Part shown: positions 1 to 64,000 of the stretch, in pieces
How positions within the stretch are numbered: position 1 is the stretch's first letter
Layout of the letters: each line of letters starts with the position of its first letter
Assembly (NCBI GenBank): GCA_937136055.1
Contig: CAKZOD010000050.1
Location: forward strand, 1-64,000
Reading direction: 5' to 3'
Length of the DNA: 64,000 nucleotides
DNA from: an uncultured Oceanospirillaceae bacterium
GTDB lineage: Bacteria; Pseudomonadota; Gammaproteobacteria; Pseudomonadales; Balneatricaceae
Program-made: the position numbers and the translations under genes
The notes under the pieces: model-generated
What the model was told of the DNA's origin: nothing
What the model saw: the letters and a program-made list of their open reading frames with translations, nothing else
The model's database searches: none

Positions 1-69
1 AGGAACGACGATAACCCCGAAGGGGTGAAGAGCGTAGCGATGAATAATCCCTCCCTCACCGCCATCTTA
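1..69. repeat. Dispersed repeat ending in a tRNA-Ser-like 3' end, copy 1 (cut by the window edge)
   Basis: Nearly identical to 178-246. It contains a CCCC-GAA-GGGG mini-hairpin and ends in ATCCCTCCCTCACCGCCA, which has the form of a tRNA-Ser T-stem 3' strand, acceptor strand, G discriminator and CCA. No complete tRNA is visible; an intact tRNA-Ser may lie just left of the window (inference). Related sequence recurs at 6741-6821. Confidence 0.6.
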
Positions 70-82
70 TTTATAGCAATAG

Positions 83-109
83 AGCCTTGGTTAACACCAG
101 GGCTTTTTT
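83..109 (+). terminator. Rho-independent terminator after the first tRNA-like fragment
   Basis: Stem AGCCTTGGT / ACCAGGGCT around a short TAAC loop, followed by six T. It sits just downstream of the CCA-ending tRNA-like fragment, so it probably terminated a tRNA transcript coming from the left. Confidence 0.7.
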
Positions 110-140
110 GTGCGCTAAAGCTACTCAGGAGGGGGAGATC

Positions 141-246
141 CCTCGCGGGTTCGAGCCGAGCGAAGCGACGCATATCGGAGGAACGACGATAACCCCGAAG
201 AGGTGAAGAGCGTAGCGATGAATAATCCCTCCCTCACCGCCATCTT
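141..246. repeat. Dispersed repeat with tRNA-Ser-like pieces on both sides, copy 2
   Basis: The stretch before it (GAGGG...CCCTC, then GCGGGTTCGA) resembles a tRNA-Ser variable arm and the 5' half of a T-arm. About 70 bp of repeat (GCCGAGCGAAGCGACGCA onward) follow, and the copy ends in ATCCCTCCCTCACCGCCA like copy 1. It therefore looks like a tRNA 3' part interrupted at the T-loop. The ORF-track entry at 203-391 begins inside this repeat and is not considered a gene. Confidence 0.55.
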
Positions 247-391
247 ATATGCTTATAAAACAAGTATTGATAAATATTGCATAGGTAACCTTTACAGAAG
301 TCTAATAGAACATGAGAGGGCATTTTGTAAAGTTATAAGCAAAAGTAGACAGTTGGAAGCAAATAGTCATTTTTTAAACCACTGTCGATAA

Positions 392-935
392 TTGAGCAAG
401 TCGGAAATCAAAAGGAGGTTAGGTGCTTTTTTCATGGAGATATCGAGCGGATAAGTTGAAAGGGTTTTGCAAGCTCAAAAACATACAGATGTAAGGCTTT
501 GCAACTAATTGATATTAAAAAAATGGTCGGAGTAGTAGTGTTTGGAGCTACGTCCACTTGTCCCCCAGTCTAGTATTTAATCTCTTTCAAGTGATTGAAA
601 AACATACATAAAAACTTTAAACGGTGTGTTTTAAAAGAACAGGATTACCAAAATCCAACCTTTATAAATCAAATAGTTACATAGGGGTTTTGCAAGTTGA
701 GCTTGCTGAATTACCAGTTTTCAGTTCATTCAATTAAAAATGATACTTCTCACTGATTTCTGTTTGAAGTTTTCTAAATGAATCATGGATTAACTCATGG
801 TGTGTCAGTACCGCAATTTTTTGCTTTTACAAGAAATAGGTCATTTTTGGGCTTTTTTGGTAAAAAAAAGTGTCAAAACTAGTAACTAGTTGCAGGTTCT
901 TAAGTAGTTGATTTGTAGTAGAATACTTTCGGAAA
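392..935. other. Gene-free AT-rich stretch
   Basis: About 540 bases with no ORF that has a plausible start and protein-like composition. No clear repeats, terminators or RNA structures were recognised in it. It separates the tRNA-like repeats from the ABC-3C operon. Confidence 0.5.
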
Positions 936-988
936 TTGGCCTGTTTTTATTATGTTTGTTTGATTTTAGATCGTAGGCTATCAGCAGA

Positions 989-1018
989 TTTAGGTTTAGG
1001 TTTAGGTTTAGGTTTAGG
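989..1018 (+). repeat. Five tandem TTTAGG hexamers
   Basis: Five perfect copies of TTTAGG, flanked by partial units. The unit is divisible by three, so copy-number change would not shift a reading frame. The overlapping 68-residue ORF (936-1142), with its Gly-Leu run, is probably an artefact of this repeat. Confidence 0.85.
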
Positions 1019-1091
1019 TTTGAAGGTGGAAATCTGCTCTGAAATGAGATCGTTTTTGGTATTGCCTATGGCTGGTTTGCTGCCCTATCTG

Positions 1092-1294
1092 ATGGCTGAA
1101 AGCGGACATTTTAAAGGGCGCTTGATTATTTTAAACAGCTGATACTATATACAGTACTGGTTTGGTTTATTACTAATTTAGTACGCATTTACACTTGTTG
1201 TTAAGTGGGAGTTTATCCAGCAGGAACAATAGAGTACGTTTTTATAGGAATTACTTTACTGCGTAAATGTACATGCACAAGATTAAGCTGTTAG
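1092..1294 (+). repeat. Imperfect direct repeat, left copy, upstream of the ABC-3C operon
   Basis: Shares a long series of matched blocks with 4185-4438: ATGGCTGAAA, AGCGGACATTT, CTAATTTAGT, GGAACAATAG, TTTTTATAG, and GATTAAGCTGTTAG at the end. It has internal inverted pairs (AACAGCT / AGCTGTT at its ends and CATTTAC / GTAAATG inside), so the strand can fold. It ends about 30 bases before the first gene of the operon. Confidence 0.7.
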
Positions 1295-1324
1295 TTTTAT
1301 CATCATTTGTCAACAAGGATAGAA

Positions 1325-1564
1325 ATGGATACTTTCATAGAATTTGTAAAATCAGATATTGGGGTCACGCTGGCTTGGGTATGCACTGTAGGAAGTGCGT
1401 TGTTTGCTGGGATTACATCAAAGAAAAATAAACAGTTGAAAATAAAAATTGGTGAAATAACAAAGAATTTAACAGTAGATAATAGTCAGGATAGTGTTAT
1501 GCAAAATGGCCAGAAGAATGTATATACAAAGAACAATTCCGGCGGCATGAAAATTGACATGTAA
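1325..1564 (+). CDS. Small single-pass membrane protein, first gene of the ABC-3C operon
   Basis: A 79-residue protein of unknown activity. One hydrophobic helix (about residues 12-30) is followed by a Lys-rich stretch and a polar Asn/Gln-rich tail. The ORF track starts at a TTG (1307). The ATG at 1325 is preferred because AAGGAT lies five bases upstream. The stop is 11 bases before the next gene, so the two are surely co-transcribed. In ABC-3C systems a membrane segment is often part of the effector. Here it may be supplied as a separate peptide that could act on the membrane or anchor the complex; that role is inference. The Asn/Gln-rich tail somewhat resembles the N-terminal tip of the next protein. 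Confidence 0.65.
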   Translation: MDTFIEFVKSDIGVTLAWVCTVGSALFAGITSKKNKQLKIKIGEITKNLTVDNSQDSVMQNGQKNVYTKNNSGGMKIDM

Positions 1565-1575
1565 GGGACTGAACC

Positions 1576-2160
1576 TTGACCATAGGAAATAAAGGGGAGA
1601 ATCCTCTTGAGAGTAAAATAGTTAAAGTTGAGCGTAATGCTGGAAATATCATATTTGGGGATTCGCCCGAATATGAGATCAGCTCAGCTATAAATGAATT
1701 GCTAAAGTCATTAGCTAATAAGCCATTTACGTTTAAGAAAAGCAGAAGACGCCCGTCTTCGGAAACAGTTGTGAAGATAAAACATAATAATCTTAAAGCT
1801 AAAAGTCATATCATAAAGCAATACTTAGATCATTCTTCAAAAGTAGAAGAAGCCTATTCTGAGATTGACTCCTTGATAACTTTCGGAAAAGATACAATCC
1901 TGCAAAATTTAAACGATTTATACTATCTTGCTCTAGACTCTGTTGAAATTGATTATCTAATTTGCGATATAGACATAGCTAAAGTCAAAGAAAATTCAGA
2001 GTTCATTTTGGACTTCATCATTCAAAGATTAAAAAATACTGTATTTGAATCAAAAAATACTCCTGCTTACAAAGAGCATGTTGAGTTGGGAGTGAATGTT
2101 GTTGTCGCTCACGCTTTTATTGAGTGCATCATCATGGAGAATCCAACTTATGATCCCTAG
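1576..2160 (+). CDS. ABC-3C-type effector/adaptor protein
   Basis: 194 residues. Near the N-terminus is KVERNAGNIIFGD, a polar tip of the kind seen in ABC-three-component and related conflict proteins. The rest is predicted all-helical with Lys- and acid-rich segments, resembling the C-terminal domains that bind the ATPase and middle component in ABC-3C systems. There is no recognisable nuclease, protease or other enzymatic domain. The start is TTG with AAGGGA seven bases upstream; no nearby ATG fits. The 3' end overlaps the next gene by 11 bases. The family call rests on gene order plus the downstream DUF2326 ATPase and is not certain for this protein alone. Confidence 0.6.
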   Translation: MTIGNKGENPLESKIVKVERNAGNIIFGDSPEYEISSAINELLKSLANKPFTFKKSRRRPSSETVVKIKHNNLKAKSHIIKQYLDHSSKVEEAYSEIDSLITFGKDTILQNLNDLYYLALDSVEIDYLICDIDIAKVKENSEFILDFIIQRLKNTVFESKNTPAYKEHVELGVNVVVAHAFIECIIMENPTYDP

Positions 2161-2374
2161 AAGTGGTTGTGACCCAGAAATAAATGTTGTGAGCATAGGG
2201 GCAAAAATTCTACAGAAAGTGGCAGAGGAAAGTCTGTCCTTAGATGCGATACTCATTGACTGCTCTTCAGAACTAAAAGTATCGATTGATCACATCATAT
2301 TGTCGTTAGATTGGTTGTTTTCAATTAAGGCTATTGGAATTAATGGAACAGAGGTTTTTATAAATGAAGCTTGA
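2150..2374 (+). CDS. ABC-3C middle component (MC6-like)
   Basis: 74 residues from the ATG at 2150. The ORF track extends it upstream to 2096, but that extension lies inside the previous gene. It starts MIPRSGCDPEINVVSIGAKIL. The short length, the N-terminal MI-P segment, the following GA-IL stretch and the winged-helix-like remainder resemble middle component 6 of ABC-3C systems. That class links the effector to the DUF2326 ATPase. It overlaps both neighbours by 11 bases, indicating translational coupling and stoichiometric assembly. The assignment is from memory of the family pattern plus context. Confidence 0.65.
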   Translation: MIPRSGCDPEINVVSIGAKILQKVAEESLSLDAILIDCSSELKVSIDHIILSLDWLFSIKAIGINGTEVFINEA

Positions 2375-3965
2375 TAGCCTTGAAATAAAGATAAATAGCG
2401 AAGTAAAAAGATTGGTTAAATTTGAATCAGGTCTTAATCTCATCACAAATAAGCCAAATTCTGGCCGTACAGGTAACAGCGTCGGGAAATCAACATTATC
2501 AAGGGTGGTTGATTTTCTAATGCTAGGAAGCATAGACAATATTTACATTGATGAAGAGTTCAAAAAGCCAAACCTTGAGATAGAAGCGCTTTTTAAGAAC
2601 AACTTTGTGACTGCTTCTCTCAGTTTCTTTGATTTTTCAAACAAAATAAATCAAATTTCTCGCAATTTGTGTATTGATGGAGAGTCCGAATCTAAATTCT
2701 GGATAAATGGTGAAATTGTTGAAGAAAAGGGATATGAGTCGTTTATTCAGAATAAAATCTTTAATATCTCTACTAGAAGGCCTTCAGTTAGAGCTGTAGC
2801 TCCGAAGTTCATTAGAAATGACAGTCATAGAATGCTGAGTACGACTAAGTTTCTTGATAAGCGACAAGGCCCAAAAGATTATAGCGAACTTTTTTTATAC
2901 CTTTTCGGTTTCAACAATACGTCTCTACTTACGGAGAAAAGAGATGCAACGAATCTAGTCACCAGACGAAAAAGGAACTCCACATCAATTAATGCCCTAG
3001 TGAAAGAGCAGAAGCCAATAAGTGAGATCAATAAATATAAGGCAGATGCTAAAGAGCTAGAGAAGAATCTTTTAAAATTCGAATATTCGTCAGAATATTC
3101 AAACCCAATAGAAAGACTTTCAGAACTACAAGTAAAAGAAGACCGATATACTGAAGAGCTTCTATCCATACATCGAAAAGTAGACAACATCAATCATACT
3201 ATCGAACTATTATCCAAAGACAAAGATGGTTATTTAATCAACGAACTTAAAGCGATATATAGTTTTTCTGGTGTAGCAATTGAAGGAGCCTTACGAGAAC
3301 TTGAAGACGTTATTTTGTTCCATAGGAATCTCGTTGAGAAAAAGAGACACTTTCTTACGATAGATTTACCTAGGTTGAATGAAGAATCTGAAGGTCTTCA
3401 GGCAGAGCTCAGTTCAATAAGGAAAGATAAGTTACAAGTTTTTTCTGATATGAGGTCTAAGGAAAGCTTAGACAATGTGACTAAAAATCTGAAACGTCTT
3501 GGTGAGCTTAAAGTTGAGCTTGGAAAGTTAGAAGGTCTAATGGAGCAGCAGTCCAAAGCAAATTCAGATCAAACTGAAGCAAAAGCTCAATTGCAAAAAA
3601 TCCTTGAGGCTATTTCTAAAGAGATTGACAATGTTTATGAATTTGAGAAAAAATTCAATACATATTTAAGGTCTCTTACTAAAAGTCTTCACGATGAAGA
3701 ATACAGCATAGACTTAGAATTCAATAAGGATAGTGGTACTTGTTCTATAGAACTCAATAACTCAGCAACTAATCCTGAGGGTGGGAAGAAGAAAGCCGAA
3801 GTTATTGCTTTTGATTTTGCATATATACATGCCATTAATGGGTCAGAGCTGAATCGACCGAATTTTATTTTCCATGACAGTATTGAGGATATTGACAAAA
3901 AACAAATTGAAGATATTTTCAAAGAAGCTCCCTGGTCAACAGATTCTGTCAATGTTATCAGATAA
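2364..3965 (+). CDS. DUF2326 SMC-like ABC ATPase of the ABC-3C system, C-terminus frameshifted
   Basis: 533 residues as read. It has an N-terminal Walker A region (TGNSVGKSTL, about residues 36-45), a long charged coiled-coil middle (about 190-430) and a C-terminal Walker B-like NFIFHDSIED. This is the layout of DUF2326 (COG5293) ATPases that power or gate ABC-3C complexes. After EAP the frame ends in an unrelated tail (WSTDSVNVIR). Removing one C from CCC at 3930-3932 gives EAPGQQILSMLSDKI and continues to KFFCV with a stop at 4045-4047, which is the expected family ending. The natural gene therefore probably runs to 4047. The shift may be a real mutation, a sequencing error or, less likely, programmed. 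Confidence 0.85.
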   Translation: MKLDSLEIKINSEVKRLVKFESGLNLITNKPNSGRTGNSVGKSTLSRVVDFLMLGSIDNIYIDEEFKKPNLEIEALFKNNFVTASLSFFDFSNKINQISRNLCIDGESESKFWINGEIVEEKGYESFIQNKIFNISTRRPSVRAVAPKFIRNDSHRMLSTTKFLDKRQGPKDYSELFLYLFGFNNTSLLTEKRDATNLVTRRKRNSTSINALVKEQKPISEINKYKADAKELEKNLLKFEYSSEYSNPIERLSELQVKEDRYTEELLSIHRKVDNINHTIELLSKDKDGYLINELKAIYSFSGVAIEGALRELEDVILFHRNLVEKKRHFLTIDLPRLNEESEGLQAELSSIRKDKLQVFSDMRSKESLDNVTKNLKRLGELKVELGKLEGLMEQQSKANSDQTEAKAQLQKILEAISKEIDNVYEFEKKFNTYLRSLTKSLHDEEYSIDLEFNKDSGTCSIELNNSATNPEGGKKKAEVIAFDFAYIHAINGSELNRPNFIFHDSIEDIDKKQIEDIFKEAPWSTDSVNVIR

Positions 3966-4184
3966 AATATCAGAAGAAACTTACAAGAATATATCCAAAA
4001 ATATAATCTTGTCTCTTGATGAAGATGAAAAATTCTTTTGTGTTTAAACAAAAACTAACAAGTCAAATCACTTGGACGCAGCACAGGTGTATGAGGTACT
4101 AAAATATCCGCTTTGCGTCAAATACAGTCTTTTAGGTAATGGCAGCGACTGGCCAACTCTCGTCTATTTGGAGCGTTAAGATCG

Positions 4185-4438
4185 ATGGCTGAAATCGGCC
4201 AAAAGCGGACATTTAATGGTCGTTTGATTATTTTTAATAACTGATAATATATGCAGTATTATTTTGATTTGTTGCTAATTTAGTGAGCACTTAGCCAATA
4301 GTATTTATTTTTCATGCGCATTTATCCAGGAAGGTTTTTTGTTAAATGGAAATTTATCGAACTGGAACAATAGTCTACTTTCTTTTTATAGAAATGACTT
4401 TACTGTGTAAATGCGCATGCGCACGATTAAGCTGTTAG
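4185..4438 (+). repeat. Imperfect direct repeat, right copy, between the ABC-3C operon and the next unit
   Basis: Counterpart of 1092-1294 in the same orientation, again ending GATTAAGCTGTTAG just upstream of a gene start. It contains a perfect 11-bp inverted pair, ATGCGCATTTA (4314-4324) and TAAATGCGCAT (4408-4418), plus the palindrome TGCGCATGCGCA. Divergence from the left copy is concentrated outside the shared blocks. The 4049-4184 gap holds no gene. Confidence 0.7.
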
Positions 4439-4463
4439 GTGAAGGAGCTAGCTCGGAGAATAT

Positions 4464-5189
4464 ATGAAGAATAAGGAAGTAACCGAGTGTGTAAAAAAAT
4501 ACGCCTCATACATGGAAGAGGTAAAGAAAAGAACAGATGTTGTTTCTAGGCTTATGAAAATGCATAGGGCTGGTCAGTCAATGACTGGCTATATTGAGAC
4601 CGATATAGACACTGTTTATCTTCAGCTGAGAAAAACAATTGAATTGGTAATGTTTGCATGTATTGTTGCAAACAAATCCGCAGGTTTGGCTCTAAATAAA
4701 ACCCTCCGTAAGGGCTATGAAATCCAGAAGATTAAATCCGAGCTACAGAGATTCAATTTGAAGTTTTTTCCTACTCCAAAGCTAGAAGATGGGAAGGATT
4801 CAGATGGAATAAGAAAAGTAAAGAACCTGACTCAGGATGCTCGCCCCTTTATGAGTGAGGGTGAGATTTTTAAAGCCTATGGAAAGGCAGGGAATTATCT
4901 ACACTCCCAAAGAGATTATCAGTATGGTGGAGAAGAGGCTAAACTAAAAATCCTGGAGCGTGGCGTAGACAGTATCAATCAACTAGTTAGCCTGCTTAAT
5001 CACCACTGGACTGATATTACCAACGATTCATTCTTTGCAGTTGTTATGCAAGGAGAACAAGATGGCAAGGTACACGTATCCTATATGGAGCGCGTGGAAT
5101 CACCTAACAATTCAAGCAAGAAGGACGCGCTAACGCGCGCCTCTTCTAGAGGCGTTACGTTTCATGGAGACTATGAGTGCGAACAATAA
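4464..5189 (+). CDS. Unknown all-helical protein, possibly HEPN-like
   Basis: 241 residues, not recognised with confidence. It is Lys-rich and predicted helical, with a hydrophobic helix near TIELVMFACIVANK (about residues 57-71). A later GKAGNYLHSQR segment recalls the conserved Leu-His pattern of some HEPN-like hypothetical proteins, but the RNase motif RxxxxH is not evident. It follows the right copy of the direct repeat and overlaps the zinc-ribbon gene by 13 bases. Near its 3' end the coding sequence carries a strong hairpin (TAACGC...GCGTTA, about 5130-5156). Placement beside an ABC-3C cassette suggests, but does not show, a conflict role. Confidence 0.6.
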   Translation: MKNKEVTECVKKYASYMEEVKKRTDVVSRLMKMHRAGQSMTGYIETDIDTVYLQLRKTIELVMFACIVANKSAGLALNKTLRKGYEIQKIKSELQRFNLKFFPTPKLEDGKDSDGIRKVKNLTQDARPFMSEGEIFKAYGKAGNYLHSQRDYQYGGEEAKLKILERGVDSINQLVSLLNHHWTDITNDSFFAVVMQGEQDGKVHVSYMERVESPNNSSKKDALTRASSRGVTFHGDYECEQ

Positions 5190-5359
5190 AGGTTAGGACG
5201 CAAGGAAATTCTATTAGATTCACATGTCCTGTTTGTAGGGTGGCTTCCTTATGCGATATCCACTACATGGCTATTCAAGTACATATGAGTACCGAGACTC
5301 ACATGTTGGTTTGTCGCGCTTGTGGTAATGGCTCTGTTTGGAAGCTGTTCGATAGTTAA
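5177..5359 (+). CDS. Small zinc-ribbon protein
   Basis: 60 residues with two Cys pairs, CPVC and CRAC, about 30 residues apart, which fits a zinc ribbon. It starts at GTG and overlaps the end of the 241-residue gene; the nearby ATG at 5173 is in a frame that stops at once. Overlap with the upstream ORF suggests a translationally coupled partner. The function is unknown. The Cys spacing is the main evidence that the ORF is real. Confidence 0.5.
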   Translation: MRTIKVRTQGNSIRFTCPVCRVASLCDIHYMAIQVHMSTETHMLVCRACGNGSVWKLFDS

Positions 5360-5413
5360 TCGAGGACAGCCATGTTTTGTAAAGAGTTAATCGAGGACAG
5401 CCATGTTTTGTAA
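5354..5413 (+). repeat. Two tandem 29-bp repeats ahead of the transposase
   Basis: AGTTAATCGAGGACAGCCAT...GTTTTGTAA occurs twice with a 31-bp period (5354-5382 and 5385-5413). The first unit includes the stop of the zinc-ribbon gene. The position, about 75 bases upstream of the RAYT-type transposase, suggests an element end or a recognition sequence that was duplicated. Confidence 0.8.
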
Positions 5414-5488
5414 TGTCAGTTTTACTGAACTATGCTTAATCTTTATTGAATATTAGATCAGAGAAAGTAGTCCTGAGCAGGAGGTTAT

Positions 5489-6493
5489 ATGACTCGTGCC
5501 CGTGAACAGCAAATTTGCTGTGAAGATACTCCTTATTATCACTGCATTTCCCGCGTAGTTCGCAAAGCGTTTCTTTGCGGTTTTGATAAATCAACTCAAC
5601 AAGATTTCGAACATCGAAGGCAATGGGTCATTGATCGCATTGCAGAGATTGATGCTGCGTTTTGTATAGATGTTTGTGCTTATGCCATCATGTCAAATCA
5701 CTACCATCTAGTTCTTTATATTAATAAAAAAGAAATTGATGGGTTAACCGATCTCGAAGTCATTGAGCGCTGGAGAAAGCTTTTTAAAGGGCCTGAAATT
5801 ATTGAGCGCTATTTAAAGGGTGAAAAGTTATCGGCTTCACATCATTTACTCATTAGTGAAATTATTCAGGAGTGGCGTGATCGGCTAGCTGACATCAGTT
5901 GGTACATGCGTTGTTTGAATGAGTTTATTGCTCGTAAGGCGAATTTTGAAGATAACTGCAAAGGCCGTTTCTGGGAAGGACGATTCAAGAGTCAGGCATT
6001 ACTTGACGAGCAAGCCTTGTTAACCTGCATGGCGTATGTTGAGTTAAATCCTATCCGAGCTAGGATGGCTAATAGACCTGAAACCTCCGAATTCACTTCA
6101 ATTAAGCAGCGTATCGAGAAAGAGGTTGTTAGCCTTGAAGCTGATTTAATAGAGCCAAAATCTCCAAAAGTTTCTTTAAAGGATTTTGTTGCTGGAAATG
6201 AAGTACTAAAAGATCAAATTCCTTATCAAATAAATGAGTATCTCTACTTAGTTGATTGGTCTGCTCGCGCTGTTAGGGAAGATAAGAAAGGTGCTATTGA
6301 CGATCAATTACCGCCCATACTACAGCGTTTGGGTATTGATGCAGGGTATTGGTGTGAGGCAATGCAGCCAAAAGGCAGTCGTTATTTTAGTCGTGCGGTT
6401 GGTCGTCGAGATCACCTTCAAGCTTACGCCAAAAAGCTTGAAATAGGTTGGATTAAAGGTGTAGGCCTTTGTACTAAGCTGTTTCCAAGTTAG
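5489..6493 (+). CDS. HUH (Y1) transposase, RAYT/IS200-like family
   Basis: 334 residues. The Y1-transposase core occupies about residues 15-210. The metal-binding HUH motif is NHYHLVL (about residue 72) and a probable catalytic tyrosine lies in MAYVELNPIRA. CYR/SRV and GRFWEGRFKS segments are typical of REP-associated tyrosine transposases. These enzymes cut and rejoin single-stranded DNA at hairpins. The gene is intact with a good ribosome site (AGGAGG, about nine bases upstream). No second transposition gene is present. Tandem repeats lie upstream, and a copy of the dispersed repeat lies 250 bp downstream at 6741-6821. It may act on such repeats, as REP-mobilising relatives do; that is inference. 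Confidence 0.85.
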   Translation: MTRAREQQICCEDTPYYHCISRVVRKAFLCGFDKSTQQDFEHRRQWVIDRIAEIDAAFCIDVCAYAIMSNHYHLVLYINKKEIDGLTDLEVIERWRKLFKGPEIIERYLKGEKLSASHHLLISEIIQEWRDRLADISWYMRCLNEFIARKANFEDNCKGRFWEGRFKSQALLDEQALLTCMAYVELNPIRARMANRPETSEFTSIKQRIEKEVVSLEADLIEPKSPKVSLKDFVAGNEVLKDQIPYQINEYLYLVDWSARAVREDKKGAIDDQLPPILQRLGIDAGYWCEAMQPKGSRYFSRAVGRRDHLQAYAKKLEIGWIKGVGLCTKLFPS

Positions 6494-7261
6494 TTCGCAT
6501 CATCCTTTAATTTACCATTCACTTAAATTTTGAACGGGATTGCTGTGCCCAAAACTTAGGCAATTCTTTGTTTTAAATGTATTTTGATCACTTTCTGACT
6601 TTATTAAAAATAGTGCTTAGTAAGTTGTAATTTATGAAGGTTAGTTAAATTAATGTGAGTGTCCTGCAATTATTCCTAAGAGCGTCCATATATGTCCTGC
6701 AATGATCCTGCTAAGTGCTTACTTCCTGTAAGCAAGATTTCCCGCGGGGTCGAGCCGAGCGACGCATATCGCAGGAACGACGATAACCCCGAAGTGTAAA
6801 GAGCGTAGTAATCAATAATCCAACTTTTATTAAATCTGATCCACGCAGTACGGCTTTTCTTGAAGATGGAGTTCTATGTTAATGCCCCTTTGCTCAAATC
6901 TATATCAACCTCAAATACCTTTGATAACCATTAACTGGTTTAAAGTTTGCTATATCAAGTTAATATAATGTTCATAGTTTTTTCTGTAAATGTGTCTTCA
7001 TTAGGTGTCAGATATTTATTAAAAAAATTGTGAATGTGATTTTATTATGTTATTTAATGGCAAAACTTGTCAGTTTTTTTCTTAAAAGAATAGTGCAGTG
7101 TTATTTAAAGTAAATATGAAAAATTAATATGTTATAATTTGATTATTATAATGTATCTAATATGCGTCATTATTTTTGATTTTACAGTGGTTGTTAAATT
7201 AAAAATTATGAGTTTTAAAAGTTTTTATTTATTTGCTTAGCAGTAATTAACAGGGGTTTCT
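6494..7261. other. Gene-free AT-rich spacer after the transposase
   Basis: About 770 bases without a credible gene. It holds two similar GTCCTGCAAT-nATCCT blocks (about 6660 and 6692), a small perfect hairpin TGCTTAC-TTCCT-GTAAGCA (about 6716-6734), and a dispersed-repeat copy (listed separately). The rest is very AT-rich. Confidence 0.5.
6741..6821. repeat. Dispersed repeat, copy 3
   Basis: Matches 141-228 with several mismatches and small deletions: GCGGGGTCGAGCCGAGCGA, GACGCATATCG, AGGAACGACGATAACCCCGAAG, ATCAATAATCC. It begins at a TCGAG and ends at AATCC like copy 2, but the CCTCACCGCCA tRNA-like end is missing. With copies 1 and 2 it brackets the accessory region that holds the ABC-3C operon and the transposase. 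Confidence 0.7.
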
Positions 7262-7432
7262 ATGTTCAGCTTGGTCTCTATCAATGTTTTTTTGTTTGCA
7301 CTAGCTGCTGTGTTTGCAGCGCTTGGTTTCTTTATCACTTTGAAAGGTAGACGTGGTGGGGTTATTTATTTTAGCCTATCTTCAAGTTTTATTGTTTTCT
7401 GCGTGGGGAATTACTTCTTTAACCTTATGTAA
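7262..7432 (+). CDS. 56-residue two-helix membrane protein
   Basis: Below the ORF-track length limit. The ORF from ATG (7262) to TAA has two hydrophobic helices, about residues 3-26 (NVFLFALAAVFAALGFF) and 35-53 (VIYFSLSSSFIVFCVG). They are joined by a short basic loop KGRRGG, giving a hairpin topology with the loop probably cytoplasmic. AGGGG lies about six bases before the ATG. No family was recognised. Basic loop, composition and ribosome site together support a real small gene. Confidence 0.55.
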   Translation: MFSLVSINVFLFALAAVFAALGFFITLKGRRGGVIYFSLSSSFIVFCVGNYFFNLM

Positions 7433-7513
7433 TCCATGCTTTTTTGTGGTGTAAATGTTGTGCTCAAAAGGCCTGTAATCAAACTCTGTAATGAAAACCT
7501 GTAATAAAGTTAA

Positions 7514-7684
7514 CTAAATACATCGCTCATGCAGCTTGTAGAAGCCTAACCCTAGCTCTCTAGGGCTATCTAAACTTTGATAATTAGTCATTAACAAAAC
7601 ACCGTTGTAACGTTGATGCTTGTAGCTGAACTGTTTAATGATTATTCCTTCCAGTTTTTCGTTTAAATAAATACCGTCTTTCAT
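7514..7684 (-). CDS. Hypothetical small protein
   Basis: 56 residues from the ATG at 7684; the track starts at an upstream TTG. It is soluble with mixed charged and aromatic residues, with no motif or family recognised. No strong ribosome site precedes it. It is the only ORF in a roughly 320-base gap and is divergent from the lipoprotein gene. Real coding status is uncertain. Confidence 0.3.
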   Translation of the reverse strand: MKDGIYLNEKLEGIIIKQFSYKHQRYNGVLLMTNYQSLDSPRELGLGFYKLHERCI

Positions 7685-7758
7685 ATATATATCGTTCAAT
7701 ATTGATTATTATCATCTATAAATGGATTTAAATTATTCTTTCTGGATGTAGAGTTGTT

Positions 7759-8820
7759 ATGGATAACAATAAGAAAACAGTATTGAAAACTTGCCTGGTA
7801 GTTGTCTGTTGTTTATTAAGTGCTTGCCAGTTCATTCGTGTAGAGCAAGCGAGCTTTAAGTTAACAGAGCCTCTGCAACTTAATTCTAAATCTCAATTTA
7901 TCTTTAACCCCAGTGGTAAAGAATCTTTTTCTCTCAAGTCTAAACCTACTGATAAACAAAAAGCGGGTTATCGTCGATTTTGCCAGAATACGCAAAAACT
8001 TCATTGTCGTAACAAGCTTCCCTATTTAAGGTATGTTGGGCTAAAAGGTTATTTTGACACTCAGCAAGCCATTAAAACTGACAACCCTAATTATGAATAC
8101 CATCCTGTAGTGCTTGAAAATGGTGATAAATACTTCTTTCTATCGCTTAAATCGGAGGGTGGTAAATATGGTGAAAAATCACCAATTAAGGCACTCTCGT
8201 TTGCTGAGAATATCCAACAGCGGCCGTTGATGGAAAACTCAACTATCAACATAGTGGGTGAATACTCAAGTTTTGGAGATTCTTTTTTAAAGCTTAGTAA
8301 TGGGCAGGTGATTACTGAAAAGCAGTTGTCGTATATAAAAGAGATTAGTGCAAAATCTTTCAAGCCAAATACAGTCAGTGAGTTACTGCTAGACACAACA
8401 ATTGAACATAATGATGCATTTGACTCATATTTAATCTCTCAGAAGGGGACTGATAATAAAAATATTATCACGATGTTAATTGGTTTAAATGAGGTGGAGC
8501 CTTGGCTGCGTTTCAAAGTTGGCTACCAAGGGGCTAGAAAGCTTGATTTAACAGCTTATAGCATTGTTGCAGATGACTTTACGTGGCGCTCACCTGCTTT
8601 AGCATTTGAAAAAAAGCAAAAGGCACCTAAAGTTATTGAAAGCTTCGAAGTGATGGCAAATGACCGTGAAATTAGGAATGTACAAACGCTCGCTAACGCT
8701 TCAAAAGCCTCAATTCAATTACATGGTAATAGAAAGTCTGTACAGGAAACTTTGAAAGAGGATCAAAAAAAGCAGCTCGCTAACATGATTACTTTGTATC
8801 AATTATTAGCCAAAAAATAA
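7759..8820 (+). CDS. Putative lipoprotein of unknown function
   Basis: 353 residues. The N-terminus is basic (NNKKTVLKT), then hydrophobic, then a lipobox LLSAC with the Cys at about residue 22. It should therefore be lipidated and anchored in the inner or outer membrane; no Asp follows the Cys, favouring the outer membrane. The mature part has no recognised domain. It stands alone between a small divergent ORF and a chemotaxis receptor, with no operon partner evident. Confidence 0.65.
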   Translation: MDNNKKTVLKTCLVVVCCLLSACQFIRVEQASFKLTEPLQLNSKSQFIFNPSGKESFSLKSKPTDKQKAGYRRFCQNTQKLHCRNKLPYLRYVGLKGYFDTQQAIKTDNPNYEYHPVVLENGDKYFFLSLKSEGGKYGEKSPIKALSFAENIQQRPLMENSTINIVGEYSSFGDSFLKLSNGQVITEKQLSYIKEISAKSFKPNTVSELLLDTTIEHNDAFDSYLISQKGTDNKNIITMLIGLNEVEPWLRFKVGYQGARKLDLTAYSIVADDFTWRSPALAFEKKQKAPKVIESFEVMANDREIRNVQTLANASKASIQLHGNRKSVQETLKEDQKKQLANMITLYQLLAKK

Positions 8821-9038
8821 GCATATAGAGGCTTTTTGAAATCGATCATTGAAATTTATTGATATGTTTGTTGTATGTCAAACTACACAATACTTCTTAT
8901 ATGAGCCGCTCTTTTAGTAGAGTGTCTCTATTTGTAGGAATAGTCATCTTCATTTTAGGTTGAAAATGAATCTTTTTTAGGTATTTGGACTATAGTTTAT
9001 CTATAGCGCATTTTTCCATTTAAGAATTGAAGATAACT

Positions 9039-11978
9039 ATGAAATTATTAAAACAGTTTAACAATCTGCTGCTTTCAACACGACTTATTGTATTAATGCT
9101 GATGATAGGTTTAATACCTTTGATCGCAGTAGGTGTGACGAACGTTATTGCGGCAAAATCTGCGGTGTATAAAGCTGAGTTTAGCCTATTAGAAAATTTA
9201 AAATTTGCCAAGAAAGACCAAATAGAAGCGTACTTCGATCAGATTCGAAATCAAGTCAGTGTGCTAGCAGAGAACAAAACGATCGTTAAAGCGGTTAAGC
9301 AATTTAGCACTGATTTAGCATCGCTCCCTAAAGATTTGGCGTTTGATGATGAAAAGCGCAACGCGTATAAAATGAGCGTTGAGGGGTATATTAATAAGGA
9401 CTTCCAACAGCAATATAGTAAAGAAAACCCCAGCCGCAAGCTTCATACACAGGGGCTAGTGCCCACTCAAGATGATGTTATAGCTGCTCAATATCTTTAT
9501 ATTAGTAACAACCCAAAATTGATTGGAAATAAAGACTTGCTCTTGTCTGCCAATGACGCGAGTGCATACACCAAGTCACATAAGAGTTATCATTCTGAGT
9601 TCAAACGGTATCTAGAAAAATTTCACTTCTACGATATGTTTTTGATTGATGCTCAGTCAGGTAGCGTTGTCTACAGTGTTTATAAAGAAATTGACTTTGC
9701 GACGAGCTTGAAAACGGGGCCTTTTAAAGATTCAGCTCTTGCTAGCATTTTTCAAAAGGCTTCTTTGTTAAAGCCGAACCAGCAAGCGGCGATAGTGGAT
9801 ATTAACTATTACCTTGCCTCCTACGATCAACCAGCTTCTTTCATAGGCTCACCGATTTATGAGAACGATCAGTTAATTGGCGTGCTCGTTTTTCAAATTC
9901 CGATTTCGATTATTAATAAAATACTTAATAAAACTGAAGGGATGGGCGATACAGGAGAAGTTTATCTCGTCGGTAAAGATAAACTGATGCGCTCTCAATC
10001 ACGCTTTGATACCCAGATGACTGTAATAAAGGCTAAAGTTGACACACTAGCGTCACAACAAGTTTTTGCTGAAGATAAAGATATTCACACAATGGATAAT
10101 TATTTAGGTAAAGAGGTTATCTCTGTGTATGCGAAGTTAGGAATTGAAGGTTTGGACTGGGCTATTATTGCCGATATTGAAACAGATGAAGCATTAGCTG
10201 CGATAAAAACGGAGATAATTTTTAACCTGATAATAGGGGTTGTATCTGCGGTTGTAGTTATTTGGGTTGCTACTTATTTTGCTCGAAGTATCGCTAATCC
10301 CTTAAATGGCGCGGTGGAAATAGCTGAAAAAGTGGCTCATGGTAAGTTAGACAATACAATAGTCGTCAACACTTGCTGTGAGGTGGGTAACTTACTGCGC
10401 TCTCTTAATAAAATGCAGAATAACTTAAAGCTACGTATCGAAGCTGACCAAAAGGCGCTGGCAAAGAACACGCGTATAAAGCAAGCGTTGGATAACATAA
10501 GTGCCAATATGCTGGTGGTTGATGTGAATAACACCATTGTTTATAGCAATAACGCGATGGACAACTTTTTTCGCTTTGCACGTCGTCAGTTAGAGTCTGA
10601 AAACGCTAATTTAGATATCTCAAACGTAGTGGGGCAGCACTCACTATTCGAACTACTTCCAAATGCACAGCGACAACTAAATACTTTACTGCATAACGAA
10701 AGTAATAATAATGAGAGCAGATGTCATATCCAATTGACAGACTTGCAAATCACTCTAACAGCGAACCCTGTGCTTAATAGTGAAGGTAGAAGGTTAGGTA
10801 CGGTGATTGAATGGAAAGATAGGACGATAGAATTAGCCACTGAGAAAGAAGTACAAAAAGTAGTTGATAATGCATTGAAAGGTGACCTATCAAGCCGTAT
10901 TGAAATTGCTGCAAAAGACGGTTTTTTTGCTAATTTAGCTAATAGTGTAAATCAGCTAATGGCCGTATCTGAAGGGGTAACTAATGATATTTTATCTGTG
11001 TTAGAGGCCATGGCTAAAGGTGATTTAGATCAGAAGATGGAAGCTAATTATCAAGGGGTTTATCAGCAGTTGAAGTTAAATGTAAACGCTACTTGCGATA
11101 AGTTAAAAGAGGTCGTTAGCCAGATACAGGCCTCAGCCAGTTTTGTAAAACTAGGCACGTCAGAAATATCTATGGCGACACAAGATTTAAATAAGCGCAC
11201 AGAAGAGCAGTCAGCCAGTTTGCAACAAACAGCAACTAGCATGGCTTCTATACATGACAAGATGCAGCAAAATGCAGCGCTGTCACAGCAGGCTAGTGAG
11301 TTGGTGAATCAATCACGCTCAACCGCATTAGAAGGTGGAGAGGTGGTCGATCTAACCTTAAAGGCAATGATCGATATTGAAAAGTCGAGCAAGAAAATTG
11401 CTGAAGTGATTAGTGTTATCGATTCCATATCTTTTCAAATTAATTTACTGGCTTTAAATGCAGCGGTAGAAGCGGCTAGAGTTGGAGAGCTAGGTCGCGG
11501 CTTTGGTGTGGTGGCCAGTGAGGTGAGAAAGCTTGCCAGTATAAGCGCGGAATCTGCAAAAGAGATTTCAGTGTCTATCGCATCAAGTAATGAAAAAGTT
11601 AAAGAGGGAATGCGCTTAGCGTATGAGTCTGGGGGCAAACTGACAGAAATAGTGGGTAGTGTGAATCAAACTGCAGAATTTGTTGAAGAAATTGCCGCCT
11701 TAAATCTGGAGCAATCAAATAGTGTTGGTGAAATAAATACTGCGGTAAGCTACATTGATGAAATCGCTATCCAAAATGCAGCGATGGTCGAGCAAGCGAC
11801 CAAAGCGAGCGAGCATTTAGGAGAGCAAGCCCACCAGTTAGAGAAAATGACCAGTTTCTTTTCGCGGGAATCTTTAGATCGTTTATATCAGCAAGGAGAT
11901 GCTGAGGATACTCAAAAAAATGAGAGGCCAGCTTCGCATTCATCGCATGAGGCTGCTCCATACAAAACCAATAGTTAA
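9039..11978 (+). CDS. Methyl-accepting chemotaxis protein with a large periplasmic sensor and a PAS domain
   Basis: 979 residues from the ATG at 9039; the track uses a TTG at 9027. A first membrane helix (about 14-36) is followed by a periplasmic Cache-like sensor of about 350 residues and a second helix (about 391-413, [18 protein letters not shown]). Next come HAMP (about 415-465), PAS (about 485-595), a further HAMP-like linker, and the methyl-accepting signalling domain. The hairpin tip lies at about 797-825 ([20 protein letters not shown]). It would report an extracellular or redox signal to CheA/CheW. No che genes lie nearby, as is common for receptors. It appears intact and monocistronic. 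Confidence 0.93.
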
Positions 11979-12083
11979 AACTTATCTATTAAATGTACGA
12001 GTCGATAATAAGCAGGCTTTTATAGAGATCTAAGTGTTCTTTCGATAGACTCTCCTTTTTGAATAACATTCAGGGATCTCTTT

Positions 12084-12578
12084 ATGCTTAATGTAGTGAA
12101 GACCACGCGTTTTTATCAATCCACAGTCACCGCTATAAAGTGGGCTATTACAGCTTCATTGTTATCAGCAGCCAGTGTCAATGCTGAACAAGTTGGTAGC
12201 GTTGATACTAGTTTTAAGCTACTTGGCGCTAACCATAAAATTGTTATTGAAGCCTTTGATGACCCTAAAGTCAGCGGTGTATCTTGCCATTTATCACGTG
12301 CTAAAAAGGGCGGTATTACAGGTAGTTTAGGGCTAGCAGAAGACACTTCTGATGCATCTATTGCATGTCGGCAAGTAGGGCCTATTACTATCAATGAGGA
12401 GCTTAAAGATGGCGAAAAAGTTTTCAAAGAGCGAACCTCCATTCTTTTCAAAACAATGCAAGTCGTTCGCATGTTAGATAAAAAGCGTAATGTGCTCATT
12501 TACCTTGTTTACTCTGACAAGCTAGTCGATGGTTCACCAAAAAATAGTATTTCAACAGTGCCTATTCGCCCTTGGTAA
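12084..12578 (+). CDS. creA: CreA family periplasmic protein
   Basis: 164 residues with a signal peptide (cleavage near NAEQ) and the conserved CreA core. [12 protein letters not shown], an AFDDPKV segment, [12 protein letters not shown] and a second Cys (ACRQVGPI) suggest an intramolecular disulfide. The biochemical role of CreA is not established. The ribosome site AGGGATCT precedes the ATG. It is monocistronic here and not linked to creBCD. Confidence 0.9.
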
Positions 12579-12690
12579 AAGCCAGCTATACGCGGTTGTG
12601 GTTGAATCTAAACAAGAAATTGCAACGTACCTAGCAATAATGAAATTAATCTATTTCCCCGTACTAACGTAATAAAATAGGCTGCTAAAC

Positions 12691-13455
12691 GTGTTAGATA
12701 AAGTATCAAGTTGGTTACGACCGCAACAGTTAGTGGATGATCAAAGTGCAATTTGGATTGTCGATTGTTTTCAATATGCGCTAGAGCATTTTGATCGTGA
12801 GGAGTTTTTTAATCGCTGCCAATTGATTCAGCCGACAAATACATTTTTTCCGGGGAATGTGAGTAGTGTGCAAGAAAAAGCGCAAAATATTTTTCAGCAC
12901 TGCATTCGCTATGCAGGCCTTAGCCACTGGCCTTTTAAGCTGAGCCACACAGGGATGTCAATGTCGAGCGCGGTTTTAACACCTGATACGCTTACAATTG
13001 AGCGTGACTCAAAAAAAGAACTGAATCAGATTGAGGTTAAAAATGACCATTTTACGATTGGTTATAATAGCCAACAAACGTTAAAGCCTGAGGATTTAGC
13101 AGCGAGCTTTGCTCAGCTGTTTGCTCAGTACATGATATTTCACGCTGCTCAATTGCCGCCGCGTGGCCAAACACATCTGATGGAAGCGAGTGAGGTAATT
13201 TCAGTATTTATGGGGTTTGGTGTGGTATTAGCCAATTCTGCTTATACATTTAGAGGTGGTTGTGGCAGTTGCTTTAATCCTTCTGCAAATCGCCAAGCGA
13301 GCTTGACTGAAAACGAAGTGTTGTTCGCCCTAGCAGTATTTTGCTGTTATAAAGATATTTCTAATAAAGAAGCCACTCAGCATTTAAAAAAGCATCTACG
13401 CCGTTCTTTTATTGCTGCCAGAAAACAAGCGCAGCAACTACTATCTGATGGCTAA
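12691..13455 (+). CDS. Conserved hypothetical protein
   Basis: 254 residues starting at GTG; no in-frame ATG fits better. No signal peptide or membrane helix is seen. It is rich in Gln and aromatic residues. A Cys/Gly segment RGGCGSCFNPSANR (about residues 189-202) precedes a helical, basic C-terminus (LKKHLRRSFIAARKQAQ). I do not recognise a named domain. It is followed by a bidirectional terminator shared with the convergent DUF2145 gene. Confidence 0.6.
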   Translation: MLDKVSSWLRPQQLVDDQSAIWIVDCFQYALEHFDREEFFNRCQLIQPTNTFFPGNVSSVQEKAQNIFQHCIRYAGLSHWPFKLSHTGMSMSSAVLTPDTLTIERDSKKELNQIEVKNDHFTIGYNSQQTLKPEDLAASFAQLFAQYMIFHAAQLPPRGQTHLMEASEVISVFMGFGVVLANSAYTFRGGCGSCFNPSANRQASLTENEVLFALAVFCCYKDISNKEATQHLKKHLRRSFIAARKQAQQLLSDG

Positions 13456-13471
13456 TATAAATAGCGCTCAT

Positions 13472-13506
13472 AAAAAAGCGAACAGACATTGATCCGATCG
13501 CTTTTT
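13472..13506. terminator. Bidirectional terminator
   Basis: AAAAAAGCGA and TCGCTTTTT flank a loop of about 16 bases. The A-run and T-run allow termination for both converging genes, the 254-residue ORF and the DUF2145 gene. Confidence 0.75.
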
Positions 13507-13546
13507 ATGTACTTTTTGCATTTTTCATCGATCCTTTCCAGCATCT

Positions 13547-14371
13547 TTAAATATTGTTAGTGACTCTGCCGTTTGCATTGAGAGTGATTGATTTATAAAG
13601 CAAATCATAATTATTTAAGTATCTTGAGATACTGCCAAAGGTCGCTGTTTTGACTTTCGATTTATGATCAGCAGTCGTTACCCCTGATACAAAAGCATTA
13701 CCTAGCATGAGCTTAAATGGGCTGCTATGCACTGTTTGAGGTGTGAAGTAGGTTTTATGGTTCTCATACAAGCGCTCTAAGTTGGTCGTCTGATAAATAG
13801 CTGAGTTGAGTACCAATAACGTATGTTCAGTACAGTTTTGGTATTTATTGTTCATTGGGTTGGCGATAACAGAATAGTTCGGGTTGTGCACTTGTTGTGC
13901 GACGCCGTTGTTAATGGCTTCTATTAAGCGCTGTTGCACTGCGGGCGTCGGGATACTAATGCCAGCACTTAAGCGTTGCGCTCCCCAGAAAAAATCGACA
14001 GGGAAATCAGTGACTAAATCACTTTTATTAGGACGCTTGTTACGCTGATACAAATTGTGAATGACATAACCTTTTGCGTTTTCTCCGTTTTTCAGTTTTA
14101 TCTGAGAGTAGACCGCAATAGCGGTATGTGTGAATTTAATACCTCTAGGTAACCCTTTTGGGTCTTGTCCAATACGGCCAATAATGAAAGCGCGAGCACC
14201 TTGGCGAGCAGCATAATGCTCAACTTGCTTAGCAAAGTTAGCTATTTGATCAGCAGAAAAATGTGCCTTTGCATTGCTTTGGCTGCCAGCTATTGCAGGC
14301 ATTGTGATTGCTGTGGTTAGTGTCAGTGTAGCAGCGATTGATAGCGTCTTTAAAATTGATGGCGTTTTCAT
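13547..14371 (-). CDS. DUF2145 family secreted protein
   Basis: 274 residues from the ATG at 14371, which has a strong AAGGAG site; the track extension to 14455 runs into the upstream gene. A signal peptide ends near PAIAG. The mature part has the DUF2145 pattern: a FIGRIGQDP block, FTHTAIAVYS, a Tyr-rich block, and KYQNCTEHTLLVLN with a Cys and a His. That is suggestive of a papain-like or NlpC-like fold, though a catalytic function is not shown. It lies 37 bases after the 110-residue secreted protein and probably forms an operon with it. The divergent HTH gene may regulate the pair. Confidence 0.8.
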   Translation of the reverse strand: MKTPSILKTLSIAATLTLTTAITMPAIAGSQSNAKAHFSADQIANFAKQVEHYAARQGARAFIIGRIGQDPKGLPRGIKFTHTAIAVYSQIKLKNGENAKGYVIHNLYQRNKRPNKSDLVTDFPVDFFWGAQRLSAGISIPTPAVQQRLIEAINNGVAQQVHNPNYSVIANPMNNKYQNCTEHTLLVLNSAIYQTTNLERLYENHKTYFTPQTVHSSPFKLMLGNAFVSGVTTADHKSKVKTATFGSISRYLNNYDLLYKSITLNANGRVTNNI

Positions 14372-14408
14372 GATTACTCCTTGTATTAAAACGTTGTAAG
14401 CTGTGTTG

Positions 14409-14741
14409 TTACTGCATTGCTTTAGCAGGTGAAGGGTCCTGAGTAATTGCAACATCTGTTATTTCAAGCGGTTGGTATGCTTTTACCGAGCGATCAATCT
14501 CAGAGGCTGTTGCAGCACTTGCCATACCCACAGAGCCCACAGCAATTAAAGGTACTGCGACAACGCTGGCTGCGGTTTGAACTGAACCGGCTGTTAAATG
14601 TGAAGCCGCAAGTGCGCTGTAAGCGCTGCCTTCAGACAAGTTTTCAGAAGCAGAAGATGCAAAGCTCGTAGAAGAAAATAAAGCTGTAGAAATGATTGTT
14701 GTCGCAATTAAAGACAGTGTTTTAAAGTTTAGTTTTTTCAT
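14409..14741 (-). CDS. Small secreted Ala/Ser-rich protein
   Basis: 110 residues. It has a Sec signal peptide (KLNFKTLSLIATTIISTALF, cleavage near SFAS), then an Ala/Ser/Gly/Val-rich middle containing a hydrophobic stretch (VVAVPLIAVGSVGMA), and a polar tail. The ribosome site AAGGTG is eight bases upstream. It is the first gene of a unit with DUF2145. The hydrophobic stretch could be a membrane or fibre segment. The function is unknown. Confidence 0.65.
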   Translation of the reverse strand: MKKLNFKTLSLIATTIISTALFSSTSFASSASENLSEGSAYSALAASHLTAGSVQTAASVVAVPLIAVGSVGMASAATASEIDRSVKAYQPLEITDVAITQDPSPAKAMQ

Positions 14742-14862
14742 TTGAATTCACCTTTTGAATTATTGTGTTGACGAGAAATAGTATTTATCGAAAGTAAGTT
14801 CAGATAAACTAATGAAAAAAATGTATCGTTATTAACGACTAAAAGTATAAAAAGACAATACT

Positions 14863-15594
14863 ATGACTCAAGTTCAGCAAATTACCTCCGTTGTCAAAGG
14901 GTTGCTCAAGCAGCAACATATTACGTATGCAATGCTGGCAACGGCACTTGATATGAGTGAGGCGAATGTTAAGCGTATGTTTGCCAAACAAGCTTTAAGT
15001 TTGCAGCGTTTAGAGCAAATCTGTGATGTATTGAAATTAACCATGAGTGATTTGTTTCTGCATTTAGAGCGCCAAAAAGAGCAAACGACAACTTTGTCAA
15101 AAGAGCAAGAACAGCAACTTGTTAAAGATGTAGAGCTTTTACTAGTAGCCGTATGTGTTCGTGATGCATGGACTTTGCAAGAAATAGTTTCGCACTATCA
15201 AATAGAAGAGCATCGCTGTATCCAGTTGCTTGCGCGTCTTGATAAATTGAAAATGATTGAGTTATTACCGGGTAATCAATATAGGCTGCTTGTTGCTCAA
15301 GATTTTAAGTGGCTGCCAGATGGGCCGCTAGAACGCTACATTACTCATTATGTGCTGAAAGACTTTTTGGCCGCACGCTTTAAAGAAGAGGAGAGTTTTC
15401 GTTTTTATATGCCGGGCACCTATTCGGTGACGTCGGTTGACACGTTACGCCGTCGCTTGGAGGATCTTACCAGGGAGGCGGCAAGTTTAAATCAGCAGGA
15501 TGCAAAATTGCCGGTTAGCCAACGTAAACGAATTGGCCTGCTCGTTGCGATGCGTCCATGGGAGCTAGAGCAGTTTCAAAAGCTGCGTCGATGA
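14863..15594 (+). CDS. XRE-type helix-turn-helix regulator with a long C-terminal domain
   Basis: 243 residues. The N-terminal HTH covers about residues 18-60 (YAMLATALDMSEANVKRMF), a cro/C1-like fold. A second winged-helix-like segment may lie at about 100-150. The C-terminal basic part (RRRLEDLTREAA, RKRIGLLVAMRP) is of unknown role. It is divergent from the secreted-protein/DUF2145 pair across 120 bases and precedes the isochorismatase-fold gene by 34 bases. It may control either unit. Confidence 0.75.
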   Translation: MTQVQQITSVVKGLLKQQHITYAMLATALDMSEANVKRMFAKQALSLQRLEQICDVLKLTMSDLFLHLERQKEQTTTLSKEQEQQLVKDVELLLVAVCVRDAWTLQEIVSHYQIEEHRCIQLLARLDKLKMIELLPGNQYRLLVAQDFKWLPDGPLERYITHYVLKDFLAARFKEEESFRFYMPGTYSVTSVDTLRRRLEDLTREAASLNQQDAKLPVSQRKRIGLLVAMRPWELEQFQKLRR

Positions 15595-15628
15595 ATCCTT
15601 ATTGATTGTTAGAGAGGTTTGATAAACG

Positions 15629-16231
15629 ATGACACAATTACTGGATAGAAATAATTGCGGTTTAATCTTTGTGGATGTGCAAGGTGAACTTGCGCGTAAA
15701 GTTCATCAAAGCCAGCAGCTTATGACAAATCTGACATTTTTGATACAAAGCTTAGAAGTGCTTGGCATCCCTATTATTTGGCTAGAGCAATACCCAAAAG
15801 GATTAGGTACGACAGTGCCTGAAATAAAAGAGACACTGCAGTCTTATTCTAAAGCCAGCCCTGTATTAGAAAAAATGTACTTTAATGGTATGTCAGAGCC
15901 ATCGATTAAAGCGGCAGTAAAGGATGCAAACTGCCAGCAATGGCTTGTTGTTGGAATAGAGGCGCATGTGTGTGTTTACCAAACAGTGATGGGCTTAATA
16001 AATGCAAACTACAGTGCTTATCTACTGTGTGACGCAATTGCCTCACTCAGAGAGGAGGATATGCAACTAGCCGTTAAGCGTTTAACTCAGGAGGGGGCAC
16101 ATATTAGCAGTGTTGAAATGGCTGTTTTTGAATTATTAGAAGCGGCAAATAACGATGAGTTCAAAGCTGTTTTGTCTTTCATCAAACAACGCCAAGAAGC
16201 GTTGCGTCAAAATGCAAAAATTGTTTTATAG
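15629..16231 (+). CDS. Isochorismatase-family hydrolase (YcaC-like)
   Basis: 200 residues in the cysteine-hydrolase (isochorismatase) fold. The candidate triad is Asp in LIFVDVQGE (about residue 16), Lys in PVLEKMYF (about 84) and Cys in GIEAHVCVYQT (about 115). The cis-peptide-like GIEAHVC context is typical. The substrate cannot be told from sequence; relatives act on amides or nicotinamide-like compounds. It is 34 bases downstream of the HTH regulator on the same strand, a likely operon. Confidence 0.85.
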   Translation: MTQLLDRNNCGLIFVDVQGELARKVHQSQQLMTNLTFLIQSLEVLGIPIIWLEQYPKGLGTTVPEIKETLQSYSKASPVLEKMYFNGMSEPSIKAAVKDANCQQWLVVGIEAHVCVYQTVMGLINANYSAYLLCDAIASLREEDMQLAVKRLTQEGAHISSVEMAVFELLEAANNDEFKAVLSFIKQRQEALRQNAKIVL

Positions 16232-16421
16232 TGTGGTTAAATACCGACGATACTAAGGAGGGGTATCGATCATAGTGTTGATTTGAGACAATGCTAACTA
16301 TTCTTTTCGTTGGGCCAACTTGTTAAAATATAACTATAAAAATAAGAAAGGATAAGTAATAAGTAGGGAGTATTTGAGTTGATAGGCATTAAAAGAATTA
16401 ATGCTTTATTAATGAGGCGGT

Positions 16422-17333
16422 ATGAATATGAGCAACACGGATAAAGCACCATTAACGAAACAAGACCATCTATTACAGGCCGTTATAAATGCTGTGCCTG
16501 CACCAATCTTCTACAAAAACTCCGACGGATGTTATCTGGGGTGTAATAAAGCATTTGAGGAATATGTTGGCTTATCTAAAAAACAGCTTATCGGTAAAAC
16601 CGTTTTCGAACTATTTGATCTAGATTTGGCACTTATTTATGATGAGGCCGATAGAAAGTTGCTTGATCATAAAGCGCCACAAGTTTATGAGGCTCAAGTA
16701 CGCTACGCTGATGGAAGTTTGCATGACGTTATTTTCCACAAAGCGGTTTTTAGTGCTGTCCTTGAAAATATAGACGGCATTGTAGGGGTTATTCTCGATG
16801 TCACTGAGCGTAAGCAAGCTCAAAAAGAGTTAGAAAAATTAGCTATTACAGATGACTTAACGGGACTCGTGAACCGTTATTTTATCGTAAAAGCGTTAGA
16901 AAAAGCTTTGTTGCGTGCTGATCGAAACAATACGCAAGTCGCTTTTTTGATGCTCGATTTGGATAACTTTAAAGCCGTGAATGATACTTATGGACACCCA
17001 ACGGGCGATGCTCTCATCATTGATGTGGGCAAGCGTATTCTCAGTGCAGTTAGAGGCAACGATATTGTTGCGCGTATTGGTGGGGATGAGTTTGCGATAT
17101 TGCTCGATGGAGAAAATGTGCATGACATGGCGCAAAAAGTCGCTCAAAAAGTACTGACCCTTTTACACCAAACATTTGTTATTGATGGTAATGATTTGAA
17201 TATCGGGGTATCTATTGGTATTGCTACTTCAAACTGCGAAAAGTTAACGGCTAGCGATATTATGAAAAGTGCAGATATTGCGATGTATGAAGTGAAAGAG
17301 AGAGGAAAAGGTGATTATCAGTTTTATCACTGA
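16422..17333 (+). CDS. PAS-GGDEF diguanylate cyclase
   Basis: 303 residues, soluble. An N-terminal PAS domain (about 15-130, IFYKNSDGCYLGCNKAFEEY) is followed by a GGDEF domain (about 140-300). The active site RIGGDEFAILL is intact, so it should make cyclic di-GMP from two GTP. An RxxD inhibitory site is not evident before the GGDEF motif. The PAS domain probably senses a small ligand or redox state. GAGGCGG precedes the start; a second in-frame ATG lies two codons later. Probably monocistronic. Confidence 0.92.
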   Translation: MNMSNTDKAPLTKQDHLLQAVINAVPAPIFYKNSDGCYLGCNKAFEEYVGLSKKQLIGKTVFELFDLDLALIYDEADRKLLDHKAPQVYEAQVRYADGSLHDVIFHKAVFSAVLENIDGIVGVILDVTERKQAQKELEKLAITDDLTGLVNRYFIVKALEKALLRADRNNTQVAFLMLDLDNFKAVNDTYGHPTGDALIIDVGKRILSAVRGNDIVARIGGDEFAILLDGENVHDMAQKVAQKVLTLLHQTFVIDGNDLNIGVSIGIATSNCEKLTASDIMKSADIAMYEVKERGKGDYQFYH

Positions 17334-17409
17334 TTAAAAGTGCTTTGTAAAATATGAGGCAGTGAATACGACTTTCGTTATTTTAGTATTATACAAAGCC
17401 GTTAAATTG

Positions 17410-17586
17410 TCATCCGTAGTCGCCAGTATGCCAATTAATGATCTCTTTCAGCGTTTTATCAACCATTGTTACACTTTTAGCAGGTAGAATACCGATAACT
17501 TTTTACACGCCAATTTAATGATCCTTAGCGACTTTTATTGCTTCGAAAGAGTTAAAAATACCAAACGTATTTAATTGGTTGTTGGC
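17410..17586 (-). pseudogene. Degenerate small reading frame
   Basis: One minus-strand frame reads FGIFNSFEAIKVAKDH, stop, IGV, stop, KVIGILPAKSVTMVDKTLKE and IINWHTGDYG before its final stop. The composition is protein-like throughout and the two internal TAA codons are only four codons apart, suggesting a decayed gene of about 55-59 codons. No start codon survives and no family was recognised. It lies in the 284-base gap before the DUF3581 gene. This is low-confidence inference. Confidence 0.3.
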
Positions 17587-17617
17587 TCAATAACACAAAC
17601 GGAAAAAACCACATATT

Positions 17618-18325
17618 ATGAATTTATCAGACTTTTATTCCCCAGCTTCGCAAACAGAAAGCTTCGTATTTAGCCGTACTCAAGGCAGCCAATTTGCAAA
17701 AAAAATAGCGGGAGATTTCAACCCATTGCATGATGTTGATGCCAAGAAATTCTGTGTACCTGGGGATTTACTGTTTACGCTTTCACTTGCCAAACTCGGA
17801 GTGAGTGAAAAGATGAAGTTCGATTTTAGCGGAATGGTTAGCGAAGATATTGAGCTTAAATTTGAAGAGCAAAATTCAAATCTTATTAAAGTGGTAGATG
17901 ATCAAGAAAAGCAATACTTGTCTATTGAGCGCGATGGGCAAAAAAGTACAAATGAGCAATTTGCAAACTTGTTAGCACAGCGCTATGTGGCTTTCTCGGG
18001 TTATACTTTTCCGCATATTCTGGTGCCGTTAATGGCTGAGAAAGAAGTGATGATTAACCCTGCTAGACCTATGGTTATCTATCAGAGCATGTCGATTGAA
18101 ATGCAACGTTTTGATGTGACAGAACTTAGCTTAGAAATGATGGAAAGCACGTTAGAAGTAGAAGGTAAGCGCGGTACTGCACTCTTAAAATTCTGCTTTA
18201 AAAGCGCAGATGAAATTGTGGGCTACGGTGAAAAAACAATGATTCTTAGTGGTTTGCGAGCATTTGACCAAGCAGTGATTGATAACTTGGTAAATGATTA
18301 CGAAACTCGAAAAAACACGGGCTAA
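17618..18325 (+). CDS. DUF3581 family protein
   Basis: 235 residues. The N-terminal AGDFNPLHDVDAKKF and VPGDLLF segments recall MaoC/hotdog hydratase-type domains. The overall pattern matches the DUF3581 family found in marine Gammaproteobacteria. A GYTFPHILVPLM segment and a conserved C-terminal FCFKSADEIVGYGEK lie further along. It might bind an acyl group, but no activity is established. It is 60 bases upstream of the P1 peptidase gene on the same strand. Confidence 0.8.
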   Translation: MNLSDFYSPASQTESFVFSRTQGSQFAKKIAGDFNPLHDVDAKKFCVPGDLLFTLSLAKLGVSEKMKFDFSGMVSEDIELKFEEQNSNLIKVVDDQEKQYLSIERDGQKSTNEQFANLLAQRYVAFSGYTFPHILVPLMAEKEVMINPARPMVIYQSMSIEMQRFDVTELSLEMMESTLEVEGKRGTALLKFCFKSADEIVGYGEKTMILSGLRAFDQAVIDNLVNDYETRKNTG

Positions 18326-18385
18326 TTTTTAGGGGGCACTGTTAGGTGGGTGCGAAAGTTTTTGTGAGTTCAGAGGGGATTTTGC

Positions 18386-19438
18386 GTGAGTAGTAGTATG
18401 AAAAATATCGTATTTACCAATAAACAAAGTTTTGAGAAAGGCCCATCTAACAGCATTACAGATGTCTCAGGCATCAGTGTGGGGCATTGCACACTCAGTG
18501 ATGGAGATATTCAAACGGGTGTAACTGCTATCCTTCCCCATCAAGGAAACCTATTTTTAAATAAGTGCGTTGCAGCTGTTGATGTGATCAATGGCTTTGG
18601 AAAATCAGTTGGCTTGATGCAGTTAGAAGAGCTAGGTCAGCTTGAAACACCGATTGTTTTAACCAATACACTTTCAGTCGGTACCGCTAGCGATACATTG
18701 ATTAAATATATGTTAAAGGATAACCCGCTTATTGGCGCAAATGGCACTGTTAATCCATTAGTGATGGAGTGTAATGATGGTTTTCTTAACGATATCCGAG
18801 CACAGAATATTACCGCTGAGCATGTTCAAACAGCCCTTGCTAATACTTCAATTGATTTTCAACAAGGCAGTGTAGGTGCCGGTAGAGGGATGTCTGCATA
18901 CAAATTAAAAGGGGGGATTGGTAGTGCCTCTAGAGCTCTTTCGTTTGCTGATAAAAGCTATACAATCGGCACTCTTGTCATGAGCAATATGGGGCGACTT
19001 GAAGATTTTTGCCTTTATAGTGCTGATCTTAAAGAAACGTTACAAGAGTTGTTAGATCTAGAGAAACAGCAAATATCTGCAGCAGATAAAGGCTCAATTA
19101 TCATGCTTATCGCTACGGATTTGCCGTTAGATGCAAGGCAACTTAAGCGTGTCGCAAAGCGTGCTGTAATCGGTTTAGCGAAGACCGGCAGCCAGTTAGG
19201 TACCGGTAGCGGGGATGTATGTTTGGCGTTTAGTACTGCCAATCAAATTGCCCATCAAGGGGAGGCTATTGAATCTGTTAAGCGCTTTAGTGATGCGCAT
19301 ATCGATACTGTTTTTGATGCCAGTATTGAAGCGATCGAAGAAGCTATTTTGAACAGTATGTGGCATGCACAATCCGTTACAGGTCATCAAAAAAATACTC
19401 GTATATCTCTGCAATCACTATTAAACCAAAGTGCTTAA
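18386..19438 (+). CDS. P1 family peptidase (DmpA/aminopeptidase type)
   Basis: 350 residues. Motifs of the self-cleaving N-terminal-nucleophile P1 family are present: ITDVSGISVGHCTL, LPHQGNLF, AAVDVINGFGKSVGL, the GSVGAGRGMSAYKLKGGIGS block, and TGSQLGTGSGDVCLAF in the C-terminal part. These enzymes are D- or beta-aminopeptidases that are cut before a Ser or Thr nucleophile. The start is GTG with GAGGGG upstream; an ATG four codons later is possible. Cytoplasmic, with no signal peptide. Confidence 0.88.
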   Translation: MSSSMKNIVFTNKQSFEKGPSNSITDVSGISVGHCTLSDGDIQTGVTAILPHQGNLFLNKCVAAVDVINGFGKSVGLMQLEELGQLETPIVLTNTLSVGTASDTLIKYMLKDNPLIGANGTVNPLVMECNDGFLNDIRAQNITAEHVQTALANTSIDFQQGSVGAGRGMSAYKLKGGIGSASRALSFADKSYTIGTLVMSNMGRLEDFCLYSADLKETLQELLDLEKQQISAADKGSIIMLIATDLPLDARQLKRVAKRAVIGLAKTGSQLGTGSGDVCLAFSTANQIAHQGEAIESVKRFSDAHIDTVFDASIEAIEEAILNSMWHAQSVTGHQKNTRISLQSLLNQSA

Positions 19439-19442
19439 ATTT

Positions 19443-20333
19443 TCACATAGAGTGGGCATGTAAAGCAAAGCGTTCAAGCTGCTGGGCTAATGAGCGGCTA
19501 ATTTCAGTATTGATCCCCCAGTGTTGCCAGTATAGGGGGATATCTATCGATGATTCTGGGGTAACAAGTACTAACTCTTTACTGTTTAAATAACGTTGCA
19601 CTTGCTCTTTAGGTGCCATGCCAAAGCCCATTCCTCGTATAATCCATTCGATATACCCCTCGGAAGATGGCACAAAATGATGATACTGCTGATTTGCTTC
19701 TATATTAAAAAAGCGTTTTAGGTATTCATGTTGTAGCTGATCTTTGCGGTTAAAAATGACCGTGGGGGCCTTCTTAAGCGTATTACCATTCACACCTTGT
19801 TTAAAATACTTCGCAACAAAGCTTGGGCTGGCAATGCAGTGGTATTTAACTTTGCCCAGTGATGTTGTCGTACAGCCTTGGAAAACTTGTTTAACAGAGC
19901 TGATACAACCAATCACATCACCACTCCGCAGCAGCTGGTGGGTTTGATCTTGATCGTCAATTTTTAAATCGAGCAGCACTTTGTGTTGCTCGCACCAAGG
20001 CGCTAAAGCACTTAATAACCAAGTAGCAAGGGTGTCGGCATTAGTGGCGATTGATATTTTCATCCATTGAGATTGTTTGCGCGGTGCTAAATCTGTCATC
20101 AAACTACGTTCAAGTAGTGATAAAGAGTTTGCATATTTAAGTAGCGCTTGGCCTGCTCGAGTAACTTTTATTTGCGGCGAGCGTACCAGTAAACTTTCAC
20201 CGAGCTGTAACTCTAATGACTTTAGACGCTGAGATACAGCTGACTGTGTTATACACAATTGGTCAGCAGCGCGCTCAAAGCTCTCTTGAGAGACAACTGC
20301 CATAAAAGCAGCCAATCCTTTTGTATCAACCAT
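19443..20333 (-). CDS. argP: LysR-type regulator ArgP (IciA/LysG)
   Basis: 296 residues from the ATG at 20333, with GGTGG just upstream; the track uses the ATG at 20345. An N-terminal winged helix (FERAADQLCITQSAVSQRLK) matches ArgP/LysG closely. A LysR effector-binding domain follows. ArgP activates the arginine/lysine exporter gene in response to basic amino acids. The exporter gene argO lies divergently at 20739, fitting that role. A 270-bp palindromic repeat element occupies most of the gap between them. Confidence 0.9.
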   Translation of the reverse strand: MVDTKGLAAFMAVVSQESFERAADQLCITQSAVSQRLKSLELQLGESLLVRSPQIKVTRAGQALLKYANSLSLLERSLMTDLAPRKQSQWMKISIATNADTLATWLLSALAPWCEQHKVLLDLKIDDQDQTHQLLRSGDVIGCISSVKQVFQGCTTTSLGKVKYHCIASPSFVAKYFKQGVNGNTLKKAPTVIFNRKDQLQHEYLKRFFNIEANQQYHHFVPSSEGYIEWIIRGMGFGMAPKEQVQRYLNSKELVLVTPESSIDIPLYWQHWGINTEISRSLAQQLERFALHAHSM

Positions 20334-20352
20334 TATTGCCACCATTTATATG

Positions 20353-20622
20353 CTAAGGAACATGCGATTAAGTCCCAAAATCTTCTCTGTGGATAACTAA
20401 GGGGCCAGATCCGCGGAAAAATACGCAGTGAATGGCCAGTCCTTTACAAGTGTTTTGACAAAGGAGGTGGCCCCTTAGATATCCACCCTACGGGGCGTAC
20501 AGGATATTCCGTGCTCTTCGTTAATGCTTTTCGCCGGGCAACCAGCCCGCCTGTAAGCATTGCCTCAATCACGAAAAACCCTGTGCGCCAGAGGCGTTTG
20601 GGACTTCATCGCATGTTCCCTA
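20353..20622. repeat. Palindromic repeat element, long copy A
   Basis: Outer arms CTAAGGAACATGCGATTAAG and its near-complement at 20601-20622 (GGACTTCATCGCATGTTCCC). Inside are nested helices: CTAAGGGGCCA / TGGCCCCTTAG, CCTTT / AAAGG, GGCGTACAGG / CCTGTGCGCC, AATGCTT / AAGCATT and GGGC / GCCC. Copy B (27173-27515) folds the same way with compensating changes, and copy C (39357-39420) keeps the outer arms. No ORF is inside. It could be a MITE-like element and/or encode a structured RNA. Confidence 0.85.
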
Positions 20623-20738
20623 AACAGATAGTTATGCGAACTATATTAATTATTCTAATGGATATTAAAAATCTTTAATTTTACTTATTTGTGATGATAG
20701 CGCATAGTCAGCGCCATTGTGAATAGTGAGGTGCAGGT

Positions 20739-21350
20739 ATGTTATTTTTTCCCTTCTTTAAAGGTTTAGGTATTGGAGCTAGTTTAATTATTGCGATTGG
20801 AGCACAAAATGCTTTTGTGCTGAGTAATGCGGTGAAAAAGCAACATGCTTTCGCGATTGGCACAGTGTGTATGGTGATTGATATTGTGCTGATCTACAGC
20901 GGGGTTTTAGGGTTGGGTGCAATCATTAAAAAGTATCCTGTGATGATTACCTTCGCGAGCTACTTTGGTGCAGCATTTTTAATAGTGTATGGTTTTTGGG
21001 CGTTTAGAAGAGCGCTAAACCCTAGTGCCTTAGCCACTCAGTCAGTGAAGAAAATGTCTTTATTAGTGGCTGTATCAAGTACAGCTGCTTTGAGTTTATT
21101 AAATCCACACGTGTATTTAGATACTGTTATTTTACTTGGTAGTATCGGCGGGCAATTACCTGGTAACCAGCCTTTATGGTTTGCTTTTGGTGCAAGTGTG
21201 GCATCCGTGTTGTGGTTCAGTGTACTGGTAGTAGGTGGGATTGCACTGGCTCCTTGGTTTAAAAGTGAGAAGAGCTGGCAGTTATTAGATTCCTTTGTAG
21301 GAATCACAATGTGGATTATTGCAGGCTTTTTAATTAACTCTGTTATTTAG
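20739..21350 (+). CDS. argO: LysE/ArgO basic amino acid exporter
   Basis: 203 residues, six predicted membrane helices. The N-terminal signature GASLIIAIGAQNAFVLSNA and the later SLLNPHVYLDTVILLG are characteristic of LysE/ArgO. It exports arginine and/or lysine across the inner membrane and prevents overload. It is divergent from argP, its expected activator. Only about 115 bases separate the repeat element from its start, so its promoter must lie there or inside the element. Confidence 0.92.
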   Translation: MLFFPFFKGLGIGASLIIAIGAQNAFVLSNAVKKQHAFAIGTVCMVIDIVLIYSGVLGLGAIIKKYPVMITFASYFGAAFLIVYGFWAFRRALNPSALATQSVKKMSLLVAVSSTAALSLLNPHVYLDTVILLGSIGGQLPGNQPLWFAFGASVASVLWFSVLVVGGIALAPWFKSEKSWQLLDSFVGITMWIIAGFLINSVI

Positions 21351-21362
21351 TTGCTAATCGGC

Positions 21363-21968
21363 TCAGTGAGCATTATGTCTGGCTGAGAAGTGTTGAGTTA
21401 ATGCGCCTAAAAAAATCATGGAATAACCCAGTAATTCTAAGCTTTCTTGAATAATATTTTTGATATAGCTGGCATCTGACCGCGAGAGCATTGTTAACCA
21501 AATGGTGCTATTGCCGTATAAGCGCGAGAAGATCAAGGTGATCGCTAATCCACACATCATATAGCCGAAAGCTTTGGTTTTTATTGCTAGTGCAAGTGGT
21601 GAAAAGATGGGTAGCTTATTTTTAATCACAGTGTACATGCCAAAGCAAAAAGTGATGAAAACAGGGACTTTCCAAGAACCGTGATAAATAAAGTCTAAAT
21701 AATAATCAGCCTCTCTAATGAATATCATTGCGAGTAAGGTGGTTGCTAAATACAACGGAGCTTTGAGTGTATCGCTAAGCTGGGCTTCTTTGTAGAACAT
21801 AACAGTACTTGCTAAAACAAGTGACGATTGGCTTATCTCTGTTAGTGATAGTTCAGACATTCGGTTTTGGAAGATAGCCGTATCGATGTAGGCGGCAGCA
21901 GGAATGAACAGCATAATGAAAAATAGGAATGAAATATCGAGTAAAGGTATCTTTGAGTCGTAGTGCAA
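21363..21968 (-). CDS. Integral membrane protein of unknown function
   Basis: 201 residues with about six hydrophobic helices and short loops. A segment FIREADYYLDFIYHGSWKVP sits between helices. No named family was recognised. It is convergent with argO, 13 bases apart, with no clear terminator between them. Confidence 0.6.
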   Translation of the reverse strand: MHYDSKIPLLDISFLFFIMLFIPAAAYIDTAIFQNRMSELSLTEISQSSLVLASTVMFYKEAQLSDTLKAPLYLATTLLAMIFIREADYYLDFIYHGSWKVPVFITFCFGMYTVIKNKLPIFSPLALAIKTKAFGYMMCGLAITLIFSRLYGNSTIWLTMLSRSDASYIKNIIQESLELLGYSMIFLGALTQHFSARHNAH

Positions 21969-22135
21969 AGCTTTTCTCCTCTAGATCGTTTCTCTTTCAA
22001 AATAACATGTTTAGGTTTTGGATAACAAATAAGTAAAATGTTTTTACTATAGATGGTTTTGTGGCAAGGAAAGCTAAAGCAGCGCTATGAATGTATTATT
22101 CAATAGTACTGCTTTTAATACTTTTTAGTTTAATA

Positions 22136-22891
22136 TTAGAACGTGTAGCCAACACCAATAAAAGTATTCCACGTTGTACTGCGATCAACAATTGAAGAAT
22201 CTTTAATATCACTATCTAGCTTTTTAATACTGCTTCCATGGATAACTTTTAATTTATCATTTACAGGGTAAACAAAGTTGTAAGCAAGGTAAGGGTTGAT
22301 GGCTGTGTCAGCTTTATAAGCGGCGCGTGTTGCAGTCGCTTCATTTGCTTTAACGCCATAGTAATAGTCAGTGAAATCTTCACTTAAGATTTCAAAGCCA
22401 GCAGCAGGTTGGAAAAAACCGCCCATTAATGGCATTGATTGTGAATAATTCATATCAAACACATAACCTTTATGCGTTGATGAAACATCAGCGAGTAGGC
22501 TTGCCTCGATTGCACCAGGACCGACTTCATATCCTAATTGTAATCCCAGATCGATACTCGCTTTACGTTTTTTCATACCCGAAAACGCATCAGAGTCATC
22601 ATCATCAAAGCCACTACCGGCAGAGTTTAATAGCGCTGAAACAGATAGTGGAGACTGCTCGTTATCGTACAAGTCAACAGTGACTCCTGATGCTCCTATA
22701 CTCCAGCCTTCACCTTGGTATTCGATCAGTGGCATAGCGCCGGATTCATCTTTAAACCCTTTGTATTCTGACTTTGAAGTGTATACGCCGGCACCAAGTG
22801 TAAATTCTCCCGCTTGTGCTTGTTGAGCTGCGATAACAGCTACAGCACTTAATGATAGCGCAAGTAATGTTTTAAGTTTGCTAAGTTTCAT
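22136..22891 (-). CDS. MipA/OmpV family outer membrane protein
   Basis: 251 residues from the ATG at 22891; the GAGAGA site fits it better than the upstream ATG at 22903. A signal peptide ends at AQAG. The mature sequence alternates as a beta barrel: GAGVYTSKSEYKG, a PLIEYQGEGWSIGASG pattern typical of MipA/OmpV, and a terminal aromatic residue (GYTF) for outer membrane assembly. It lies next to an RstBA-like system, an arrangement often seen for MipA-type genes, so that pair may control it (inference). Confidence 0.88.
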   Translation of the reverse strand: MKLSKLKTLLALSLSAVAVIAAQQAQAGEFTLGAGVYTSKSEYKGFKDESGAMPLIEYQGEGWSIGASGVTVDLYDNEQSPLSVSALLNSAGSGFDDDDSDAFSGMKKRKASIDLGLQLGYEVGPGAIEASLLADVSSTHKGYVFDMNYSQSMPLMGGFFQPAAGFEILSEDFTDYYYGVKANEATATRAAYKADTAINPYLAYNFVYPVNDKLKVIHGSSIKKLDSDIKDSSIVDRSTTWNTFIGVGYTF

Positions 22892-23065
22892 AATGTCTCT
22901 CAATAGTAAATTTATGTAATGAGCATATGATGCCTAAAAGGTTGTAGAGACAATATTGTCATTGTGTATCTTTTTGTACCAAGAAATTAAGGGGAATAAA
23001 GAGAAAGGAGACAATGTATGTTGATGTGTATTCGGGGGTATTGAGGGAAGAGGGTATAAAGTTTA

Positions 23066-23101
23066 TTAGCGATGCTAAGAAGAAGTGTTTAGCATCGCTA
23101 A
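23066..23101. repeat. Perfect 13-bp inverted repeat
   Basis: TTAGCGATGCTAA and TTAGCATCGCTAA form a perfect stem with a 10-base loop. It lies 25 bases past the stop of the minus-strand kinase gene, so it may be its terminator, although no good T-run follows. Confidence 0.7.
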
Positions 23102-23125
23102 CATTTAGTATTTTATAACAGGTGT

Positions 23126-24412
23126 TTAAGCAGGTGTACTCAGTGGCAAGTATAAGCAGACAGATGCACCCCCTAATTGGGATTGAGTGATAATTATCTT
23201 ACCGCCGTGTTGTTGGGCGATGCCTCTAACGATCGACAACCCTAAACCGTGCCCACCTGAGTTACGTGTGCGGGCATCATCTAGGCGCTCGAAAGGCTCT
23301 ACCACTCTTTGTCTTTCAGATTCAGGAATACCAATGCCGTCATCTTCTACGCAGACAATGGCGTATTCGTCATTTTGTGTATAGCGGATTTGAATTTGCT
23401 GCTGAGCATGAATGTCAGCATTGCGTACTAGGTTACTCAAAGCACGCATTAGTAAACGGGAGTCAAAAGCGAGTGAGATTTTATCACCCAGCTCAATGGA
23501 AAGTGCTTTTTTGCAGCTGCGTTGTAAGATAGGACGATGCTCATTTAGCCAGGCACTCAGCTCTTGAGTATGTAAAACAAAGCTCTCTTCATTTAGCTCC
23601 ATACGTGCATATCTAAGCATTTCATCAACTAGCTGATCAAGTTCGGTAAGGTCTTCCTCAATCCCTAATATGTAGTGTTGATGCTCTTCTTGAGAGATAC
23701 CGTATTCGAGCAACTCACTTTGACAGCGCAGTCTAAAAATAGGTGTTCGTAACTCATGGGCAACAGCGTTAGTTAGGCGTTGATGGCTACCGATGAGCTG
23801 CTCGATGCGCTCAGCCATTTTATTGAAAGCTGCATTTAAACCGCCAACTTTGCATTTGTAATTTTCAGGTACACGGGTGCTAAATTCACCGTTTGATATC
23901 TTAATTGCGGATAGCTCTAATACTTTGAGCTTGCGGTGAAAAAAGTACACCCAAAGCGCTAATATAATCGCAATGGTGAAGAAGAAACCGAGCATATAAA
24001 TATTGCCCAAAGTACGCTCAGCTTGCCAGCGCCGAGAACTTTGGTCGGGTTCTACACTAAATATTTGATCGTTGAACATGCGAAAATATACTTTGAATCC
24101 GCGTCCAAACTTTGTTTCAACAATTGAATTAGTGCCATCAAAGGGTTCGAGGTTGAGCTCTCCTGGGTCTTTAACTTGGCGCAAAACCAAGTCTTCAGCA
24201 CTCAATGCTTTGTACATTGACTCGAGCATGATTTCTTCGTTGCCAAGCTCCTCTATCTTGGAGAATAAAACAGAATAAGCTTCAACCGATTTTGAAATGT
24301 TTTCAACTTCTACATTATAAAAGTTCTTACTGGTAATGTAGTCGATGGCAAAGAAAATGCTAAAAACTGCACCAATGATTGTAATGTAAAGGGTGAAAAA
24401 TAAACGTGCCAT
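23126..24412 (-). CDS. Sensor histidine kinase, RstB-like
   Basis: 428 residues. A membrane helix (about 4-24) is followed by a periplasmic sensor of about 110 residues, a second helix (about 134-156) and HAMP (about 160-210). The phosphorylation site is AVAHELRTPIFRLR. The ATPase domain carries N (NLVRNADIHA), G1 (DDGIGIPE) and G2 (GGHGLGLSIV) boxes. It would autophosphorylate and activate the response regulator encoded 131 bases upstream on the same strand. The pair and the neighbouring MipA gene resemble an RstAB-type envelope or stress system. The signal is unknown. Confidence 0.9.
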   Translation of the reverse strand: MARLFFTLYITIIGAVFSIFFAIDYITSKNFYNVEVENISKSVEAYSVLFSKIEELGNEEIMLESMYKALSAEDLVLRQVKDPGELNLEPFDGTNSIVETKFGRGFKVYFRMFNDQIFSVEPDQSSRRWQAERTLGNIYMLGFFFTIAIILALWVYFFHRKLKVLELSAIKISNGEFSTRVPENYKCKVGGLNAAFNKMAERIEQLIGSHQRLTNAVAHELRTPIFRLRCQSELLEYGISQEEHQHYILGIEEDLTELDQLVDEMLRYARMELNEESFVLHTQELSAWLNEHRPILQRSCKKALSIELGDKISLAFDSRLLMRALSNLVRNADIHAQQQIQIRYTQNDEYAIVCVEDDGIGIPESERQRVVEPFERLDDARTRNSGGHGLGLSIVRGIAQQHGGKIIITQSQLGGASVCLYLPLSTPA

Positions 24413-24543
24413 AAAAAATACTCAATTGCTTACCCACAGGGAAGAGCTCGGGATTGATTCGCTGTTTTAACACTTTGACACATTAGTGGAGTAATAACAG
24501 TCCGATAATGTATCTGTTTGTAAGAGCGTGATTGATTATTTCG

Positions 24544-25275
24544 TTACCATTCGCTTGAAACGAGCAAATAGCCTTTTCCTCTTAAAGTAATAATACGCTT
24601 AGGTAGTGCGGGATCATCTTGCAGCTTTTTGCGCAGCAATACGATTTTGTTATCAATGGTTCTATCAATGCCGTCATAGTCGATGCCGCGCGTCAATTTA
24701 ACTAAGTGCTCACGTGACAGCACTTGGTCAGCATGTGAGACTAAAATGAGTAAAAGGTCAAATTCACTAGGAGTGAGATTAATGAGTTCGCCATCTAATA
24801 GGCAACGCTGTGTGAGTTTGTTGAGTTGCAAGCTACCTAGCTGCAAGACATTATCATCTTCATTTGCTTCTAAGTGATCGCTTTCATCTTTTGGGCTGGG
24901 CTCTGAAGCGAGCTCTTTGCGTCGTAATAACATGCGAATCCGCGCTAATAAAACTCTCGGCTGCAGCGGCTTACACACAAAATCATCGGCACCCATCTCA
25001 AGGGCTGCAACTTGATCCATATCATCGTCACTAGCGGTTAAGATTAAAATCTTGCCTTTAAAATCAGCACGTATCTCACGACAAACACTCAAACCATCCA
25101 TTTCGGGTAACATTAAATCCAAAATAAGTAGATCAGGGTTATGGCTATCGATTAAACGTTTTGTGTCAGTACCCTTGTGTCCAACCTCAACGCAAAAGCC
25201 ATTACGGGTTAGATATAAGCTCAGTAATTTAGTGAGTTTTTCATCATCTTCAATTAATAAAATGGATTCTGACAT
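24544..25275 (-). CDS. OmpR-family response regulator, RstA-like
   Basis: 243 residues. The receiver domain (about 1-120) has acidic residues IEDDE, the phospho-acceptor Asp in LLILDLMLPEMDG (about 54) and Lys in VCKPLQP. A linker of about 25 polar residues leads to an OmpR winged helix (about 148-240, LTPSEFDLLLILVSHADQV, ending RGKGYLL). It binds DNA and controls transcription. First gene of the pair with the kinase. Confidence 0.92.
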   Translation of the reverse strand: MSESILLIEDDEKLTKLLSLYLTRNGFCVEVGHKGTDTKRLIDSHNPDLLILDLMLPEMDGLSVCREIRADFKGKILILTASDDDMDQVAALEMGADDFVCKPLQPRVLLARIRMLLRRKELASEPSPKDESDHLEANEDDNVLQLGSLQLNKLTQRCLLDGELINLTPSEFDLLLILVSHADQVLSREHLVKLTRGIDYDGIDRTIDNKIVLLRKKLQDDPALPKRIITLRGKGYLLVSSEW

Positions 25276-25533
25276 GCTTTTTTTACCTGCGCTATTTGTA
25301 CGTAAGTGCGAGTTTTATCGCTAACTTATTGAGTGAGTGCATCAATTTAAGTGGCAAGTGTAAAGGTATTAGATGTTCTGCTCTAGTATTGCCCGCAAAT
25401 AAATTGTCAATTATAAGGGGTGTTAGAGAGTGTGATAGCGGTGAAACTGTCATGTTGAATATCCTCTCAATGGCCGCTTTAGTATAGAGATTAAGCCTCG
25501 CAACCATTGAGAGCGTTTATTTAATCAATCAGT

Positions 25534-26925
25534 TTAGTGATTAGCTGATCTGCTTTTAAAATAGCTATAGATACTATCGATTACAAAAAACAGCACTATG
25601 GCTACTCCGGTTACTGGGAATACCACTGATAGAGTTACTAAGGTAAATATACCCAGTTTCCATGCTTTCGGGCTAACTACTTTTGCAGGTGCTGCCAGTG
25701 CATAGCCTTTTGCTGGTCTGCGTTTGAACCAAATGATAATACCTGTGATACAGATAATGATCATAATGATACATAGCAAAGTATTGGCCCATAAATTGAG
25801 ACTGCCAATGCCGCCTTGGTGTAGTGCAATTCCTGCAGCCATGAATTTTGCCATGGGTGAATACTCATCCCAGCCAATATCAGCGAGAATTTTGCCGCTG
25901 TATTGATCGATGTGAACAGTACGATCCAAACGTGGGTCGGTAATATCACCTGACATTGTATTAGCAGTTAGGCTGTATACCGCTTTTTCACTCAAGGGTA
26001 TGCGCAGCTGATAATTTTGCATGTTTAAGCTTTTGGCTTGGGCGACTATTTGGTCGATACTGACTTTTTTGAAAGCAGTCGACTTAGCCACCTGAGTATC
26101 AGATACAGGTAGTTTCGTTTGCTCTAAATTCCAAGGCATTTCCTCCATTACGCCTTGATTGAGAGAGCTGTGAGGTAGTTTAGATAAAGGCACATTGCTC
26201 GATTTCTGCATTGGAAAGCTGCTCCAAGGCTGCACTATTTTACTACCCCAAACACCTGCCCAAGCCAAACCACTGATAATGAAAAAAAGCATAACAATGG
26301 CTGTATATAACCCTAGAGCACTGTGAAGTTCTCGATAGTAGGCACGTTTACCTCTGCCTTTTATCGGCCAAAAGACGGCGCGCTTACTACTGTTATTACT
26401 TGGCCACCACATATATAAACCGCTGAGAATAAGCAGCAGCATTAATCCTGCTGCCGCTTCAATTAAGCGATCGCCAGTATCACCAATTAATAAGCTTCCA
26501 TGAATGTCATTGGCCCAGGCATAAAAGCTACTATTGCGATCAAGTTTATCGAGTATCTCACCGCTGTAGGGGTTTAACGCGATATGCAAGGTTGTCGAGC
26601 CATCTTTGATGATCACAAAAGCAGGCAGCAATTGCGCCTTTGCAGGCATGTACTTCTTGATATGAGCTTCAGGATACCTCTGTTGTACATTGGCTATTAG
26701 TGTTGATACGGCGAGTACATCGTCTTGTTCAGACGGTTGGATGACTGCTAGATTGTATCTGGCAGATTGTATTTGTTTATCAAAGAGCATCACAGTGCCC
26801 GTTATTGATAGCATCAGTAAAAAAGGGATGACAAATAGCCCTGCGTAAAAGTGCCATCGCCAAGCCATTTGATAAAAGGCGCGAGATACTGGCTGAACAA
26901 GGTTCTTGTTTGTTAATTGATTCAA
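25534..26925 (-). CDS. PepSY-associated membrane protein (PiuB-like)
   Basis: 463 residues with four or five membrane helices: about 22-45, 155-175, 205-230, 370-395 and 420-450. Conserved His residues near the helices (WRWHFYAGLFVIPFLL, NDIHGSLLIG, ELHSALGLYTA, GIALHQGGIG) may bind heme. PepSY-like segments lie in the periplasmic loops. Such proteins occur beside TonB receptors and are thought to reduce or process iron or copper chelates at the inner membrane. The DUF2946-like secreted protein upstream on the same strand fits a metal theme. Confidence 0.85.
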   Translation of the reverse strand: MNQLTNKNLVQPVSRAFYQMAWRWHFYAGLFVIPFLLMLSITGTVMLFDKQIQSARYNLAVIQPSEQDDVLAVSTLIANVQQRYPEAHIKKYMPAKAQLLPAFVIIKDGSTTLHIALNPYSGEILDKLDRNSSFYAWANDIHGSLLIGDTGDRLIEAAAGLMLLLILSGLYMWWPSNNSSKRAVFWPIKGRGKRAYYRELHSALGLYTAIVMLFFIISGLAWAGVWGSKIVQPWSSFPMQKSSNVPLSKLPHSSLNQGVMEEMPWNLEQTKLPVSDTQVAKSTAFKKVSIDQIVAQAKSLNMQNYQLRIPLSEKAVYSLTANTMSGDITDPRLDRTVHIDQYSGKILADIGWDEYSPMAKFMAAGIALHQGGIGSLNLWANTLLCIIMIIICITGIIIWFKRRPAKGYALAAPAKVVSPKAWKLGIFTLVTLSVVFPVTGVAIVLFFVIDSIYSYFKSRSANH

Positions 26926-27172
26926 AATTAAATTTCCATTGAAAATGCAGTGCTCAATATAATGCCCGTCATCTTTAATATGAGGGTATTAATACCGCTG
27001 TGCTAAATATAGAGCACTTACAGTATAGAGTTGATAGAGATCCATAGCGGGGCTTGGAGATTTATTATCCACGCAAAAATACCCCGCATCCTCTATCGCG
27101 AAACGAGTGGCTATGTACGCCATTATCCAAAAAACTCTAAGTCTTCAAAGCGCTTAAATAAGTGCTCAAACT
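26926..27172. other. Gene-free spacer left of repeat copy B
   Basis: About 250 bases between the PepSY gene and repeat copy B. No ORF, terminator or strong structure was recognised. It should contain the promoter of the PepSY gene, read leftward. The gap continues through copy B to 27617. Confidence 0.4.
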
Positions 27173-27515
27173 AAGGAAACAGTGAATAAGTCCCTAGATG
27201 TTCCCTGTGGATAACTAAGAGGCCAGTACCCAAAGGGCATGCTAATCCGCGAAAGAAGGCGCAGTGAATGGCGAGTCCTTTACAAGCTTTCTGACAAAGC
27301 AAACCCAGATGAAACAAGGTTTCATCTCTGATGGCCTCTTAGCTTTCTTTGAATAAGTAAGACCCTACGGGGCATGCAGGATATTCCGTGCTCATCGTTA
27401 ATGCATTTCGCCGGGCAACCAGCCCGCCTGTATGCATTGCCTTAATCACGAAAAATCCTGCATGCCAGTACCCGGGGGCATAAAGGGCGTCTAGGACTTG
27501 TTCACTGTTTCCCTA
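27173..27515. repeat. Palindromic repeat element, long copy B
   Basis: Outer arms ACTAAGGAAACAGTGAATAA and its complement-like end TTGTTCACTGTTTCCCTAAG differ from copy A but still pair with each other. Internal helices again pair with compensating changes: CTAAGAGGCCA / TGGCCTCTTAG, GGCATGCAGGAT / ATCCTGCATGCC, AATGCAT / ATGCATT, GGGC / GCCC. An additional hairpin GATGAAAC / GTTTCATC is inserted. It contains no gene and lies between the PepSY gene and the DUF2946-like gene. Confidence 0.85.
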
Positions 27516-27617
27516 AGCTCGTAAAGTAAGGCTTGTAAAATAAGACACACGAAATTTTGTGTGTATGTCCACAAGCAAAGATCTTAATGTTTAAAAGATA
27601 ATTAAAAAGAGAGTTGT

Positions 27618-27965
27618 TTATACGTTTAAAGGAGGGGCTCTAGTGCGGTGCTGGTTAAAGATACTCGATGGAACAATGACACTGTTATAACTAACACTTA
27701 CCTGTTGCGGTAAAGCATAGGTTAAATGGTCACTGTTGAAATGATGAGCAATCGATTGCCCGCTACACGGACAGTCAACACTCGTATGGCTAGCGGAGTT
27801 GCCGAGTTGGACAACTTTTACCCCTAACTGTGTACACAGTGTGACTCTTTGGTCTGCAGATATACTGTTTTGAGCTTGGTTTAATATCGGAATATAAAAC
27901 AAGAATACCCAACACAGCAAACTGACACACTGCATTACAGGATTGTTTTTTATTGAGAAATTCAC
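27618..27965 (-). CDS. DUF2946-like small secreted protein
   Basis: 115 residues. A hydrophobic N-terminal signal or anchor (about 10-30) is followed by the DUF2946-like VTLCTQLGVKVVQLG and a DCPCSGQSIAHH segment. Cys and His residues there could bind a metal such as copper. Proteins of this type accompany PepSY and copper or iron uptake genes; here the PepSY gene lies downstream on the same strand, separated by the repeat element. The match is partial. Confidence 0.6.
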   Translation of the reverse strand: MNFSIKNNPVMQCVSLLCWVFLFYIPILNQAQNSISADQRVTLCTQLGVKVVQLGNSASHTSVDCPCSGQSIAHHFNSDHLTYALPQQVSVSYNSVIVPSSIFNQHRTRAPPLNV

Positions 27966-28138
27966 AGTATTTACACGGTTAATTAGGACGTTGGCAACCT
28001 TATCATAAACCGAGTGAGATGGAGAAAATAAAAACTGCTTTGTAAGGCTGTCATACTGATAATTGACTTAACGCAATTTTGCCTGAATTGGCAGATGACA
28101 AAATGAGTGACTTATAAAGCGTATAGGGCTCTTTATCG

Positions 28139-28645
28139 TTAACTATTATTAGTGCGCCACAATAAGCCTGCAATAGAGCTATAACCAACACTTTTCTCTA
28201 AAACTTTTCCCTTATTATCAACAACGTAATAACTTGGAAAAGCGTTAACTTTATAATCAATTGCAACTCGGCTATTACCCATTAGAACAGGTACATCTAC
28301 GCCTAAGCCATCAATGAAGTCTTTCACTTCAGAGCGATTAGTGTATTCCAGTGCAACAACGACTGTATTGATATCAGAGGAAACCGTTGAAAGGTTGCCC
28401 ATGCTGAGTTTACAAATACTACACCAAGGCGCAAAGAAGTAGATCAGCGTGGTTTTTTGACTATCCAGTATTGAGTGTGAATCGCCCAGTAAACTCGGTA
28501 AATTGTAGTCGACTACTTGTGTATCATTTTGCAGCATATCCCGTTGCATCCACCAAGTGAGGCCGCTAAAAATAACAATGGCGAGGGCGATATCTTTCCA
28601 GTGACGTAAAGGGTAAGACCCGAGCTTCAAGAATGCTTTTTTCAT
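28139..28645 (-). CDS. Membrane-anchored thioredoxin-like protein
   Basis: 168 residues. An N-terminal membrane helix (about 17-34, IALAIVIFSGLTWWMQ) tethers a periplasmic thioredoxin fold. The redox site is FFAPWCSICKLS (CSIC) and the cis-Pro region is NAFPSYYVVD. It resembles TlpA/ResA/ScsD-type disulfide reductases. It is not adjacent to the ccm cluster. The partner is unknown. Confidence 0.85.
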   Translation of the reverse strand: MKKAFLKLGSYPLRHWKDIALAIVIFSGLTWWMQRDMLQNDTQVVDYNLPSLLGDSHSILDSQKTTLIYFFAPWCSICKLSMGNLSTVSSDINTVVVALEYTNRSEVKDFIDGLGVDVPVLMGNSRVAIDYKVNAFPSYYVVDNKGKVLEKSVGYSSIAGLLWRTNNS

Positions 28646-28891
28646 TATTACTCTTATTAAATGACAGAAATAGAAGGTGGATTAACGCAAAATTTGACTA
28701 CGACATTTTGCATTAGTTTAAGCCAGTTTATCTATTTTGCTTGGTTTTTTTGAGATTATTTAAATTATTTTGAATTAAGCAGTGAAGTTTAGGGGGGCTG
28801 GGGATTGAGAGTATGCACTTAGGTAGCGTCTCAAGCGGTTGTATGCACTATAGGGGCTAGGTATAATCGCTTTTTTCTTTTAGAGTTAGCA

Positions 28892-29356
28892 TTGATGATT
28901 TACTTTGCCATAGCCACAGGCTGCTTATTAATTGTTGTATTGAGTTTATATATCTATCGAACGTTAAATACTCAAAAACAACGCCAACAAGCTCAGCAAG
29001 AAATTCTTGATCAACACCTCAAAGAACATCAAGAGCAGCAAGAGTATGTAAGCAGTAGCATTAATATAATTGTTAAGGCGTTGGCAACAGGCCAAATTGA
29101 AGTAGTTGAAGCGAGCATACGTTTAAAGGTTTTAGTTGATCAATTAAGACCAAATTTAGAAGAAAATAATTTTCCGGTGATGGAAAGCGTGTTTGAAGCG
29201 ACGAAGCATATACCCAAACTCAAAGCTTGGAAAGCGCTAACAAAACAAGAGCGTAAAACCTATACAAAGCTGATCAACGAGCTAGAAGTAAAACATGCAG
29301 ATACTGTTAAAGCAGAAGTAGTGCAGCTCGGTGAATTAATGGCGCAGCGCACGTGA
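28892..29356 (+). CDS. DUF2489 family membrane-anchored protein
   Basis: 154 residues. One N-terminal helix (about 2-22), then a Gln/Glu-rich coiled coil (KQRQQAQQEILDQHLKEHQ), then the DUF2489 domain (SINIIVKALATGQIEVVEAS and SIRLKVLVDQL). The function is unknown. It overlaps the next gene by four bases (GTGA), implying coupling. Confidence 0.82.
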   Translation: MMIYFAIATGCLLIVVLSLYIYRTLNTQKQRQQAQQEILDQHLKEHQEQQEYVSSSINIIVKALATGQIEVVEASIRLKVLVDQLRPNLEENNFPVMESVFEATKHIPKLKAWKALTKQERKTYTKLINELEVKHADTVKAEVVQLGELMAQRT

Positions 29357-29730
29357 TTGAATTTGTCGTTGTTTTTATCGTTACAGCGATAGTGCTTTGC
29401 GGTTTAGCCGTGGCACTCTATTTTGGTAGGCCGCCGATTTACCAAATATCTCGTGAAGATGCCCTTTCGTTAATGAAGGATTTAGTTAAAGGTCAACTAA
29501 CGGAAATTAAATGGCTGGTGTATATCGGGCATGCCATTACGATGGATCCTGAATTAAATGAAATTAGATTGCTCTGCAATGAAATAGAACTAGCAGCAGA
29601 GCAAGGCAAGCAAATAACTTTTGTGACAGGCCCTCAACGTTACGATAAAGTAGGAATTGAGCAGTTAGAGATTGTAATAACGAGATTGGAAAAACTGATT
29701 ACAGATACGCCTATTAGTAAAGAATTCTAG
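29353..29730 (+). CDS. Small membrane-anchored hypothetical protein
   Basis: 125 residues starting at GTG, overlapping the DUF2489 gene. One N-terminal helix (about 4-24) precedes a soluble acidic domain (YQISREDALSLMKDLVKG). No family was recognised. Its layout copies that of DUF2489, so the two may form one complex at the inner membrane (inference). A strong terminator follows. Confidence 0.6.
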   Translation: MIEFVVVFIVTAIVLCGLAVALYFGRPPIYQISREDALSLMKDLVKGQLTEIKWLVYIGHAITMDPELNEIRLLCNEIELAAEQGKQITFVTGPQRYDKVGIEQLEIVITRLEKLITDTPISKEF

Positions 29731-29740
29731 CTTAATCGAT

Positions 29741-29777
29741 AAATAGTGACTTTTAGCAGGTCACTATTTATGTTTTT
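29741..29777. terminator. Terminator, usable from both sides
   Basis: Perfect stem AAATAGTGAC / GTCACTATTT with a nine-base loop, then ATGTTTTT. It ends the DUF2489 unit and lies 10 bases from the stop of the convergent hybrid-kinase gene. Confidence 0.85.
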
Positions 29778-29787
29778 AATAAGCAGA

Positions 29788-31008
29788 TTATATTTCATCA
29801 TTTTCAAGTTCCGCATCAAGAGGGTTGTTCATCACAATCCTTTTTAAGCGTGATAGGCAAACCCAAGTTTCACGTACATCGCCAGATTTAACAGCAGTTT
29901 GCAGAGCTAATGTACTTAACTCAACCTCCGGCAATTCATAAAGGCCTGCTAAGCCAACTAGTTGGTGGGCAGCGCTGCGCATTTCATCGTTATCATTTTT
30001 AGCAAAACTATCATCGAGTAGCGTGAGTAAACGCTCTAGCTCAACTTTTAAAATGCTTTGATCTAAATCGTAATCAGCTATATTTGTACCGCTGGCAGCT
30101 GCTTTGTGCATGTCATTGGCAGTGCCTTGATCTGTATCACAAGAAGGCTTAGGTGCTGTATCATTTTTTGCTGCTGAACTTTGCTGCCGGGCAGCTTTCA
30201 CCTTTTTATTCTTGGTGAGTTCTTTTATACGTTGAATTAATTCCACATCGTTGATCGGCTTTAGCACAATTGCATTACTGCCAGCAGCAGTAATTTTTTG
30301 ATGGTCTTTTTCAATGATATTCGCAGTCAGGGAAATAATAGGTAAGTCACTGTTTTCGCGAATGATACGTGTCGCCTCGAAGCCGTCCATAATTGGCATG
30401 TGGATATCAATAATTGCAATGTCAGGTTGATGCTGATCGATTAATCCTAAGGCTTCTTTACCGTTAGAAGCTATATGAGCTGTGATATTGTGCTTTTCGA
30501 GTATCTTGCCGATCAGTATCTGGTTAAAGAAATTGTCCTCGGCGATAACCGCACAAATATCTTTAGGGAATGTGTGCGTGTGATTAGTCAGTGTTTGTGT
30601 GGTGGTTGACTGATCATCACTTGGGATAATAGATTCAGGGCGAATGGGTTTGTTGATGACGGACACTTGCTTTGGAAGAGCCGGTAGCGGGTGTCCGTTT
30701 GGTAAGGCGAGCGTCACTATAGTGTGGAAATCGCTAATTTGTTCAGCCACTTTTTGAATCAATTGGTTTTTATAATCCGTAGCACTGACACCAATAATCA
30801 AATGCTTATAACTAGGCATTAACTTGATGAATTCATCGACATTAGAGAGTGAGCGATAGCGGTATTTCTTACGCTCTAATAACAGGCAGAACGAGCGGCG
30901 TGTGTGCTGGTTTTCATCGTATACCAATACCGGCTGAGTATCAGAGATAGGATTGGGCTTACCGGTATCGAGCTCTGTGTTACTCAGGGCAGGGATCTGT
31001 AGTGTCAT
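29788..31008 (-). CDS. Receiver and Hpt part of a GacS/BarA-type hybrid kinase, split off by a frameshift
   Basis: 406 residues. It has a degenerate first receiver (about 25-120), a second receiver with phospho-acceptor in DIAIIDIHMPIMDG and Lys in VLKPIND (about 150-265), and an Hpt domain with the His in SAAHQLVGLAGLY (about 345). This receiver-receiver-Hpt order is that of BarA/GacS after the kinase core. The ORF starts at an ATG without a ribosome site. Its frame continues upstream into the kinase ORF as LMGGKLEIYSKQGRGTNMTLQ once one base is removed near 31051. It is thus most likely the C-terminal half of one protein. Confidence 0.85.
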   Translation of the reverse strand: MTLQIPALSNTELDTGKPNPISDTQPVLVYDENQHTRRSFCLLLERKKYRYRSLSNVDEFIKLMPSYKHLIIGVSATDYKNQLIQKVAEQISDFHTIVTLALPNGHPLPALPKQVSVINKPIRPESIIPSDDQSTTTQTLTNHTHTFPKDICAVIAEDNFFNQILIGKILEKHNITAHIASNGKEALGLIDQHQPDIAIIDIHMPIMDGFEATRIIRENSDLPIISLTANIIEKDHQKITAAGSNAIVLKPINDVELIQRIKELTKNKKVKAARQQSSAAKNDTAPKPSCDTDQGTANDMHKAAASGTNIADYDLDQSILKVELERLLTLLDDSFAKNDNDEMRSAAHQLVGLAGLYELPEVELSTLALQTAVKSGDVRETWVCLSRLKRIVMNNPLDAELENDEI

Positions 31009-31009
31009 G

Positions 31010-32533
31010 TTAGTACCACGACCTTGCTTTGAGTATATCTCGAGTTTCCCGCCCCATCAGTTTAGTTAACGCTTTTGCAATTACCAAACCTAGCCCAGAG
31101 CCACCAAAGCGGCGCGTGATAGAAGTATCTGCTTGCACAAACGCTTTAAACAATTTGTTGAGCTGTTGCTCTGAGATGCCAATTCCGGTATCGGTTACAC
31201 TGATAATAATGAGTGATTGGTGGCTGCTGATGTGCTGAATATCAAGACTAATAGCAACAGAGCCCTTATCGGTAAATTTGATAGCGTTAGAAACAAGGTT
31301 AGAGAAAACTTGCTTAAAGCGCGTCGGATCGCCTTTGATTTCATAAGAGCGTCCGTTGCTGCTCACGAGTGATAACTCTAGCCCCTTAGAGTGAGCCATT
31401 GGTGCTTGCATCTCAAGAATATCAAGCATGGCTGTTTCAAGGTTGTAATCTATACGCTCTAAAGTGATAGCATTTTTCTGAAGCTTTGAGTAATCCAAAA
31501 TATCATCGACAATCGATAGCAATAATTGTGATGTATGGTTGATGATACGAATAGGCTCTACTTGTTCTTCAGTAATATTAGTTTCTTGCAATATTTTTGA
31601 AAAGCCCAAAACTGATGTTAATGGTGTGCGTAACTCATGGCTCATACGCGCAAGAAACTGATCTTTTGCTTGGTTAGCTTCAATGGCTTTTTCGCGGGTC
31701 GATTCAAGTGTTTCGTTTTGTTGCTCCAGGTGATGCATTGCTGATTGTAAGCGGCGAGTTGCACTGTCTACGCGGGTTTCCATATCGGTGTTAGAAACTT
31801 TAATTCGCAAGGCCATGCGGTTTATCCCGCTGGCCAGCGCATGTAATTTCCCAGCATGTGATTCACGTGCACGGGCATCAAAATTACCTTTTTGAAAAGC
31901 CTCAACAACCGATGTGATTTCTGAAATAGGGATCATTATTTGTTTGGTTAATCGTTTAGCAAACCAAAAGGCAAACATTAATATGGCGGCGATTATGGCG
32001 ATAACACTGAGAATGATATTTTGATTGCGAAGCTTAGCAGGCTCTTCTGACAGTAACACAACGACCCAACCGACTATTTCTGTTGAATTCAACGTTTGGC
32101 TGGGTGGGGCATAAAGGGAAGTCAGTGGGGTGCTGGTGGAGATAGGTTGAACAAAATACCAATGTTGCTCGCTGTTATAAACAGAAGGTGCAGTTAGCTG
32201 TAGGTTAAGTGGGAAATCAGCATTGCGGTTAAGCACTTGATAGCGGCTATTGAGGAAGATAATGTCTTCTACGTCATCAAGTTCTAGTGGCGCTTCACTC
32301 AGGGCAGATAAGCGTTCAAATTTTTCATCTAAAAAGGCGTTTTTAGCCTCAGCTGAGAGAATTTTGGCGATGGTGTTGCCCTGTATCATCAGCATCTTTT
32401 TACTGTCTGATGTTTGTGTCCAAATAAAATAGATAGTCAATACAATTGAAAGCATCACCAGAGGAACGAGGGTGACCACCATTATTTGGCGATTTAAGCC
32501 GGAACTTGAATTATCCAGTATATTCAACAGCAC
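31010..32533 (-). CDS. Kinase part of a GacS/BarA-type hybrid histidine kinase, truncated by a frameshift
   Basis: 507 residues as read. Two membrane helices (about 17-37 and 175-195) bound a short periplasmic sensor. HAMP (about 195-250), the phosphorylation site MSHELRTPLTSVLG, an ATPase domain with the N-box SNAIKF, and GSGLGLVIAKALTKLMG follow. After LMG the frame runs into an unrelated tail (RETRDILKARSWY). Dropping one base in GGGGCGGG restores the family sequence into the downstream ORF. The intact protein would be about 910 residues. GacS/BarA kinases control CsrA-antagonising small RNAs through GacA/UvrY. The exact start (GTG at 32533 or TTG six bases on) is uncertain. Confidence 0.85.
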   Translation of the reverse strand: MLLNILDNSSSGLNRQIMVVTLVPLVMLSIVLTIYFIWTQTSDSKKMLMIQGNTIAKILSAEAKNAFLDEKFERLSALSEAPLELDDVEDIIFLNSRYQVLNRNADFPLNLQLTAPSVYNSEQHWYFVQPISTSTPLTSLYAPPSQTLNSTEIVGWVVVLLSEEPAKLRNQNIILSVIAIIAAILMFAFWFAKRLTKQIMIPISEITSVVEAFQKGNFDARARESHAGKLHALASGINRMALRIKVSNTDMETRVDSATRRLQSAMHHLEQQNETLESTREKAIEANQAKDQFLARMSHELRTPLTSVLGFSKILQETNITEEQVEPIRIINHTSQLLLSIVDDILDYSKLQKNAITLERIDYNLETAMLDILEMQAPMAHSKGLELSLVSSNGRSYEIKGDPTRFKQVFSNLVSNAIKFTDKGSVAISLDIQHISSHQSLIIISVTDTGIGISEQQLNKLFKAFVQADTSITRRFGGSGLGLVIAKALTKLMGRETRDILKARSWY

Positions 32534-32867
32534 TTCCTCAGATCGAGCGTTAATGGCTTTGTTTCAAAGCGCTCTTCAATCATATCAATGTTAAAAAATT
32601 ATTATCATATAGATAATAGTAAATGCTAATAGATAAACCAATAATATAGAAGGGAGTTTTTCAATTGTGGGAAAGATAATGGGGTAGAAAACGAGGTGGA
32701 GAGTAAGATGAAACTGGTATCACAAGCGATTAGAACTGCTAAAATTTTTACTTAATAGCTATTTTTAAAGAGTGTTATTTGAAACGGTAGGTACAGGTTA
32801 GCGCTAAATGAGTACATTGCGTAATATCACTGAAATGAAAAAGGAAGGGAAAGCGGTAGATCAATAT

Positions 32868-32907
32868 CATTAGATAGCGAATATAAAGCATTTATCACTA
32901 TCTAATG
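32868..32907. repeat. 10-bp inverted repeat in a gene-free gap
   Basis: CATTAGATAG / CTATCTAATG with a 20-base loop lies just beyond the fdsD stop (minus strand), a possible weak terminator without a T-run. The rest of the gap 32534-32934 holds no recognisable gene; it should contain the promoter of the hybrid kinase. Confidence 0.6.
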
Positions 32908-32934
32908 TTGTGAAACTGCAATCACTGTCGCAGC

Positions 32935-33144
32935 CTAAAGCATACCAACAGCAAGTTTCGCAGTGTCTGATAAATCGCTGCCGTCAGTTTTTAAATATTC
33001 GATGATATCTTCTTTCATCGAGCGAGCCCAAAATTTCTTCATATGCACACTCGTTGCAGCTGCTGCTTTTTCAGGGCCGCCGTGTTGATTGTTTTCAACA
33101 ATCTGGTTAACCATGTGAATGAGTTGTTCCTTCGAGTTTCTCAT
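32935..33144 (-). CDS. fdsD: Formate dehydrogenase delta subunit
   Basis: 69 residues, the usual size for FdsD. The pattern LIHMVNQIVENN, then HMKKFWARSMKEDIIEYL, matches the small subunit of soluble NAD-dependent molybdenum formate dehydrogenases, thought to help assembly or stability. It is the last gene of the fds cluster, 72 bases after fdhD. Confidence 0.9.
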   Translation of the reverse strand: MRNSKEQLIHMVNQIVENNQHGGPEKAAAATSVHMKKFWARSMKEDIIEYLKTDGSDLSDTAKLAVGML

Positions 33145-33216
33145 AAGCTTGATTTCTCTATGTCTGTGTTTTTATAAAGGCGCATTGTTATCCTTGTATG
33201 CAGGAGCGCATTTATA

Positions 33217-34032
33217 TTAGCTTTGCGAGCTATGGTATATGTTGTGTTTACCGTTACGCGCAAAACCGATTAAATTTATATTGAGTTGCTTCGCCTGCTC
33301 TATTGCCAGTGATGTTGGGGCGGATACAGCCACTAAATTAGCACATTGTAAGAAGCTGGCTTTATGCACCATTTCATAACTTGCTCTACTTGAAATAAGT
33401 GCAAACCCTTGTGTCTCATCAATTTCTTGTGCTCTCATTGCGCCAATGAGTTTATCAAAAGCATTGTGCCTTCCCACATCTTCTCGCAATAAAACCTTGT
33501 TACCTTGCCAATCACACCAAGCAGCGGCATGACAGGCACCCGTAAAGTGCTGAATACGCTGCCATGAGTTTATGGCGTCCACCGCAGCATGAATCGCTAC
33601 AGGATCCGGTAGTGCAGCGGGTGTTACTGATTTACCACTACGCAATGCAGCATTGAGCGATTCAACACCGCATAAACCGCAGCCTGTATTGCCGACCAAA
33701 CTGCGACGATAGCTCTTCAGAGCTTGCATTTTCTCGCTGCTGATTTGGAGATCAATTTGAAAGCCGTTGTGCTCTTGTGTGATCTGCAAGTCATAAATTT
33801 GCGAGGACGAATCAACAATACCTTCTGTTAGGCTAAAACCCAGTGCGAAATCTTCCAAATCGCACGGGGTAGCCATCATCACTGCTTGGCTGATACCGTT
33901 ATAGACGAAGGCAACAGGTACTTCTTCAACAACAAAGTCTTCGAAAGACTGAAACTGTTGTCTGCGCCATTGCACGGTATCTTTTTGAGTATACCCTGTG
34001 CGCGATTGCTCACAGGGGGCGTTTTCAGTCAT
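33217..34032 (-). CDS. fdhD: FdhD/FdsC sulfurtransferase for formate dehydrogenase
   Basis: 271 residues from the ATG at 34032; the track uses a TTG at 34044. The GNTGCGLCGVESL motif has the two Cys that relay sulfur from IscS to the molybdenum cofactor. Other FdhD blocks are FALGFSLTEGIV and DVGRHNAFDKLIGA. The sulfurated cofactor is essential for FdsA activity. It occupies the fdsC position of an fdsGBACD operon and starts right after the fdsA stop. Confidence 0.93.
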   Translation of the reverse strand: MTENAPCEQSRTGYTQKDTVQWRRQQFQSFEDFVVEEVPVAFVYNGISQAVMMATPCDLEDFALGFSLTEGIVDSSSQIYDLQITQEHNGFQIDLQISSEKMQALKSYRRSLVGNTGCGLCGVESLNAALRSGKSVTPAALPDPVAIHAAVDAINSWQRIQHFTGACHAAAWCDWQGNKVLLREDVGRHNAFDKLIGAMRAQEIDETQGFALISSRASYEMVHKASFLQCANLVAVSAPTSLAIEQAKQLNINLIGFARNGKHNIYHSSQS

Positions 34033-34044
34033 TAAACAATCCAA

Positions 34045-36909
34045 TTATTGAGCTGTTTCAGCGGGTGCTTTTTCAGCGCGTAAAAATTGTAATTGCTTTT
34101 TATCCATCGCCTGGAACTCTTTTTGCCACTCAGACGGTTGCGTTACTTTCTCAACCTGCACAGCTGTGACTTTGTATTCTGGGCAGTTTGTTGCCCAGTC
34201 AGAGTTATCAGTGGTGATTACGTTAGCGCCACTACCAGGGTGGTGGAACGTTGTGTAAACAACTCCCGGTAATTGGCGTGTGCTAACCAATGCTCTAAGT
34301 ACAGTATTACCTGCACGGCTAGTGATACCTAACCAGTCACCATCGCTGATACCGCGCTCATTAGCATCATACGGGTTAATTTCAAGTACATCTTCTGCGT
34401 GCCATACCATGTTATCCGTACGACGGGTTTGAGCACCTACGTTGTACTGTGAAAGGATACGTCCTGTTGTCAGCAGTAGAGGTAAGCGACGTGTACTGCG
34501 CTCCAACGTTGGGATGTATTCAGTAATCGCGAAGTTACCCTTACCAATTGGGAAGTCTTCAACGTGCATCGTTGGAGTACCCTCAGGGCTTTCATCGTTA
34601 CAAGGCCATTGGATGCTGCCAAGCTTTTCAAGCTTGTCGTAGTTCACACCTGTAAAGGTAGGTGTTAGCAATGCAATTTCATCCATAATTTCACTTGGGT
34701 GGTTGTAGTGCATTTCATAACCCAGTGCTTTAGATAGACCTAGTGTTACTTCCCAATCTGCAAGACCAGCTAGTGGCGGCATTACTTTACGTACACGGTT
34801 GATACGGCGCTCACCGTTAGTGAAAGTACCGTCTTTCTCTAAGAAGGTAGAACCTGGTAGTAAAACGTGTGCAAACTTAGCGGTTTCGTTCAAGAAAATA
34901 TCTTGTACGATTAAGCAATCTAGTGCGCGCAATGCTTTTTCAACGTGTTGTGTATTTGGATCAGATTGAGCAATATCTTCACCTTGTACATACATGCCTT
35001 TGAAGTTGCCATTGATAGCTGCATCAAACATGTTCGGGATACGAAGACCTGGCTCTTCATCGATCTTCACGTTCCAAACGGCTTCAAACTTATCGCGTAC
35101 ATCTTTAACGCCAACGTGTTGGTAACCTGGTAGCTCGTGTGGGAATGAACCCATATCACAAGAACCTTGTACGTTGTTTTGACCACGTAGCGGGTTAACC
35201 CCTACGCCTTCTCTACCTAAGTTACCGGTTGCTAACGCTAGGTTTGCAATACCCATAACCATGGTTGAGCCTTGTGAGTGCTCAGTTACCCCTAGACCGT
35301 AGAAAATCGCACCGTTACCTGCATCCGCGTAAACTTTAGCCGCTTTTCTGACAAGCTCAGGTTTTACGCCAGTGATCTCTTCACTTGCTTCAGGTGAGTT
35401 GCGCTCTTCACAGATAAATGCTTTCCATTGCTCGAACGCTTCTTTATCACAGCGATCGCCGATGAAGGCATCATCTTGTAGGTTTTCAGTCATCACCACA
35501 TGACCCAGTGCGTTGATCAATGCAACGTTAGTACCTGGGCGCAGCTGAAGATGAATTGCTTCACTTAAGTGCGGTGTTTTTAATAGATCAATATCACGTG
35601 GATCTGCAACAATTAAACTTGCACCTTCACGTAATCTACGGCGAATCATTGAACCTACAACTGGGTGAGCATCTGTAGGGTTAGCACCGATAACAACAAT
35701 GCTGTCTGCTTTGCTAACTGATGGGAAAGTTTGCGTTCCTGCGGATTCACCTAAAGTTGTTTTTAAACCAAAACCAGTAGGGCTGTGACAAACACGTGCA
35801 CAAGTATCCGTGTTGTTGTTGCCAAAAGCGGTACGAATCAGCTTTTGTACTAAATAAGTTTCTTCGTTGGTGCAGCGTGATGATGTGATACCACCAACAC
35901 TTTCGCGGCCGTGTTCTGCTTGGATTTTGTGGATTTTCTTCGCCGAGAATTCGAATGCTTCTTCCCAGCTTACTGCGCGCCAAGGCTGATCAATGCTGTC
36001 ACGAATCATCGGCTCTTTAATACGATCGCCGTGGGTGGCGTAACCGAACGCGAAACGCCCTTTAACACAAGAGTGACCTTCGTTCGCTTCACCGCCTTTG
36101 TAAGGCACCATGCGAATGAGCTTATCGCCTTTCATCTGTGCTTCAAATGAACAACCAACACCACAGTATGCACACGTTGTAACGATAGAGTGCTCAGGCT
36201 GGCCCTGATCGATAACTGACTTTTCCATCAGTGTGGATGTTGGACATGCTTGTACACAAGCACCGCAAGATACACAGTCAGAATCGACAAAATCTTGTGC
36301 AACACCTGCACTGATTTTTGAGTCAAATCCACGACCATCAACAGTCAATGCAAATGTGCCTTGTACCTCTTCACAGGCGCGAACACAGCGTGAGCAAACG
36401 ATACACTTGCTTGGGTCAAAGCTGAAATAAGGGTTTGAATTGTCTTTTTGAGCATCGAGATGGTTTTCGCCATCAAAGCCGTAACGAACTTCACGCAAGC
36501 CAACGGCGCCGGCCATATCTTGTAGTTCGCAGTCACCGTTTGCAGGGCAAGTTAAGCAATCTAATGGGTGATCTGAAATATACAGCTCCATTACATTGCG
36601 GCGTAATCTGCCGAGCTTTTCGTTTTGAGTGGTAACTTGCATACCCTCAGCAACAGGCGTAGTACAAGATGCTGGATAGCCGCGACGACCTTCAATTTCT
36701 ACCGCACATAAGCGGCAAGAACCAAAGGCTTCTAAGTTGTCAGTTGCACACAGTTTAGGGATGTTAATATCGTGCAGCGCTGCAGCACGCATGACAGAAG
36801 TACCTTCTGGTACACTCACGCTAACACCGTCGATTTCAATGCTAACCATGGTTTCAGATAAAATAGCAGGTGTGCCTAAATCTTTTGTTGGGTCAAAATA
36901 CTCTAACAT
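34045..36909 (-). CDS. fdsA: NAD-dependent formate dehydrogenase alpha (catalytic) subunit
   Basis: 954 residues. An N-terminal 2Fe-2S ferredoxin-like domain (about 25-100, CRLCAVEIEGR), a His/Cys-liganded cluster, two 4Fe-4S motifs (CIVCSRCVRACEEV and CVSCGACVQACP) and a further 4Fe-4S (CAYCGVGCSFE) precede the molybdopterin domain. The molybdenum Cys ligand is in DTCARVCHSPTGFG. The C-terminal MopB domain ends around 930. It oxidises formate to CO2 and passes electrons to FdsB. The length and motif set are complete. Confidence 0.96.
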   Translation of the reverse strand: MLEYFDPTKDLGTPAILSETMVSIEIDGVSVSVPEGTSVMRAAALHDINIPKLCATDNLEAFGSCRLCAVEIEGRRGYPASCTTPVAEGMQVTTQNEKLGRLRRNVMELYISDHPLDCLTCPANGDCELQDMAGAVGLREVRYGFDGENHLDAQKDNSNPYFSFDPSKCIVCSRCVRACEEVQGTFALTVDGRGFDSKISAGVAQDFVDSDCVSCGACVQACPTSTLMEKSVIDQGQPEHSIVTTCAYCGVGCSFEAQMKGDKLIRMVPYKGGEANEGHSCVKGRFAFGYATHGDRIKEPMIRDSIDQPWRAVSWEEAFEFSAKKIHKIQAEHGRESVGGITSSRCTNEETYLVQKLIRTAFGNNNTDTCARVCHSPTGFGLKTTLGESAGTQTFPSVSKADSIVVIGANPTDAHPVVGSMIRRRLREGASLIVADPRDIDLLKTPHLSEAIHLQLRPGTNVALINALGHVVMTENLQDDAFIGDRCDKEAFEQWKAFICEERNSPEASEEITGVKPELVRKAAKVYADAGNGAIFYGLGVTEHSQGSTMVMGIANLALATGNLGREGVGVNPLRGQNNVQGSCDMGSFPHELPGYQHVGVKDVRDKFEAVWNVKIDEEPGLRIPNMFDAAINGNFKGMYVQGEDIAQSDPNTQHVEKALRALDCLIVQDIFLNETAKFAHVLLPGSTFLEKDGTFTNGERRINRVRKVMPPLAGLADWEVTLGLSKALGYEMHYNHPSEIMDEIALLTPTFTGVNYDKLEKLGSIQWPCNDESPEGTPTMHVEDFPIGKGNFAITEYIPTLERSTRRLPLLLTTGRILSQYNVGAQTRRTDNMVWHAEDVLEINPYDANERGISDGDWLGITSRAGNTVLRALVSTRQLPGVVYTTFHHPGSGANVITTDNSDWATNCPEYKVTAVQVEKVTQPSEWQKEFQAMDKKQLQFLRAEKAPAETAQ

Positions 36910-36910
36910 T

Positions 36911-38506
36911 TTAACGCCCCTCCACTGATGGGTTTTGATCGCTTAGCTGTGTTTGACTACCCAATTGGGCTTGATAAGCTTTCATTGCACTTTGTACAGG
37001 GAAAGGTGTCATGCCGCCCATAGCGCACAGTGACATATCTATCATGGTTTCACACAAATCGTCTAACAGCGCTAAATTAGCGTCAACATTTTCACCGCTG
37101 CGAATTTTTCCAATTACCTCTGTGCCACGTACCGAACCAATACGACAAGGCGTACATTTACCGCACGATTCTTCAACACAGAATTCCATCGAGAACTGAG
37201 CTTGCTCAGCGAGATCGACAGTATCATCAAAGACCACTATACCACCGTGGCCTAATACAGCGCCAATCGCGGCAAACGATTCATATTCTAATGGGGTATC
37301 CCATTGATCTTTAGTGAGGTAAGCCCCTAATGGTCCGCCGACTTGAATACTGTGCATGTCACGACCATTAGCAGTGCCTTGTGCAAACTCTTCAAGTAGT
37401 GCGCTTAACGTTGTACCAAAAGCAAGTTCAACAAGGCCGCCGCGGTTCACGTTGCCGGCGATTTGGAAGGGGAGAGTACCTTTAGAGCGTCCCATACCAT
37501 AGCTTGCGTACACTTCACCGCCATCAGCAAGGATGTGAGGCACAGCACCAAAAGAAAGCACGTTGTTAACGATAGTTGGCTGGCCAAACAAACCTTCAAT
37601 AGCAGGAAGTGGAGGCTTGGCTCTGACTAAACCGCGTTTGCCTTCCAAGCTTTCAAGCAATGATGTTTCTTCACCGCAGATGTATGCGCCAGCACCTAAG
37701 CGAACTTCCATATGGAAAGTTTTGCTAGAGCCACAAATTGCATCGCCTAAAAAGTTGCGATCATAAGCGCGGGCAATTGCTTCATTCAAAATGATGTGTG
37801 CTTGCGGGTATTCAGAGCGAAGGTAGATGTAACCTTGAGTTGCGCCTACTGCTAAACCCGCAATAGTCATACCTTCAATTAATGCTAATGGATCAGCTTC
37901 CATAAGTAGACGGTCAGCAAACGTCCCTGAGTCACCCTCATCGGCATTACATACAATGTACTTTTGTTGCGGTGGGCAGTTCAATACTGTTTGCCATTTG
38001 ATACCGGTCGGGAAAGCTGCACCACCACGACCACGCAGGCCCGACGCACTGACTTCATCCACGATGCCTTGTGGTTCAAGTTGCAGTGCTTTAGCTAGGC
38101 CTTTGAAGCCGTCGTGAGCAATGTAATCATCTAGATCCGTTGGATCGATAACACCCGCTTTGGCAAAGCTTAGACGTTGCTGCTTTTTAAGGTAAGGAAT
38201 TTCTTCGGTTAAACCGAGGAACAAAGCGTGTTGTTGAGTACTGTGTGCATCAAAGCTTGCGTTGGTGAAATCAGCGGCGAATAAGCTCTCAACATCTTCA
38301 GGTTGAACCGGTCCGTATGCAACACGGCCTTTATCAGTTTCAACCTCAACGAGAGGCTCTAACCAAAACATACCTCTTGAGCCATTGCGTACGAGTTTGA
38401 TTGATTTATCTTGCTGATTTGCAAGTGCGCTAATATCTGATGCAACTTGGTTACCATCTAATGACAGTGTCGTTGTGTCTCTTGGAACATATACAGTAGT
38501 TGTCAT
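36911..38506 (-). CDS. fdsB: NAD-dependent formate dehydrogenase beta subunit (NuoF-like)
   Basis: 531 residues from the ATG at 38506, with AGGTG upstream; a GTG nine bases earlier is the track start. After an N-terminal thioredoxin-like part come the NADH- and FMN-binding motifs GLRGRGGAAFPTGIKW and GAGAYICGEETSLLESLEG. The 4Fe-4S ligands are in ESCGKCTPCRIG, with a later Cys. It transfers electrons from the clusters to NAD. Between fdsG and fdsA, with one-base spacing. Confidence 0.95.
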   Translation of the reverse strand: MTTTVYVPRDTTTLSLDGNQVASDISALANQQDKSIKLVRNGSRGMFWLEPLVEVETDKGRVAYGPVQPEDVESLFAADFTNASFDAHSTQQHALFLGLTEEIPYLKKQQRLSFAKAGVIDPTDLDDYIAHDGFKGLAKALQLEPQGIVDEVSASGLRGRGGAAFPTGIKWQTVLNCPPQQKYIVCNADEGDSGTFADRLLMEADPLALIEGMTIAGLAVGATQGYIYLRSEYPQAHIILNEAIARAYDRNFLGDAICGSSKTFHMEVRLGAGAYICGEETSLLESLEGKRGLVRAKPPLPAIEGLFGQPTIVNNVLSFGAVPHILADGGEVYASYGMGRSKGTLPFQIAGNVNRGGLVELAFGTTLSALLEEFAQGTANGRDMHSIQVGGPLGAYLTKDQWDTPLEYESFAAIGAVLGHGGIVVFDDTVDLAEQAQFSMEFCVEESCGKCTPCRIGSVRGTEVIGKIRSGENVDANLALLDDLCETMIDMSLCAMGGMTPFPVQSAMKAYQAQLGSQTQLSDQNPSVEGR

Positions 38507-38515
38507 GGTGGTCAC

Positions 38516-39028
38516 CTATTTAATTTCGAGAGCGCTAGTGCTAAGAGCATTAACAACTTTATCGAACTTGTCATTGCTAACACGACCAATAATGTCATCG
38601 CCAACACGAATGTTAGGGCCACATGAACAGTTACCTAAGCAATAAACAGGATCTAAAGTGATATTGCGATCAGCTGTTGTCTGGTGGTAATCGATATCCA
38701 AGCTTTCTTTGATATGTGCTTCTAAAGCTCTTGAGCCACGTGCTTGGCAAGCCTCAGCCCTACAAACTTCAACGCGGTGAGCACCCGCTTTTGTCGTATG
38801 GAAATGACGGTAAAAGCTGATGACGCCGTGAACTTCAGCTGCCGTTTGCTTCAATGATTTAGCAATCGGCTCTATTGCATTGGCTGGAATATAGCCAAAC
38901 GCATGTTGTACTTCGTGCAAAATGGGTAGCAAAGCACCCGGCTTATCACTGAGTTGATCAATGATCTGTTGAATTTTTATATTTGAGTGCTCGGATGTAG
39001 CATCCATAGATTCACCTAGTCTTGTCAT
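38516..39028 (-). CDS. fdsG: NAD-dependent formate dehydrogenase gamma subunit (NuoE-like)
   Basis: 170 residues. The thioredoxin-like 2Fe-2S fold has ligands in CRAEACQARG and CLGNCSCGPN. LHEVQHAFGYIP is the usual helical start. First gene of fdsG-fdsB-fdsA-fdhD-fdsD; the promoter should lie in 39029-39350. No fdsR-type LysR regulator is adjacent. Confidence 0.94.
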   Translation of the reverse strand: MTRLGESMDATSEHSNIKIQQIIDQLSDKPGALLPILHEVQHAFGYIPANAIEPIAKSLKQTAAEVHGVISFYRHFHTTKAGAHRVEVCRAEACQARGSRALEAHIKESLDIDYHQTTADRNITLDPVYCLGNCSCGPNIRVGDDIIGRVSNDKFDKVVNALSTSALEIK

Positions 39029-39356
39029 ATGAACTAAATTGCATATTTAATTCTATTATTCGTGTAGTTATGGATAGAAAGTACCATTTATGGGGTGTTG
39101 GGCAAATATGAAATAATGTGCATATTGTAAATACAGGTCGCATTTAGCATAAATTAGCCGTTTAAGTTTGCATTCATATTACTTAATACCCCTTGGAATC
39201 TAAATAACCTTTTGAAATGTAAGATTTTTGTTGTATGTTGGATTGAAAGGCTGTTTTTTGATCGAAACTTGCTTAATTGTTTTCTTGGTCCAAGCTTATA
39301 TGAGATAAGGAATATCTGTTGATTAATTAAACCCTGTTGCTTCATTCGGGTTTCAA

Positions 39357-39420
39357 GCTAAGGAACATGCGATTAAGTCCTATAGAGAAGATTTGGGGGC
39401 TTGATCGCATGTTCTCTAAT
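39357..39420. repeat. Palindromic repeat element, short copy C
   Basis: GCTAAGGAACATGCGATTAAG on the left equals copy A's left arm exactly. The right arm GCTTGATCGCATGTTCTCTAA pairs with it. The 200-300 bp core seen in copies A and B is absent, leaving about 13 bases between arms. It lies between the divergent fdsG and thioesterase genes. Confidence 0.85.
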
Positions 39421-39492
39421 TGCCAGCAAAGTGAGTTTTGAATAAATGATCGATGTTTGTATATACCAACGCGAGATGCATGTGAGGCAAAA

Positions 39493-40068
39493 ATGGAAGA
39501 ACAAGAAAGAGAGTTACAGCTAGCTGAACCTTTAATAATGACGATGTTAATGACACCAGAGATGGCAAACTTTAGCGGTAATGTTCACGGTGGTGCGATA
39601 TTAAAAATGTTAGACCAAGTGGCTTATGCTTGCGCTACTCATTACAGCCATCACTACGCTGTCACATTGTCTGTCGATCAAGTGACTTTTAATAAGCCGG
39701 TAAAAGTCGGTGAGTTAGTGACTTTTTATGCGCAAGTGAATTATGTTGGCCGTTCAACAATGGAAGTGGGTATTAAAGCGGTCGCTGAGGATATTCATTC
39801 TCGTCAAACACGTCATACTAATAGCTGCTATTTTACAATGGTTGCGGTAGATAGTGATGGTCGGCCAGTGACTGTTCCTAAATTAATGCTAGATAGCCCA
39901 AAAACAAAAGCGCGTTATGTTGCGGCTAAATTGCGCCGCCAATTGCGGATTGAGCACGACTCAACAATGCAAGCAATTGACTTGAAATGGACTGATCAGC
40001 TAGATACATTGAGTGAGCAAGAAATAGAAGACGCACTCAATGCGGAAATGGAAAACACGCGCGAATAG
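39493..40068 (+). CDS. Acyl-CoA thioesterase (hotdog fold, YciA-like)
   Basis: 191 residues from the ATG at 39493, with GAGG six bases upstream; the track start at 39457 is a TTG. The hotdog core has the family motif NFSGNVHGGAILKMLDQVAY with the catalytic Asp, and VDQVTFNKPVKVGELV. It hydrolyses acyl-CoA to free acid and CoA. The C-terminus carries about 40 extra basic and acidic residues compared with YciA. Confidence 0.88.
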   Translation: MEEQERELQLAEPLIMTMLMTPEMANFSGNVHGGAILKMLDQVAYACATHYSHHYAVTLSVDQVTFNKPVKVGELVTFYAQVNYVGRSTMEVGIKAVAEDIHSRQTRHTNSCYFTMVAVDSDGRPVTVPKLMLDSPKTKARYVAAKLRRQLRIEHDSTMQAIDLKWTDQLDTLSEQEIEDALNAEMENTRE

Positions 40069-40071
40069 TTA

Positions 40072-40233
40072 GTGCCCATCCAGAAACAGTTGTCTGCTGC
40101 GGCTGTCCCACTGGATCGATCTGAACATTACTAGATGTAGTTGTTTGGAATAACCAAACGCCTACATTTAGTCACGCCCATCTCGAACCATTGGATCAAC
40201 CTCGCCACGACCCCGTTTCAGGACAAACACTAG
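40072..40233. repeat. Large imperfect palindrome between convergent genes
   Basis: The centre is a clear hairpin, ACTAGATGTAG / CTACATTTAGT with inner TTTGG / CCAAA. Outside it, left and right halves still pair partly (AGTG...GAAAC with GTTTC...CACT). It fills the whole gap between the thioesterase and flhB-like genes and could act as a terminator for both. Sequence differs from repeats A, B and C. Confidence 0.65.
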
Positions 40234-40515
40234 TTAGTGCGTTTTCTTTGATTTGAGCTCGTAAGTAAATGCGATAACCTCGGCAATGGCGCGATATAGC
40301 GCCTCGGGGATTTCATCGCCTATTTCAAGTCGAATAAGAATTTCGAGTAACTCGGGGTTTTCATGAATGTGAACATCATTCTCTTGAGCTAGCTCGATAA
40401 TTTTGTCGGCAATTTCCCCTTTACCCTTCGCGACAACTGTTGGAACACCGCCTGCCTCCATGTCATATTTTAGGGCGACCGCGGAATCTGTTTTTTTGGT
40501 TGAGTGGTCATTCAT
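40234..40515 (-). CDS. FlhB C-terminal-domain-like protein
   Basis: 93 residues that resemble only the cytoplasmic domain of the flagellar export switch FlhB (VALKYDMEAGGVPTVVAKGKG, then EIGDEIPEALYRAIAEVIAF). The NPTH autocleavage site of full FlhB is absent. Stand-alone copies (often called FhlB or FlhX) are common next to fliK. It overlaps the fliK stop by four bases (ATGA), so the two are coupled. Confidence 0.9.
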   Translation of the reverse strand: MNDHSTKKTDSAVALKYDMEAGGVPTVVAKGKGEIADKIIELAQENDVHIHENPELLEILIRLEIGDEIPEALYRAIAEVIAFTYELKSKKTH

Positions 40516-43115
40516 GTGCGAATATCAATAATACGTTTGCTGATGGGATTGTTGGCACTAGCCGCTTGCGATCCTTGCGTGCAATGTAATGTTTGCACAT
40601 CAAATCCATGATCGTTTAATTGGCTTCTAAAGCCCGTCATGCGCTGCTCAATTTCATGTACGGTACTCATTTTAGTGCACAAAAAAGTAGTTGAAATTGA
40701 GTTGTCTGTCGGATTAAGCGCCACTTCTGCATCAACTTCTCCGCGCTCTTCTAAATCAAAGTGCAGTTTAACACTCCATATTGAGACAAAGTCACCTTCA
40801 TCGTTTAAGTGTTTACGCTGCTTGATCTCCATTTCTACATTGTCTAGCTTTTCATTGTGTTGCACAGGGATGTCAATTTGAAAGCTACGCTCGTTACTTA
40901 TATCAGATTTAACATGTTGTTGCTGTACATGCGTCAACTGATTAGTCGTCACTCTTGCTAGCATACGATCTGCGGTGTTTTTCAGCATATCACGTTGTTC
41001 AGCGGGTAGTTGATCAGCTAGTTTACTCAATTGCGAGAGGAAACTCTTCATATCACCGGGCTGGCTGCCTTGATTGAGTAGCTTGCCCTCGGTAAACAAG
41101 CCGCCTTGTTGGACGTTGCGCTTTATTGTATCACTTGAGTTGTTGGCGCCTGGTTTTACGCCAAACATTTGCATAATACTTAAGGCAACTTTATCAACAG
41201 CAGTATTGATAGCGCCAGGTGTATTAGCAAGCTGCGCGCTCTGTGCGACAAGTTGATTAATACCTTCTGCAATAGGTACTTGTTGAGGGAGTGCTTGGCG
41301 TAAGCTTTGTTCTACCAGTGTCGCTTGTTTTGGCGTTAAATTGCTTAACGACTGAATAGGCTGTGCGGTAGGCGGGCTCGCTTGTTGCCATTGAATATTT
41401 GCTTGTACACCCTGTACCCGAGTTATCTGTACATTTTTAAGCTCGGGTAAGTTTGCCGGGGCTTGCAGTGACACTTCTCGCCCAGCAACAGCGATCTTAA
41501 GTATGGCTGTTGGATTAGCTAGCACGTTTAACTGTGCATTTTGAGGTGCTGGGCTCTGGGCTATAGGTTGTTGAGGTGCTGATTGTGTAGCCGCTGACGT
41601 CAATGTGGGTGTTGGGGCTTGTGTCTGAGCAGCTGATTGACCTATTAGTTGCCCTGTAGAGGTTCCTGTCGATAGACTTGCAGCACTATTTTGCTGAGGA
41701 GCATTAGCAGTAGCCGGTGTGCTCGTGTTTACTGTTGTCTGTTGCGCTGGAGTCGTTGTGTTTGCAAGTGAATTAGGAGGTACAGTCACACTTGGTATTG
41801 GCGAATTTGTCGTAGGTATAGATGTTGCTACAGGGGGTACAATAGAAGTTGCTCCTTGTGGTGAGGTAGCAGCAGGTGTTGACGGTGCAGATGTTGCAGG
41901 AGCAGGACTGGAAGCGGCTGCATTAGATGGCAATAAGTTAGAGGGTGCTGGGTTTGAAGGTGCTAGGTTAGAAGATGCCTGGTTAGCTGTCGAGTTAGTA
42001 GCAGAAGTAAGCGGTGCAGGATTCGGCAGAGCAGTATTTGGCAGAGGTGCCGTTTGTGCAGGCGTTTGCGCTGCAGGGCTCGCAGGAACCATCATGCGAA
42101 TGCTATAAGTATCCGTTGTAACTTGTTTGGGTGCGAATGAAGCGGCTTGCGAGGGTGCTTGTGGTTGTGCAGAGGCGCTTGGTGTAGGCTGGCTTGCAAC
42201 TTGAGCCGTACCAGTGCTTGCTAATGGTGATGCAGGTGTTACTTGGGGAGCTGATTGCAACGCAGTGGCTTGATTGGGTTGCACTGACACGGCTGTCTGT
42301 AAGTTTTGTGGGTTAACAGTTTGTGATGAAGTTGGACTAGTTGCTGTATTAGTGGCCGCATTGTTAGCTGCTGTGTTTTGTACTGCTGAATTAGGTTGCG
42401 TATTGGCGATTACTCGGTTGTTTGACAAGGCTCGCGCTGGGTTTTGAGCTTGGAGGGTCGTTGTATTTTGAAGACTTGCCTGAGCATTGGCTTGATTCAA
42501 CGGTTGAGTGTTTGAAGTAGCAGGTCTACTTGGGCTTAGGATATTGCTTGGATTTAAAAGTGCTGTTTGTTTGCTGGTGTTTGCCAGCGCACTTTGATCA
42601 ATGACTCTAGCAAGTAGCGTTTGTCCTTTAGGTAATGATTTTTCGATAACCGCTAGTGATTCACCGCTTGCGTTAATAATAACAGGCGCCTTCAAAATAA
42701 CGCTTTGATTGCTGGCTGAACTAGTATTAGGTGCAGGGGTAGAAAGGTTGTTGATTAATGATCTAGCGGCATTTTGGAGTTTACTGTCGCTCGTGCTTAA
42801 GTGTGCTTGGCTAGGTTTAGCAGATGTTTGATCACTATTTACAGATAGCTGTATTTGTCCGCTTTGGCTGCGCGTGATAGAAACAGAGCTTCCAGGTTCC
42901 GGAGGCTTTCCCGTAAATTTAGCTGAAATTTGCAGTAGCGTGTTGTTGATCTCTAATTTTACTTTGTGGCTATTTGCCTGAGCTTGATCAGGTGTTACTT
43001 GGGTAACTTTAGCGGTCACAGTTTTATCTGCAGGAAGAGCTGCTTCTACCGACTTGGCAGGTGAAGTGGATTTAGAGTCCAAGGCTTTAGCTTGAGCAAT
43101 TGCCGGAGCGTCCAT
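40512..43115 (-). CDS. fliK: Flagellar hook-length control protein FliK
   Basis: 867 residues from the ATG at 43115; the track uses a TTG at 43142. The long middle (about 90-570) is low-complexity Ala/Pro/Gln/Ser/Thr, including runs of SNPAPSN-like units, as expected for the molecular-ruler part. The C-terminal hook domain (about 700-850) has NEKLDNVEMEIKQRKHLND and LHFDLEERGEVDAEVAL. It sets hook length and, with FlhB, switches export specificity. No other flagellar genes are in the window. The ORF track's plus-strand ORF at 41719 is a shadow of the repetitive region. Confidence 0.88.
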   Translation of the reverse strand: MDAPAIAQAKALDSKSTSPAKSVEAALPADKTVTAKVTQVTPDQAQANSHKVKLEINNTLLQISAKFTGKPPEPGSSVSITRSQSGQIQLSVNSDQTSAKPSQAHLSTSDSKLQNAARSLINNLSTPAPNTSSASNQSVILKAPVIINASGESLAVIEKSLPKGQTLLARVIDQSALANTSKQTALLNPSNILSPSRPATSNTQPLNQANAQASLQNTTTLQAQNPARALSNNRVIANTQPNSAVQNTAANNAATNTATSPTSSQTVNPQNLQTAVSVQPNQATALQSAPQVTPASPLASTGTAQVASQPTPSASAQPQAPSQAASFAPKQVTTDTYSIRMMVPASPAAQTPAQTAPLPNTALPNPAPLTSATNSTANQASSNLAPSNPAPSNLLPSNAAASSPAPATSAPSTPAATSPQGATSIVPPVATSIPTTNSPIPSVTVPPNSLANTTTPAQQTTVNTSTPATANAPQQNSAASLSTGTSTGQLIGQSAAQTQAPTPTLTSAATQSAPQQPIAQSPAPQNAQLNVLANPTAILKIAVAGREVSLQAPANLPELKNVQITRVQGVQANIQWQQASPPTAQPIQSLSNLTPKQATLVEQSLRQALPQQVPIAEGINQLVAQSAQLANTPGAINTAVDKVALSIMQMFGVKPGANNSSDTIKRNVQQGGLFTEGKLLNQGSQPGDMKSFLSQLSKLADQLPAEQRDMLKNTADRMLARVTTNQLTHVQQQHVKSDISNERSFQIDIPVQHNEKLDNVEMEIKQRKHLNDEGDFVSIWSVKLHFDLEERGEVDAEVALNPTDNSISTTFLCTKMSTVHEIEQRMTGFRSQLNDHGFDVQTLHCTQGSQAASANNPISKRIIDIRT

Positions 43116-43142
43116 AGGTTGTGTCTCTTGATAAAAATACAA

Positions 43143-43600
43143 TGTGACTGATAAAGCTATTACAGTCGGATGCTTATGTATACGACATTGGGTATAGCAT
43201 GTTGCACTTGCTAATATTGCACTGCTGAATTCTGCTTTGTTTATTTCTGCATGGTTTCATCATGAATAGTAGTAAAAAACTGATCTACAGCAATGTGTAC
43301 CTATTTGAGATGCGTTTATAATACTGCCATTCACATAAGGTGTATATAAAACGTCGAGTTGATCAGCGTGCCACCATTTAAGTGATATCGGCAATGATAG
43401 TGAAATGTTAAGAGATTAATCATTAAGCCTAATATAAGTGCTGAATGTTAGTTGTTCGATATTTCGCTGAAAACTGGGCAAAACATCGCAGGGGCGTTAG
43501 AGAAAAACAGTTTTGTTTGTTTCTTGCACAAAAGCTTTGAGAGAAGCTGAATATTGTCGAGCTAGTTGTATGAATAATTGCTGAAAAAACAATATATATG
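43143..43600. other. Gene-free gap between fliK and ccmA
   Basis: About 500 bases between divergent genes with no credible ORF. It holds a TATAAT-like box near 43316 and several A/T-rich tracts. The ccm promoter is listed separately. No strong hairpin or repeat was recognised. Confidence 0.45.
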
Positions 43601-43601
43601 C

Positions 43602-43610
43602 TGATATAAT
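43602..43610 (+). promoter_or_regulatory. Extended -10 promoter for the ccm operon
   Basis: TGATATAAT is a perfect TGnTATAAT extended -10 box, 50 bases ahead of the ccmA GTG. A TTGCTG upstream is too far (21-base spacer) for an ideal -35, which suits extended -10 usage. Predicted from sequence only. Confidence 0.55.
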
Positions 43611-43659
43611 GGCGCGCTTTTTGAAGTAGACTTTTTATTAAATAAGTAAGGGGCGCACT

Positions 43660-44307
43660 GTGGCAGCTTTGCTGTTAAATATTACTGATCTATATTGTGA
43701 AAGAGACGATAGAGTTTTGTTTGAAGATCTATCATTTACGCTTAATAGCGGGCAAATTTTACAATTAGTGGGAAAAAATGGCAGTGGCAAAACATCGTTG
43801 TTACGCATTCTTTGTGGTTTGTATCACGCTTATGAAGGGTCGGTTAAATTTCTAGGCCATGAAATTGACGAAGATAGAGATAGTTTTCATCGATCACTGA
43901 CTTATATCGGTCATCATGTCAGTGTGAAAGCAGGGCTAACCACGCAAGAAAATTTGCGCTGGTACGCCAAAATACACCCTCAGTTGGATGTGCAGAGAAT
44001 TGAGTCAGCATTGGCAAGTGTTGGTTTGGCAGGCTATGAAGATGTGGTTTGTCAGAACCTATCAGCAGGGCAAAAGCGCAGGGTCAATCTAGCTCGATTG
44101 TTTATGTTGCCAAGTACAGCATTTGCGAATTCACTGTGGATTCTCGATGAGCCTTTTACTGCTATTGATGTGCAAGGTGTCGCAGAATTAGAGAACAAAA
44201 TTTTAGAATACAGCCGCGCTGGCGGGGCGGTTATTTTGACTACACACCAAGCTTTACAGATTAGTGAAAATGTATCGCAGTTAAATTTAGATAACTGGGG
44301 AACTTAA
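43660..44307 (+). CDS. ccmA: Heme exporter ATPase CcmA
   Basis: 215 residues. The ABC ATPase has Walker A GKNGSGKTSL, signature NLSAGQKRR and Walker B LWILDEPFTAID. With CcmB it forms the ABC part that releases holo-CcmE during cytochrome c maturation. It begins at GTG with AAGGGG upstream. First gene of the nine-gene ccm operon. Confidence 0.95.
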   Translation: MAALLLNITDLYCERDDRVLFEDLSFTLNSGQILQLVGKNGSGKTSLLRILCGLYHAYEGSVKFLGHEIDEDRDSFHRSLTYIGHHVSVKAGLTTQENLRWYAKIHPQLDVQRIESALASVGLAGYEDVVCQNLSAGQKRRVNLARLFMLPSTAFANSLWILDEPFTAIDVQGVAELENKILEYSRAGGAVILTTHQALQISENVSQLNLDNWGT

Positions 44308-44376
44308 AGGCATTTCTTTGGGCTAATAGTTGCGATGTAGCCTTTGAATGACAATATTGATGATGATAGCAGATTT

Positions 44377-45048
44377 ATGATGAAAGTATTTTGGGCAGAG
44401 CTAAGCCGAGATTTGCTGCTCGCCTATCGGCGCAAAGGTGATTTACTGAACCCGCTACTGTTCTTTGTGATGGTGCTTGCTCTGTTCCCACTTGGCGTTA
44501 GCCCAGCACCTGATTTTCTAAGTCAGCTTGCTCCTGGTGTGTTGTGGGTAGCAGCATTGCTGGCTGCGTTACTATCGCTAGATAATTTATTTAAATCAGA
44601 TTTTGAAGACGGCACTCTAGAGCAATTGTTGTTAAGTTCTGAATCAACGTACCCAATTGCTCTAGCAAAAGCACTTGTACATTGGCTTACCACTGGATTG
44701 CCGCTCGCTTTATTAGCGCCTTTGCTGGCTGTTATGTTGTTTTTGCCTTCTCACGCTATTCCAACACTGGTGGTTTCGTTATTAATAGGAACTCCCACGT
44801 TGAGCTTAATAGGAGCAATAGCTTCTGCACTAACAGTAGGGTTGAAAAAGGGTGGCGTATTGATTTCGTTATTGGTTATTCCTCTTTATATACCCGTTTT
44901 AATCTTTGGAGCGAGTGCCGTACAAAATGCAACGCAACACTTACCCGTGCAAGCCTATTTAGCGATATTAGGGTCGATGTTGGCGCTGAGTATAGTGTTA
45001 GCACCTTTTGCGATTGCCGCTTCTTTAAGAGTTTCAGTGAGTAGTTAA
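44377..45048 (+). CDS. ccmB: Heme exporter permease CcmB
   Basis: 223 residues from the ATG at 44377. The track start at 44344 is a TTG, and the shorter form matches the family length. Six membrane helices and the typical start FWAELSRDLLLAYRRKGDLL are present. Membrane part of the CcmAB complex. One base separates it from ccmC. Confidence 0.94.
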   Translation: MMKVFWAELSRDLLLAYRRKGDLLNPLLFFVMVLALFPLGVSPAPDFLSQLAPGVLWVAALLAALLSLDNLFKSDFEDGTLEQLLLSSESTYPIALAKALVHWLTTGLPLALLAPLLAVMLFLPSHAIPTLVVSLLIGTPTLSLIGAIASALTVGLKKGGVLISLLVIPLYIPVLIFGASAVQNATQHLPVQAYLAILGSMLALSIVLAPFAIAASLRVSVSS

Positions 45049-45049
45049 C

Positions 45050-45805
45050 ATGGTAAAAAAACAGTTCATGCCTAAATGGTTTTATCAATTAGCTTCGCCA
45101 AAGTGGTGCTACCAAATATCGGGGACATTGCTGCCGTATTTTTTAATAACAGCGCTGGTGCTGTTAACTGCTGGTTTAGTGTGGGGGTTTGCGTTTGCTC
45201 CTCAAGATTACCAACAAGGTAATAGCTTTCGCATCATTTATATTCATGTGCCAAGTGCAATTTTAGCGCAGTCAATTTATTTGACGATGGCGATAGCAGG
45301 TGGCATCGGTATTATTTGGAAAATGAAAGTCGCTGACATGGTTGCATATGCTTGCGCACCTATTGGTGCATCAATGGCCTTCATCGCGCTGCTGACAGGA
45401 GCTATATGGGGAAAGCCTACTTGGGGCTCATGGTGGGTGTGGGATGCGCGATTGACCTCAATGTTAATTTTGCTGTTTCTGTACTTTGGAGTAATGGCAC
45501 TCTATTCTGCTATGGAAAAGCCGGAAACAGCAGCGCGCTCTGTCGCAATTTTAGCACTGGTAGGTTTGGTGAATATTCCAATTATTAAATACTCGGTAGA
45601 TTGGTGGAATACCTTGCACCAGCCTGCAACTTTTACGCTGACTGAAAAACCGGCTATGCCCGTTGAAATGTGGTTGCCTCTGCTTGTGATGGTTATTGGT
45701 TTTTACTGCTTTTTTGCCAGTGCACTGATGCTTAGGTTACGCAATGAAATTCTCAATCGCGAAAAACGTGCTGGCTGGGTCAAGCAGTTAGTCAGTGGCC
45801 AGTAG
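45050..45805 (+). CDS. ccmC: Heme lyase/handling protein CcmC
   Basis: 251 residues with six membrane helices and the tryptophan-rich heme motif WGKPTWGSWWVWDARLTS facing the periplasm. It loads heme onto CcmE. Conserved His residues (IYIHVPSA, NTLHQPA) flank the motif. Confidence 0.95.
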   Translation: MVKKQFMPKWFYQLASPKWCYQISGTLLPYFLITALVLLTAGLVWGFAFAPQDYQQGNSFRIIYIHVPSAILAQSIYLTMAIAGGIGIIWKMKVADMVAYACAPIGASMAFIALLTGAIWGKPTWGSWWVWDARLTSMLILLFLYFGVMALYSAMEKPETAARSVAILALVGLVNIPIIKYSVDWWNTLHQPATFTLTEKPAMPVEMWLPLLVMVIGFYCFFASALMLRLRNEILNREKRAGWVKQLVSGQ

Positions 45806-45819
45806 AGTAGGAGCTGAGC

Positions 45820-45999
45820 ATGCAATTTGAATCATTAAATGAATTTATCCACATGGGCGGGCACGGTGTGTATGTGTGGACAAGCTTTGCCGTTACCGTT
45901 GCGGTGATTGCACTGAACATCGTGTTACCGGTGTTAGAGCAAAAGAAGATCAAAGTATCACTTTATAAAAAGTTACAACGAGAGAATAACCGGAAATGA
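45820..45999 (+). CDS. ccmD: Heme exporter subunit CcmD
   Basis: 59 residues, missed by the ORF track because of its length. It has the family pattern: an amphipathic N-terminus ending [13 protein letters not shown], one membrane helix (about 20-38) and a basic tail ([20 protein letters not shown]). It aids release of holo-CcmE from CcmC. It overlaps ccmE by four bases (ATGA). Confidence 0.92.
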
Positions 46000-46493
46000 C
46001 TCCCAAGAGAAAGAAGCGCTTAATCCTAGTTTTATTCGTGATTTTTGGTGGTGCAACAGCAGTGAGTTTAGCGCTGTTTGCATTAGATCAGAACATCAGT
46101 TTGTTTTTCTCTCCTAAGCAGATTGCTAATCAAGAAGCACCTGTGGATACCCGCATAAGAGTCGGTGGCATGATTGTTGATGGAAGTGTTAAACGCGACC
46201 CTGAAAGCTTGAAGGTAGAGTTCGTACTGACTGACTATGCTGAAAGTGTCACCGTTGTGTATGAAGGAATTTTGCCAGATTTATTCCGTGAAGGGCAGGG
46301 GATCGTGGCGCAAGGAAGTTTAGATAAGCAGGGAACCTTCAAAGCAATCGAAGTACTCGCTAAGCACGATGAGAAATATATGCCGCCAGAAGTCACCGAT
46401 GCATTAGAAAAAGCTGCCAGTGGCGGTGCGACAACTTATCAAGGACAAAACTCAAATAGCAAGGGAAGCTATCAACAAGGGGATGCTCAATGA
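45996..46493 (+). CDS. ccmE: Heme chaperone CcmE
   Basis: 165 residues. An N-terminal anchor (about 8-28) precedes a beta-barrel OB domain. The heme-binding His lies in [13 protein letters not shown] (about 128). A Gly/Ser/Gln-rich tail follows, as usual. It carries heme from CcmC to CcmF. Confidence 0.95.
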
Positions 46494-48451
46494 TTCCTGA
46501 GCTAGGTGAATATTCACTAACATTAGCATTAGTATTATCAGCCTTTTTAGCGATAGTTCCTATGATAGGTGCGGCTAAAGGAGATGTGTTTTTAATGGGA
46601 TTTGCTAAGCCGTTAGCAAAGTCGATGTTCTTCTTTCTTGTTATCAGCATGGTTTGCCTTGGCTACTCTTTCGTTACTGATGACTTCAGTGTGAAATATG
46701 TAGCGGGTAATTCAAATAGTGCGCTACCTATCTATTACAAGCTAAGCGCCATTTGGGGTGGCCACGAAGGGTCATTGCTGCTGTGGGTATTTATCCTCAC
46801 GGGGTGGACTTACGCGGTGGCTTTAAAAGCAGATGGTTTGCCGATGGACATTATGGCAAGAGTACTTTCTGTTCTGGGAATGGTGGGTGTAGGTTTTATT
46901 TCATTTACATTGATTACCTCGAGCCCGTTTGACCGCTTACTTTTAAACACACCTTTAGAAGGCGCTGATTTAAACCCTCTCTTACAAGACATTGGATTAA
47001 TTATTCATCCCCCGCTACTTTACATGGGGTATGTCGGTTTTTCAGTTGCGTTTGCGTTTGCGATAGCAGCGTTACTTTCTGGTAAATTAGATGTTGCATG
47101 GTCGCGCTGGACACGTCCTTGGACCAACGTTGCCTGGGCGTTTTTGACCATTGGTATCACCCTTGGTAGCTGGTGGGCATACTATGAGCTTGGCTGGGGC
47201 GGCTGGTGGTTCTGGGATCCTGTTGAAAATGCATCTTTCATGCCTTGGTTAGTGGGCACTGCATTAGTGCACTCGTTAGCTGTTACCGAAAAGCGAGGGC
47301 TGTTTAAAAGCTGGACTTTATTATTAGCCATATTTACATTCTCATTGAGTTTGCTAGGAACATTCTTAGTGCGCTCTGGAGTGTTAACCTCTGTTCACTC
47401 CTTCGCCGCAGATCCGCAGCGAGGCATGTTTATTCTGGTATTACTCGCGATAACGGTTGGTGGCTCTATGCTGCTCTATGCTATTAAAGCGTATGATGTA
47501 AAAAGTGAATCAAATTTTGAGCTGTTCTCCCGTGAGACATTCTTGCTGATTAATAACGTAATGCTAGTGATCGTATGTTCAATGGTATTAATTGGCACAT
47601 TGTATCCTTTAGTGTTTGATGCATTAGGTGCTGGAAAAATCTCAGTTGGACCTCCTTATTTTAATGCGTTATTCGTGCCCTTTAGCTTGTTACTTTGTTT
47701 CTTTATGGGGATTGGTGTTTTATTACGTTGGAAGAAAAGCAGCCCAGCGCAGATATTGAAGATACTTGTCCCTAGCTTTGTTCTAGCAATTATTGCAGGT
47801 GTAGCGTCAGCTTATTTGTTTAACCCTGAAATGGCACTTAAAGCAACGATTGCACTCGTTATCGCTTATTGGGTTATATTTACCTTACTGATTGATGTAC
47901 GCAGTAAAGTTAATAATAAAGCACTAAAAGTAGCAGCTTTAATGAAGCTTCCGAAAAGTTACTGGGCGATGCAATTAGCGCATTTAGGTGTGGTGGTAAC
48001 ACTCATCGGTATTGCGCTAGTGGCAACCTATAGTGAAGAGCGTGATATTCGTATGGTGCCTGGAGATAAAGCATCAATCGCAGAATATACCTTTGAATTT
48101 AAAGGTGCCAAAAAATTCACCGGACCTAACTATCAAGGTGATGTAGGTAGCGTGTTAGTCACTAAAAATGGCGAATTCTTTGCAACCCTCAGACCTGAAA
48201 AACGTGTTTATACAGCACGTGGCAGTATGATGACAGAAGCGGATATCGATGCTGGGTTGTTTGTCGATATATTTGTTGCCCTTGGCGAGCCATTAGCTGA
48301 TGGTGCGTGGGCAGTAAGGCTGCAATATAAGCCCTTTATGCGTTGGGTATGGCTCGGTGGTTTAATGATGATGATTGCAGGTTTGCTGACCGCTTTTGAT
48401 CGTCGTTATCGAATGAAGAAAGGTTCTCATTCTGTACCTGCTCAAGCGTGA
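46490..48451 (+). CDS. ccmF: Cytochrome c heme lyase CcmF
   Basis: 653 residues, with about 14-15 membrane helices. [11 protein letters not shown] and the WWD motif [19 protein letters not shown] position heme. Conserved His lie in [11 protein letters not shown] and [12 protein letters not shown]. With CcmH and CcmI it attaches heme to apocytochrome thiols. It overlaps ccmE by four bases. Confidence 0.96.
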
Positions 48452-48476
48452 AAATGAATTTTTAGGATAGCTATTT

Positions 48477-49049
48477 ATGCGTCGCATTTTATTATTTATT
48501 CCCTTTGTCATTTGCGTGATATTGGGCGTGTTTTTTGTCAAAGGGTTGTCACTAGACCCGACTCAATTGCCATCGGCGAAGATAGGTAAAGCGTTTCCAG
48601 CGTTTAGCCTAGAAGATTTGATTAAGCCCGATGATCTACGTAGCCAGTCACAATTAACAGGTGAAGTACGTTTGGTTAATGTATGGGCTACATGGTGTCC
48701 AACGTGCAAGCAAGAGCATAGTTTTTTAAATAAGCTGGCGAGTACAGAAGGCGTTAAAATCATTGGTATTAATTATAAGGATGAGCGTAGTAAAGCTGTG
48801 CAATGGCTTAAGCGTTATGGCGACCCTTATCAATTTAATGTTTACGACAACAAAGGTAGTTTAGGATTGGACCTAGGTGTCTATGGTGCTCCTGAAACTT
48901 ACATCATAGATGCGCAAGGGGTTATCCAGTATCGCCATGTAGGGGCTGTGGATAATAAGGTGTGGTTAGGCGTGAAAGAGAAAGACGGCAGTGTGAAGCT
49001 AGAAGGCTTAAAAGCGAAGATGCTTGCATTAGGGTGGAACCCTCAATGA
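48477..49049 (+). CDS. ccmG: Thiol:disulfide interchange protein CcmG/DsbE
   Basis: 190 residues. A membrane anchor (about 4-22) tethers a periplasmic thioredoxin domain with NVWATWCPTCKQEH and the GVYGAPETYIID cis-Pro region. It reduces the heme-binding CxxCH cysteines. It overlaps ccmH by four bases. Confidence 0.95.
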   Translation: MRRILLFIPFVICVILGVFFVKGLSLDPTQLPSAKIGKAFPAFSLEDLIKPDDLRSQSQLTGEVRLVNVWATWCPTCKQEHSFLNKLASTEGVKIIGINYKDERSKAVQWLKRYGDPYQFNVYDNKGSLGLDLGVYGAPETYIIDAQGVIQYRHVGAVDNKVWLGVKEKDGSVKLEGLKAKMLALGWNPQ

Positions 49050-49513
49050 TCAAACACTATTTATGGATGGTTTCTCTCTTAGTCAGCACTTCGTTATTTG
49101 CTGCTATTGATACTTATGAGTTTAGTAATGATGCTCAGAGAGAACGCTTTCAGCAACTCAGTGAAGAATTGCGTTGTCCTAAATGTCAAAACCAGAATTT
49201 AGCGGATTCAAATTCGGGCATCGCTAAAGATTTAAAAGACGAGCTTTACCGTATGGTAACGGATGGGCAAAGCACACAGCAGATCACTACCTTTATGGTT
49301 GATAGGTACGGTGAATTTGTATTGTATAAGCCAAAAGTTAATCCTATGACTTATGTCTTATGGTATGGGCCTTTCGGATTATTAGCACTGGGCGCTGTTG
49401 TCGTTTTGATACTGGCACGTAGTAAGAAAACCAAAGTTGCACCCAAAGAGCAGGCTGCTGCAATTGAGCATGAGCAGCGTTTAAAAGATTTATTGGATAA
49501 GAAACATGATTGA
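49046..49513 (+). CDS. ccmH: Cytochrome c maturation protein CcmH
   Basis: 155 residues from the ATG overlapping the ccmG stop; the track start at 48962 lies inside ccmG. Signal peptide, then LRCPKCQNQNLADSNSGIA with the redox pair, then a membrane helix (about 103-122, YGPFGLLALGAVVVLIL). Reductant of apocytochrome thiols together with CcmG. This is the short CcmH form; the TPR part is encoded separately as ccmI. Confidence 0.95.
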   Translation: MIKHYLWMVSLLVSTSLFAAIDTYEFSNDAQRERFQQLSEELRCPKCQNQNLADSNSGIAKDLKDELYRMVTDGQSTQQITTFMVDRYGEFVLYKPKVNPMTYVLWYGPFGLLALGAVVVLILARSKKTKVAPKEQAAAIEHEQRLKDLLDKKHD

Positions 49514-50762
49514 GTTTTGGCTTGGCATCACGTTGTTGACGTTAGTAGCACTGGCGTTTATTTGTCGTCCACTGTTTGGTTCTTTAAAAGCTGTGATTCC
49601 AGAGGCACAAGTAGATAGACAGCAAGAAAATATTGCTATCTTTGAAGAGCGTTTAGCGGAATTAGAATTAGAGCGACAGCAAAACCTGCTCAATGAGCAA
49701 AGTTTTGCTGAGCTTAAATTAGAGCTAGAGAAAAATTTGCTGACAGATGCTGCAGGTGAAAATACGGTCACTGAAACTATTACAAAGTTGAAAAAGCCGC
49801 ATATGTTAATGGTGCTAGCCCTATGCATAAGTTTACCGCTGTTTTCTTTAGGCTTGTACGCCAAGTACGGTAGCTTTGATGACTATATGTGGTCGCTGAA
49901 TAAGAGCAGTTCGCACCAATTACCAGCGGGTGAAAAGCCAACAGCAGAACAAGCAATTGGCTTGTTGGTTAAAGAGCTAGAGCGCAACCCGGGTAACGCA
50001 GAAGGCTGGTATATGCTAGCTGGAGCTTATATGGGTATGAACCAATACGGTAAAGGTGCAGAGTCTTTTGCGAAAGTGCTAGAAATTTTACCTGAGCAAA
50101 CACCACAGTATCCAAGTGTGGTTGGTCAATATGCACAAGCGTTATTTTTCGAGACAGGGCGCGTATCTGATAAAGTAAAAGTACAAATCGATCGAGCGCT
50201 GGGATTAGATGCGAACGAAGTTGTTTCCTTAGGATTATTAGGGATTCAAGCATTTGAAGAGAAGTCTTATCAAACAGCAATTGATTATTGGGAAAAAGCA
50301 TTAGCTAACGCTCAACCTAATGCTGCTCAAGCACTAAAATCAGGTATTGCTAATGCGAAACAAAAGCTTGCTGAAGCTGGAATTACTGCCACAAGTAAAC
50401 AAGTAAAAGCAGAACCTATTGGGGTGGCGCTAGATGTAAGCTTATCTGCTGACTTACAAGGAAAGGTTGATCCTAACGCTATCGTATTTGTTTTTGCTAA
50501 ACCGGTGGATGGAAAAATACCACTGGCAGCGTTGAAATTACGAGTATCTGAACTGCCAAAACAGGTTATTTTAGATGATAGTTATGCAATGATGCCAACA
50601 GCTAAAATTTCTTTGCAGAAAAAGGTTCAAGTTAGTGCTAGAATCTCGTTGTCTGGACAGCCCCAAGCACAATCGGGCGATATTCAATCAGCTCTACTTG
50701 CAATCGATGTTAGTAAAAATCCATTGCCAGTTAAGCTATTGATAAATAAAGTTGTTGAATAG
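49506..50762 (+). CDS. ccmI: Cytochrome c maturation protein CcmI (TPR)
   Basis: 418 residues. Two N-terminal helices (about 3-22 and 98-118) bracket a charged coiled coil (ERLAELELERQQNLLNEQ). TPR repeats (about 150-290, EGWYMLAGAYMGMNQYGKG) bind apocytochromes. A C-terminal beta-rich domain (about 300-418) follows. It overlaps ccmH by eight bases. Last gene of the ccm operon; zipA begins 57 bases later on the same strand. Confidence 0.93.
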   Translation: MIEFWLGITLLTLVALAFICRPLFGSLKAVIPEAQVDRQQENIAIFEERLAELELERQQNLLNEQSFAELKLELEKNLLTDAAGENTVTETITKLKKPHMLMVLALCISLPLFSLGLYAKYGSFDDYMWSLNKSSSHQLPAGEKPTAEQAIGLLVKELERNPGNAEGWYMLAGAYMGMNQYGKGAESFAKVLEILPEQTPQYPSVVGQYAQALFFETGRVSDKVKVQIDRALGLDANEVVSLGLLGIQAFEEKSYQTAIDYWEKALANAQPNAAQALKSGIANAKQKLAEAGITATSKQVKAEPIGVALDVSLSADLQGKVDPNAIVFVFAKPVDGKIPLAALKLRVSELPKQVILDDSYAMMPTAKISLQKKVQVSARISLSGQPQAQSGDIQSALLAIDVSKNPLPVKLLINKVVE

Positions 50763-50819
50763 TCATATTTTGTTTTATAGTCAATAGTATTTTGTAATGT
50801 AAGTTGGTGATTTTGATCT

Positions 50820-53800
50820 ATGGAAATAGGTTTGCGTGAGTGGTTAATCGTAGGGGCAATAATAGTCATTTTATTGATTGTTATTGATGGCTGGCGCCGT
50901 ATGAGAGCGCAAAGTAATTCCCTAAAAATTGATATCGATGACAAGCTAGCAGATCTTGGGGATGATAATTATAATCCCGAATTGACGTTAGGTACCGCGC
51001 GTGTTTTCAAACCGCAAGATGGGGATAGCGCTCAAGGTGTTGAGCAATCCTCGGATGCTCAACCCGCTGTTGCAACAAAACGCAGTGAACCTGAAGTTTC
51101 CTCCCAAAACATTGATTCTCAGAACAATGCACCTCAAAACCATGCTCCGCAAGGAAGTACTTCTTTAAAAGAAGTCAGCCACAAAGATCAACAGCATACA
51201 AAAGCTGAAGTAATCCAACCAGTTACTGAATCTTCACCTCAGGTAGCAGAAATTGATGACGCACTGATGGCGCCTGTAGCTAAGGCCCAGCAAACGCCAA
51301 AAGCACCATTAGTCACAGACTCAGATATAGAGCCAAACTTGAAATCCAGTTCACATGAATCTGATCTGCTTGATTCTTCTACCGCAGATGCGTTTGATGA
51401 AAATTTAGATGATGGAATGGTGTCGCACTCACGTGTGGCATCACCAAAAGCAGAGCCTGAAGTCACTCAGACAGATACTCAATCCGCTCCTATTGATGAC
51501 AACCAGGCTATCACTAATGATATCGGCTTTTCGGCATTTGATTCTGATAAACCACTTTCTAAAGAAAGCGCAGCCACAGAGCCAGAGTTTGAAGAAGCTA
51601 CAGTTGATAGTAATGTTGAAAAAACGCGAGAAACGCAGGCATCAACACCAGACGCTGATGCTTTTACAGTACCTGATATTTTAAAGAAACAGTCTGGCAA
51701 AAATGTTGAATCTGTTGCCAGTGAAATGCTTGCTGAACGCAATGAGTTTAGTGTTCCAAAAGAACCACTTTTGCATGAAGTGGTGCAAAGCGCTAGTGAT
51801 GAAAATGCAGCATCAGAGAATGCGGTCAGTGCTGAGCAAATTGTCAATGATCTTACAGCGCAACTTGATACGGATTTAAATAGCAACTTAGCTGCAGCGA
51901 CAGATAACACTAACAGTATTGTTAATAATTTATTGAATACTCGAGCGCTTTCTAAGCAAGAGCTTTCTGTTGAAACTGAAGAAGAGCCTTCGCAGCAAAA
52001 ATATAATAATGATGAAATGCCGACAGAGTCGGTGTTAAGACGTCAAGAAGCCGTTGAAGCTCAGGCTCCTTCGCGCTCACAAATTAACTTGGGACCCGAT
52101 AAATTTGAAACGTTACTGGCAGAAAGAGAAAAGGATGGGTTTCTTCCTGAGCCAGATACCGCTTTGCAAACACAAAGTGAGACGTATCCAGTAGAAGAGG
52201 AAGTCATCTCTGAACATGCGGATGTAAACCCAGTTGATGATTACAATGAGGCTGATTTTGATATTAATGAGCATCAACTAGATGACGATGATGAATCTGC
52301 TCACAATTTAATGCCAAACCCGTTTCAGCGTCAATCTAACGAATTAGATCAGGCTGCTAGCTCTGATGAAACAAATAGCACTGATGAAATAAGTAATACT
52401 GATAATCTTGACGGTCAAAGAGATGAGCAGGCAGGGCTATCTGAATCAATAGAGCAGGTTGCACAGAACTCACATGAAACATTAGACCCGCAATCTGAGA
52501 TCGAAGCACTAAAAGCACGACTTAAGGCGCTAGCACCTGATGAATTTGATGCTTTAGAAGAGGGGGCGACAGCGCCTTCTCAAGAAGAAATCAGTGAAGA
52601 TTCAGAGAGCGAAAGCAGCGTTAGCGCAAAAAAATCTGAAAATTTAGATATTATTCCTCAGCGCAGCGAAAACTTTGATCAAATCATTGCCGAGTTAGAC
52701 AAGCAAATTGAAGATCAAGCAGCAGAGAATCAATCGATAGATGACTCAGCAGTCGATCAAGCATCAGAAGTAACTACTGTTATTGATGATGATGTCAATT
52801 TAGAAGATATCGATGATAATATTTCCCACCTAAGCCAAGTCGAATCGATTGAGCAACAAAACATTGAGCCATTAGCAGATCCACTCATGGATGGCTTTAA
52901 AGATGACGGCAGTGCCAATGATTTAATGGCACAGTTCGAACATGATTTACAACTAGATCAGCAAGCGGTTTCTAATGAACTTGATCGCCCAATTTCTGAG
53001 ATACTTAGAACACAGAAAGCACAATCAGTAACGCAAGAAAGCGAACAAGCAGATGAAGTAGCAGAAGATGCTCTGTTAGCGAGCTCTCATGATAATGCGC
53101 TTTCAGAAAGTTTGTTGTTGGGCGAGAACTTTGATGATCAAGATGAAAGTGATTTTTATGAGCAGGATCTTAAACAGCATGCTCAGAATGAAATGGAAGA
53201 TGACGGCATTGATCATGCAAATGATTTAGGCTTTAGTGCATTCGAGCAGGACGTTATTGCACCTGCTTCATCTAATTCAAATGATCATGATAGCGATGAT
53301 CCTTTGATGGCTGGATTCAACGAGCCAGAAGAATATGTACAACAAGATTCTCAATTAGATGATATTGAAGATCAAAACTCTCAGAAAAGTTTATTTAATG
53401 AAGGTGAGCTAGAAGCTGTCAGTGCTGCTGCTGTTGCTCCATCTAAACCAGCTAAAAAGCCTCGTAAAGCCATCGCTAATGTTGACGATCCAAATGTTGT
53501 ATTGATCGTGACTGTTGTTGCTAAAGATCAATACCTCAATGGGGCAGCATTAAGACGTGTTGTTGAAGCATGTGGTATGGAGTTTGGCGATATGGCCGTT
53601 TTTCACCGGTTCGAAGATGGAGCTGATCAGGGAGCTGTGCAATTTAGCATGGCAAATGCGATCAACCCAGGTATCTTCGATATTGAGAATATGGACGAAA
53701 CTTCCACACCTGGCGTGTCTTTCTTTATGTCGATGGATGAGCCTCTCGATCCTAAAAATGCATTAGAGTGCATGATGGCTACCGCTGAAACGGTTGCCAC

Positions 53801-53921
53801 TCACCTCAATGGTGATTTGCTCGATGATGATCGATCAGTCTTACGTCCTCAAACCAAAGAGCATTATCGTGAACGTGTTCGTATTCACGAAATGAATAAA
53901 CTGCGCCAACGTGCTTTGTAA
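50820..53921 (+). CDS. zipA: Cell division protein ZipA with a very long linker
   Basis: 1033 residues, roughly three times the usual ZipA length. One N-terminal helix (about 8-25, IVGAIIVILLIVIDGW) anchors it with the C-terminus in the cytoplasm. The C-terminal FtsZ-binding domain (about 885-1015) is intact: VVLIVTVVAKDQYLNGAALR, a FHRFEDG motif and FDIENMD. The linker is very acidic and Gln/Asn/Ser-rich. It contains recurring short motifs: GFSAF (about 236 and 803), DPLM-GF (about 686 and 826), and DALM (about 145). It tethers FtsZ to the membrane at the division site. The neighbour ligA is the usual one. Confidence 0.9.
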   Translation: MEIGLREWLIVGAIIVILLIVIDGWRRMRAQSNSLKIDIDDKLADLGDDNYNPELTLGTARVFKPQDGDSAQGVEQSSDAQPAVATKRSEPEVSSQNIDSQNNAPQNHAPQGSTSLKEVSHKDQQHTKAEVIQPVTESSPQVAEIDDALMAPVAKAQQTPKAPLVTDSDIEPNLKSSSHESDLLDSSTADAFDENLDDGMVSHSRVASPKAEPEVTQTDTQSAPIDDNQAITNDIGFSAFDSDKPLSKESAATEPEFEEATVDSNVEKTRETQASTPDADAFTVPDILKKQSGKNVESVASEMLAERNEFSVPKEPLLHEVVQSASDENAASENAVSAEQIVNDLTAQLDTDLNSNLAAATDNTNSIVNNLLNTRALSKQELSVETEEEPSQQKYNNDEMPTESVLRRQEAVEAQAPSRSQINLGPDKFETLLAEREKDGFLPEPDTALQTQSETYPVEEEVISEHADVNPVDDYNEADFDINEHQLDDDDESAHNLMPNPFQRQSNELDQAASSDETNSTDEISNTDNLDGQRDEQAGLSESIEQVAQNSHETLDPQSEIEALKARLKALAPDEFDALEEGATAPSQEEISEDSESESSVSAKKSENLDIIPQRSENFDQIIAELDKQIEDQAAENQSIDDSAVDQASEVTTVIDDDVNLEDIDDNISHLSQVESIEQQNIEPLADPLMDGFKDDGSANDLMAQFEHDLQLDQQAVSNELDRPISEILRTQKAQSVTQESEQADEVAEDALLASSHDNALSESLLLGENFDDQDESDFYEQDLKQHAQNEMEDDGIDHANDLGFSAFEQDVIAPASSNSNDHDSDDPLMAGFNEPEEYVQQDSQLDDIEDQNSQKSLFNEGELEAVSAAAVAPSKPAKKPRKAIANVDDPNVVLIVTVVAKDQYLNGAALRRVVEACGMEFGDMAVFHRFEDGADQGAVQFSMANAINPGIFDIENMDETSTPGVSFFMSMDEPLDPKNALECMMATAETVATHLNGDLLDDDRSVLRPQTKEHYRERVRIHEMNKLRQRAL

Positions 53922-53948
53922 GCTTTAGCGAGCCGCTATTAACCTCTA

Positions 53949-53981
53949 TAGCTAATTTACTAATCCAGAGTAAATTAGCTA
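53949..53981. repeat. Perfect 13-bp inverted repeat between zipA and ligA
   Basis: TAGCTAATTTACT / AGTAAATTAGCTA with a seven-base loop lies 28 bases after the zipA stop. No T-run follows, so termination is uncertain. It may be an attenuator or an mRNA 3'-end stabiliser. Confidence 0.7.
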
Positions 53982-54020
53982 GTCATACTGTTCAGTAAAC
54001 ATCTTAAGATGATCGGATAA

Positions 54021-56302
<2,282 letters not shown>

Positions 56303-56322
56303 TTGCTGGCAACATTTGTCGA

Positions 56323-56964
56323 TTAAGCCCAGCGCTCAATGCGCGCACCACTGATCATTAAGCGTAATAAATCTGAGCGACAAACGATGCCAAGTAATTG
56401 CTCGTTATGATCAAAGATAGGGATTGCGTTTATATCGTACTCTAGAAAACAAGCGGCTATTTGCACAACTTCAGTATGTGGGGCACCTGCAATCAGCTTT
56501 TTAGAATAATAGGGTGTTATGCTCAAAGTGGAATCTTTACCCAGCGCTAGAAGATCTTTACTTGATAAAATACCAACCGTTTTATTGCTGATATCGACAA
56601 CCATTAAATGATTGACTGATAGCTCTTGCATGCGCTCCCAAGCGGTATGTACTGTTGTACCCTCAACAATACTGTGAACAGGAGAGCTCATGATTTGTTC
56701 GGCGATAAGACCGTGCTTTTTTTGAGTAGGTGCAGCACTTGGCTTAAGTGCATCATAGGTGCCAGCGGTACTCTCTTCATGGCTACCTGAGGTGCGTTGC
56801 ATAATTTTACGAAATTCATCGTTCTTCGTTTGCAAGTCTTTGTCGTTATGAGTGCTGCTGTGTAAGCTTTCACCCGCACTTGATTGGTCGACTCCTTTTG
56901 TTGGCAACAAAGTACGCAACGGCGTTTTTACTCTACGTCCTTGATCAATAATGGCGAAAGACAT
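56323..56964 (-). CDS. CBS-domain-pair protein
   Basis: 213 residues. An N-terminal low-complexity linker (about 1-85) precedes two CBS domains (about 90-145 and 150-210: IMSSPVHSIVEGTTVHTAWE, VGILSSKDLL, INAIPIFDHNEQLLGIV). Such pairs bind adenine nucleotides and regulate partners. No enzymatic domain is attached. It is convergent with yheU, 20 bases apart. Confidence 0.85.
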   Translation of the reverse strand: MSFAIIDQGRRVKTPLRTLLPTKGVDQSSAGESLHSSTHNDKDLQTKNDEFRKIMQRTSGSHEESTAGTYDALKPSAAPTQKKHGLIAEQIMSSPVHSIVEGTTVHTAWERMQELSVNHLMVVDISNKTVGILSSKDLLALGKDSTLSITPYYSKKLIAGAPHTEVVQIAACFLEYDINAIPIFDHNEQLLGIVCRSDLLRLMISGARIERWA

Positions 56965-57157
56965 AAAAGGCCTCCGAGGTTTATTTTCCTAGTCAATTAG
57001 GATAATCAGTTAGTAATAGCTAACTGACGTGTTCTCTGCTGTTAATTTATACAGTGATTACTTCATTAGTCAATAATTTTGTAAATAAGTTTAATCATGG
57101 CTTTCTAGCAACAACCTTCGTCTGGAAAAAAGGCCATTATTATTATTCCCTTATCTA

Positions 57158-59152
57158 TTATATCGCCCGACGAATCAATTGCTTAATGACAAATCTAGCA
57201 GGGTGTATTACATTCGACAAGTTATTACTCAATGGGCTGGGTTGATTTGTCAGCATACAGGCTAGATGTTCTGCGCTTAATGGGCAAGTTATCAAACCTT
57301 TAGATCCATGCCCAATATTTAAAAATAATCCTTTGTAATTAGGTGCTTGCGTCTGTGTAAAACGCCAGTTTTTATCTTTCTTTAGCTTTTTAAAATCATT
57401 AATAAAAGCGTTGGTAATGGGGGCTGGACCCACTAGTGGTAGATAATCAGGTGTTGAGCATCGCAAGGCAACTTTTCCATCAAGCTGCTGCGAAAACTCT
57501 AACTGCGTGCTAAGTTCAGGGAGTACTTTGTTCAGGTTTTTAATGTTGGTTTGTTGATCTTGCTCTTTGAGTATAAGTTCTTGATTGTGCAAATCAAAAC
57601 TTGCACCGAAACAGTATTCATTATTTAGCGCTGGTGAAATATAGCCTGCACCACACACGACTGTATTTAATTGGGGTGACTGGCTGTCTGGTACATGAGT
57701 AACTTGCCCGCGAATTCCTTTAGATGATGTTTCACGTAGCTGTTCAAACTGTTTGGCGCTATTAGCATTAGCAACGATCACGGCATCAAATTGCTGATTA
57801 ATGGCATCTTTAGTGTTTGTCATCAACTGCCAACGATCATCTGACAGTTGCTCTATAGCGGTGATCTGAGTGTTTAGGCGCAGTGAAATTTTACTCTGGG
57901 CATCGATTAACTTTTGACAAAAAGCTTTAGGAGCAACCCAGCCAGCACGCTCGAAATATAGCCCGCTAAATTCTATTTTCGTGCCTGCTAATTGACTCGC
58001 TTGTTCCGCGCTAACAGCCCTAACTACATCACTGTGGTAATAACCTTGATCTAACAAATCTTGTTGCTGTGCTTGTTCTTTATGATTAGTCGCTATTTGT
58101 AATAAGCCACATTGATCTGCAGTTTGCTTATCGAAACATTGGTAAATGTTGAGTAAGCGCAAGCTGTACTCTAAACCTGTTAAGTGTAGATCTCCGCCAA
58201 GTGTGGGTTTTGAGGGAAGCTTAGCGTAAAGCGCTCCTTGTAAATTACCTGAGGCGTGCTGGCAAATTTCATTCTCACTATCAAATAAGGTTACTTGCAC
58301 ACCTCGCCTAGCGAGTGCTTCGGCACTAGTGCAACCTGCTAAACCGCCACCGATAATAGCGACATGTTTTACATTTTTACTTTTTGCGATATTGAACCAA
58401 GGCTTGCTGTTTTCTGTAGTGTTATTTATCTCAGTAGTATCACCTGTAAAGTTAGCGCTAATCATTTCGCGCTTTTTGCCAAAGCCTGGATGCTTAGTGA
58501 TACTAAAGCCTTGTGCTTGCAGTGCCCTTCTAACGAAGCCTGCCGAGGTAAAAGTTGATAGGTGAGTTTGTTGAGGGCTGCTTAAGCGGGCGACTTGTCG
58601 AAATAAAGGCTCTTGCCACATAGTGCTGTTTTTGGCCGGTGAAAAACCATCTAGATACCACACATGTGTTTGATGGCGACACTGTTGGTAAGCGCTAACA
58701 CTGTCATCAAACATCAAAGTTAAATAGACCTCACCAGCGTTTATTATAAGGCGATGAAAGCCTTTTATTGGCGGTGGGTATTGCGCCACTATTTGCTTGG
58801 TTAATGATTCAAATTGGGGGAAGACAGCGGCTGCTTTTTGAAAGTCTCTCACGTTTAAAGGAAACAATTCACTGGAAAAAAAGTAAACGGGTTTATCACG
58901 CTTAATTTCAGTTATGTTGGAGATTGCTTGTAAACTTGCATACATATTTAGGCCGGTTCCAAAACCAGTCTCATTGATGCAAAAATAACTTTCAGGGCAT
59001 TGCTGATAGCGTTCAGGTAAATGACTGGGGGCAATAAAAACGTGTTGGCTTTCATCTAAACCACCATCAGAATTAAAATAGTAGTCGTCAAACTGCTCGG
59101 AAATGGGAGTGTTGTCTTGCCAGCTGATCTGGCTATTTTGAATCTTTTTCAT
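57158..59152 (-). CDS. mnmC: tRNA 5-methylaminomethyl-2-thiouridine biosynthesis bifunctional protein MnmC
   Basis: 664 residues. The N-terminal methyltransferase domain (MnmC2, about 1-245) has NETGFGTGLNMY and YLDGFSPAKNSTMW. The C-terminal FAD oxidoreductase (MnmC1, about 262-645) has the dinucleotide motif VAIIGGGLAGCTSAEALARRG. It converts cmnm5s2U to mnm5s2U in the wobble position of tRNA. The length matches the fused form. It is divergent from ugd. Confidence 0.95.
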   Translation of the reverse strand: MKKIQNSQISWQDNTPISEQFDDYYFNSDGGLDESQHVFIAPSHLPERYQQCPESYFCINETGFGTGLNMYASLQAISNITEIKRDKPVYFFSSELFPLNVRDFQKAAAVFPQFESLTKQIVAQYPPPIKGFHRLIINAGEVYLTLMFDDSVSAYQQCRHQTHVWYLDGFSPAKNSTMWQEPLFRQVARLSSPQQTHLSTFTSAGFVRRALQAQGFSITKHPGFGKKREMISANFTGDTTEINNTTENSKPWFNIAKSKNVKHVAIIGGGLAGCTSAEALARRGVQVTLFDSENEICQHASGNLQGALYAKLPSKPTLGGDLHLTGLEYSLRLLNIYQCFDKQTADQCGLLQIATNHKEQAQQQDLLDQGYYHSDVVRAVSAEQASQLAGTKIEFSGLYFERAGWVAPKAFCQKLIDAQSKISLRLNTQITAIEQLSDDRWQLMTNTKDAINQQFDAVIVANANSAKQFEQLRETSSKGIRGQVTHVPDSQSPQLNTVVCGAGYISPALNNEYCFGASFDLHNQELILKEQDQQTNIKNLNKVLPELSTQLEFSQQLDGKVALRCSTPDYLPLVGPAPITNAFINDFKKLKKDKNWRFTQTQAPNYKGLFLNIGHGSKGLITCPLSAEHLACMLTNQPSPLSNNLSNVIHPARFVIKQLIRRAI

Positions 59153-59251
59153 GACGCCATTTTAACAGGAAAATCTGGGGTTTAAGTATCACAACTGCTA
59201 AAATATGGCTAATTAACTATTAGCATCAAAAATATATATGAAGAGGTCATA

Positions 59252-60418
59252 ATGAGAATTGCAGTTGCAGGAACAGGTTACGTAGGGCTATCTAATGCCA
59301 TGCTGCTGGCTCAGTCGCACAGTGTTATTGCGGTCGATATAGACGCTGACAAAGTTGCACTATTAAATGACAAAAAATCTCCCATTGTTGATGTGCAGAT
59401 AGAAGCATTTTTAAAACGTGACGATTTAGATTTTACGGCGACTTTAGATCCACAGTTAGCTTATGAAAATGCAGATTATGTCATCATAGCGACACCGACC
59501 GATTATGATCCAACAACGAATTACTTTAATACTTCCAGTGTTGAAGCGGTTATCGATAAAGTTAGTCAGATAAATCCAGATGCCATCATGGTGATTAAAT
59601 CGACAGTACCGGTTGGCTACACAGAAAGAATAAAACAGGAAAAAAACAACGCCAATATTATGTTTTCACCTGAATTCTTACGAGAAGGGCAGGCGCTACA
59701 TGATAACCTTTATCCATCGCGTATTATTGTTGGTGAGCAAAGTGAGCGGGCAAGTGTGTTTGCTCAATTACTAGCGCAAGGTGCTTTAAAAGAGGATGTT
59801 GATACGCTATTGCTCGACTCTACAGAAGCCGAAGCCGTAAAGTTATTTTCAAATACATACCTTGCAATGCGTGTCGCATATTTCAACGAGCTGGATACCT
59901 ACTGCGAGAGCAGTAATATCAGTAGTCGCCAAGTGATCGAGGGTGTTGGTTTAGATCCAAGAATTGGTTCGCATTATAACAATCCATCATTTGGCTATGG
60001 CGGGTATTGCCTTCCAAAAGATACCAAGCAACTGCTAGCAAATTATAACAATGTACCGAATAATTTAATTGGTGCAGTTGTTAATGCAAACGTCACTCGT
60101 AAAGATTTTATTGCTGATCAGATACTTAAGCGCAAGCCAGAGGTTGTTGGGGTCTATCGTTTGGTGATGAAACATGGCTCCGATAATTTTAGAGCCTCTG
60201 CGATTCAAGGGATTATGAAGCGTATTAAAGCAAAAGGTGTTCCTGTTGTTGTATTTGAACCAAGCTGTGAAGAAGATGAGTTCTTCCATTCAAAAGTCAT
60301 CAGAGATTTAGAAGAGTTCAAAGCTTGTTCGGATGTCATTATTGCGAATCGCATCGATGACAGCATCGAAGATGTGGTGAGTAAAGTTTATACCCGTGAT
60401 TTATTTGGCCAGGATTAG
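59252..60418 (+). CDS. ugd: UDP-glucose 6-dehydrogenase
   Basis: 388 residues, the same length as E. coli Ugd. The NAD-binding [15 protein letters not shown] starts it. The catalytic block [18 protein letters not shown] carries the active-site Cys. It makes UDP-glucuronate for capsule, exopolysaccharide or LPS modification. It stands alone with no polysaccharide genes in view. AAGAGG precedes the ATG. Confidence 0.95.
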
Positions 60419-60485
60419 TCGACGAGATATTTGTTCGGATAAAGAAACCTAGCTGCCTGAGTGATAGCAGGCAAAGAAGACATAA

Positions 60486-61394
60486 ATGATGAACAACATT
60501 TCTTGGCGCGCTACTCGCTCATTTATTCTCGTTGCAGAGCAGGGCAGCTTTACTAAAGCTGCTGAGGTTTCTGGGTTTTCTAAAGCAAACCTTAGTCAGC
60601 AAGTGACGGAGCTTGAAGCATCTTTAAGTGTGCAATTATTGCACCGAACTACTCGTAAGTTAAGGCTTACAGAAGTGGGGGAGGGCTATTATAAACGCGC
60701 TAAACATGCCATGTTAGCCCTAGACAGTGCAGCGCAATGGGCCATGCAATCTACTCAAGAGTTGAAGGGCGTTATTCATATGAATGCGGTTGGCGGTCCT
60801 ATTGGCGAGGAGTTAATAGCGCCGATTGTGATGTCTTTTCAACGAAAATACCCTGATGTGGACGTGCATTTAGATTTTTCGAGTATCAGAGTCGATTTGA
60901 TTGATGGGCGCTATGATCTCGTTGTGCGTATGGGAGAGCTGGAAGATTCAACGCTAGTGATGCAAAAACTGGCGACAATTAAAACCAAGTATGTCGCAAG
61001 TGCAGAGTTTGTGAATAAAAACGCTGTCATACAGTCTCCTGAAGACTTAAAAACACTTCCTTTGATTTATGGCAGTGTTGCGCAGTGGACACTAGTCAAA
61101 GGCTCACAGCGCTATCCTATTCAGGCCCAGGGTATTAAAGTGACCAGTGGTAGGGTAATGCGCAAAGCTGCATTAGAAGGACTTGGCATTGCACGCCTTG
61201 CTGATGTTTATGTGCAAGCCGATATTGCCGCTGGGCGTTTAGTTGAAGTGCTACCGGATTGGTCAGAAGAAACCGCATTGTCAATGCTTTGTCCCCCTCA
61301 CCGCTTCCAGCTGCAACGAGTGAAAGTGCTCATGCAGTGCTTAAAAGCGCATTTCAACAACAGTCATCAACAGATGCTACAAACGGGACTGTAA
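60486..61394 (+). CDS. LysR-family regulator (AaeR/YafC-like)
   Basis: 302 residues. The N-terminal winged helix (about 8-65, SFTKAAEVSGFSKANLSQQV) is followed by a substrate-binding-fold domain (about 90-295). The target is unknown. It is convergent with the iron-binding protein gene, 30 bases apart. Confidence 0.9.
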   Translation: MMNNISWRATRSFILVAEQGSFTKAAEVSGFSKANLSQQVTELEASLSVQLLHRTTRKLRLTEVGEGYYKRAKHAMLALDSAAQWAMQSTQELKGVIHMNAVGGPIGEELIAPIVMSFQRKYPDVDVHLDFSSIRVDLIDGRYDLVVRMGELEDSTLVMQKLATIKTKYVASAEFVNKNAVIQSPEDLKTLPLIYGSVAQWTLVKGSQRYPIQAQGIKVTSGRVMRKAALEGLGIARLADVYVQADIAAGRLVEVLPDWSEETALSMLCPPHRFQLQRVKVLMQCLKAHFNNSHQQMLQTGL

Positions 61395-61423
61395 CTCCAG
61401 TCTGTTCTCCCAACTTTTCGTTT

Positions 61424-62590
61424 TTATAAACCCACTTTTTTAATTAATAGCAGTGCTGTTTGATGTTGCTGTGCAATTGCGGCAAGGGATACTGTATCTC
61501 TTTTAAAATCGGGCATATATTGCTGTAGCAAGAGAGAAGGCTCAACCTTGGGATTAATAGGGAATTCGTGATTTTGACGCGCATAAGCCTCTTGCGCTTC
61601 GTCACTACTGAGATACTCCATTAAGGCGATTGCATTATCTTTATTCGGGGCGTGTTTGGTAAGTGCCATACCGCTAATATTTATATGTGAGCCACGGTCT
61701 TGCTGATTTGGAAATACCAAGAAAACAGACTGAGCTGATTTAATCTGATCTGGCTTACGCTTATTGGTGATCATTTTGGCGAAGTAATAGGAGTTAACTA
61801 ATGCAATATCACACACTCCTTCACTGATTGCTTTAACTTGCGCTCGGTCATTTCCTTGGGGTTTGCGTGCTAAATTATTTTTCAAGCCTTGTAGCCACTG
61901 TTCGGTAGCAGCTTCCCCGCTTGCCACTATCATTGAGCTGATAAGCGATAGCATGTAGTTGTGCTTACCTGAGCGGGTGCATATTCTGCCTTTCCATTTT
62001 TTATCGACAAGCTGTTCATAATCGATAATTTCACCAGACTCTACTCGTGCTTTTGAAGCAAAGATAATTCGCGCGCGAGCGGTTAAACCAAACCATTGCT
62101 GTTGTGGATCACGATACTCTGCAGGGATGTTATTTTTCAGTAGCACACTGGATACAGGTTGGGTTAGGCCTAATTGGGCAAGCTCATAAAGTGGAGCGAT
62201 ATCAGATGTCAGAACTATATCGGCAGCAGAGAAAGTGCCTTCCAGTTTTAAACGCTGAGCAATATCTTGTTTCGCGTAAACAATATTTGTAACTATGCCT
62301 GTGCTATTAGTAAAATCATTTAAAATTTTACTGATGAGAAAAGGTTGCCTTGCAGAGTAAATATTGACTTCAGCAGAGGATACAAAGGCTGTATTGGCAA
62401 TGATTGAAGCTGTTATTGTGAGCTTAGCTGCAAAGGAGCTTGTGAGTATCCGTTTTATTCGCAAAGCTCGCTTTGCTGTAAGATAGCTTTTGCTTGAGTA
62501 ATGGCTTTTCACAATGAAGTAGCTATTTCTTTTAACAAAGTGAATAAGGTTGCAGTGATCATCAGCATCAACCCGTTTTAAGTGGCGCAT
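61424..62590 (-). CDS. Iron(III) ABC transporter substrate-binding protein (FbpA/FutA-like)
   Basis: 388 residues as tracked. The secretion signal is unusually far in: the hydrophobic segment KLTITASIIANTAFVSSAEV ends near residue 73, so the true start may be a later GTG or TTG. The mature part is a type II periplasmic binding protein with NIYSARQPFLISKILNDF, TRSGKHNYMLSLISS and the tyrosine pair NSYYFAKM typical of ferric iron ligation. No permease or ATPase genes are adjacent. Confidence 0.87.
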   Translation of the reverse strand: MRHLKRVDADDHCNLIHFVKRNSYFIVKSHYSSKSYLTAKRALRIKRILTSSFAAKLTITASIIANTAFVSSAEVNIYSARQPFLISKILNDFTNSTGIVTNIVYAKQDIAQRLKLEGTFSAADIVLTSDIAPLYELAQLGLTQPVSSVLLKNNIPAEYRDPQQQWFGLTARARIIFASKARVESGEIIDYEQLVDKKWKGRICTRSGKHNYMLSLISSMIVASGEAATEQWLQGLKNNLARKPQGNDRAQVKAISEGVCDIALVNSYYFAKMITNKRKPDQIKSAQSVFLVFPNQQDRGSHINISGMALTKHAPNKDNAIALMEYLSSDEAQEAYARQNHEFPINPKVEPSLLLQQYMPDFKRDTVSLAAIAQQHQTALLLIKKVGL

Positions 62591-62602
62591 TATATAACCT
62601 AT

Positions 62603-64000
62603 TTAATGAAGTATTTTGTTAAAGGTTTTAGGTGCTTTACTGGCGTGGCTGGTGTCAATCAATAGATTATCAATGGCTAATACCGATAGCGGCTTATGGA
62701 AAAAATATCCTTGAGCATAGTGGCACTCAAGGTTTTTGAAAAAGTCGAGCTGGTAAGTTTGTTCAATACCCTCAGCAGTAATTTCTAATCTTAGCAGGTG
62801 CGCCATTCTTACAGTTGCCTCTAAGACAATAGCATTATTTGAATTCAGTGCTAAATCAATCACGAATGAGCGATCGAGCTTGATACCTTTAAGGGGATAA
62901 TTTACCAGCCTTTCAAGTGAGCTGTGGCCTGTACCAAAATCATCAATATAAATGCCGACCCCCAATAAATGGATACGGTTGAGTTGCTCCATGAGGCGTG
63001 CTTCATCGTTATAAATTTGCGTCTCAGTTACTTCGATATGAAGGTTTTGTGCAGTAATGTGATGTTTTGAAATCTGCTTCTCAATCAATGAAGCTATGTC
63101 TCTTTGGATTAGCTGCTTGGGGGCGACATTGATATTGACGAACAGCTGCTCATTGGCACTGGCTTTAATCCACTGTGAAATTTGTGACAATGCCTGTGCA
63201 ATAATCCACTGTCCTAGGTCCGAAATTAAGTTTAGCTCTTCCATCAAAGGTATAAATTCACTCGGAGGTACTTCACCGAGTTCTTTAGGGTACCAGCGAA
63301 CAAGTGCTTCAAACCCAGCAATTTGTCGATTTTCGATATTCATAATTGGCTGGTATACAAGCTCAAATTCATTGTTATCAAAGGCGCTGTTGAGTAGGTG
63401 CTCAATCTTTAGGCGCCTAGTGAGCAGTAGTGATAAATGTTGGCCATAAATAGCGCAATTATTTCTACCACTGTGTTTCACCTCATACATAGCAAGGTCA
63501 GCTTGTTGTAGTGCTTGGCTGGCACTGGTGCATTGATTGGTGAGTAAGCTTGCACCAATGCTGGCGGTGACACAGAGCTTGATGTCCTCATTGATACTAA
63601 AGCGAGGTTTAAGAATATCCAATAGGTTGTGAGAAAGCTTATCGAGGCTTTCAGTATTGGGCGTTTCCTCACTATACAGTGCAAACTCATCACCGCCGAA
63701 GCGGGCGATTTGGGCGTTTGAAAAACACTGCTTTAATCGCTGAGCAAATTGAATTAATAATTCATCTCCCACAGCATGGCCAAAATTATCGTTAATTGAT
63801 TTAAAGCGGTCGATATCAATAAACATAATAGATAGACCCGTTGCCCTATCTGTATTGAGCTGTTGCTCTAAAGATTCAACAAAGGATGCGCGATTACGCA
63901 AACCGGTGAGTGAATCGTAGTTTGCCTGATACTGTAGTTTAAATTCTGCTTTTTTTCTTTGCGAAATAATACTGATAAAGCCTTGATAGTAAGGCTCTTT
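62603..64000 (-). CDS. GGDEF-EAL cyclic di-GMP protein, N-terminus beyond the window edge
   Basis: At least 465 residues are visible. The track starts at a TTG (63901), but the frame stays open to base 64000 (QYQANYDSLTGLRNR), so the gene continues rightward, probably with a PAS-type sensor. GGDEF (about 63395-63900, ARFGGDEFALYS) and EAL (62650-63330, GFEALVRWYP, ETQIYND, YIDDFGTGHSSLERL) both have conserved catalytic motifs. It could make and/or break cyclic di-GMP. It is 12 bases upstream of the iron-binding protein gene. Confidence 0.92.
   Translation of the reverse strand, partial: KEPYYQGFISIISQRKKAEFKLQYQANYDSLTGLRNRASFVESLEQQLNTDRATGLSIMFIDIDRFKSINDNFGHAVGDELLIQFAQRLKQCFSNAQIARFGGDEFALYSEETPNTESLDKLSHNLLDILKPRFSINEDIKLCVTASIGASLLTNQCTSASQALQQADLAMYEVKHSGRNNCAIYGQHLSLLLTRRLKIEHLLNSAFDNNEFELVYQPIMNIENRQIAGFEALVRWYPKELGEVPPSEFIPLMEELNLISDLGQWIIAQALSQISQWIKASANEQLFVNINVAPKQLIQRDIASLIEKQISKHHITAQNLHIEVTETQIYNDEARLMEQLNRIHLLGVGIYIDDFGTGHSSLERLVNYPLKGIKLDRSFVIDLALNSNNAIVLEATVRMAHLLRLEITAEGIEQTYQLDFFKNLECHYAQGYFFHKPLSVLAIDNLLIDTSHASKAPKTFNKILH

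Follow-up and report, generated by a model that had tools for sequence, protein, structure and literature searches.

In E. coli, ZipA holds FtsZ at the membrane by means of a single N-terminal membrane anchor and a C-terminal ZipA_C domain, and the ZipA considered here would work alike. The question raised by the zipA locus in the window (the whole 64,000-nucleotide stretch of DNA analysed) is what role might be played by the exceptionally long chain that separates these two regions in a product of 1033 residues, and whether the short hydrophobic motifs recurring within that chain are retained for binding, as the original prediction made from the DNA letters proposed. The open reading frame was intact from ATG to stop codon with no internal stops, and its product is, as judged by sequence, a ZipA orthologue because of concordant family matches, structural matches and synteny. 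The match to ZipA_C (PF04354) gave E = 2.5e-40 and 137.8 bits, and that to TIGR02205 (septum_zipA) exceeded its cut-off; the fold of the C-terminal domain matched 1y2f and 1f47 with TMt values of 0.8–0.9, and sequence comparison likewise recovered structures of E. coli ZipA, 1f47 among them; the gene order ccmI-zipA-ligA was also present in relatives, and the expected ligA neighbour was found adjoining zipA in the window. The N-terminus (MEIGLREWLIVGAIIVILLIVIDGWRR), predicted to form a transmembrane anchor, aligned with the N-termini of ZipAs from Pseudomonas and from the family, with a mean identity across the genus of 83% for residues 1–62. The protein thus resembles E. coli ZipA (PF04354; PDB 1f46, 1f47) in its N-terminal anchor, disordered linker, C-terminal FtsZ-tail-binding domain and adjoining ligA; in E. 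coli, however, the linker is a P/Q-rich PQ region of ~100 residues, whereas here it extends to ~830 residues (~8-fold longer), is acidic and rich in Gln, Asn and Ser, and carries conserved motif islands.

Table 1. Features of the zipA locus, with residue numbers in ZipA and nucleotide positions in the window.
Feature	Residues	Positions	Strand	Evidence or context
zipA	1033 aa	50820..53921	+	between ccmI (49506-50762) and ligA (54024-56090)
Predicted membrane anchor and juxtamembrane segment (N-terminal)	1-62	50820..51005	+	hydrophobic ~aa 8-22, then basic WRRMRAQ
Acidic disordered linker	63-885	51006..53474	+	genus identity 22% vs 83-86% in flanks; low AF2 pLDDT
GFSAF copy 1	236-240	51525..51539	+	kept in 3/6 genus rows covering it
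FtsZ-tail-like island AFTVPDILKKQS	281-292	51660..51695	+	in every genus member covering it; hhalign vs FtsZ tails
IVNNLL island	365-374	51912..51941	+	genus alignment
DKFE.LLAE[RQ] island	426-436	52095..52127	+	77% identity
EIEALKARLKxL island, likely short helix	560-570	52497..52529	+	75% identity
TTVIDDDV.LED island	652-663	52773..52808	+	88% identity, top linker island in genus
DPLMDGF copy 1	687-693	52878..52898	+	local form of family DPL[FM].[DE]; DPLM invariant in genus
Two predicted helices flanking P724	698-720 and 725-746	52911..53057	+	AF2 pLDDT ~77-84 for aa 700-739
PI motif LDRPISEILRTQ, family-wide	721-732	52980..53015	+	P724 conservation; shuffle enrichment; weak FtsZ-tail likeness
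GFSAF copy 2 (LGFSAFEQD)	804-808	53229..53243	+	L803 G804 F805 A807 Q810 invariant, five genus members
DPLMAGF copy 2	827-833	53298..53318	+	DPLM invariant, five genus members
QKSLF island	855-859	53382..53396	+	resembles sliding-clamp-binding consensus QL[SD]LF
ZipA_C, FtsZ-tail-binding domain	894-1019	53499..53876	+	PF04354; E. coli ZipA structures by sequence and fold

The original prediction put the protein at about three times the usual size, an estimate that held relative to the ZipAs of E. coli (328 aa) and Pseudomonas (~287 aa) but not within the genus, where the complete ZipAs of relatives comprised 870, 890, 909 and 936 residues and the window's product was just 10–20% above normal. 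The window's genome is a member of the Nitrincolaceae placed near the Osedax symbiont Rs1; close relatives found among named genomes were Rs1 and one Nitrincolaceae MAG, with Nitrincola, Marinobacterium, Neptunomonas, Amphritea, Pontibacterium, Neptuniibacter and Motiliproteus representing the wider Nitrincolaceae. ZipAs across the family ranged from 376 to 835 residues, and the giant form is therefore a trait of the genus and a long ZipA a trait of the family. One of the genus assemblies (G005) is probably mixed, because it contained both a zipA like that of Rs1 (G003), with near-identical translations, and pieces of a second zipA (L064, L065, L066).

The attribution of the excess length to an acidic, Gln/Asn/Ser-rich linker was borne out by its composition: residues 61–890, ~830 of the 1033, contained 194 Asp plus Glu against 50 Lys plus Arg, with Gln, Asn and Ser together contributing 25%. 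The motifs described earlier were likewise located, namely two copies of GFSAF, two of DPLM (residues 687–690 and 827–830), each followed by xGF, and the related variants DALM (residues 147–150) and NDLMAQF (residues 700–706). Repetition per se was barely above chance, with three repeated 5-mers in the linker where shuffled sequences would give 0.98 (p = 0.09); two occurrences of DPLM.GF were found in none of 3000 shuffles, the pattern having been picked after being seen. DNA-level expansion was rejected as the source of the length, as the only tandem detected was a single 18-bp unit of 2.3 copies lying elsewhere than the repeats, together with short imperfect direct repeats. Matches of the linker to DUF3347 and GspM were weak and fell under their cut-offs.

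Comparison within the genus proved more informative than repetition. Mean identity across the genus was 22% for the linker, while the domains on either side reached 83% and 86%, and within the linker it was very unevenly distributed: nine of ten islands, together with the first GFSAF (18%) amounting to 147 residues, were 52–88% identical and the remaining linker 14%, figures that are descriptive and constitute no test, since the islands were chosen by eye on the same alignment that yielded the values. Both DPLM copies, the second LGF.A..Q and several islands absent from the original prediction were invariant in five genus members, and each genus linker kept at least two DPLM copies. NDLMAQF was kept as [DE]L[MVI].QFE.DL in genus members with long linkers, whereas DALM was kept in none of the genus relatives. 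Conservation in close relatives with long linkers thus extended to both DPLM copies, the second GFSA and NDLMAQF, and not to DALM or the first GFSAF; a general loss of the motifs from near relatives whose linkers are comparably long was looked for and not found, given the invariance across those five members of the DPLM pair and of LGFxAxxQ in its second occurrence. Profiles of the genus islands gave mostly no matches to other Nitrincolaceae ZipAs, and most islands are therefore genus-specific. When a 49-residue segment of the linker was sought across the genus genomes, zipA was the only gene recovered, with a weak second match within the ZipA of G003 and G005.

Two motifs had a wider distribution. 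The first, DPL[FM], occurred 76 times in the family linkers against 5.9 expected, taking the form DPLFDDIP in free-living members and DPLM[DA]G[FY] in the window's genus. The second, hDxxP[IV]xx[LI][ML] (the PI motif, with its proline at residue 724), had not featured in the original prediction and is, on the sequences aligned, the best conserved of the family-wide motifs: P724 was invariant in 26 sequences and nearly so in 41, and the pattern was present in 42 of 58 family linkers against 0.94 expected in shuffles and in none of 39 outgroup linkers from Pseudomonas and Marinobacter, although the ZipA sequences counted are related, so that motif counts do not represent independent events. As the PI pattern had been defined partly on sequences in which it was then counted, an unbiased enumeration of four-position patterns, using one ZipA from each of 16 genera, provided a cleaner test. 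The top types returned were PI..[ILMV][ILMV], preceded by an acidic or basic residue (11 genera against 0.3 expected), and DPL.D (10 against 0.2). DPL[FM] and the PI motif go back to an ancestor shared by most Nitrincolaceae, other motifs having been added in the genus. A tie between the PI motif and possession of a second FtsZ was considered and rejected, weaker variants being present also in single-FtsZ genera.

AF2 modelling of residues 680–1033 returned a confident ZipA_C domain and two linker helices, the second beginning directly after P724, with the remaining chain disordered and pLDDT below 55 (about 45–50) over most of residues 750–870. For L149, a relative whose linker is short, the equivalent model contained just an 8-residue helix after the PI proline (pLDDT 76–78 against ~50 nearby). 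Such a helix, predicted at the PI motif of both homologues with pLDDT 76–84 against ~50 around it, fits a motif that would fold on binding.

The tail-like island (residues 281–292), which had likewise not featured in the original prediction, reads FTVPDILKKQ in the window and FDIPDILK, LDIPDILK or FEVPDILK in relatives, with IVPAILK in Rs1 put in register manually because MAFFT had placed it elsewhere. Comparison of this [IV]PDILK profile with FtsZ tails by hhalign gave a probability of 56% and E = 1.2e-4, a result equalled in 0 of 60 column shuffles and ranked first of the ten islands; second place went to PISEILRTQ, the PI motif as it appears in the genus (E = 0.009; 1 of 60 shuffles). The candidate tail-like linker peptides are AFTVPDILKKQSGK and SNELDRPISEILRTQK, and the FtsZ tails of the lineage are represented by LDIPAFLRRQAD for FtsZ1 and FDIPTFLRRQNE for FtsZ2 of the window's genome. 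In E. coli, residues I374, F377 and L378 of the FtsZ tail matter for ZipA, I374 and L378 matter also for FtsA, MinC and SlmA, and the I374V variant is reported to retain binding of both ZipA and FtsA (PMC8669495, PMC4117426). The Kd of the FtsZ tail for E. coli ZipA is about 20 uM (PMC4117426). All genus members covering the island have V or I, I, and L at these three places. The island shares [IV]P-x-[IF]-L-[KR] in register with the E. coli C-terminal peptide (DYLDIPAFLRKQAD), from which it differs in being located inside the ZipA linker rather than at a chain end and in the replacement of F377 by I.

A single-sequence scan with a 9-residue FtsZ-tail matrix scored ZipA at 8.5 against a background maximum of 10.8 in unrelated proteins of the window; as this failed to separate ZipA from background, it is the comparison of profiles, together with conservation, that carries the case for mimicry. 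Compared over the whole family, the PI motif gave a marginal match to the FtsZ tail (hhalign probability 6.5%), and TESVLRRQ (residues 402–409), considered as a third mimic, was rejected on the grounds that relatives do not keep it. It is possible, if doubtful, that the linker holds a copy of the FtsZ peptide bound by ZipA's own C-terminal domain, which would either compete for that pocket, acting as a brake or producing ZipA–ZipA clusters, or recruit tail receptors such as FtsA. Given its resemblance to the FtsZ tail, [IV]PDILK would be expected to bind the receptors of that tail and not FtsZ itself.

The FtsZ linkers of these Pseudomonadales (loci L031-L060, L101-L120) were themselves found to carry a second tail-like motif (QIELPTVLRR, QLDRPTVMRN; hhalign probability against the tail 95.6%), degenerate in the FtsZ1 of the genus. 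The ELPTVLRR/DRPTVMRN motif and its proposed counterpart in ZipA are alike in being tail-like motifs embedded in a disordered linker; that of FtsZ is clearly tail-like, but the PI motif of ZipA is a poor match both to it and to the tail. Most Nitrincolaceae encode two FtsZ proteins (L101-L120; G000:C102). At the genus loci read, one ftsZ comes after ftsA, and the second, with no ftsA beside it, is flanked by ftsQ and lpxC; the tail of this second copy has diverged in the genus, as exemplified by FDVPTFLRRKSE. In the window's own genome (L101; G000:C102:35500-39500) the ftsQ-lpxC copy is split into two frames of 146 and 269 residues, and this assembly, which is 92% complete, yielded no ftsA and no second ftsZ; an assembly error or gap is probably responsible for both.

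A separate observation concerns the ccmI side of the locus. In ASP10-02a (L170, L185) smc lies between ccmI and zipA, and an SMC-sized open reading frame precedes zipA in Pseudomonas and Marinobacter, whereas the window's genome and the other members of the family have lost smc from the stretch between ccmI (ending at 50762) and zipA (starting at 50820). Searches of Nitrincolaceae outside the ASP10-02a genus recovered no canonical Smc, no intact ScpA (one degraded piece, in G015) and no MukB above cut-off, with MksF in just 2 of 24 genomes searched. The idea of a family devoid of any condensin was overturned by an SMC_hinge search that revealed a JetABC-type complex: JetA of Wadjet type I was present in 31 of 33 Nitrincolaceae genomes outside ASP10-02a, and in the window's genome JetA, JetB and JetC form one operon (L209:1719-7295; G000:C88:80500-88500), the two adjoining open reading frames not being JetD-like. 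The role of housekeeping condensin may fall to a Wadjet-type complex throughout the family.

Returning to the linker, we favour, at a probability of roughly 0.6, its being a multivalent docking strip of selected short motifs at the Z-ring, possibly including a mimic of the FtsZ tail, because most of the islands are 52–88% identical against 14% for their surroundings, the family motifs are enriched, AF2 predicts helices and two islands rank highest in tail-like profile comparisons. The islands are under selection, and the motifs within them may bind proteins; the suggestion that they do so was favoured by conservation and enrichment and disfavoured by the insignificance of the repetition and by the lack of conservation of DALM and the first GFSAF. 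It is plausible, in terms of the motifs identified, that additional divisome partners or the clustering of FtsZ are involved. Within a fast-changing acidic chain, selection preserves a series of short linear motifs; a single chain would offer several weak sites at which partners dock at the Z-ring, and, less certainly, [IV]PDILK and perhaps PISEILRTQ would imitate the FtsZ C-terminal peptide and bind FtsZ-tail pockets, whether those of ZipA_C in cis (a brake) or in trans (a ZipA cluster), of FtsA or of MinC.

An entropic spacer or crowding brush, for which only length and acidity count, with the islands as slowly evolving remnants that bind no partner, would accord with the description of the E. 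coli PQ linker as a flexible tether (PMC6904479), with the range of ZipA lengths in the family, 376–1033 residues when the window's product is included, and with the absence of constraint on most linker residues; it is nevertheless unlikely, as neither such identities in most of the islands nor two motifs far above shuffled expectation would be anticipated of a pure spacer. Binding of the islands to a partner outside the divisome was judged rather improbable, the specific candidate being QKSLF, which could tie ZipA to replicated DNA via the sliding clamp (DnaN). The pattern Q.[SDN][LIMF][FL] was present in 27 of 58 linkers against 3.1 expected and in 0 of 39 from the outgroup, and often sits just before ZipA_C, but it is degenerate, the Q of the QKSLF, QDSLF and QNSLF forms found in several genera has been lost in several others, similar [SD]LF islands lacking Q also occur, and a literature search produced no such link. 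That the islands around residues 698–746 are membrane-binding or coiled-coil helices through which ZipA self-associates appears very improbable: two helices are indeed predicted there and E. coli ZipA homodimerises, but the segment is acidic rather than basic and the shorter homologue has just the 8-residue helix.

The preferred reading, that of a docking strip, would alter the perception of the protein rather than its identity, ZipA itself being known and the conserved linker motifs and tail-like island being new; neither linker motifs nor tail mimicry in ZipA was found in the open literature, a scope outside which most subscription papers fall. ZipA is usually seen as a passive tether for FtsZ in which the linker is unimportant, and conserved motifs, one of them like ZipA's own ligand, would make that linker an active regulatory element. 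If true, this would be a natural case of FtsZ-tail mimicry in a family with two FtsZ proteins, and the lineage of marine bacteria with the tail-like ZipA linker includes a bone-worm symbiont.
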